A DNA stretch of 32,171 bases from a marine gamma proteobacterium HTCC2089 (GTDB taxonomy: Bacteria > Pseudomonadota > Gammaproteobacteria > Pseudomonadales > Azotimanducaceae). Where the stretch lies: positions 1 to 32,171 of the forward strand of contig CAJJDH010000065.1 of NCBI GenBank assembly GCA_905182905.1. The letters are read 5' to 3'. Positions 1 to 32,171 of the stretch are shown here, in pieces; position 1 is the stretch's first letter; each line of letters opens with the position of its first letter. The position numbers and the translations under genes were made by a program. The notes under the pieces are model-generated. The model saw nothing but the letters and a program-made list of their open reading frames with translations. It was not told the DNA's origin and did no database searches.

Positions 1-303
1 GGTAGTGACTCTCGTAAAACAATCGCTGTAACTTTATAGTTGCCAACGACGAAAACTACGCACTAGCGGCCTAAAAAACCCGCTTACGTCCATGATTCGT
101 TTCTTGCTAGGAGAAATGGACGGCAAAACAGCAAGATCGCGCGGATACCTCGCCCGGGGTTGAACCGTTAAAACCAATCGGGATCGCAGAAAGTACCCTG
201 ACCGTCGGGTCACTGGACGCTAAATCAATAGACGGACCCTAAGCATGTAGAGCCAATAACGGCGAGCCAGCGGACGCGGGTTCAACTCCCGCCGCCTCCA
301 CCA
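1..303 (+). ncRNA. ssrA: tmRNA (transfer-messenger RNA), 5' end cut by the window edge
   Basis: This RNA rescues stalled ribosomes and tags the unfinished protein for proteolysis, working with SmpB. The tag reading frame is visible at 42-74: GCC AAC GAC GAA AAC TAC GCA CTA GCG GCC TAA, encoding ANDENYALAA, the same tag as in E. coli. The 3' end at about 279-303 is a T-arm (GGTTCAACTCCC) and acceptor strand ending in an encoded CCA. From resume codon to 3' end there are 262 nt, close to the E. coli spacing, so only some 50 to 90 nt of the 5' end are missing. A terminator follows at once. The 3' end of ssrA is a classic integration site for P4-type integrases, and an integrase relic lies just downstream. 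Confidence 0.97.
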
Positions 304-308
304 TCTCC

Positions 309-341
309 CCTTCCCAGGCAATCCTGGGAAGGATTATTTTT
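309..341 (+). terminator. Rho-independent terminator of ssrA
   Basis: A perfect 10-bp stem (CCTTCCCAGG / CCTGGGAAGG) with loop CAAT is followed by ATTATTTTT. It starts six bases after the tmRNA CCA end. Confidence 0.9.
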
Positions 342-414
342 CCGATAACCTACTGTTTTTATTGCGAATACTTTCTAAGCAAGCCTGAGGGCGTCCAACC
401 GAATCCAGAAACAC

Positions 415-466
415 TTGGGGGCAACTATTGGGGGCAACTCCAGTCTTATGCTGTAGCTGCCCCCAA
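415..466. repeat. Short direct and inverted repeats before the integrase relic
   Basis: TTGGGGGCAACT occurs twice in tandem (415-426 and 428-439). A near-inverted copy, AGCTGCCCCCAA, ends at the ATG of the integrase relic (455-466). Such repeats between an att site and an integrase gene may be integrase arm-binding or autoregulatory sites; that role is inference. Confidence 0.55.
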
Positions 467-840
467 TGACACTTACATCCTTAGCAGTTAAACAAGCCCA
501 ACCCGTGGACAAAGCGAAACCTCTTTATGACGAGAGGGGCCTCTACCTTGAAATCTCGCCTGCTGGCGGGAAATGGTGGCGGCTTAAATATCGTTTTGCC
601 GGTGAAGAGAAGCGTTTGTCTCTTGGCGTCTATCCAGATATCGGCCTAAAGGAGGCGAGAGCCGCCCGTGATGGGGCACAAAGACTGGTTGCTCAAGGTG
701 TGGCCCCAGCGCAAGACGCAAAGAAATCAGATGACAGCGCGTCGCTGATGCTGAGAACTCTTTCGAAGTCGTTGCGAGAGAGTGGTTCCAGAAACAAGCA
801 CCTATCTGGTCAGAATTTCACCAGAAGAACGTTATCAGCA
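466..840 (+). pseudogene. P4-type tyrosine integrase, frameshifted and truncated relic
   Basis: The first 90 or so residues match the N-terminal arm-binding domain (DUF4102) of P4-family integrases: LYLEISPAGGKWWRLKYRF, then EKRLSLGVYPDIGLKEAR. Around 730-750 the conserved sequence moves into another frame, where it continues AENSFEVVAREWFQKQ and then IWSEFHQKNVIS. That shift needs loss of one base or gain of two. Integrase similarity stops near 840, so the core-binding remainder and the whole catalytic domain (R...HxxR...Y) are absent. In frame 1 the reading runs on to a stop at 954 as nonsense. Its position just downstream of ssrA and in the same direction is the standard arrangement for an element integrated in ssrA. 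I read it as the scar of a lost or decayed island. No second copy of the ssrA 3' end was noticed in the window. Confidence 0.85.
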
Positions 841-1252
841 AATCTGGTTCTCGGCTTTGCCAAACACCGCACCACGTCCCAGATAATTGGATGCATCGAA
901 ATATCAATATGGCCGAGGCAGCGAAGCGAATCTGTTTGCCTAATAAGGGCCTGAGCACGGAGCAACTAGTTACGTTATTGAACCTTTCTGTCATTGGCTG
1001 TAAGCGAGGGTGCAAAGGCTCGGTCGAGTACAAAGAGCGCATTGTCAATGTCGTCACATTATTTTTTGGCGGATTGATAGTCTAATTTCAACCTGGGTCG
1101 CTTGGTTGTATCGCAACCATTTTTCCGCATCAAAGTAGCAAGCGCGAAAACGAGGCGAACTTGTATTCCTATAAATTTCTATACTCGCTAAAGTTCACAC
1201 TTCTAATTTGCAGGTTTTGCTTGTGTACGAAACATTGATTGGAGAACACTAG
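841..1252. other. Stretch without a recognisable gene between the integrase relic and the MATE gene
   Basis: The frame that carries the shifted integrase stays open to about 1085, but its translation (containing MHRNINMAEAAKRICLP) resembles nothing I know. It is probably fused junk left by deletion of the integrated element. The last 160 bases are AT-richer and probably hold the promoter of the MATE gene. I could not pick convincing -35 and -10 boxes. Confidence 0.4.
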
Positions 1253-2581
1253 GTGACCAATTCATCACCATTAGTCGGTGCGCCCCTTGGCCCCACAATG
1301 TTCCGCTTGGCTGTACCCGGCGTTATTGGTGCACTGCTAACTTCGAGCCCAGGCTTAGTAGAAGCCGCTTTTTTAAAAACCTCGGGCGCGGACGCCCTTG
1401 CCGCTGTAGCACTGGTTTACCCATTGGTTATTTTGGCAGGCATGTTTTCTGCTGGTGCTTTCGGCGGGGCGGTCAGCGGCTTCACTGCACGCGCTGTTGG
1501 CGCAGGCAACTATGAAGAAGCAAGCACCGTCTTGGTTTGCGCGGTTTTAATTTCACTAATTGGCGGCGCTGGGATGTGGGCGTTAGTCGTACTGCTCGGA
1601 CCACTATTATATCAGTATGCAAGCGATAGCCTCGCTGTTACCAGTGCTGCCCAACACTATGCAACGCTGCTATTCCCAGTCATCCCCGCCTACTGGCTGA
1701 TCAACATGCTGTCGTCGGTCTTGCGTGGCAGTGGAGACATGATTCGCCCCGCCATAGTGGCTGCCAGTCTACTGGCATCCTACACGGCTCTGGCTTTTTT
1801 GCTGATTCCGGGAAAAGAAGCCAGTCTCGATCACGCAATCAAAGCAGCAGCTCAAGCAATGGCCGGCTCTTATTTATTGGCCGCGGCAATAACCATCTAT
1901 TTTGTCAGCGACAACAAACAGCCAATCCGCTTTAGATTAAATGCGTTTCGAGCGCAAACTTTCACCCTAATCCTCAAGCAAGGATTACTCGCTGCCAGCC
2001 AGTCAGTCATGACAATAATTTATGCATTAACTACCACAGTCATATTCAGCAGGTTTGGTACAGATTGGTTAGCAGGTTTTGGTCTAGCGGTAAGACTAGA
2101 ACTTATTATGGTGCCAGTAATTTTTGGCATTGGAGCGTCAATGATTGCCATCGTTGGTGCTTACGTTGGCGCGGGACAGCGCCAACGGGCAATTTCAATT
2201 GCTTGGCGTGGCATTGCTATTAATGTTGCGCTTATTGGCTGCCTTGGGATGCTGCTAGCTTTCTTCCCCGCAAGTTGGTGCGCGTTAGTGGGTAGTGACC
2301 CTGCGGTGATCGCCAGTTGCAGTCAGTCACTGCGAATTGTAGCCCCGACCTATGCTTTCTTTGCTATTGGGCTGAGTTGCTACCTTGCAAGTCAGGCGCT
2401 CAACACCCTTCACTTTCCTGTACTGGGCGCACTTTTAAGGCTACTGGTAGTTGCAACAGGGCTGTATTGGGTGACCAGCGCAACTGCAATTGATACGGCA
2501 CTTTATCTAGTAGCTGGTGCGGCAATCGTATATGGCATTGTCGTTGGCTTAGGGCTAAGGCTGGGACCTTGGCGCAAATAA
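1253..2581 (+). CDS. MATE family efflux transporter
   Basis: This is a 442-residue polytopic inner-membrane protein of the usual MATE length, with about 12 hydrophobic helices in two related halves. Each half begins with a typical MATE pattern: FRLAVPGVIGALLTSSPGLVEAAFL near residue 16, and the ILKQGLLAASQSVMTIIYALT region near residue 240. SSVLRGSGDMIRPAIVA is the standard loop after helix 4. These carriers export cationic drugs or metabolites using a Na+ or H+ gradient; the substrate here cannot be told. The start is GTG, supported by GGAGA eight bases upstream; an in-frame ATG at 1298 is less likely. It lies 110 bases before the molybdenum hydroxylase genes on the same strand, so co-transcription is possible but not shown. 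Confidence 0.9.
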   Translation: MTNSSPLVGAPLGPTMFRLAVPGVIGALLTSSPGLVEAAFLKTSGADALAAVALVYPLVILAGMFSAGAFGGAVSGFTARAVGAGNYEEASTVLVCAVLISLIGGAGMWALVVLLGPLLYQYASDSLAVTSAAQHYATLLFPVIPAYWLINMLSSVLRGSGDMIRPAIVAASLLASYTALAFLLIPGKEASLDHAIKAAAQAMAGSYLLAAAITIYFVSDNKQPIRFRLNAFRAQTFTLILKQGLLAASQSVMTIIYALTTTVIFSRFGTDWLAGFGLAVRLELIMVPVIFGIGASMIAIVGAYVGAGQRQRAISIAWRGIAINVALIGCLGMLLAFFPASWCALVGSDPAVIASCSQSLRIVAPTYAFFAIGLSCYLASQALNTLHFPVLGALLRLLVVATGLYWVTSATAIDTALYLVAGAAIVYGIVVGLGLRLGPWRK

Positions 2582-2691
2582 CACAGAAGATACCTAACCC
2601 ACCAATGTTGCAGCTTACGTTGACTCGGGTAGGATCATAAAGATGCAAACCGTCACCTACGATGGCTATACGAATATGAAGAGCAATGCTT

Positions 2692-3171
2692 ATGAGTAGA
2701 TACAAATTACAGATTAACGGCGACGACGTTGAAGTCGACGCTACCCCAGACATGCCACTCCTTTGGGTGATACGCGACAAACTCAAACTCAGCGGCACAA
2801 AATTTGGCTGCGGTATTGCTCAATGCGGCGCGTGCACTGTACATGTAGATGGCGTCGCCGTTCGCTCCTGTGTATTACCAGTTTCGGCTGTATCTGGTCC
2901 GGTCACTACTATAGAAGGCTTAGCTGACGGTAATGATTTACACCCCCTTCAAACAGCATGGATCGAGCACGATGTGCCTCAGTGCGGCTACTGCCAAGCA
3001 GGGCAAATTATGAGTGCTGCAGCATTACTCTCTACCAATAGCCAGCCTTCAGACAACGACATAGACCAAGCTCTTGCTGGCAACTATTGTCGCTGCGGCA
3101 CCAACGTGAGAATTCGTCGCGCAGTGCACACAGCCGCTACTTTTTACAATGCAGACAAGGGAAACGGTTAA
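2692..3171 (+). CDS. Small [2Fe-2S] subunit of an isoquinoline-1-oxidoreductase-type molybdenum hydroxylase (IorA-like)
   Basis: This 159-residue protein carries electrons from the molybdenum site of its partner subunit. The N-terminal plant-type ferredoxin cluster is bound by C40, C45, C48 and C60 ([16 protein letters not shown]). The second, helical cluster is bound by C98, C101, C133 and C135 (CGYCQAGQ, then NYCRCGT). All eight cysteines are present and the length is normal for the family. I chose the ATG at 2692 because GAAGAG lies eight bases before it; the ATG two codons upstream (2686) would sit almost on top of that ribosome site. The stop codon directly abuts the start of the large subunit. 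No FAD subunit is nearby, as expected for the IorAB type, which passes electrons to a cytochrome or other acceptor. Confidence 0.93.
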
Positions 3172-5412
3172 ATGAGTATGAATAAAATTAGCCGTCGCGG
3201 CCTTTTCAAAGCCTCAGCCATGGTAGGCGGAGGGCTCATGCTGAAGTTGAGTTTGCCGGTAAACGCAATGGAGGGAGATGCAACCACGCTTGTGAAGTCC
3301 AACGAATTGAACTTCTACGTACAGATTGCATCTGATGGCCAAATCACTATCTACGCGCCAAATCCTGAAATGGGCCAAGGTATTAAAACAGCGTTACCCA
3401 TGATTATTGCCGAAGAAATGGGCGCCAGATGGGAGGATGTTGAAGTCATCCAGGCACCAGTGGACGGCAAAAAGTATGGCCTACAGGGTTCCGGTGGCTC
3501 TATGTCAGTGTTTCGAAACTTTGACACCATGCGCACCATGGGCGCGTCGGCTCGAGAAATGTTGATTGGCGCAGCATCCCTACTAATGGAAGTAGAGAAA
3601 AAAGAACTTGAGGCCAAAGAAAGTCAGGTCGTTCATGGTTCTGGTCGCAGCATGTCATTCGGCCAACTTGCGTCCGTCGCCGCCCAGCAACCTGTTCCGG
3701 ACCCTGAGCAATTGTCTTACAAAGACCCCCGCTCATACACCATTCTAGGTAGTTCAGTAGGTAGTGTTGATAATCTAGTTATTGCCACAGGGCTATCCAA
3801 ATTTGGTATCGACGTTGACGTGCCTGGGATGAAGTACGCCAGCTATACCCGTTGCCCAAGACCAGGAGGCAAGGCTCTGAGTTTTAATGAAGAGGAGATC
3901 AAGGCTCTACCCGGAGTAATTGACGCCTTTATCTTGCAACCCGATGCCAGTTCAGGCAAAGCATCGATGGCTTTTTTACGCGGTCTAGCAGCTCTGCAAG
4001 GTGGGGTTGCCATTGTAGGTGACGACACTTGGTCAGTTTTTTCTGCGAAGTCGAAACTCAAGGTCAACTGGGATGAGAGTGGCGCATCTAGAGATCAATG
4101 GTCACAGATGATCGAAGACGCCCGAGACATTGCAGCTAAAGGCGGTGGCGAAGTGAAAAAAGCCGGGCCTGCTGTAGATGCCGCCTTCGCAGACAACAAT
4201 AACCGCGTACAAGAAGGCTTTTACGAGTTCCCTTATGTTGCCCATGTCTGCATGGAGCCGATGAACTGCACGGTGGATTATCGCAAGGGCGCCACGGCAG
4301 ACTTAGATTCAATGGAGATTTGGCTAGGTAGTCAGTTCCCCTTTCAAGTCAAAGAAATTGCGGAAAACATGCTTGGCGTTAAACAGTCTAATGTCACCGT
4401 ACACGGACTACGTATGGGTGGAGGTTTCGGCAGACGAGCTGTACACGACTTTGCCGCTGAAGCCATGGCCATTTCCCATCGCAGCGGATTACCCGTAAAA
4501 CTCACGTGGACCCGCACTGACGACATTCATAACGACTACTTTAGGGTGGGTGGCTTCGAAAACATGAAAGCGGCTATTAGCCCGGATGGTAAGTTAGCCG
4601 CCTGGGATCAGCACTACATTGGTTTTGCCAACAACGGCAAACCAGTGATCGGCTCTGGTCTTCGAGGCAACGAACTACCCATGGTCGCTTTCGACAATGC
4701 TCGCGTTACCCAGTCAATGATGCCAGTGGACACTGCATGTGGTGCATGGCGCGCGCCAGGTTCCAATACCAATGCCTTTGTCGAGCAGAGCTTTATTCAT
4801 GAGCTGGCCAATTTAGCTGAAAGGGATCACGCCGAGTTTTTAATAGAGCTTATGGGGTCGCGGCGCTGGATTAAAGACGGCAACATTTCTGCGCTAAATA
4901 CCGGTCGCGCTATTGATGTCATCAAACTCGCTGTCGAAAAAGCCGGTTGGGGCAAAACCATGCCAGAAGGTAGCGGTCTTGGTTTAGCATTTTATTTCTG
5001 CCATGCAGCACATGTGGCGGAAGTCGCGGAGGTGAGTGTAGATGCAGATCGCAATTTTACGGTGAAGAAAATTACAGCCGCCATCGACGTAGGTCCCATC
5101 ATCAACATGAGTGGGGCCATCAATCAGGTTCAAGGCTCAATCGTAGATGGCCTAAGCACAATGGCACTGCAAGAAATCACTATGTCCAACGGCCGCATAG
5201 AGCAAGATAACTTCCACCAATACTCGGTTATGCGCATAGCTGCGACACCAGAGATTGATGTGCACTTTATTCAAAGTGACAACAAGCCAACTGGGTTGGG
5301 AGAACCGGCACTACCGCCACTTGCACCAGCTGTGACAAACGCAATATTCGCAGCGACGGGCGAACGCATCAGGACAATGCCTTTGAGTAAAGTTGGCTAT
5401 AAACTGGTTTGA
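3172..5412 (+). CDS. Large molybdopterin-binding subunit of an isoquinoline-1-oxidoreductase-type hydroxylase (IorB-like)
   Basis: This is the catalytic subunit (746 residues) of a xanthine-dehydrogenase-family enzyme that hydroxylates an N-heterocycle or oxidises an aldehyde with water as the oxygen source. The N-terminus has a twin-arginine signal (SRRGLFK at residues 7-13, then a hydrophobic stretch), so the folded holoenzyme is probably exported to the periplasm together with the small subunit, which has no signal of its own. The molybdopterin loop MGGGFGRR lies at 415-422, and the catalytic base is E711 in GLGEPALPPLAP. DTACGAWRAPGSNTNAFVEQ near 523-542 is a further family motif. The gene starts on the base after the stop of the small subunit, so the two are translationally linked. 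The substrate is unknown; no XdhC-like maturation gene or cytochrome is seen beside it. Confidence 0.92.
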   Translation: MSMNKISRRGLFKASAMVGGGLMLKLSLPVNAMEGDATTLVKSNELNFYVQIASDGQITIYAPNPEMGQGIKTALPMIIAEEMGARWEDVEVIQAPVDGKKYGLQGSGGSMSVFRNFDTMRTMGASAREMLIGAASLLMEVEKKELEAKESQVVHGSGRSMSFGQLASVAAQQPVPDPEQLSYKDPRSYTILGSSVGSVDNLVIATGLSKFGIDVDVPGMKYASYTRCPRPGGKALSFNEEEIKALPGVIDAFILQPDASSGKASMAFLRGLAALQGGVAIVGDDTWSVFSAKSKLKVNWDESGASRDQWSQMIEDARDIAAKGGGEVKKAGPAVDAAFADNNNRVQEGFYEFPYVAHVCMEPMNCTVDYRKGATADLDSMEIWLGSQFPFQVKEIAENMLGVKQSNVTVHGLRMGGGFGRRAVHDFAAEAMAISHRSGLPVKLTWTRTDDIHNDYFRVGGFENMKAAISPDGKLAAWDQHYIGFANNGKPVIGSGLRGNELPMVAFDNARVTQSMMPVDTACGAWRAPGSNTNAFVEQSFIHELANLAERDHAEFLIELMGSRRWIKDGNISALNTGRAIDVIKLAVEKAGWGKTMPEGSGLGLAFYFCHAAHVAEVAEVSVDADRNFTVKKITAAIDVGPIINMSGAINQVQGSIVDGLSTMALQEITMSNGRIEQDNFHQYSVMRIAATPEIDVHFIQSDNKPTGLGEPALPPLAPAVTNAIFAATGERIRTMPLSKVGYKLV

Positions 5413-5427
5413 TGCAAACCTGATAGC

Positions 5428-5446
5428 GCCTAGTTTTTCACTAGGC
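5428..5446. terminator. Possible terminator between convergent genes
   Basis: GCCTAG and CTAGGC form a 6-bp stem around the loop TTTTTCA, just after the hydroxylase operon. A run CCTTTGGCC follows rather than a clean T-tract, so this is only a candidate. Confidence 0.35.
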
Positions 5447-5504
5447 CTTTGGCCAGCCTTATCAGGACAGTTACGCACTTCATATTGGGAGCGGTGTAAC
5501 CCAG

Positions 5505-6365
5505 TTAAAGCAGGTCGACCTCAAGTTCAGCCCGCGGAGCAGACCGGCCCAAAACCCGCTCAGGCGGTAATATTTCGCGACCCTCTTGCTGATTGAATGG
5601 GTCGCTGTAATAACCCAGCGCGTACTCGCCTTGCGTATAACCCAACAAATCTTGCAGCTGAGGATCAAAGTCTTTGGCAATACTCGGCGGGCAAGATAGA
5701 TATTGATTTTCTTCCTGTCGCAGCCAGCCTAAACAATAGGTAAGATTCAAACCCGTTCGCGTTTGTTGAGAATTGTTAGCTCCACCGCTATGCAATACGC
5801 TGCCGGTGTAAAAGAATACGGAACCCTTAGTCATTTCGGCCTGGCAAATTTGCTCAGGTTCCGGCTGTTGATTCCAAGGCCATTTATGGCTACCTGGCAC
5901 ACACTGGGTGGCTCCATTTTCTGCGGTAAAGTCTGTTAGCGCCCAAATAGTATTGAGCTGCGGCTCTATTTCTCTGGGCAAGTACTTACCCCAAGCATAA
6001 CGATCTCGATGAATGGCTTGCGCGGGGCCGCCCGGACCAATCTGTATTGTTTGGGTCAGGTGTAAAATTATCCTACTGGTATAGGGTTGCAAAAATTGTT
6101 CGGCCGCAGCCAAAGCCAAGTCATTAACAATAAGCTCTCTACACTGGGCAGAGCGCGCTGCTAGCGCACCGGTACGTTTGGTCGTTTTACCCAAAAAGTT
6201 ATCGTGCCCTAAAGGCGTCTTATCAATATAAGGCTTAACTTCAGCATTTAGGCGATCAACAATGTCAGTGCCGATTACATCCTTAACTATCACAGCGCCG
6301 TTATCGATGAGTTCTTGCACGACTTGCTTCGCAGTAGTGCTCGCGGGCAATGTATTGAGCGGCAT
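5505..6365 (-). CDS. Phytanoyl-CoA dioxygenase (PhyH) family protein
   Basis: This is a 286-residue cytoplasmic Fe(II)/2-oxoglutarate oxygenase. The iron triad is visible: H119 and D121 in QAIHRDRYAWG, and the distal H192 in GSVLHSGGANNS. R203 in QTRTGLNLTY is placed to bind the 2-oxoglutarate carboxylate. CVPGSHKWPW at about 155-164 is a common PhyH signature. The family hydroxylates lipids, small metabolites and secondary metabolites, so the substrate cannot be deduced. The ATG is preceded by GGGAGAG. It lies 134 bases downstream of a second, differently folded 2-oxoglutarate oxygenase on the same strand, which suggests but does not prove joint expression. Confidence 0.9.
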   Translation of the reverse strand: MPLNTLPASTTAKQVVQELIDNGAVIVKDVIGTDIVDRLNAEVKPYIDKTPLGHDNFLGKTTKRTGALAARSAQCRELIVNDLALAAAEQFLQPYTSRIILHLTQTIQIGPGGPAQAIHRDRYAWGKYLPREIEPQLNTIWALTDFTAENGATQCVPGSHKWPWNQQPEPEQICQAEMTKGSVFFYTGSVLHSGGANNSQQTRTGLNLTYCLGWLRQEENQYLSCPPSIAKDFDPQLQDLLGYTQGEYALGYYSDPFNQQEGREILPPERVLGRSAPRAELEVDLL

Positions 6366-6499
6366 AAGACTCTCCCTAAATTCTTCTTTGCTTCGAGGCT
6401 AGCGTAAAATGCGCTGCAACTGCAATCCCCAGTGTTGCGGGGACAAAGTCGCAACAAGGACAAGAGGCGGGGGTTATCTGCCTGCAATAACGGTGTCTG

Positions 6500-7729
6500 C
6501 TATCGCCCAATGTCGGTGCTGCCTCGGTAACGCTTACCACGCTCCTCAGCCAGCTTATAAGCCGCAGCAGTTTCTGCCTCTACCTCTTTACGATGTTGTG
6601 CGCTGAGTTCTTTAAACTCCTCTACCCACCAACGCCTGGTTACCTGAGGGAATGTGCCCATTCTATTCACGCACGCGTTAGCACCACGATCTCGCCCGGC
6701 TTGATACCCAGCGGCGCCCTCTTCCGATGCCTGAGACTTACCAAACGGTATAAGGTCGCCTTCCATCTTTGGCAACAAGAAATATGGCATAGATACCCGC
6801 GTCTCACCGCGAGGAATGAGCGTTGTATTCACACGATGTAAGGTCGCAGAATATCTGCCTTCGCTGAGATGCATGAGAGTGCCACCCGTATTTACAATCA
6901 CAGATCCGGGAATCACTGGCACGTTATATTCACCTTCACAAGTACGGCAGGTTACCGGCGCATCTACCCAATTGCCTTCACCAGCAACCACCTGAAGCCC
7001 GGGACGATCGTTAATTAATAATGCGATAAAAGGCGGGCCATCAATGTGGGCGCCTACATTCTGACTATCGAACTTTGCATAGGCGGACACAACATCGTCC
7101 TGAGTGTCTTGGGCAAACACATCAAGGCTAAAATTATGATTCAAACTCGCCGCTAAGTCCGGATCAGCAAAATTAAAATAGCTGCGGAATTCAGCAGGAT
7201 CTTCGCCAAGAGATTCAACAATCAACTCACCCAGTTGGTGAGTTAACTTGTGATAGGTTAAATTCAAATCTTCAATTAACGGTCTAAAACCAGACAGCCC
7301 CTCCCCTGTCGGCCATGTATTCGGCCCGCGAAACAAACGCTTGTGAATAGGTTGAGTTACATCATCGTGAGCACAGACAGGCTCTTGTTCAAACCCATAC
7401 TGAAAATTCTCGATAACTTGCCCATGGCCTCGATCTGCAGGTGTAGGCAATGTATAGCCGCGGAAATAGGGGGTATTTGAAATATGAGCAGTTTTCTTGG
7501 TGTCCATAGGAGCGTCAAAAAAGCTGCGAACTTCGCGAAATGCACGCTGTTGAAAGCCTTCATCAAGACCCGGCGCATTGGTCAGAACCAAAAAGCCACA
7601 TTCCGATAACGCATACTTGAGCTCTTGAAAGAACTTCGGGCGATCTTTTTCAAGATCTAACCAATCAACAGTCGGAATTTCTGAAATCGGGTTACTAGTG
7701 TTCTTTGTAGTATTTTCTGCAGAACTCAA
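6500..7729 (-). CDS. Isopenicillin-N-synthase-like Fe(II)/2-oxoglutarate oxygenase
   Basis: At 409 residues this is longer than most of its family (about 330). The N-terminal DIOX_N-like part (IPTVDWLDLEKDR, then ALSECGFLVLTNAPG) is followed by the double-stranded beta-helix core. The iron ligands are H228 and D230 in GAHIDGPP, and H298 in SATLHRVNT. R311-x-S313 in ETRVSMPYF is the 2-oxoglutarate-binding pair. The last 60 or so residues are charged and helical (EFKELSAQHRKEVEAETAAA) and account for the extra length. The start is TTG, not ATG: a near-perfect ribosome site AAGGAGGT lies seven bases upstream and no better start fits. Homologues act on small secondary metabolites or amino-acid derivatives; the substrate is unknown. 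Confidence 0.9.
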   Translation of the reverse strand: MSSAENTTKNTSNPISEIPTVDWLDLEKDRPKFFQELKYALSECGFLVLTNAPGLDEGFQQRAFREVRSFFDAPMDTKKTAHISNTPYFRGYTLPTPADRGHGQVIENFQYGFEQEPVCAHDDVTQPIHKRLFRGPNTWPTGEGLSGFRPLIEDLNLTYHKLTHQLGELIVESLGEDPAEFRSYFNFADPDLAASLNHNFSLDVFAQDTQDDVVSAYAKFDSQNVGAHIDGPPFIALLINDRPGLQVVAGEGNWVDAPVTCRTCEGEYNVPVIPGSVIVNTGGTLMHLSEGRYSATLHRVNTTLIPRGETRVSMPYFLLPKMEGDLIPFGKSQASEEGAAGYQAGRDRGANACVNRMGTFPQVTRRWWVEEFKELSAQHRKEVEAETAAAYKLAEERGKRYRGSTDIGR

Positions 7730-7819
7730 CTGCCTACCTCCTTGGCGCTTAAAGCTACCCTAGTGTAGGACTCTAAAAATTGCAAAAGAGCGTCAACCTA
7801 GGCGGCAGCCTCAAATTGG

Positions 7820-10800
7820 CTACTTCAACAGAGACAAAGACATACGTAAAATTTCTTGAGTGTTAGATAAAACAAAGCTACCCATTTGTTGCATCATCTG
7901 TTCGCGCGCTAGCTTTGCGCTTTGCAGCGCGTAGTCAGCATCCATGATTTTGGACTTTGATGCCTCTATTTGTGTGGAAGTATGTAGTAGACGCTCGGTA
8001 CCAAACTCTATGGAGCTTTGGAACGCTCCAAGTTTAGCTTGACTATAGGCCGACTGATCTAATGCACGGTCAACTACCGACAATGCAGCATTTGCGCCAC
8101 CCAGTGATGAAATATCTATCGTAGCAACAGTATCCAATTTTGAGACAATTGCATTTGAGGTAATTTCTACATAGTTGGCAGCATACTTCGTTGTGTAAGT
8201 GGCTCCGCTATCCGGGCCTAAACCATAGAGTCGATCGGCCAAATCTGTTAGTTCGTCGCGACCAAAGTTAGCAACTTGTTTGCCTACCGCAACATTATCA
8301 ATTCGCAGGCTAGCGTCTCGCTGCACTAGGGGATAGTCAGCCGCCTGCACCGTTACATTATCTACATATAGGTTTGCGCCTGCTGCAGTACCGCCGGTTG
8401 CATCCCATGTTCCTGCCACAAACACAAAACGGTAGGAGCCGGCTGTTTCGATGGTTTTAGATTCGGTAGCCCATGCAGTACTGGCACTGGCAGTTGCACC
8501 AGTTTCATTCAATAGTTGTTCGACATGACCGGTATTTTCATTCACTAAGTAACCGATAACATCATATGCATCCGCCCCCCCGGTAGCGCGCCAATCAAAT
8601 CCCACCGAATCGCCAGGCTTTAACGTCACTGAATTATTGCTCACCAGATATGGTCCGTGCAAAATCCCATAACCTGGCAAACTCACGCCACTTGACTTCA
8701 GCTGAGTAGATAGCCCACTCCCCGTAGAGGTTTCTGTTGATAAATTTGCTGTGTAAGTTGCCGACGAAGGTACCGCTGAATCGTAGGGTACTCCACCTGT
8801 TACAGTGGCTGGAAATACCGTATCCACAGGTGTGGGTTGGCCGGCGATAGCGTCAACACCATTAAGTCGCACCTGACTAGTGAATGTTTGCCAGCCAGGT
8901 ATTGTAGTATCCCCAGCACTGCCGTCTTCAAAGTTACCGTTGGTAAAGCTAACCGCTTCGTCACTACGAACACCACCAACAAATACCACCTTATACTGAC
9001 CGTCTTGCTCAATAGTTTGACTAACACTAGCCCAGCCACTGGAAGCGCCACCACTACCGGTAGCATTTAGCAGTTCCTGTGTATGCCCTGTTTCTTCATC
9101 AATGATATAAGCGAAAACATCGTAGTCGGCTGTTCCAGCAAGCCCCCGCCAGTCGAACGAAAGAGAGTCTCCCGCCTCCAACACATAGGACTCGGAGCTC
9201 TCAAATACAGGCCCGTGAACTATGCCAACGCTAGGCACCTTTATCGGTCCGCTTTGAAGCTCAACAGAAAAACCGCTTCCACTTGAGGTATCTGTTACTC
9301 GCTGAATGCTAAAAGTAGCATCCTCAAATGGAGCGGTAGCATCACCGGTCGCATCAAGCAGTCCATTAGCAAATCCAGGCAAAGATGAATCTAGCGGAAT
9401 ATTGTGGTTACTAACTCGCATAGCGCCATCAAGATTAACGCGTTGGTTATAACTCTCCCATTTGCTAAAGCTATTAGAACCAGCGGTTCCATCGTCGAAA
9501 CCAGCTTCTGAAAGTCCATAGGCAAAAGTAAAGCGAGCAACCCCGTTGGCAAGGTCCGAGTTGGCAGTATCAAGCAAGCCCACAAGATCAGCACGCTCTC
9601 CATTACCCCGAAATAGTTTACCGTCGACCAAAGACAACTCATCTTTTTCTATAGCAGCTGCGGAATCTTGCGTGACCTTTCTTAATTGGGTGCCGTCAAA
9701 ATGACTGTCCGCGGAAGAGTTGTGGATGGAAAATACATCTTTTGATGAAAGCTTGAGGCTGCCAGAAATTATAGTCGTATCGTTTCCACCTGACGCACTT
9801 AAACTAATAGGCGAACCAACTACGTTAGACGCCCCCCCGGTCCAACCGATTTTCTCAACCGTCAAATTGTTGAAGGCAACACCTGATCGCTCATTTTCGA
9901 CACTAATATCGCGACCACTTCTGTCTTCTAAAAGCACAGCTCCATCAGCAAAAACGGCACGCACACCAGTTTCTCCAGAGATGCGGTTTATCGCCGCGGC
10001 AGCTTCTAACCCCGTACCCGCTTGAATAGCGAAATTACCCGTACTGTAACCATTGATTTTTAGGCTATAGGTATCCGCTTGGATTCCAGTAGACGAGAGT
10101 TTTGCCCTAGTAACGGCTTCAGCGCGAACTCCGGTCTTGCTAAGTTCTGCGTTAATTATTTGCGCTATTTGATCTGCCGGTTGATTCGTGCGCCAGCTAA
10201 TATCTGAGGCCACGCCATCCGCATTGACCAATTGCATAAAACTCGGGTTATTTGTGCGCGTAACATCACCGGGACTTGTGGCGGCAGTGAGCGCACCATC
10301 GCCCTCGCTAGTATAAGTGTGAGCGCCAATATCTTTAGGCAAAAAACTATCAATACTATGCACAACAAAATCTCCTGAACCGGCGCCAGTTTGGAACTTG
10401 AAAGGCTCCTTGTACTCACCCATCAAGGATATACCGTTATATTTTGTGTCCTTAGAAAGCTGGGCAATGGAGTTGACCAACTGAGATACCTCGGCCTGTA
10501 AAAAAGCTCGATCTTTTTCTGCAGGCGCATTAGTCGCCTGTATCGCTAACTCGCGAATTCGCATTAACGTATCGCTCACTAGGTCTATACCGGTTTCCGC
10601 AGCGCCCGCCATGACACCGGCATTAGAAATATTTTGCACAGCCTCAGTCTGCCAGCTTAGTTGCGCCGCTAATTGACTGCCCTGCAAAAACGCCGCTGGA
10701 TCTATGTTATTAAGATCAGCTTTAGCCCCTGTACTTAGACTTTCCATCGCCCGCTCCAGACGCAAAGAACTTTGTTCCATGTGCGAGCGAGCTACGAGCG

Positions 10801-10831
10801 TTGATGTCTGTAAAGATGATATAGAAACCAC
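7820..10831 (-). CDS. Very large orphan flagellin with inserted adhesin-like repeats
   Basis: This 1003-residue protein has flagellin ends, which pack in the filament core. The N-terminal domain (about 1-140) reads ISSLQTSTLVARSHMEQSSL, then SDTLMRIRELAIQATNAP and TKYNGISLMG. The C-terminal domain (about 915-1003) reads LSVVDRALDQSAYSQAKLGA, then SKIMDADYALQSAKLAREQM and LSLLK. Residues about 225-310 form a hook-IN-like segment (KTGVRAEAVTRA, then YSLKINGYSTGNFAI). Two related modules of roughly 190 residues (442-625 and 630-828) fill the surface-exposed middle. Ordinary flagellins are 280-500 residues. The usual SAKDDAAG near residue 40 is replaced by NNIDPAAF. The start is GTG with a poor ribosome site; it fits the conserved N-terminus. 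A sigma-54-like site lies 37 bases upstream. No flagellar assembly or chaperone gene is in the window. Confidence 0.88.
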   Translation of the reverse strand: MVSISSLQTSTLVARSHMEQSSLRLERAMESLSTGAKADLNNIDPAAFLQGSQLAAQLSWQTEAVQNISNAGVMAGAAETGIDLVSDTLMRIRELAIQATNAPAEKDRAFLQAEVSQLVNSIAQLSKDTKYNGISLMGEYKEPFKFQTGAGSGDFVVHSIDSFLPKDIGAHTYTSEGDGALTAATSPGDVTRTNNPSFMQLVNADGVASDISWRTNQPADQIAQIINAELSKTGVRAEAVTRAKLSSTGIQADTYSLKINGYSTGNFAIQAGTGLEAAAAINRISGETGVRAVFADGAVLLEDRSGRDISVENERSGVAFNNLTVEKIGWTGGASNVVGSPISLSASGGNDTTIISGSLKLSSKDVFSIHNSSADSHFDGTQLRKVTQDSAAAIEKDELSLVDGKLFRGNGERADLVGLLDTANSDLANGVARFTFAYGLSEAGFDDGTAGSNSFSKWESYNQRVNLDGAMRVSNHNIPLDSSLPGFANGLLDATGDATAPFEDATFSIQRVTDTSSGSGFSVELQSGPIKVPSVGIVHGPVFESSESYVLEAGDSLSFDWRGLAGTADYDVFAYIIDEETGHTQELLNATGSGGASSGWASVSQTIEQDGQYKVVFVGGVRSDEAVSFTNGNFEDGSAGDTTIPGWQTFTSQVRLNGVDAIAGQPTPVDTVFPATVTGGVPYDSAVPSSATYTANLSTETSTGSGLSTQLKSSGVSLPGYGILHGPYLVSNNSVTLKPGDSVGFDWRATGGADAYDVIGYLVNENTGHVEQLLNETGATASASTAWATESKTIETAGSYRFVFVAGTWDATGGTAAGANLYVDNVTVQAADYPLVQRDASLRIDNVAVGKQVANFGRDELTDLADRLYGLGPDSGATYTTKYAANYVEITSNAIVSKLDTVATIDISSLGGANAALSVVDRALDQSAYSQAKLGAFQSSIEFGTERLLHTSTQIEASKSKIMDADYALQSAKLAREQMMQQMGSFVLSNTQEILRMSLSLLK
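8348..9508 (-). repeat. Two tandem protein-level repeats inside the flagellin
   Basis: Residues 442-625 (8957-9508) and 630-828 (8348-8944) share an ordered set of motifs: F(D/E)DG.AG, W..(Y/F)..(R)V.L(D/N)G, T..GSG.S..L.S, G(I/I)(V/L)HGP, (A/P)GDS..FDWR, YDV..Y...E.TGH...LLN.TG, WA..S.TIE..G.Y...FV.G. The pattern (a beta-sandwich ending in VDNVTV after the second copy) resembles galactose-binding or PEP-CTERM-type surface modules. The DNA copies have diverged, so the duplication is old. Confidence 0.75.
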
Positions 10832-10867
10832 AATTGAGCACTCAGGATCATATAGTTACTACTTCTA

Positions 10868-10883
10868 TACAGGTTCCGTGCCA
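10868..10883 (-). promoter_or_regulatory. Possible sigma-54 promoter of the flagellin gene
   Basis: On the minus strand TGGCAC, five bases, then CTGTA resembles the -24/-12 consensus TGGCAC-N5-TTGCA. The -12 element has GT instead of GC. A transcript from it would start about 25 bases before the GTG start codon, a sensible distance. Sigma-54 commonly drives flagellar genes in gammaproteobacteria. Confidence 0.4.
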
Positions 10884-10983
10884 AGAATTTTTAGCCCTAT
10901 AACTAGGCTAATCAACCCCCTGGAGAGCATTTTTGGCTGACAGCAGGGGAAATACAAACAACGCGTCGGAATTTCGACACTAT

Positions 10984-11039
10984 TTCGGCACTTTTGCTTC
11001 GGCACTTTTGCTTCGGCACTTTTTCTTCAACACTTTGGT
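10984..11039. repeat. Four tandem 14-bp repeats in the 336-bp divergent intergenic region
   Basis: The unit TTCGGCACTTTTGC is repeated at 10984, 10998 and 11012 with almost no change, and a degenerate fourth copy (TTCAACACTTTGGT) runs to 11039. A shorter related piece (TTCGACACTAT) precedes them at 10973. The region 10832-11167 separates the flagellin (minus) from the glyoxalase-fold gene (plus) and otherwise shows only the sigma-54-like site. The repeats could be binding sites for a regulator, or simple slippage products. Confidence 0.75.
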
Positions 11040-11167
11040 GACGGGGCCAATTTACTTCGTTGAATTGATCGGACCGACACTAAACCTGTAGGGTAACCGC
11101 AAAATTCGTACTTCGAATTAGCGCATATAAGCTAGCGCGCAATGCTTAAAAAAGGGGGAATGAGGAA

Positions 11168-11653
11168 ATGATTGATATAAACGGTATGGCCCACGTTATT
11201 CTTACGGTCAGTCAGTTCGACAAAGCGCATAAGTTCTACAGCGGCCTGTTGCCGGAGTTTGGCATGAAAAAGGTAGAAGATGGTCCGGACTTGCTTTACT
11301 ACGTTGGCGCACGCACAGCAATTGGCGTACGCAAATGTGACCCAGAATTTGCCGAAGAAAGTTTCCAGCAATATCGAGTAGGGTTGCACCATATATGTTT
11401 AAGAGCGCGCAGCAGACAAGACATAGATAAAACAGCAGAACTAGCTCTAGCCTTAGGCGCGAACATAGTGCGCGGCCCAGAAGAAAGAGATTGGGCACCC
11501 GGGTATTACTACGTGTTATTTGAAGACCCTGACGGCATCCGCATAGAAGTTAACTACGTGCCTGGAATTGGGCTTTTAGAGGAAGGCAAAAGTTTTGGCT
11601 CGGCAAAAGACTATATTCGTGAGAATGGTGAAGATCTTCATCCACAAAAATAG
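11168..11653 (+). CDS. VOC (glyoxalase/bleomycin-resistance fold) family protein
   Basis: This is a 161-residue cytoplasmic protein with two beta-alpha-beta-beta-beta units. The first opens with INGMAHVILTVSQFDKAHKF and the second with VGLHHICLRARSRQDIDK. The end, EDPDGIRIEVNYVPG, is the usual last strand carrying the metal-binding glutamate. Histidines at the starts of both units (MAH and LHH) and this glutamate are placed as metal ligands. Members include glyoxalase I, extradiol dioxygenases, isomerases and resistance proteins, so the reaction is unknown. GAGGAA precedes the ATG closely. It stands alone: divergent from the flagellin and followed by a 517-base gap. Confidence 0.88.
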   Translation: MIDINGMAHVILTVSQFDKAHKFYSGLLPEFGMKKVEDGPDLLYYVGARTAIGVRKCDPEFAEESFQQYRVGLHHICLRARSRQDIDKTAELALALGANIVRGPEERDWAPGYYYVLFEDPDGIRIEVNYVPGIGLLEEGKSFGSAKDYIRENGEDLHPQK

Positions 11654-11821
11654 GTTCTTAGCTTTTTTAGGCTGTAGCCACTAATGACACCCAAATATTG
11701 CTGGAAAGCCTTTTAGTTAACTTTTGGTATACAAATTTCATAACTAATATTTCCAAACAAATTGGCTCTGAAGCAGTTATTTTATGTACTCGCGTCCATA
11801 TTATAAGTGTGTAGTTAACGA

Positions 11822-11850
11822 AAAAGCCCTACAGACAGGGGGTTTTGCTT
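11822..11850 (+). terminator. Weak terminator-like hairpin after the VOC gene
   Basis: AAAAGCCCT and AGGGGGTTTT flank the loop ACAGAC, pairing CCCT/AGGG and AAAA/TTTT around a G-rich internal mismatch. It could end the VOC transcript. It lies about 170 bases past the stop, so this is uncertain. Confidence 0.3.
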
Positions 11851-12023
11851 TATGTACAAGCAATTTCCAATCGTCGTTTTACCCTAAAAAAAGCAAAAAA
11901 ACTAACCAAGAACCGCCATTGCGATGCTTCAGCTTTTAACTTATGTTTAACAAATCCTTAAGCGTTACTGCGCCTAAGAATTGAGTGACGACCCGCTGTT
12001 GATTTAGTTCGACAATTAGTCAA

Positions 12024-12041
12024 TGAGTTAGGATTAACTCA
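12024..12041. promoter_or_regulatory. Perfect dyad in the 517-bp proteorhodopsin upstream region
   Basis: TGAGTTA and TAACTCA form a perfect 7-bp inverted repeat around GGAT, about 130 bases before the opsin start. It looks like an operator for a dimeric regulator. The rest of 11654-12170 holds no ORF I believe in and no clear -35/-10 pair. This is a long leader or promoter region for a gene that is usually highly expressed. Confidence 0.4.
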
Positions 12042-12170
12042 CCTACATGAGGAGTAAGACATTTCAGAACCTGCGTAATTAACTTAGGTTTTACTGGGTA
12101 CTGAAAAAGAAGACAAATCATGGTTGGTGGGAACGTGGGTTGTTGATAACTACAATAAAAGGAGAGAGGA

Positions 12171-12851
12171 ATGTTAGACCCGAACGATTACGTAGGCGTC
12201 ACTTTCTGGATTATCTCGGCAGCGATGGTTGCCGCAACTTATTTTTTCACTGTTGAACGCGACCGCGCTGAAGGCAAGTGGAAAACATCTCTAACCGTTG
12301 CCGCCATGGTAACCGGTATTGCCGCGATTCATTACTTCTACATGCGAGGAGTTTGGATTGATACAGGTGCAAGTCCTACCGTATTCCGATACGTGGACTG
12401 GCTATTAACTGTGCCGCTGCAAATCGTAGAGTTCTATCTGATTCTTGCAGCAATCGCTGTAGTCCGAGCAGCCCTATTCTGGAAACTTTTGATCGCTTCA
12501 CTTGTGATGTTGATATTTGGTTATCTAGGCGAAGTTGGTGCTATGGAATACTGGCTCGCATTTACTATCGGCATGGCGGGATGGTTATACATCATCTACG
12601 AAATCTTTATCGGTGAAGCTAGCCAGATAAGCGCGAGCCAAGGTACTGCTGCAAGCCAAAGTGCGTTCAACGCATTGCGGTTGATCGTGACCGTAGGCTG
12701 GGCAATCTACCCGATCGGCTACGTTCTAGGTGCTGGCGCCGATGGTGCTGCGGGCCTAAACATTGTGTACAACCTTGCTGACTTTGTTAACAAGATTGCA
12801 TTCGGTGTAGTGATCTGGGCTGCTGCGACGTCTTCGTCTGAAAAAGCCTAA
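12171..12851 (+). CDS. Proteorhodopsin, light-driven proton pump, blue-tuned
   Basis: This seven-helix inner-membrane protein (226 residues) binds retinal and pumps protons outward in light. Numbering here with SAR86 numbering in brackets: the proton acceptor is D76 (97), the proton donor E87 (108), the counter-ion partner H54 (75), and the Schiff-base lysine K208 (231) in NLADFVNKIAFG. The core signature is RYVDWLLTVPLQIVEFYLIL. The spectral-tuning residue (105) is Q84, the glutamine of blue-absorbing forms; green forms have Leu or Met. The D-T-E triad (D76, T80, E87) marks a proton pump rather than a sodium (NDQ) or chloride type. No separate signal peptide precedes helix 1; the protein begins MLDPNDYVG. 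The ribosome site is very strong (AGGAGAGAGG). Retinal comes from the adjacent carotenoid genes. Confidence 0.97.
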   Translation: MLDPNDYVGVTFWIISAAMVAATYFFTVERDRAEGKWKTSLTVAAMVTGIAAIHYFYMRGVWIDTGASPTVFRYVDWLLTVPLQIVEFYLILAAIAVVRAALFWKLLIASLVMLIFGYLGEVGAMEYWLAFTIGMAGWLYIIYEIFIGEASQISASQGTAASQSAFNALRLIVTVGWAIYPIGYVLGAGADGAAGLNIVYNLADFVNKIAFGVVIWAAATSSSEKA

Positions 12852-12875
12852 AATCGCCACAGCGCGATAATTTTG

Positions 12876-12903
12876 GTACTGCGGGGCGCCTGCCTCGCAG
12901 TAC
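12876..12903 (+). terminator. Strong hairpin between the opsin and the carotenoid genes
   Basis: GTACTGCG / CGCAGTAC closes an inner G-GGC / GCC-T, giving about 12 pairs with one G-U and loop GCCT. TAATTTC follows. It starts 25 bases after the opsin stop and should end most opsin transcripts, perhaps with some readthrough into crtE. Confidence 0.65.
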
Positions 12904-12965
12904 TAATTTCTACTCAAACCTTTTAATCGTATTTGCCAATTCATAGCAATAGAGTTGGGAGGAAA

Positions 12966-13973
12966 ATGCACACGACCGAGCTCAACCTCCGCCTTGACCA
13001 AGCTATACATCGCTATGGAGAAAATGCAGGAGCTCTAACACCAGCATCTCGGCATCATTTAGCGACTCCGGGCAAGCGCACGAGATCTCGCCTTTTATTC
13101 ACAGCATCTCCTTCACCTAAAAATATCGAATTACTTGTGCATGCAGCCGCTGCGGTGGAACTCATACATGAAGCCTCAATTGTCCATGACGACATCCAAG
13201 ATCGCACCGATGTACGGCGCGGCAATACATCTGTTTGGAAAGAATTTGGTGCCAACACAGCTTTATTGTTAGGCGATCATCTTGTTTCAGCAGCTTTTCG
13301 CGCCATTGCAGAGGTGGATACAGCACCAGGACTCCAAGGCAAGCTTTTCATAATGCTATCCCAAGCAATTAGCAAAGCCGCATCCGGGCAACACCTACAA
13401 TTGTCTGCCGACTACTTAAGCCATGACCTTCAAACAACCTATAACAACGTAGCTATTAGTAAAACCGGTGCATTCATCGCACTGCCATTACAGTTTTCAA
13501 ATCTACTAGGCTACGAAGAAATTTTAGATCCAGAACCGGCGCGCAAATGCGGGGAACAACTTGGATTTGCTTATCAAATCCTTGACGACCTGCGTCCGTT
13601 TCTGGATCCAACTACTTTAGCCACTGATGAAGATATGTTGGATCGCATCGTAACTGCCCCTGTGGCGGCCATGCATACACTCTCGCCCGACCGAGACCCC
13701 TTCACAGCGCTACTGCAACAACAGCAACTGCGAGATTCCGCTGTAGAGCTGTGCAAATCATGGCTGAGTGAAGCCCTACTAGAGGCCACCCAATTCGCCT
13801 CTCAGCTACCAGAGCATAGTGGCGCAGTGATCAGCCAATTCATCGAAACAACATTTACAGCCCACACTACTGAGAACAACGAAAGCCCTCTTACTACTAA
13901 GAGTAGCCAACTCCTGATAAGTGAAGGACGCTACAAGCCTTGGCGAGTCCAAGGCAACACAAGCTCGATATGA
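12966..13973 (+). CDS. crtE: Geranylgeranyl diphosphate synthase (polyprenyl synthetase)
   Basis: This 335-residue cytoplasmic enzyme supplies the C20 diphosphate for carotenoid synthesis. The first aspartate-rich motif is DDIQD at 75-79, within LIHEASIVHDDIQDRTDVRRG. The substrate-binding GKRTR is at 36-40. The second motif, usually DDxxD, reads DDLRPFLD at 207-214, so its last aspartate is displaced. I chose the ATG at 12966 with GGGAGG just upstream (short spacing). An in-frame TTG at 12933 would add 11 residues and is less likely. The stop overlaps the start of crtI (ATGA). It is the first gene of the crtE-I-B-Y-blh run and lies behind the hairpin that follows the opsin gene. Confidence 0.92.
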   Translation: MHTTELNLRLDQAIHRYGENAGALTPASRHHLATPGKRTRSRLLFTASPSPKNIELLVHAAAAVELIHEASIVHDDIQDRTDVRRGNTSVWKEFGANTALLLGDHLVSAAFRAIAEVDTAPGLQGKLFIMLSQAISKAASGQHLQLSADYLSHDLQTTYNNVAISKTGAFIALPLQFSNLLGYEEILDPEPARKCGEQLGFAYQILDDLRPFLDPTTLATDEDMLDRIVTAPVAAMHTLSPDRDPFTALLQQQQLRDSAVELCKSWLSEALLEATQFASQLPEHSGAVISQFIETTFTAHTTENNESPLTTKSSQLLISEGRYKPWRVQGNTSSI

Positions 13974-15466
13974 AGAAACAAGTTATTGTCATAGGTAGTG
14001 GTTTCGGTGGCATCGCCAGCGCCTTGCGGGCACGTAAGCTGGGCTTTGAAGTCACGTTACTTGAGCGACTAGATCAACTAGGCGGCAGAGCGCAGACTTT
14101 CCAACAAGAGGGTTTTGTATTTGATGCAGGCCCTACCGTTATCACCGCACCGTTTTTATTTAATGAACTGTTCGAGTTATTTGACCGAGACATAGCAGAT
14201 TATGTCGACATGATGCCGGTTACGCCCTGGTATCGCTATGAATTCAACGATGGCACTCATCTGAACTATGGTGGTAGCGTCGAAGATACGCTAACTGAGA
14301 TTAGCCGCATTAACCCTGAAGATGCCGAAGGCTATAAAAAACTTTTAGCTCACTCGGAAAAAATCTTTGATGTAGGTTTCACCCAGCTTGCACATGTGCC
14401 TTTCAACAACTTTTGGTTCATGCTCAAGCAAGTGCCTGACCTTATACGCTTGGGGTGCTATCGCACAGTTTGGCAATTTACCAAACGTTACCTTAAAGAC
14501 GATCGCTTAAGACGGGCCTTCAGCATCCAACCTTTGTTGGTGGGCGGTAATCCATTTACCACCACCAGTATTTATTCGTTGATTCATTATCTGGAACGAC
14601 GTTGGGGAGTGCATTATCCGCGCGGTGGCACTGGCGCATTGGTCGAAGCGTTAGCAAAACTAATGCAGGAAGTGGGAATAGATGTCCAGTTGGCACAGGA
14701 TGTAGAAAAAATCCATGTCGAAGACAACATAGCTAAAGCCGTATCGTTAGCGGATGGACGTACACTGACAGCAGATATAATAATTTCTAATGGTGACCCC
14801 GCCCACACCTATAAGAACCTAATAGCTCAAGAGCAACGTAAAACCTGGACAGACAAACGCATAGATAAACTTAAATACTCTATGGGTCTTTACGTACTCT
14901 ATTTCGGCACCAACAAAAAGTACGAGAGTGTGGAGCACCATACGATAGTATTTGGCGACGAGTACCAAACGCTGTTGCAGCGAATATTTGCCGGTGGCGA
15001 AGCTGGCGACGACTTAAGCTTATACTTGCATCGACCAACAGCCACCGACCCAAACCTAGCGCCAGAAGGCAAAGATACGTTCTACGTGCTAGCCCCTGTA
15101 CCCAACCTGCAAAGAGATGATTGGGAGAGTGTTAAAGCCGGCGTAAAAGAGCGGGTGCTGGACATTCTAGAAGAGCGTATTTTGCCTAATTTGCGCGATA
15201 ATCTAGAAGTCTGCTTTGACTTCGACCCAGCAGACTTCCAAAGCCAGTACAAATCACAATGGGGAGCGGGATTTTCAATAGCACCGATTTTTACCCAGTC
15301 CGCGTTCTTCCGCTTTCACAATCGCTCGGAAGATTTCTCTAACCTCTATTTTGTCGGAGCTGGCACGCACCCTGGAGCAGGTGTTCCGGGAGTACTTAGC
15401 TCGGCTAAAGTAATCGAAAATTTACTCTTGCAAGACCACCCAGCAAATAGGGAAACGTCGCCATGA
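13970..15466 (+). CDS. crtI: Phytoene desaturase
   Basis: This 498-residue FAD-dependent enzyme turns phytoene into lycopene by successive desaturations at the membrane. The N-terminal dinucleotide fold is VIVIGSGFGGIASALRARKLG, with GxGxxG at 9-14, followed by LLERLDQLGGRAQTF. The C-terminal bacterial-type signature is NLYFVGAGTHPGAGVPGVLSSAK. Length and motifs are typical of bacterial CrtI. The ATG at 13970 overlaps the crtE stop by four bases, indicating translational coupling; an upstream in-frame TTG (13940) would lie deep inside crtE and is rejected. Its own stop overlaps the crtB start in the same way. Confidence 0.96.
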   Translation: MKKQVIVIGSGFGGIASALRARKLGFEVTLLERLDQLGGRAQTFQQEGFVFDAGPTVITAPFLFNELFELFDRDIADYVDMMPVTPWYRYEFNDGTHLNYGGSVEDTLTEISRINPEDAEGYKKLLAHSEKIFDVGFTQLAHVPFNNFWFMLKQVPDLIRLGCYRTVWQFTKRYLKDDRLRRAFSIQPLLVGGNPFTTTSIYSLIHYLERRWGVHYPRGGTGALVEALAKLMQEVGIDVQLAQDVEKIHVEDNIAKAVSLADGRTLTADIIISNGDPAHTYKNLIAQEQRKTWTDKRIDKLKYSMGLYVLYFGTNKKYESVEHHTIVFGDEYQTLLQRIFAGGEAGDDLSLYLHRPTATDPNLAPEGKDTFYVLAPVPNLQRDDWESVKAGVKERVLDILEERILPNLRDNLEVCFDFDPADFQSQYKSQWGAGFSIAPIFTQSAFFRFHNRSEDFSNLYFVGAGTHPGAGVPGVLSSAKVIENLLLQDHPANRETSP

Positions 15467-16380
15467 ATCGGCAATTAGTTGAGGCTAAAGAAACCTTTAG
15501 AGCTAATGCAAAATCCTTTGCACTAGCAGCGCGATTTCTCAATAGAGATCGATACGATGCTGTCGCGCGACTCTATGCATTTTGTAGACATATAGACGAT
15601 CTCGCTGACACTGGCGCACCCGGCACTAACAATGAAGCCCTGAAGTCGCTACGCCAAGATATTTGCGCGGGCATGAGCTATGACCCCCTTGTACATGACT
15701 TGCTGCAACTTAAGGGTGACCACGACATTCCAACGCAGCTACTACTGGATTTTATTGACGCAATAATTGAAGACCAGTACCCACGTGAGTTACAGGCAGT
15801 AGACGACCTTGTGCGATTTTCATATGGGGTAGCTTCAACTGTTGGACTAATGATGTGCCATATTTTTGACGTGCGTAATCCACGCGCATTTCCGTTTGCA
15901 ATAGACCTTGGTATTGCTATGCAAATCAGCAATATCAGTCGGGATATTTTGGAAGACGCCCACCGCGACCGCATCTATATTCCGGCGGAACTACTAAAAA
16001 CTCCCGTCACATGCGAAGGATTGATCAACGGTGACCCAGCAATGCGCGCAAGTGCTTACCAAGGCGCTATGGAGTTATTGTTGATGGCTGACCAATACTA
16101 TGACAGTGCAAAAGCGGGTTATGGCTATTTGCCGAGGACGGTCCGACATACCATAAAAATTGCGGCCCGACTTTATCAGGCAATCGGCGATAAAGTCAGA
16201 ACTTCGCCTAGCACCTATTGGAAGCAACGCAGCGTGGTATCGCGACGCAGAAAATGCTCCTTGGTTTTACAAATGTTCTGGCAGCGCTTGCACGACGGTT
16301 CTAGCACGTTGTTAGTTGGCAAAGTTAATCACAGGCATCATCTCCATAAGGCTTTGGATAAAAGAAATTTCTCTGCGTAG
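15463..16380 (+). CDS. crtB: Phytoene synthase
   Basis: This 305-residue squalene/phytoene synthase-family enzyme joins two geranylgeranyl diphosphates to make phytoene, the first committed carotenoid step. Both metal-binding aspartate motifs are intact: DDLAD at 45-49 (YAFCRHIDDLADTG) and DILED at 161-165 (ISNISRDILEDAHRDRIYIP). The start overlaps the crtI stop by four bases (ATGA), and the stop TAG directly abuts the crtY ATG. The order synthase after desaturase is common in proteorhodopsin-linked clusters. Confidence 0.96.
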   Translation: MNRQLVEAKETFRANAKSFALAARFLNRDRYDAVARLYAFCRHIDDLADTGAPGTNNEALKSLRQDICAGMSYDPLVHDLLQLKGDHDIPTQLLLDFIDAIIEDQYPRELQAVDDLVRFSYGVASTVGLMMCHIFDVRNPRAFPFAIDLGIAMQISNISRDILEDAHRDRIYIPAELLKTPVTCEGLINGDPAMRASAYQGAMELLLMADQYYDSAKAGYGYLPRTVRHTIKIAARLYQAIGDKVRTSPSTYWKQRSVVSRRRKCSLVLQMFWQRLHDGSSTLLVGKVNHRHHLHKALDKRNFSA

Positions 16381-17544
16381 ATGGAACAGGTGAAAAACGA
16401 ACAGAGTGCTGATGTAGTCATCCTTGGCGGGGGCATGAGCGGACTAGCACTAGCCTGCCAAATAGCTAACTACAATGAACAGCACCCTGATGAGAGCAAA
16501 ACCGCTGTCGTTGTTGAGCCTAGGAGTAACTACCAGCGCGACAAAACTTGGTGTTTTTGGCAACACCAACCAACACCGTTTGATAGGGCTATTACGCATC
16601 AATGGCACCGTTGGCAGGTATGCGCAAACGGCCGAACTCACACCAGCGAATATAGCCAAGTTCCCTACGTACGCGTCGATAGCGGTCACTACTACCATAT
16701 CGCACAGCAGCAGCTGGCTAAATCTGAGTCAGTTAGTCTAATCACGGGTAATTCAGCGAGCAAAATACTGGTTTGCGATAAGCAAATAGGTGTCCAGTGC
16801 GAGGCGCTGAAAATAACAGCAGAGTTTGCCTACGACACTCGACCCAAGAATATCCCCGGCAACACCTTGTTACAGCATTTTGTTGGATGGGAAATTACCA
16901 CTGACTACGATGCCTTCGACCCCAACATTGTCACGTTAATGGATTTTCAAGTCACCCAAGCCAATGATATTCACTTCTTCTATATTTTGCCTTTCGATAA
17001 AAGGCATGCGTTAGTCGAAACCACGCATTTTTCCAAAACCTTATTAACTGAAGACGCCTACGCTGAAGAACTCAGTGACTATCTGAGCGGCTCACTGGGA
17101 CTTGCCAGTTGGCACATCCAAAACCAAGAGCAGGGTGTTATTCCAATGCCGCAAAAGTCCGCTTCGCTAACGAGGCGAGAACACTTCAACGTGGTTCCAT
17201 TTGGTCTGCATAGCGATACACCAAGACCGTCGACAGGTTATTGCTATCCACATGCCCAAAGCCAAGCCTTAGAGCACGTACTAAACCTCTTTGCCAACAA
17301 GCCACCTAAAGCAGCACGCAACTTCTTTGTTCGTTGGCTAGACCAGATATTTATCAGTTTTTTGGAGCACCACCCAGAACAAGCGGCCAGCACTTTTTTC
17401 ACTTTGTTTGAGCAAGTACCAACACAAGTGTTGATTAGATTTTTGGGCGACAACGCCAAGCCATTCGACTACCTTAAAGTCATTATGGCTATGCCCAAAA
17501 TACCATTTGTCCGTGAAGCAGTGCGCAGTGTTAGCAACCCTTAA
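16381..17544 (+). CDS. crtY: Lycopene beta-cyclase
   Basis: This 387-residue flavoprotein of the CrtY type closes both beta rings of lycopene to give beta-carotene. An N-terminal dinucleotide fold is visible (DVVILGGGMSGLALACQIA, glycines at 16-21). Family landmarks follow: KTWCFWQHQPTPFD near 55-68, YDTRP near 151-155, LLQHFVGWEI near 162-171, and LPFDKRHALVETTHFS near 202-217. It starts on the base after the crtB stop, and its 3' end overlaps the blh gene. No ribosome site of its own is clear, which suggests translational coupling. Confidence 0.94.
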   Translation: MEQVKNEQSADVVILGGGMSGLALACQIANYNEQHPDESKTAVVVEPRSNYQRDKTWCFWQHQPTPFDRAITHQWHRWQVCANGRTHTSEYSQVPYVRVDSGHYYHIAQQQLAKSESVSLITGNSASKILVCDKQIGVQCEALKITAEFAYDTRPKNIPGNTLLQHFVGWEITTDYDAFDPNIVTLMDFQVTQANDIHFFYILPFDKRHALVETTHFSKTLLTEDAYAEELSDYLSGSLGLASWHIQNQEQGVIPMPQKSASLTRREHFNVVPFGLHSDTPRPSTGYCYPHAQSQALEHVLNLFANKPPKAARNFFVRWLDQIFISFLEHHPEQAASTFFTLFEQVPTQVLIRFLGDNAKPFDYLKVIMAMPKIPFVREAVRSVSNP

Positions 17545-18406
17545 ACCGTACACCACGTTTTTAGTCTGTTGCGCGGTAGCTGCCGCCCTAGGGGTGTCCT
17601 TCGGCACGGAATATAACTGGCTTGTTGCTGGGTGCTGCCTAGTCATTCTTGTGGCAGGTTTACCTCACGGTGCATTCGATCTTTACATCCTTGCGGATTT
17701 ATTCAAAGGCAGGAGCTTCTTCTGGGCAATAGTGGGTTATCTTGCACTAATCATCTTAACCGTATTGCTTTGGTGGTTGGCTCCACAACTATTTCTCATT
17801 GGCTTTTTAAGCTATTCCGCCTTTCATTTTGGGGATTCGGACTGGCCTGCAGACTCCGTGGTAAATAGGCTTGGGTGGGGTAGCGCAATAGTCACACTGC
17901 CATGCTTGCTAGCACCCGACCAGGTCACCGCTCTTTTCACCATTGTTCTCAATACGCCAAGTATGCCGCTAATTACCGACGTATTAGGCTTTATAGCAAT
18001 TCTCGCAACCCTCTCAAGCTGTATTGAATTTGCATCACGCAAAATCAATACCTGCACACTCATCCTTTTGTCGTTTTACTCAACCGTGTGTTTTTTTGCC
18101 GGCGCTATTGTGGCATTCACCTGCTACTTCGCTTTTTTACATGGGCCCCACCACCTTCAGCGTTGGCGCTTAAAATTACCCAACAAAGGCAATTTGCAAA
18201 TATATTTGGTTAGCTTTGGTGTACTAGCGACGATACTCTTGCTCGGAGTATTCACGGTGAATGGTGAGCACACTCAGACAAAAGATCTGGCCAACGCTAT
18301 TGATGCGACAGTGGTGCGTTACACTTTCGTTGCGCTTGCAGCGTTAACAGTACCCCACATGGTCTACTTATTTGTCGCCGACCACTTAAGTCATAAAGAG
18401 ATTTAG
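17513..18406 (+). CDS. blh: Beta-carotene 15,15'-dioxygenase, Brp/Blh family
   Basis: This integral membrane enzyme of about 297 residues cleaves beta-carotene into two retinals, the chromophore of the opsin upstream. The iron-ligand histidine motifs of the family are present in order: GLPHGAFDLYIL, SAFHFGDSDWP, FLHGPHHLQRW and a late VPHMVYLFVADH. Most of the remainder is hydrophobic helix. The start is uncertain: the frame opens with TTG at 17507, then GTG at 17513 and GTG at 17528, all inside the end of crtY. I use GTG 17513; none has a strong ribosome site, so coupling to crtY is likely. It ends the retinal operon; no idi gene follows. Confidence 0.93.
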   Translation: MKQCAVLATLKPYTTFLVCCAVAAALGVSFGTEYNWLVAGCCLVILVAGLPHGAFDLYILADLFKGRSFFWAIVGYLALIILTVLLWWLAPQLFLIGFLSYSAFHFGDSDWPADSVVNRLGWGSAIVTLPCLLAPDQVTALFTIVLNTPSMPLITDVLGFIAILATLSSCIEFASRKINTCTLILLSFYSTVCFFAGAIVAFTCYFAFLHGPHHLQRWRLKLPNKGNLQIYLVSFGVLATILLLGVFTVNGEHTQTKDLANAIDATVVRYTFVALAALTVPHMVYLFVADHLSHKEI

Positions 18407-18521
18407 CGCCGCCTAAAATTGCGGCCATCCGCACGCTCAAAATGACCACTTATCTTGCAAAGACTCGACACCAATGTAAGACTCTTGCGCTTCTCGCGGT
18501 AACAAAAACAAGGAAATTTAA

Positions 18522-19199
18522 ATGCTCCGACTTCATGGCTTTTCGTCTAGTAATTACTACAACGTACCTAAACTCGCCCTATTGGAAAAAGGTGTATCTT
18601 TCGAAGAGGTCGTCTCTTACACAGGTGTGGGGCCAAAATATAGACCTGAGTATCTGGACAAAAGCCCATTGGGTAAAGTACCCGCGTTAGAGACAGATGA
18701 AGGATTTATTAGTGAATCACGCGCAATTTTAGAATACATCGAACGCGCTCACCCTGAGCACCCGTTACTCCCAGAATCAGCTTTTGCTGTTGGTAAAGTC
18801 CAAGAGCTTTCTCAGTTCATTGAACTTTATTTTGAGTTGGTCGCACGCCGGGTTATACCTAACCTATTATCTGGAACACAGCCGGAACCTACCGTGCTGA
18901 ATGAAGTAAAAACTGGCTTAACTAAAGCCTCCGCGGCATTAGCCAAGCTTTCAGATTTCAAACATTTTGCTTACGGCGATAAATTTACATTAGCCGATAT
19001 CGCAGCAATTCTAAATCTTCCGGTAGTGCGCAATGTGGGAAAACAGTTCTTAGGCAAAGACCCTCTGTCAGATGTACCGGGACTTGATGCTTACTGCGCT
19101 CGCATGGAGGAACGCCCGCACGTGAAAACTATCCGCGCAGATGCTACTGCCGATAGACCGCTCTTTATGGCGCACCTAAAAGAACTCTACGGAATCTAG
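18522..19199 (+). CDS. Glutathione S-transferase family protein
   Basis: This 225-residue cytosolic GST has an N-terminal thioredoxin-like domain (MLRLHGFSSSNYYNVPKLAL, then PLGKVPALETDEGFISESRA with the cis-proline and the ES pair that hold glutathione). An all-helical C-terminal domain follows (FTLADIAAILNLPV). SSSNYY near residues 8-13 is the likely catalytic serine region. GST proteins conjugate glutathione to electrophiles or reduce peroxides. It starts 115 bases after blh with its own ribosome site (AAGGAAA), so it is probably a separate unit although on the same strand. A large hairpin ends it. Confidence 0.9.
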   Translation: MLRLHGFSSSNYYNVPKLALLEKGVSFEEVVSYTGVGPKYRPEYLDKSPLGKVPALETDEGFISESRAILEYIERAHPEHPLLPESAFAVGKVQELSQFIELYFELVARRVIPNLLSGTQPEPTVLNEVKTGLTKASAALAKLSDFKHFAYGDKFTLADIAAILNLPVVRNVGKQFLGKDPLSDVPGLDAYCARMEERPHVKTIRADATADRPLFMAHLKELYGI

Positions 19200-19204
19200 C
19201 CACA

Positions 19205-19264
19205 CAAAATTTTGCCCAGTACCTATCCTGCAAAGCGCAGTGTTCTAGGTATTGGGCAAATTTT
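19205..19264. terminator. Long bidirectional terminator between convergent genes
   Basis: TTGCCCAGTACCTA (19212-19225) pairs with TAGGTATTGGGCAA (19246-19259), with one G-U. The loop contains a further CTGC/GCAG pair. Outside the stem AAAATTT and AAATTTT give a T-tract in either direction. It serves the GST gene (plus) and probably the MAPEG gene (minus). Confidence 0.8.
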
Positions 19265-19348
19265 GGCAGTAATACTTGGAGCTAATGCACACTGCAGCGC
19301 AAAGCTAGCGTCAAAGAGACCTATATTTCGGCATTACTGCAACGTCCG

Positions 19349-19768
19349 CTAAAATATAGTTAGCGCCTCACGAATAAGTAAAACCAGTAATGCCACCCAA
19401 GAAAGCATAAAGACACCGAAGCGAACTAATACGACATTGGCTGTGGCTTGAATCAAAGAATGCACAACTCGAATAGCAACAAAGGCCCATGCTGTGTTAA
19501 CAGCAACAGAATCAACATGGCCCGCAACAGCAATAGCAATGCAAGTTGCATAGAAGAGCGTAGGTTGTTCGAACAAATGATTATAGTTGTCAGCGATCCG
19601 CCTCACACTAGAAGGTAGATAACTCATTCCAACCGGATGACCCATTTCATCTTCAGGAATTTTAGCGTTGCCAATGGCCGGAATACGCGTGGCGTACATC
19701 CACAGCATCATCACCCCACTCCAAAGACCAAGTGCTATTACCGGTTGTAAAATTGCAGTTGCGTCCAT
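19349..19768 (-). CDS. MAPEG family membrane protein
   Basis: This is a 139-residue protein with four hydrophobic helices, the length and topology of the MAPEG family (membrane-associated proteins in eicosanoid and glutathione metabolism). The central motif RRIADNYNHLFEQPTLFYA and the helix AFVAIRVVHSLIQATANVV match the conserved N-x-x-E-x-P and R-x-x-H patterns. Bacterial members are mostly uncharacterised; some have glutathione transferase or peroxidase activity. GAGGAGAG lies a few bases before the ATG. A soluble GST gene faces it across a shared terminator. Confidence 0.88.
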   Translation of the reverse strand: MDATAILQPVIALGLWSGVMMLWMYATRIPAIGNAKIPEDEMGHPVGMSYLPSSVRRIADNYNHLFEQPTLFYATCIAIAVAGHVDSVAVNTAWAFVAIRVVHSLIQATANVVLVRFGVFMLSWVALLVLLIREALTIF

Positions 19769-20006
19769 TTCACTCTCCTCAATTAAAGTAGGACCCGAGC
19801 ATGCCCTACCCCCATATCTAAGGACAACTACTTATGCACGTACTGTCAGGTCAACAAAAACACGTGAGCAAAGTAGGCGAGTTGAATTTGCATTATCCAT
19901 TTGATACTAATCAATTTACAAAGGCGGATAGATTCTGAGCGAGACATCGGGGTTTGACATGCTAGAACTGCACAAGCCTAAATGACCGTATTTTAAGGGA
20001 TAGTTT

Positions 20007-21062
20007 ATGAAGTACCTTGCTCGTTACTTTGTTGTCGTTTTACTTGGCGCGATGCTTGTTGGCTGTGTTACACCACCCGAAAGACCCGGTCATAACGATC
20101 CAAGTAGGTACTCTCTAGCGTCCAATGTGTTGTGGGCATCACCAGATGGCTTTGATCTGACAATGGACATTTATACGCCAACATCCGGCAAGCCTAGTTA
20201 TCCCGTGTTAATGATTTTTCACGGTGGCGGCTGGCTGATCAATGACAAATCCAAAATGGATCAAGCAGCAAAGTACTTTGTAACAAAAGGCGAATATGTT
20301 ATCTGCAATGTTGATTACCGCTTGCTTGCAGATCAGGACAATACGGTGACCATGGACCAAATCGTTGCGGATACTTTTGGTTCGGTACTCTGGGTAAAAG
20401 ATAACATTCAACGCTATCGGGGCGATCCAGAACGGCTGGCGGTTACCGGCGATAGTGCTGGCGCGCATTTAGCCGCCATGGTGGTCAACCGAGGCCACCG
20501 CTTAAGCTCTGAAGGGTACAACGCACAAACCTTGTCATTTAGGCCAACCTACCTACCGTCGAACAGTAGTGCTGAAACCGTTGCCGAAAATAACAGCCTT
20601 GATGTCCAAGCGGCCCTTTTAAGCTATGGTGCTTTTGATACTTACAAACGCGGCGAAGACGGATTCGAAACTTGGAAAAATCCATTTTGGGCTCTTGGCG
20701 GAGCACTGCCCCGCGGTATTTTTGGCGACGAATTTAGCCCTATGTCTCACCCTGAAATGTATAAGGGCGTGTCGCCAATGCACACCATTCCCTCAAGTAC
20801 TCAACGCAGCTTGCCGCCGCAGCTATTGACTGTTGGCAGCGAAGATACCCTGACCACCCCAGCTCTTGTAAAGGAATATCTAGCGAAGCTAAGAGGCGCA
20901 GGTCACAACGCACAATACTGGGAGTATCTGGGGCAGAGACACGCCTACCTAGATTCCGGTCACAATAAGTTACTCGGAGTTAGTTTTGCTGATAATGCGC
21001 CACCGGCACTTGATGTGATGCTGGAGTTCCTCGACGGAGTTTTTTATCCAACTAATAACTGA
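20007..21062 (+). CDS. Alpha/beta-hydrolase lipoprotein (esterase/lipase of the HSL/BD-FAE type)
   Basis: This 351-residue enzyme carries a lipoprotein signal: MKYLARYFVVVLLGAMLVGC with lipobox LVGC and lipidated C20. Residue +2 is Val, so transfer to the outer membrane is expected. The oxyanion motif HGGGW is at 72-76, the nucleophile S150 sits in GDSAGAHLA, and the likely acid and base are the Asp in TVGSEDTLT and the His in GQRHAYLDSGH. It would hydrolyse an ester in the periplasm or at the cell surface; the substrate is unknown. The ATG has AAGGGA upstream. It is convergent with the methyltransferase, only six bases away. Confidence 0.9.
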   Translation: MKYLARYFVVVLLGAMLVGCVTPPERPGHNDPSRYSLASNVLWASPDGFDLTMDIYTPTSGKPSYPVLMIFHGGGWLINDKSKMDQAAKYFVTKGEYVICNVDYRLLADQDNTVTMDQIVADTFGSVLWVKDNIQRYRGDPERLAVTGDSAGAHLAAMVVNRGHRLSSEGYNAQTLSFRPTYLPSNSSAETVAENNSLDVQAALLSYGAFDTYKRGEDGFETWKNPFWALGGALPRGIFGDEFSPMSHPEMYKGVSPMHTIPSSTQRSLPPQLLTVGSEDTLTTPALVKEYLAKLRGAGHNAQYWEYLGQRHAYLDSGHNKLLGVSFADNAPPALDVMLEFLDGVFYPTNN

Positions 21063-21068
21063 AGGCTG

Positions 21069-22025
21069 TCAGTAGCGCATTTCAACTACGACAGAAAACG
21101 GCCCGCTCTCACTTAAGCTGCCAAGGAAATGGGTCTGCCCAACTGTAAGCCCTGTGCTTTCTACAAATTCAGACAATGCATATTCGTGGGCATTTGCAAA
21201 CGGCAGGCCAAAGCCGAAGCCTTCATTCGTATACTCTAGGGTTTTCTTAAACGCACCCTTGCCTAACTTCAAAAAAGAGTCTGCGTAAATGTCAGCTAGC
21301 AAAACGCTGCCTGCAACCACTTTGCTACGTAAATCGCTGATAGTTTTGCGCACGTCTGCTTCTGACAAATAAAGCGTAACGCCCTCCCACAAAAACAAGG
21401 TCTTTTTACTCCAATCAACTCCTGCTTCGCTCAGCGTATCGAGTAAGTTATCTTCGCTAAAATCTATAGGCACATATCGAACATGGTCAAATGCGATCGC
21501 TGCCTTTGTTAAACATTGGATTTTATGTTCTTGAACGCGAGGTTGATCTATCTCAAAGATAACTAAATCAAGTTTTTTTAGCGCCCCGTACGCCCGCGTA
21601 TCATACCCCGCACCCATAACAACAAACTGTTCAACCTCAGGAATAACTCGGTTTATAACATCATCAAAATATAGAGTTCGAGCAGGAACTAGGTCTACGA
21701 TTGTTTCCTTGCCTGCATCAGGTACGCGCGGGTAAAAAGAAAGCCGGCCAGTGATTTTGGTTGCCAGCCACAGTGGAAGCATTGCTAGAAATAAACCAAA
21801 CACCGAGTTATTTGCCTGCTGTTTAGCAAGCCCCAACGCAGGTTGGTCATCACGAATACCGAAAGCATCCATTGTTATGCGTCCGTTTATTATCTCCACA
21901 GCTGTCTGAGAAATACCAAGCTTTTTACTGACAACTAATTGTCGATAACCGACTAGTACAACGCCAATAATTGTTAGAGGTAAAAGAACAATCTGTAAGG
22001 GAATATATATGATTAGGTTAAGCAT
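21069..22025 (-). CDS. Class I SAM-dependent methyltransferase, leucine carboxyl methyltransferase (LCM) family
   Basis: This 318-residue protein has one hydrophobic N-terminal segment (MLNLIIYIPLQIVLLPLTII, then GVVLVGY), which probably anchors it to the membrane. The catalytic domain shows the LCM pattern: LVPARTLYFDDVINRVIPEV, then the SAM site QFVVMGAGYDTRAYGAL, IFEIDQPRVQEHK (acidic residue for the ribose) and LFLWEGVTLYLSEADVR. The substrate is unknown; bacterial members include O-methyltransferases of natural products and lipids. GGAAGG lies just before the ATG. It is followed on the same strand by nothing, and the selenoprotein gene lies 74 bases upstream in the same direction, so the two may be co-transcribed. 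Confidence 0.88.
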   Translation of the reverse strand: MLNLIIYIPLQIVLLPLTIIGVVLVGYRQLVVSKKLGISQTAVEIINGRITMDAFGIRDDQPALGLAKQQANNSVFGLFLAMLPLWLATKITGRLSFYPRVPDAGKETIVDLVPARTLYFDDVINRVIPEVEQFVVMGAGYDTRAYGALKKLDLVIFEIDQPRVQEHKIQCLTKAAIAFDHVRYVPIDFSEDNLLDTLSEAGVDWSKKTLFLWEGVTLYLSEADVRKTISDLRSKVVAGSVLLADIYADSFLKLGKGAFKKTLEYTNEGFGFGLPFANAHEYALSEFVESTGLTVGQTHFLGSLSESGPFSVVVEMRY

Positions 22026-22099
22026 TCGGCCTTCCTCACATTTGTTGCGGACCTACTGGCCATAATTTATGCCAGCTAAATGGCGCTTTTAGCGGAGTA

Positions 22100-23215
22100 C
22101 TATCCCCGAACTTCATTAGCAAACGTTGTATAGACCTTGCGAATGCCGAGAACTGCAATCATCAAATATAAGGCCAACGTACTCATAACCCAAGGCAAAG
22201 GTAATAGAGCAAAAGCTGTGATCCAGCAGGCTACAAATATACCTACCCTGCCCATCATTTTAGGAATACGGCGCATTGGGTCAATGCCATCACCCTGATA
22301 AGTAAATGCTCGAGGACGCAAGAACCAGCCATGAGCCATCAAAAGAATGACAAAGAGTAGAAAAGGCGGGCCTTTATCATTTGTAAATGTTGATTCATCA
22401 AGGTCTATATTCACAGATGAATCATCACCAAGAGCCCCTTGTATTTTCTCCCAAACATAAGATTCCGATGGCCGCCCGGCAGCGCCGCCTATGTTTTCCC
22501 GCGTAGGAATAGATTGCCATCGATAGAGTATACGTTCCGCACTTAGTGCTAATACGCCAGGCTGATAGAAGCCCTTGGGATGAGAAATCTCAAAGGCTGT
22601 GTCACGAGAGATAAACTCGTTAGATTCAGCGACACCTAAATCTAACATGCCATTTTCACGGGCAAGGTTAGCAATCTCTTGGTGTGGATCACCCACACAC
22701 TGAAAGGACAACTGCCAATCTTCCTGGGCTCTAGATGCCAGCGCCTGTGGTTCACTAGTGATGCCATACACTTCGCCGCCAGCAGCGCGAATAGCCTCAA
22801 CCACACCACCTTTTTCGTAGCCTCGTAACTCGAGGCGGCAAGGAGGTCACCAAAAACCGCGGTAAAACAGCAATACGGCAAAGGAGTGTTTATCAGTAAC
22901 TTCCGTCAACCACTGCTTTAGCGCCCCGGGAGGCGGGTCAAGTTCGGCGATAGGCGTAGTATTTTCCTCTAGGTTTATATCCACACTCTGAACTAATGGA
23001 TTATCACCTGAACCCGAGACCGTAAAAGTCCTCTGCAGGCACAGGCCTTCACCACACAGGATTAACCGAAGTTCCTGACCACTAGCAGCGTTCACTGGTG
23101 GGTCAATAATACCGGTCACTTCGAACGAGGCGCTTTCTTGAGTATTGAACCAAGCCAATGCTGCGGCCACTTCCATTTGTAACTCTTGAGGAATTGTTTC
23201 GAGAACCTTTGTCAT
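22100..23215 (-). CDS. Peroxiredoxin-like selenoprotein with UxxC centre and C-terminal membrane segments
   Basis: I read one 371-residue protein through the in-frame TGA at 22847-22849 as selenocysteine U123. The surrounding residues are LLFYRGFW-U-PPC, then RLELRGYEK; AhpC/TSA relatives have FYRGFWCPxC, so U123 replaces the peroxidatic cysteine and C126 would be the partner. Downstream the thioredoxin-like fold continues in the same frame without interruption: EAIRAAGGEVYGITSEPQ, then QLSFQCVGDPHQEIANLARE and KGFYQPGVLALSAERILYRW. Residues 1-110 form a separate domain I do not recognise. The C-terminal part has hydrophobic helices near 283-298, 324-340 and 342-357. A SECIS-like hairpin follows the TGA. 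The probable role is thiol/selenol reduction of peroxides at the membrane (inference). The ATG at 23215 has a weak ribosome site; M14 is an alternative. It would otherwise be annotated as two fragments, 22847-23215 and 22100-22804. Confidence 0.87.
22805..22849 (-). promoter_or_regulatory. Bacterial SECIS element directing selenocysteine at the TGA
   Basis: Counting from the TGA on the minus strand, GCCTCG and CGAGGC form a perfect 6-bp upper stem around the 5-nt loop AGTTA. The loop begins 16 bases after the TGA; in E. coli fdhF it begins 17 bases after, with loop AGGTCT. A G at the second loop position, followed by U, matches the bacterial SECIS pattern recognised by SelB. A lower stem pairs ACCTCCTT (its A being the A of TGA) with AAGGTGGT, leaving one T-T mismatch. 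The element is wholly within the coding region, as in bacteria generally. Confidence 0.82.
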
Positions 23216-23383
23216 ACCTAGAAGTTAGCGGACATGCTGCTTCTACGTCAATTACTACCTTTTACCGATAACTTCCTATTAGCTGGAAAAAACCTGATCT
23301 TTTAGAGATTAGACCCTGAACTTGACTGGCTTGGGAATTTGCACCCTCTAGCATCAAAGCCCAAATCTGATTAACGTATGCGC

Positions 23384-23407
23384 GTGATGCAAAGTTTTGC
23401 GCATCAC
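23384..23407. promoter_or_regulatory. Imperfect dyad in the divergent region before the serine hydrolase
   Basis: GTGATGCAAA and TTTGCGCATCAC are inverted around GT, with a two-base bulge. It lies about 45 bases before the serine hydrolase start, in the 237-base divergent gap with the selenoprotein gene. It could be an operator; no firm promoter boxes are seen. Confidence 0.35.
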
Positions 23408-23452
23408 AAAGTGCGGAGTTCTATTCAGCTAAAGATACCTTGAGGAGAGATG

Positions 23453-24577
23453 ATGGGCGTATTAGTACAAGGGCATTGCGACCCTCGGTTCGAAAAAGTA
23501 CAAGCAACGTTACAAGCCAGCTTGGACAGCGGCGCTGACCTCGGCGCTTCAGTTGCAGTTACCTATAAAGACGAGTTGGTAGTAGACCTTTATGGAGGTC
23601 ACTTAGATGAAGACAAAACCCAACCTTGGCAAGCAGACACCATAGTAAATGTCTATTCAACCACTAAGACTATGGCGTTTTTGTGCATGCTTATTCTTGC
23701 GGATCGTAGGGCCCTAGACTTTGACGAAAACGTGGCCACCTATTGGCCAGAGTTTGCGGCTAACGGCAAAGAGACCGTTAAAGTGTGGCATCTGATGAAC
23801 CATGCTGCAGGACTCTCTGGCATGGACACCCCGGTTAGCTCAGAAGATATGTACGACTGGGAGAAAATCACAACCCTTCTCGCCGCCCAAGCCCCTTGGT
23901 GGGAGCCAGGCAGCGCCACTGGCTATCACGCGCTGACCCAAGGTTATCTACTAGGTGAAGTGCTGCGCCGGATCACCGGCCAAACCATGGGCACATTCTT
24001 CAAACAGGAAGTCGCTGACAAATTAGGTGTCGATTTTCATATTGGCGTACCTGACGAGGCGCTGCCTAGAATCGGACATTTGCTTCCGCCTCCCGTCAGC
24101 ACCTTGGGAGCCAACAGTCCAAACAACAGTATCGCCGCTCGAACCTTCGCAAACCCTGCGGGAGATGCCCGCGACAGCTGGACACTAGGTTGGAAACAAG
24201 CTGAAATTCCAGCCGCCAATGGTCATGGTAATGCTAGATCTGTTGCAAAAATTCATGCGGTATTAGCAAATCTTGGCGAGTCTCAAGGCGTACGCTTACT
24301 TTCTGAAGAAACAGCACGCTCAGTTGTGCAGCCGCGCATCAGTGGCAATGATCTGGCATTAGGCATGCCCTTAAGCTACAGCCTTGGCTTTGGTATGCCA
24401 CCAGGCAGCAAGCGCAAATTATGCTACTGGGGCGGCTGGGGTGGTTCCACTGCAATCATAGATCAGGAACAGAATTTTTCTATCTCCTACGTGATGAACA
24501 AAATGCACCCAGGACTGATGGGCGACGAGCGGGGGATAGCAATTTCGCAAGCGGTATTCACTAGCCTAGTGAGTTGA
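23453..24577 (+). CDS. Serine hydrolase, beta-lactamase (class C)/esterase EstB-like family
   Basis: This 374-residue protein has the class C penicillin-binding fold used by many esterases. The catalytic S69-x-x-K72 lies in VNVYSTTKTMAFL, and the second tyrosine is likely Y158 in TGYHALTQGYL. NHAAGLSGMD and the late GWGGSTAIID (in place of KTG) are family landmarks. There is no signal peptide, so it acts in the cytoplasm, which fits an esterase or lactonase rather than a beta-lactamase. Of two adjacent Met codons I prefer 23453 because GAGGAG then has better spacing. It is convergent with the crotonase gene, sharing a terminator. Confidence 0.9.
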   Translation: MGVLVQGHCDPRFEKVQATLQASLDSGADLGASVAVTYKDELVVDLYGGHLDEDKTQPWQADTIVNVYSTTKTMAFLCMLILADRRALDFDENVATYWPEFAANGKETVKVWHLMNHAAGLSGMDTPVSSEDMYDWEKITTLLAAQAPWWEPGSATGYHALTQGYLLGEVLRRITGQTMGTFFKQEVADKLGVDFHIGVPDEALPRIGHLLPPPVSTLGANSPNNSIAARTFANPAGDARDSWTLGWKQAEIPAANGHGNARSVAKIHAVLANLGESQGVRLLSEETARSVVQPRISGNDLALGMPLSYSLGFGMPPGSKRKLCYWGGWGGSTAIIDQEQNFSISYVMNKMHPGLMGDERGIAISQAVFTSLVS

Positions 24578-24587
24578 GATCCAAGCA

Positions 24588-24615
24588 GATCAGCTAGGCA
24601 CCAGCCTAGTTGATC
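24588..24615. terminator. Terminator-like hairpin shared by convergent genes
   Basis: GATCAGCTAGGC and GCCTAGTTGATC pair over 12 bases with one G-U around the loop ACCA. It lies between the serine hydrolase (plus) and the crotonase (minus), immediately after both stops. No long T-tract follows on either side. Confidence 0.6.
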
Positions 24616-24629
24616 TAGAGCCGCCAAAA

Positions 24630-25436
24630 CTAACGCCCCGTATATTGCGGCGTGCGCTTTTCTATAAACGCCAACATGCCTTCTTTGGCATCCTTAGTGC
24701 GACTGCATAAGACTTGGTTACGATTCTCCACAGCGATAGCCGCTTCTAAACCTGCCGCATCAATAGCCACATTTAGGCCGTCCTTAGTCAGGCGTAAACC
24801 CATTGGAGATGCCAGCAACATTTGCTGTGCGTAGTCATTAGCGGTTGCCAACAAGTCTTGCTCAGAGACAACTTCCGACACCAAGTTTGTGCTCAGACAT
24901 CTTTCTGCGTCGATAAACTTGCCGGTCAACATAAGCTCCGAGGCAATAGAGGTGCCCACGAGTCGAGGTAGGAAGTAGCTGGTACCCATGTCACAAGCAG
25001 ATAAACCTAGCTTAATAAACGCGGCATTCATCTTGGCTGTATCAGCCGCAATACGAACATCAGCTGCTAGAGCAAATGCAAAACCACCACCGCATGCGGC
25101 ACCTTGGACCATACTAATAATGGGTTGCGGACAGCGGCGCATCTTCACATAAACATCGGCGAGATAACCCTGAAAACCCATGCCGCTACCAAAAGGGCGA
25201 GGCTGATCAGGGTCACTGGCGGACTTAATGTCTAGCCCTGCACAAAACGCTTTCCCGCGACCACCCATAATGACCACCCGGGTGCTTTCATTTTCAGCCA
25301 ATTGATCAAAATAGTGCCTCAGCTCGGTAACCATTGGGGTGTTAATTGAATTAAGGTGCTCAGGGCGATTCAGCCACAAAATGTCTAGAGCGCCCTGCTG
25401 CTCAACCTCGATAGTTTTATAATCGCTAATATTCAT
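24630..25436 (-). CDS. Enoyl-CoA hydratase/isomerase (crotonase) family protein lacking both usual glutamates
   Basis: This 268-residue crotonase-fold protein probably acts on an acyl-CoA in the cytoplasm. The CoA-binding and oxyanion motifs are present: RPEHLNSINTPM near 24-35, GKAFCAGLDIKSAS near 61-74, and GAACGGGFAFALAADVRIA near 112-130. In true enoyl-CoA hydratases a glutamate follows GGGx and another follows the FGQP motif; here these positions are A120 and F140. D149 in LSACDMGTSYFLPRLVG aligns with an acidic residue of dienoyl-CoA isomerases. The reaction is therefore open: isomerase, hydrolase or other. I chose the ATG at 25436 because AGGAGAGGGAG precedes it; an upstream in-frame ATG adds 11 unlikely residues. 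Confidence 0.88.
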   Translation of the reverse strand: MNISDYKTIEVEQQGALDILWLNRPEHLNSINTPMVTELRHYFDQLAENESTRVVIMGGRGKAFCAGLDIKSASDPDQPRPFGSGMGFQGYLADVYVKMRRCPQPIISMVQGAACGGGFAFALAADVRIAADTAKMNAAFIKLGLSACDMGTSYFLPRLVGTSIASELMLTGKFIDAERCLSTNLVSEVVSEQDLLATANDYAQQMLLASPMGLRLTKDGLNVAIDAAGLEAAIAVENRNQVLCSRTKDAKEGMLAFIEKRTPQYTGR

Positions 25437-25629
25437 ACTCCCTCTCCTTTGAATGCTTTGCGCCAGCATAATTATTTGTCTGCGCGAATACTATTGGACA
25501 ACACCCCATCTTCTGACAACGGCGTTTTGACTGCTGAGTGCCTACAACCACCCTTCTTCTGGTGTTTTATGGGAGCTATGACCTATGCTTCGACTTTAAG
25601 AATATTTGTATGACTGGAGAGAAATCAAA

Positions 25630-25959
25630 ATGAAGACTTTATTTGTCGTCAAAAGTAACGCCCAAGCGGGACGCGAAGATGAATACAATAGCTGGTACAA
25701 CAATATACATTTGCCAGAGATACTGAAGATAGATGGCTTTCTATCTGCTCAACGTTTTGCGCTAGATGCAGCACAGATGCTGGATGCGCAATCTCATGGC
25801 TATCTCGCCATCTATGAAATAGACAGCAAAAACGTTGCACAGACATTGGAGAATTTAAGGCAAGCAACCTGGCTTACCAGGAGCGATGCTATAGACCAGC
25901 CAAATGCTGAAGTGTCTGTATTCAGCGCTGTCACCGAGCAGATGGTTAGCGCCAGCTAG
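25630..25959 (+). CDS. Small dimeric alpha/beta-barrel (ABM/EthD-like) protein of unknown function
   Basis: This 109-residue protein opens MKTLFVVKSNAQAGREDEYN, then SWYNNIHLPEILKIDGFLSA and YLAIYEIDSK, the pattern of ferredoxin-like dimeric barrel proteins such as the EthD and antibiotic-monooxygenase groups. The conserved W-Y-x-x-x-H-L-P-E is the family signature for this type. Members occur beside degradation genes and may act as small oxygenases or ligand-binding proteins. The ATG at 25630 has GGAG ten bases upstream; the frame is open eight codons further, without support. It lies alone on the plus strand, inside a set of minus-strand catabolic genes. Confidence 0.8.
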   Translation: MKTLFVVKSNAQAGREDEYNSWYNNIHLPEILKIDGFLSAQRFALDAAQMLDAQSHGYLAIYEIDSKNVAQTLENLRQATWLTRSDAIDQPNAEVSVFSAVTEQMVSAS

Positions 25960-25964
25960 ATCAT

Positions 25965-26417
25965 TTAAAAGCTTTCGACTAGTTCCAAAAAAGTACCGTC
26001 AGGATCTTTAAAGCAAAAGAAACTGCTGCCACTGGTATCACTCATATACACGGTAGCTGGTGGCGAGAGTATCTCAACGCCCTGGGCCATGAGGAAATCA
26101 TAGTCCTCCTGTAAGTTCGTTGTGCGCAGAGCCAACCGTGCCAAACCTGGTCGATACAAATTGGCATAGGGCGCACTGGTGTCTCGAGGCTTCTGCCATT
26201 CCAAGAGATCAATCAACACCGCAGGCTCCACTCCGCGCAATTTCATGATGGCACCGTTCACACAATAGTCAGTCATCGCCACCGCTTGATTCACCTCTGG
26301 GCTATTCGTCTCTGGCACCTGCCATACGTGCTCGAATCCAAGCATTTCATAAAACGCTTTTGAACGCTCAAAGTCGGTGCAGTTAATATTGATATGTACT
26401 AAACCGCTAACATTCAT
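25965..26417 (-). CDS. VOC (glyoxalase fold) family protein
   Basis: This 150-residue protein begins MNVSGLVHININCTDFERSK, then AFYEMLGFEH, and ends FCFKDPDGTFLELVESF, both typical of glyoxalase I-like proteins. The second unit starts near GLARLALRTTNLQEDYDFLM. H8 and the C-terminal E of FLELVE are likely metal ligands. The ATG at 26417 has GAGGGG upstream; 14 more in-frame codons exist but look non-coding. It is the last gene of a minus-strand run with a short-chain dehydrogenase, a symporter and an amidohydrolase. The 3' end is only five bases from the end of the convergent small barrel gene. Confidence 0.87.
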   Translation of the reverse strand: MNVSGLVHININCTDFERSKAFYEMLGFEHVWQVPETNSPEVNQAVAMTDYCVNGAIMKLRGVEPAVLIDLLEWQKPRDTSAPYANLYRPGLARLALRTTNLQEDYDFLMAQGVEILSPPATVYMSDTSGSSFFCFKDPDGTFLELVESF

Positions 26418-26487
26418 TTCTCGCCCCTCAGCAATATAAACTTCTAAGTATTGAATCACTCAGCCCTGTATGTGCTGAGAAACACAG

Positions 26488-27258
26488 TTACACCACGGTA
26501 TCGCCGTTATCTACCACCATCTCTGCGCCAGTCACATGCTTGGACACATCCGAGAGCAAGTAGGCGACCATATGCGCAACATCATCTGGCTCGCCAATGC
26601 CCATTGAGACTCGAGCTTTTTCTTGATCTTCCATAGCACCGAGGTCTACATCTACCAGCTCCTTCAACGCATGATGGACCATGGGCGTGTTGATGCTGCC
26701 AGGATGCACAGAGTTACAACGAATATTCAGAGTTTCCCGACGACAGTGAATGGCAATAGCCTTTGTCATAGAGCGAATACCGCCTTTCGCCGCAGAATAA
26801 GCTAGATAAGACGGTATACCGATAAGCGCGGCGGTGGACGACATATTCACAATGGAACCGCCGCCTGTTGCTTTCATTAGCTTGATAGCCGCTTGGCAGC
26901 CAAAGAACGTACCATCTAAATGAATTGCCATAGTGTTACGCCAAACCTGTAATGATGTCGTTTCTATGTTGGCAATATGCGCGACACCTGCATTGTTCAC
27001 TAGGCCATCTAAACCACCATACTTGGCCTCTACCTCACCCATCACTTGGCCCCAGCGCGCCTCATCAGAAACATCGTGTGCAAGAAACATTGCACCTATT
27101 TCTTCAGCCAACATTTGACCGCGCTCTACATCAATATCAGTCATCACAACCTGAGCACCCTGCTCAGTAAGCAGCCGAGCATCAGCTAACCCAAGGCCAG
27201 AAGCTGCGCCTGTAACGACAATTACTTTACCTGCAATACCACTCACAGCGTCAACCAT
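26488..27258 (-). CDS. Short-chain dehydrogenase/reductase, classical, probably NAD(H)-dependent
   Basis: This 256-residue enzyme is a classical SDR. The cofactor motif TGAASGLG is at 16-23, NNAG at 88-91, and the catalytic residues are S141, Y154 and K158 (SYLAYSAAKGG). D41 at the end of the second strand (VVMTDIDVERG) favours NAD(H) over NADP(H). NTPMVHHALKE and the C-terminal GAEMVVDNGDTV are typical of 3-alpha/20-beta-hydroxysteroid-dehydrogenase-like members. The substrate is probably a secondary alcohol or ketone, possibly cyclic or steroidal (inference). It starts 44 bases after the symporter gene and 70 bases before the VOC gene, in one direction, suggesting an operon. Confidence 0.93.
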   Translation of the reverse strand: MVDAVSGIAGKVIVVTGAASGLGLADARLLTEQGAQVVMTDIDVERGQMLAEEIGAMFLAHDVSDEARWGQVMGEVEAKYGGLDGLVNNAGVAHIANIETTSLQVWRNTMAIHLDGTFFGCQAAIKLMKATGGGSIVNMSSTAALIGIPSYLAYSAAKGGIRSMTKAIAIHCRRETLNIRCNSVHPGSINTPMVHHALKELVDVDLGAMEDQEKARVSMGIGEPDDVAHMVAYLLSDVSKHVTGAEMVVDNGDTVV

Positions 27259-27302
27259 ACCCCACTCCCCTCTACTTAACTTTTTCCAAACTTAAGCTTG
27301 TT

Positions 27303-28727
27303 TCAACTATTTGCGTAGCGTTGTTGAAACAAGGCTAATTCGCGCTTCACTTCTGGAGCGAGCAAATACAAACCTATTAAGTTAGGAATCGATATTAAAA
27401 ATACTAACGCATCAGATATGTCGATAACCGACTGCAGGTTAATGGCGCTACCCACTACGATAAAAAACAAGAATGTTAGCCGAAAGATCATACTGGACCG
27501 CTCTGATCGGCCGACCAAATATTCTAAGGCAATCAACCCGTAGTAGGACCAAGCCAACATAGTGGAGAATGCGAATAGCGTGGCGATAATTGCCAGCAAT
27601 GGAGAGGAGCCGGGTATAGCGGTATCAAATGCACGAATGGACATTTCTATACCACTTATACCGCTGGTGGCCTCGCCAGGAAGAATCACCAAGATCACAA
27701 TAACTAGGGCTGTCATTGTGCAAACCACTACAGAATCTATAAAAGGCTCTAGTAGTGCCACCATGCCTTGCGTCACCGGTTCGTCAGTTTTTGCTGCCGC
27801 GTGGGCAATACCCGCAGAACCCAAACCGGCTTCATTAGAAAAAACTGCGCGCTGAAAGCCAATAATCATGGCACCGATAACACCGCCGCTGACACCGTTA
27901 GCGGTGAAGGCTTCGCTGAATATCAGCGCAAAAGCATCGTCTACAAGCGAGTAATTTAGACCTAATACAATAACGACCAAAACCAAATAGATCACCAACA
28001 TCACAGGTACTAATCGAGAAGTCACTGATGCAATACTTTTCAGTCCGCCGATAATAACTAAGCCAATGGTCACAGCCAGTACAAGGCCAACCAAAATATT
28101 TGAATACGCAAAATTAGATTCACCCAACTGCGAGGTGAGAATAACCGCAGCCTGATTAGACTGGAACATGTTGCCTATTCCAAAGCAGCCAATGACCATG
28201 CACAGCGCATAAAATTTGGCCATGGCATTGCCCAATTTCGGGCGCCCTATTTTTGCCAACCCTTCCTGAAGGTAAAACATGGGCCCTCCGGCTACGGTGG
28301 CGTCATCATGATTTTGTCTATACAAAGTACTCAAAGTGCATTCACAAAACTTGGTAGACATGCCCAAAAAGCCAGCAACGGCTAACCAAAATGCAGCTCC
28401 TGCACCACCTAACGATATTGCAACAGCCACGCCAGCAATATTACCAATGCCGACGGTTCCCGACACCGCAGTCGTTAACGCTTGAAAATGTGTGATCTCG
28501 CCGGCCACGCCATCTTTATACTTAGGTTTATGCGTGAGCAGTTTTACTGCCGTAGCAAAGCCGCGTATGTTGATAAAATTGAAATAGACCGTACAAAATA
28601 CAGCGCCCATAACCAGCCAAAGTACTATCAGTGGCACCCCTACTCCTAGAAATTCAACCTTAAAAAACACTACGGAAGTAAGACCTGCGGCTAATGCAGC
28701 CATGGTAGTCTCAAGAAAATTTAGCAT
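27303..28727 (-). CDS. Alanine/glycine:cation symporter family (AGCS) transporter
   Basis: This 474-residue polytopic protein imports small amino acids with Na+ or H+. AGCS signatures include GEITHFQALTTAVSGTVGIG, then NIAGVAVAISLGGAGAAFW near 76-115, FLGMSTKFCECTLSTLYR near 118-135, GGPMFYLQEGL near 147-157, and FQRAVFSNEAGLGSAGIAHA near 293-312. About ten hydrophobic helices are seen, and the length is typical. It lies between the amidohydrolase (70 bases upstream) and the SDR (44 bases downstream) in the same direction. The transported compound may be related to the amidohydrolase product, but that is inference. Confidence 0.94.
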   Translation of the reverse strand: MLNFLETTMAALAAGLTSVVFFKVEFLGVGVPLIVLWLVMGAVFCTVYFNFINIRGFATAVKLLTHKPKYKDGVAGEITHFQALTTAVSGTVGIGNIAGVAVAISLGGAGAAFWLAVAGFLGMSTKFCECTLSTLYRQNHDDATVAGGPMFYLQEGLAKIGRPKLGNAMAKFYALCMVIGCFGIGNMFQSNQAAVILTSQLGESNFAYSNILVGLVLAVTIGLVIIGGLKSIASVTSRLVPVMLVIYLVLVVIVLGLNYSLVDDAFALIFSEAFTANGVSGGVIGAMIIGFQRAVFSNEAGLGSAGIAHAAAKTDEPVTQGMVALLEPFIDSVVVCTMTALVIVILVILPGEATSGISGIEMSIRAFDTAIPGSSPLLAIIATLFAFSTMLAWSYYGLIALEYLVGRSERSSMIFRLTFLFFIVVGSAINLQSVIDISDALVFLISIPNLIGLYLLAPEVKRELALFQQRYANS

Positions 28728-28797
28728 ACAGCGTGCTCACCTAATTTCGTGCGTACATTCATTTTGATCAATTCTTATCTTGGGCTTTACCGCTAGA

Positions 28798-30552
28798 TTA
28801 GTCGGCTGTTGCACTTTCAGCAGAGAATACTGTTACCCCTCGAGCAACTGTTTGCAGCACTTTGATATTCAGCAAATCTTCCTTCGCAACGCTCAAAGGA
28901 TTGGCGGACAGCAGCACAAAGTCTGCCTGCTTACCCACCTCAATAGTGCCTTTACGGTCTTCCTCAAAATACTGATATGCCGCGTTCACTGTCACGGCCT
29001 TTAGCGCCTCTTCTACCGAAACACGCTCATCTGCACCGAGTATCTGCCCACTACGTGTCAGTCTGTTACTGGTAGCCCACACCAGTCGCAGCATATCTGG
29101 CGGCACAATGGGCGCATCGTTATGCACAGTAAAGGTAATACCTTTGGTTAAACTGCTCGCCGTAGGACTGATTCTGCTACCTCGTTCAAGCCCCAATACT
29201 GAGTCTCTATGCCAATCACCCCAATAAAATGTGTGTGCGGAAAAATAGGAGGGAATAACACTCATCCCAGCTATTCGATCCAACTGATCATCACGCACGG
29301 TCTGGGCATGAATCATGACACTACGGTGATCCACTGACTTTTTGGCCACTGCGCTTGCCCCTGCATCAGTTGTTAAGCTCTTAGCCAACGCATCAAGAAA
29401 AAGGTCCGCCGCCGCATCGCCATTAGCATGTGCGAGTATAGGTATACCGGCGCCAATAAATTTGGCAAACAGTGCATCTACAGAGGCTGGGGGCATAATG
29501 GGGTAGCCACGATAATCTGCATGCTGCCCGTGTGGTTGCACCTCGTAGGGTTTCGTCAGATATGCAGTTTTACCCTGCGGCGAACCATCTAACACCATTT
29601 TTACGCCGCCTACACGAAAGCCATTTGCGTAAGCCTCAATTTCTGGCATTGCTAGGTCTGGGTCTTGTAGAAAGCGTTCATCGGCTCGTTGATATGCAAC
29701 CACGTCAATTGGGAATTCGCGATACTCCGCCGAGGCCTGCAACAACTGCACAACTTGAGCAGACGCAGCGCCATCTTGTGCAGTGGTAATACCATAACGG
29801 GCATAATCCAGAACGCCACGATGAATCTCCTCAAAAGGCTCGTCGCTGGCAGTCATATATTTTCTTACCGCGTAGGTCGCCGACTCTTCTAGTACGCCGT
29901 TGGGTTCAGTTGAATCGGGATAACGTCTAATCACACCTCCAGCAGGATCTTCAGAAGCCGCACTAATTTTTGCTATTTCCAGCGCCTTGGAATTAACCGC
30001 CGCTAAGTGTCCTGAAACATGCATTAACATAATTGGGTGTGTGTCAGACACTGCATCAAGGTCGTCTCTAGTGGGGTGCCGTTGCTCCGCCAGCAATGAA
30101 TCGTCGTATCCCATACCCGTAATCCACTGACCTTCTAACAATTTCTTGCTGTCGGCGTAGTTTTTTAATTCTTGAACGAGTCCGGCAATATCTTTAGCCG
30201 GGCCAACCGGGGGAGAAGCAACATTAGCTAAACTAGCAACTCGGGCATGAAAAGAAATATGCCCGTGGGCGTCGATAAAACCTGGCAAAAGCGCACGCTC
30301 TTCAAGAGCCACAATATTTGCAACGCTGCCCTGCCAATCTTTACGCTGACCAACAAAGACAATGCTCTTACCCCTAATAACGACAAAATTAGCAGGTGCA
30401 TCTTGATCAGCAAAAGTAAGAATATTATCGCCATGAAAAGCGATATCTGCTGCGGCATCCATTAGATCAGGCTGAGAACCATCTTCAGCCATTAAATAGG
30501 CTGGTGAGATAGAAATCACCACGCCAACAATCAACAAACCCAACTTGTTCAT
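28798..30552 (-). CDS. Exported amidohydrolase, family 3 (YtcJ-like)
   Basis: This 584-residue metal-dependent hydrolase belongs to the amidohydrolase_3 group. It has an N-terminal signal peptide (MNKLGLLIVGVVISISPAYL, cleavage probably near MAED), so it acts in the periplasm. The metal site begins with HxH in DAHGHISFHARV. Later landmarks are VKMVLDGSPQGKTAYL, LAHANGDAAADLFLDAL, HRSVMIHAQTV and FTVHNDAPIVPPDML with the late aspartate. The C-terminal KGTIEVGKQADFVLLSANP is the usual small beta-domain. Relatives hydrolyse N-acyl or cyclic amides. GGAGGA precedes the ATG. It is the first gene of the probable amidohydrolase-symporter-SDR-VOC operon. Confidence 0.92.
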   Translation of the reverse strand: MNKLGLLIVGVVISISPAYLMAEDGSQPDLMDAAADIAFHGDNILTFADQDAPANFVVIRGKSIVFVGQRKDWQGSVANIVALEERALLPGFIDAHGHISFHARVASLANVASPPVGPAKDIAGLVQELKNYADSKKLLEGQWITGMGYDDSLLAEQRHPTRDDLDAVSDTHPIMLMHVSGHLAAVNSKALEIAKISAASEDPAGGVIRRYPDSTEPNGVLEESATYAVRKYMTASDEPFEEIHRGVLDYARYGITTAQDGAASAQVVQLLQASAEYREFPIDVVAYQRADERFLQDPDLAMPEIEAYANGFRVGGVKMVLDGSPQGKTAYLTKPYEVQPHGQHADYRGYPIMPPASVDALFAKFIGAGIPILAHANGDAAADLFLDALAKSLTTDAGASAVAKKSVDHRSVMIHAQTVRDDQLDRIAGMSVIPSYFSAHTFYWGDWHRDSVLGLERGSRISPTASSLTKGITFTVHNDAPIVPPDMLRLVWATSNRLTRSGQILGADERVSVEEALKAVTVNAAYQYFEEDRKGTIEVGKQADFVLLSANPLSVAKEDLLNIKVLQTVARGVTVFSAESATAD

Positions 30553-30564
30553 ACATCCTCCTTG

Positions 30565-30616
30565 TACTACTAGATAGTATTACTAGATAGTACTACTAGA
30601 CAGTATTGCTCGATAT
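30565..30616. repeat. Four tandem 13-bp repeats in a divergent promoter region
   Basis: TACTACTAGATAG (30565), TATTACTAGATAG (30578), TACTACTAGACAG (30591) and a decayed TATTGCTCGATAT (30604) follow without spacers. They lie 12 bases upstream of the amidohydrolase start codon, hence within its leader or promoter, and about 105 bases before the DUF1993 gene. A repeated regulator site or simple slippage are both possible. Confidence 0.75.
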
Positions 30617-30720
30617 CATGACACAGAACACTCGCTAGGCAGGATGCCTAAAACCTTAGCTGGTATCTCCCTTGTATGATCAATATATTGCTAAGCTCGA
30701 GAAAATAACAGGAGCTTGCT

Positions 30721-31242
30721 ATGTCTACGTCTTTATATGATTTGAGTGTTGGGTCTTTTTTGCAAATGGCAGAAGCGACTGTGGGAATTATGCAGGTTGG
30801 TCAACAATATTGTGCCGACAACAACAGCAACCCAGATGACATTGTTGCGAAGTCACTGCACCCAGATATGAACGGCTTTCACTTTCAGGTTGTCTGTGTC
30901 ACACACCAATCTTGGGGAGCTATTAAGGGACTACAGAGCGGCGAGTTTGGGCCACCCAATGGCTACGAGCAAATGGACTACGCTGGTTTGCTTGGGTTAA
31001 CAGAGCAAACTGTCACAGCACTAAAAGCCTTAGACCCTGAGAGCATTAACGATCTCAGCGGTGGCACAGTCGTGTTTAAAATAGGCACAACTGAAATTCC
31101 ATTTACCTGCGAGAATTTCATACAGTCCTTTGCACTGCCCAACCTTTACTTCCACGCAACCACTGCCTACGACATTTTGCGTATGCAGGGTGCGCCGCTG
31201 GGCAAAATGAACTTTTTGGGACAGATGCGTATCGGCGCTTAA
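30721..31242 (+). CDS. DUF1993 family protein
   Basis: This 173-residue cytoplasmic protein begins SLYDLSVGSFLQMAEATVGI and ends FYFHATTAYDILRMQGAPLG-like (NLYFHATTAYDILRMQGAPL), the pattern of DUF1993 proteins, which adopt a DinB-like helical bundle. DIVAKSLHPDMNGFHFQV contains the conserved LHPDM-x-x-F stretch. Biochemical function is unknown for the family. AGGAG lies eight bases before the ATG. It is divergent from the amidohydrolase operon and followed by a clear terminator. Confidence 0.88.
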   Translation: MSTSLYDLSVGSFLQMAEATVGIMQVGQQYCADNNSNPDDIVAKSLHPDMNGFHFQVVCVTHQSWGAIKGLQSGEFGPPNGYEQMDYAGLLGLTEQTVTALKALDPESINDLSGGTVVFKIGTTEIPFTCENFIQSFALPNLYFHATTAYDILRMQGAPLGKMNFLGQMRIGA

Positions 31243-31281
31243 GTTTGCAGCCAAAATAGGCAGTAAGGACAGTTTGATTTC

Positions 31282-31304
31282 GGGGCTGATCATCAGCCCC
31301 TTTA
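31282..31304 (+). terminator. Rho-independent terminator after the DUF1993 gene
   Basis: GGGGCTGA and TCAGCCCC pair perfectly over 8 bases around the loop TCA, followed by TTTAT. It lies 40 bases past the stop codon. Confidence 0.8.
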
Positions 31305-31334
31305 TCGCTTTAATATTCTGCTCAGATTTAGACA

Positions 31335-31363
31335 ATACTCTGCCCCGTTAGGGCGCAGAGTAT
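31335..31363. terminator. Second strong hairpin between convergent genes
   Basis: ATACTCTGC pairs with GCAGAGTAT (9 bp), continued by CCC/GGG past one bulged C, with loop GTTA. It lies 24 bases past the end of the GNAT gene (minus strand) and is likely its terminator, although no T-tract follows. Confidence 0.5.
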
Positions 31364-31386
31364 GCATTTACGAAGAGCTCCTCGCC

Positions 31387-31986
31387 TTAGCGAGCAGCCC
31401 GGTACATCGGGTGCACTGGCGGCGAAGATTCCGATTGAATTTTGCCGGTTACTTCAAAACCATGGCGTTCATAAAGAGAAATATTCGCTGGGTTTGAAGA
31501 CTCTAAGTAAGCGGGTAATCCGGCTTCATCACACTTGGCCAGGGCATATTTCATGAGCTGAGCACCAAGACCACGGCCCTGATGACACGTGTCTACGCCG
31601 ATCAGTGGCAAGTACCAGTGGGGCTCACTTGGATGAAAGTCTTCCATTTGCCCCAAAACACTACCTACTTCCTCCATTCGCTCAGCGGCTACTGTGCCTG
31701 CTAGTAACTCGGACATTACAGAGTCATCTGCCTCGTGATCATTACCTGCTGGTGGAATCCAAAGTGCTACTCCAGCGTAATTGTCTATCTCGAAAGCTGC
31801 ACCAGCCGAAAAAGCCGCGCCACCCACGTTATCGAAGACTTGTGATGCGTAATTCATGTAGACATCCGCTTGCGGAAAGATCCAACGAAGTAAAGGGTCC
31901 GCAGTGAAAGCGGCGACTATCGTATTCAGTGCTACGTTACGTTGACTTGGGGCAACCACAGTCACCACTGGCAAGTTATCGGTCAT
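31387..31986 (-). CDS. GNAT family N-acetyltransferase
   Basis: This 199-residue protein transfers an acetyl group from acetyl-CoA to an amine. The acetyl-CoA loop is LIGVDTCHQGRGLGAQLMKY (Q-x-x-G-x-G-x-G/A motif A), preceded by the strand HWYLPLIGV. Motif B is AYLESSNPANISLYERHGFEV. The N-terminal part (TIVAAFTADPLLRWIFPQAD) resembles GNATs of the type found in fungi and actinomycetes that contain DPLLRW. The substrate is unknown. The 185 bases upstream to the window end contain no further gene that I can see. Confidence 0.9.
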   Translation of the reverse strand: MTDNLPVVTVVAPSQRNVALNTIVAAFTADPLLRWIFPQADVYMNYASQVFDNVGGAAFSAGAAFEIDNYAGVALWIPPAGNDHEADDSVMSELLAGTVAAERMEEVGSVLGQMEDFHPSEPHWYLPLIGVDTCHQGRGLGAQLMKYALAKCDEAGLPAYLESSNPANISLYERHGFEVTGKIQSESSPPVHPMYRAAR

Positions 31987-32171
31987 TTCTAAAAGCCTTG
32001 TTGATTAGTTTTTGGTCGTACTGGAATAAGTTTACTTCTTTACGGCTGCAAATTTTCCAATTCTGCCAAAGTTTTTTAGCCTAGATTTGCACCCAACCCC
32101 GGCGGGCAAGCTCACATCGTCAATGCACTGCCATTATCCGATAGCCATTTACGCTTAATTTTATAATCAGG

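Follow-up and report, generated by a model that had tools for sequence, protein, structure and literature searches.

An in-frame TGA in a redoxin gene of a marine gammaproteobacterium as the probable selenocysteine codon of a three-module peroxiredoxin-like protein

Does a TGA codon in a redoxin gene of marine gamma proteobacterium HTCC2089 separate the remains of a broken gene, or is it read as selenocysteine (Sec) within a single functional one? The window analyzed here, a stretch of 32,171 nucleotides (contig CAJJDH010000065.1 of assembly GCA_905182905.1), yields two neighbouring open reading frames upon translation with Table 11, of 122 aa (23215-22847) and 234 aa (22804-22100). An earlier note on this DNA, which gave no strand, had proposed that the two form a split peroxiredoxin-like selenoprotein. 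The gene is read from the minus strand, and the proposal is borne out by conservation of the TGA column, a hairpin 3' of the TGA, Sec machinery and selection. From the ATG (23215-23213) to the TAG stop (22102-22100) the frame is open on both sides of the TGA, as the note had it, and forms one stretch of 371 codons including U123, with a single in-frame TGA in the context AVLLFYRGFW-U-PPCRLELRGY (FYRGFW-TGA-PPC). The fold similarity that was said to continue across the TGA does so: the Pfam AhpC-TSA model PF00578 crosses the junction (residues 109-183, E 2.5e-9, 37.6 bits against a cut-off of 26), whereas, taken separately, the downstream piece reaches 11.8 bits and no Pfam model matches the upstream one. 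Judged on sequence comparison, it is very probable that the gene encodes one selenoprotein of 371 residues with its TGA decoded as Sec, and the insertion of Sec at residue 123 in itself appears nearly certain. The features are collected in Table 1.

Table 1. Features of the redoxin gene in window coordinates, followed by the further TGA-containing AhpC/TSA genes of the host in contig coordinates.
Feature	Position	Strand	Basis or motif
Whole CDS	22100..23215	-	371 codons, Sec proposed at codon 123 (TGA), TAG stop; homologues full-length
In-frame TGA, proposed Sec codon 123	22847..22849	-	TGA/Cys column conservation
Proposed bSECIS hairpin GCCUCG-AGUUA-CGAGGC	22820..22836	-	fold, covariation, codon constraint, recoding null, Cys controls
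Cys126 codon, Sec123 partner in UxxC	22838..22840	-	invariant in 25-member alignment; aligns with peroxidatic Cys
AhpC/TSA redoxin part, residues 109-183	22667..22891	-	PF00578; model resembles PrxQ/BCP
N-terminal module, approximately residues 1-90, C54 and C59 (CxxxxC)	22946..23215	-	25-member alignment
C-terminal hydrophobic helix pair, approximately residues 313-364, proposed anchor	22124..22279	-	model, hydropathy
Further host TGA AhpC/TSA gene L122	G000:C89:10921-11319		WUPPC
Further host TGA AhpC/TSA gene L123	C104:9906-10295		WUPFC
Further host TGA AhpC/TSA gene L125	C74:22607-22996		WUPFC
Further host TGA AhpC/TSA gene L126	C25:17403-17768		WUPYC
Further host TGA AhpC/TSA gene L132	C73:12637-12978		WUGC

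A search of 40 genomes of the same genus gave matches in 26, with 42 rows that comprise 29 long-family and 13 weak ones. All 29 long-family rows, the window gene included, contain one internal TGA, which agrees with the earlier claim that its placement goes beyond chance; seven genomes have two long rows each, and for the 26 long rows accompanied by a locus the position of the TGA was examined. The weak rows (E 1.9e-5 to 8.9e-4) contain a TGA in 12 cases and no stop in G029:C22. Other stops are generally not scattered through the homologues, the exception being the copy at G030:C233 (L048, 180-1085), from a genome that is 69% complete, which has two TAGs besides the TGA. This copy is either decayed or the product of an assembly fault.

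The pattern extends beyond the genus. Scanning the species genome collection by pattern identified 11 loci with 58-66% identity, all with the TGA, at least three of which are the same records as in the genus genomes; their titles read Gammaproteobacteria, Pseudomonadales, K189A clade or, in one case, Myxococcales. The latter (L068, JAAZXM010000038.1), 58% identical, comes from a MAG that bears the label Myxococcales and may represent either horizontal transfer or a mis-binned contig. Among 390 sampled genomes of the order, ten matches were obtained in nine genomes from five genera (E 1e-12 or better), each with a single TGA. Samples of the class (369 genomes) and the phylum (398) gave 16 and 12 matches respectively, not counting the window gene and with one in common (E 1e-8 or better). 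These contain no stop, are confined to model positions 82-266 of 373, and have Cys at the TGA column in all 27 loci. Hence, every examined locus has either TGA or Cys at column 123. A full-length Cys form was not found in the genus, order, class or phylum searches, and a tblastn screen of plasmids gave no match; the search thresholds differ, such that weak Cys relatives within the order would go unlisted.

Decoding of UGA as Sec in bacteria involves a bSECIS hairpin, modelled in passages of a recent review as a 4-16 bp stem with a loop of 3-9 nt that has a G in its first two positions, a spacing of 16-37 nt and a minimum free energy of at most -7.5 kcal/mol (PMC13188914). Counting from the U of the UGA, nucleotides 1-30 fold into a hairpin at -9.3 kcal/mol that occupies nucleotides 14-30, has six base pairs and the loop AGUUA, and leaves 16 nt between the UGA and the apical loop, all within the limits as quoted there. 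Covariation was studied in 30 distinct N-free family sequences of 45 nt against 500 shuffles. Stem cells are paired in 97.8%, as compared to 28-51% in slid controls; 22 cells show changes on both sides (6.9 in shuffles) and covariation is scored at 0.296 (0.142 in shuffles), values that none of the 500 shuffles reaches. Variation is limited to two of the six pairs, so that the counts of doubly changed pairs (2/6, matched by 258/500 shuffles) and of further pair types (four, matched by 499/500) are not unusual. All six pairs form in 26 of the 30 sequences and five, with one mismatch, in the other four.

Since related sequences can outscore shuffles without any structure, evidence from codon usage matters. 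Changes at the second base of codon +5 go together with changes at the third, synonymous base of the Arg codon +8, and the stem and loop codons CGC, GAG and TTA/TTG occur in 33 of 33 genes, compared with 31%, 47% and 30% in the remainder of those genes. When the family was jointly recoded with synonymous codons, the mean number of pairs stayed at or below 4.33 in all 2000 draws, versus 5.87 observed. Among the 27 Cys homologues none makes all six pairs and one makes five. Folding energy by itself gives a modest signal (mean z -0.95, 31/35 below zero), so the argument for a SECIS element rests on covariation and codon constraint.

The host assembly (2.83 Mb in 125 contigs, 94.4% complete) contains selA (522.3 bits), selB (412.9 bits) and selD (256.1 bits), each above its cut-off, but the tRNA-Sec gene (selC) is not in the assembly. 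selA adjoins selB on contig C113. selD makes up the C-terminal portion of a frame of 732 aa, with CGGC in the region of the SelD active site; by eye the N-terminal part looks like an FAD oxidoreductase. Fusions of Ndh and SelD with CxxC are described for marine bacteria in a passage of PMC2398784. RF01852 detected no tRNA-Sec above its cut-off in the host assembly. Six RF01852 matches below the cut-off were assigned by ARAGORN to Trp, Cys, Ser, Arg, Ser and Leu tRNAs, and ARAGORN found no tRNA in the stretches around selA, selB and selD. An anticodon-arm pattern gave 514 and 525 matches versus 649 and 660 for the reversed control, hence no excess; one match near selB was rejected as it lies inside the reading frame of a hydrolase where no tRNA family matches.

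Elsewhere in the genus tRNA-Sec is found above the cut-off in 25 of 40 genomes, and for five loci drawn from these genomes ARAGORN reports tRNA-SeC with the anticodon tca. Its distance from a preceding block of selA or selB plus a hydrolase gene is 176, 192 and 192 bp in the three closest relatives. Contig C113 of the host ends, according to comparison by eye, in the last codons of that same hydrolase gene, just short of the site where the relatives have tRNA-Sec, and therefore an assembly gap is the likely cause of its absence. A different arrangement was seen at L083 (G037:C14:29000-38000), where, unlike in the closer relatives, tRNA-Sec is at approximately 3 kb from selB beside a flagellin-like frame.

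How else could an internal TGA be accounted for? In the standard code TGA terminates translation, and a nonsense mutation, a sequencing error or an assembly fault might have split an ordinary Cys redoxin gene; further stops are present in the G030:C233 relative. We regard this as extremely improbable, as the same TGA occurs in 29/29 long-family rows and 10/10 order matches, the hairpin covaries, and purifying selection acts on the codons before and after the TGA in four close pairs. By simple division of computed dN and dS, dN/dS amounts to approximately 0.09, 0.08, 0.23 and 0.11 after the TGA and to approximately 0.28, 0.12, 0.20 and 0.19 before it; the pairs window gene versus L059 and L043 versus L044 were left out since dS was saturated or not computable. 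Genes that flank the window gene are found again around it in L059, L060 and L062; most other loci compared do not share them. The open frame and the presence of TGA in several other redoxin genes of the host might also be explained if TGA were reassigned in this lineage to a standard amino acid, as in code 4. That can hardly be so, given that TGA is the terminal stop of 12 of the 33 long-family genes, that the residue directly before the in-frame TGA is encoded by TGG in 33/33, and that the host has selA, selB and selD.

UGA-reading tRNAs such as Cys suppressors exist, and one of these could insert Cys in a host whose assembly has no detected tRNA-Sec and whose gene has distant homologues with Cys at this position. 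With host selA and selB intact, a conserved hairpin, and tRNA-Sec(tca) in the closest relatives exactly where the host contig ends, this too is very improbable. A somewhat different idea grants the Sec form and adds a second functional product, a form of 122 residues that results from termination at the UGA, for instance at low selenium. The N-terminal module does lie before the TGA and is conserved, with C54 and C59 invariant. In the structural model, however, the TGA is found within the redoxin fold, after strand 112-118, and the short form would thus end in the middle of a domain, which makes a dual output unlikely.

What kind of protein would this be? PF00578 matches all 25 aligned members at E 0.01 or better, and U123-P-P-C126 as well as C54 and C59 are invariant in all 25. 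The TGA had been placed at the peroxidatic cysteine, a position that has to be corrected. When three host peroxiredoxins with Cys (FTGGC, FTPTC and FTPTC) serve as the reference, U123 coincides with the Thr of TxxC and C126 with the peroxidatic Cys, identically in two alignment modes. The Thr three residues before Cys or Sec that characterizes peroxiredoxins proper (TxxC/TxxU) is lacking, and by its sequence the site is of the thioredoxin-like UxxC type rather than a TxxU peroxiredoxin. An AlphaFold2 model with Cys in place of Sec (pLDDT 77.9, pTM 0.65) has BCP/PrxQ-type peroxiredoxins as its nearest structures in Foldseek (E 1.7e-4, target TM 0.64); ResA ranks lower. With E limited to 0.1, the family profile matched just three PDB sequences, all of ResA, the best one weakly at 0.051, and the single protein found nothing better than E 0.41 in a PDB sequence search. 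The model predicts helices at residues 313-337 and 340-364, and hydropathy windows of 1.5 or more start at residues 320-343. This C-terminal hydrophobic hairpin is likely a membrane anchor; with a signal peptide not apparent by eye, the protein would probably be anchored in the inner membrane with its redox domain in the cytoplasm.

Based on this anatomy and comparison, we propose that SelB loaded with Sec-tRNA binds the hairpin just 3' of the UGA, such that Sec would be inserted at residue 123 instead of termination. The product would combine an N-terminal domain with CxxxxC, a thioredoxin-fold AhpC/TSA domain and a C-terminal hydrophobic hairpin. It is most likely a selenol-based oxidoreductase, and a UxxC-type reduction of thiols or peroxides seems quite probable. 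Sec123 would attack a peroxide or disulfide, Cys126 would resolve it as a selenenylsulfide, and either thioredoxin or the C54/C59 pair, as a putative relay, would reset the enzyme. A more specific reading holds that this is a Sec-only family: a membrane-anchored selenoenzyme of three modules in marine Pseudomonadales that is full-length only with Sec, that has an internal electron relay from CxxxxC to Sec which cysteine cannot serve, and that stands among an expanded set of UxxC redox proteins in one genome. We consider this reading tentative and lean somewhat against it.

Peroxiredoxin-like (Prx-like) UXXC selenoproteins appear in a passage of the Sargasso Sea study (PMC1088965), Prx-like 1 is listed among marine selenoproteins in part of PMC2398784, and Table 1 of a 2026 review, in the portion available, places Prx-like thiol:disulfide oxidoreductase selenoproteins with UxxC or UxxU under PF00578 (PMC13188914). 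As there described, these share with the present family the AhpC/TSA domain, the thioredoxin-like UxxC, the occurrence in marine bacteria and the bSECIS after the UGA, whereas the N-terminal CxxxxC module and the C-terminal hydrophobic hairpin are added here. Prx-like 2 and Prx-like 3 from the GOS data resemble it in that a Prx-like domain is fused to a domain with conserved Cys, and are by their text description of the pfam04592 and pfam08534 types; Unknown_3, compared likewise by description, has three Cys with CxxC where the present family has two invariant Cys in CxxxxC (passages of PMC2398784). The Cys peroxiredoxin-like proteins of the 27 distant loci (FYRG-W-CPYC) have the redoxin region and the motif with Cys for Sec, but match model positions 82-266 only and lack the full N- and C-terminal modules. 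PrxQ/BCP peroxiredoxins resemble the central domain in its predicted fold (Foldseek E 1.7e-4), but their active site is TxxC whereas here Sec takes the position of Thr in UxxC. The SelL-related NCBIfam model NF040769 matches residues 109-181 weakly (E 0.011), its 15.4 bits falling far short of the cut-off of 120, and no NCBIfam model comes near its cut-off for the 371-residue protein.

No named family with the three-module layout was encountered in bacterial selenoprotein literature, as far as titles, the starts of abstracts and passages go (PMC13188914, PMC2398784, PMC9402790, PMC1088965, PMC12013277, PMC5029168, PMC9312934), and a literature search directed at K189A gave no papers. Prx-like UxxC selenoproteins are hence already known, and it is the three-part architecture, for which no full-length Cys form was found, that looks new. 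Some members may already be contained, unnamed, in published Prx-like clusters, from which the family is set apart here by description rather than by sequence.

Several other observations concern the host and the window. Six of the 15 AhpC/TSA matches in the host, the window gene among them, contain one TGA, and the motifs of the other five (Table 1) suggest that these are probably selenoproteins as well. Genus relatives have a small family of frames of approximately 165-178 aa with FYRGHW-TGA-PYC (L051, L052, L053 and L054), three of which fold a hairpin of 7 bp with a 3-nt loop at the same place past the TGA. Elsewhere on the plus strand of the window, a bacteriorhodopsin-like gene (PF01036) and a gene for beta-carotene dioxygenase (PF15461, 17507-18406) enclose genes that by eye are of carotenoid type, forming a retinal photosystem cluster at 12171-18406. 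A tmRNA gene that is cut at the window start (1-303, plus strand) is followed by a short integrase-like frame with Arm-DNA-bind_3 (466-954, plus strand), perhaps a remnant of an element that integrated at the tmRNA gene.

With its further TGA genes the host appears rich in Sec redox proteins. Standard gene calling would split a redox enzyme that is conserved among uncultured marine bacteria in two; read as one gene, it extends the Prx-like UxxC selenoproteins by a further domain architecture, and raises the question why all full-length members found carry Sec and the shorter relatives Cys.
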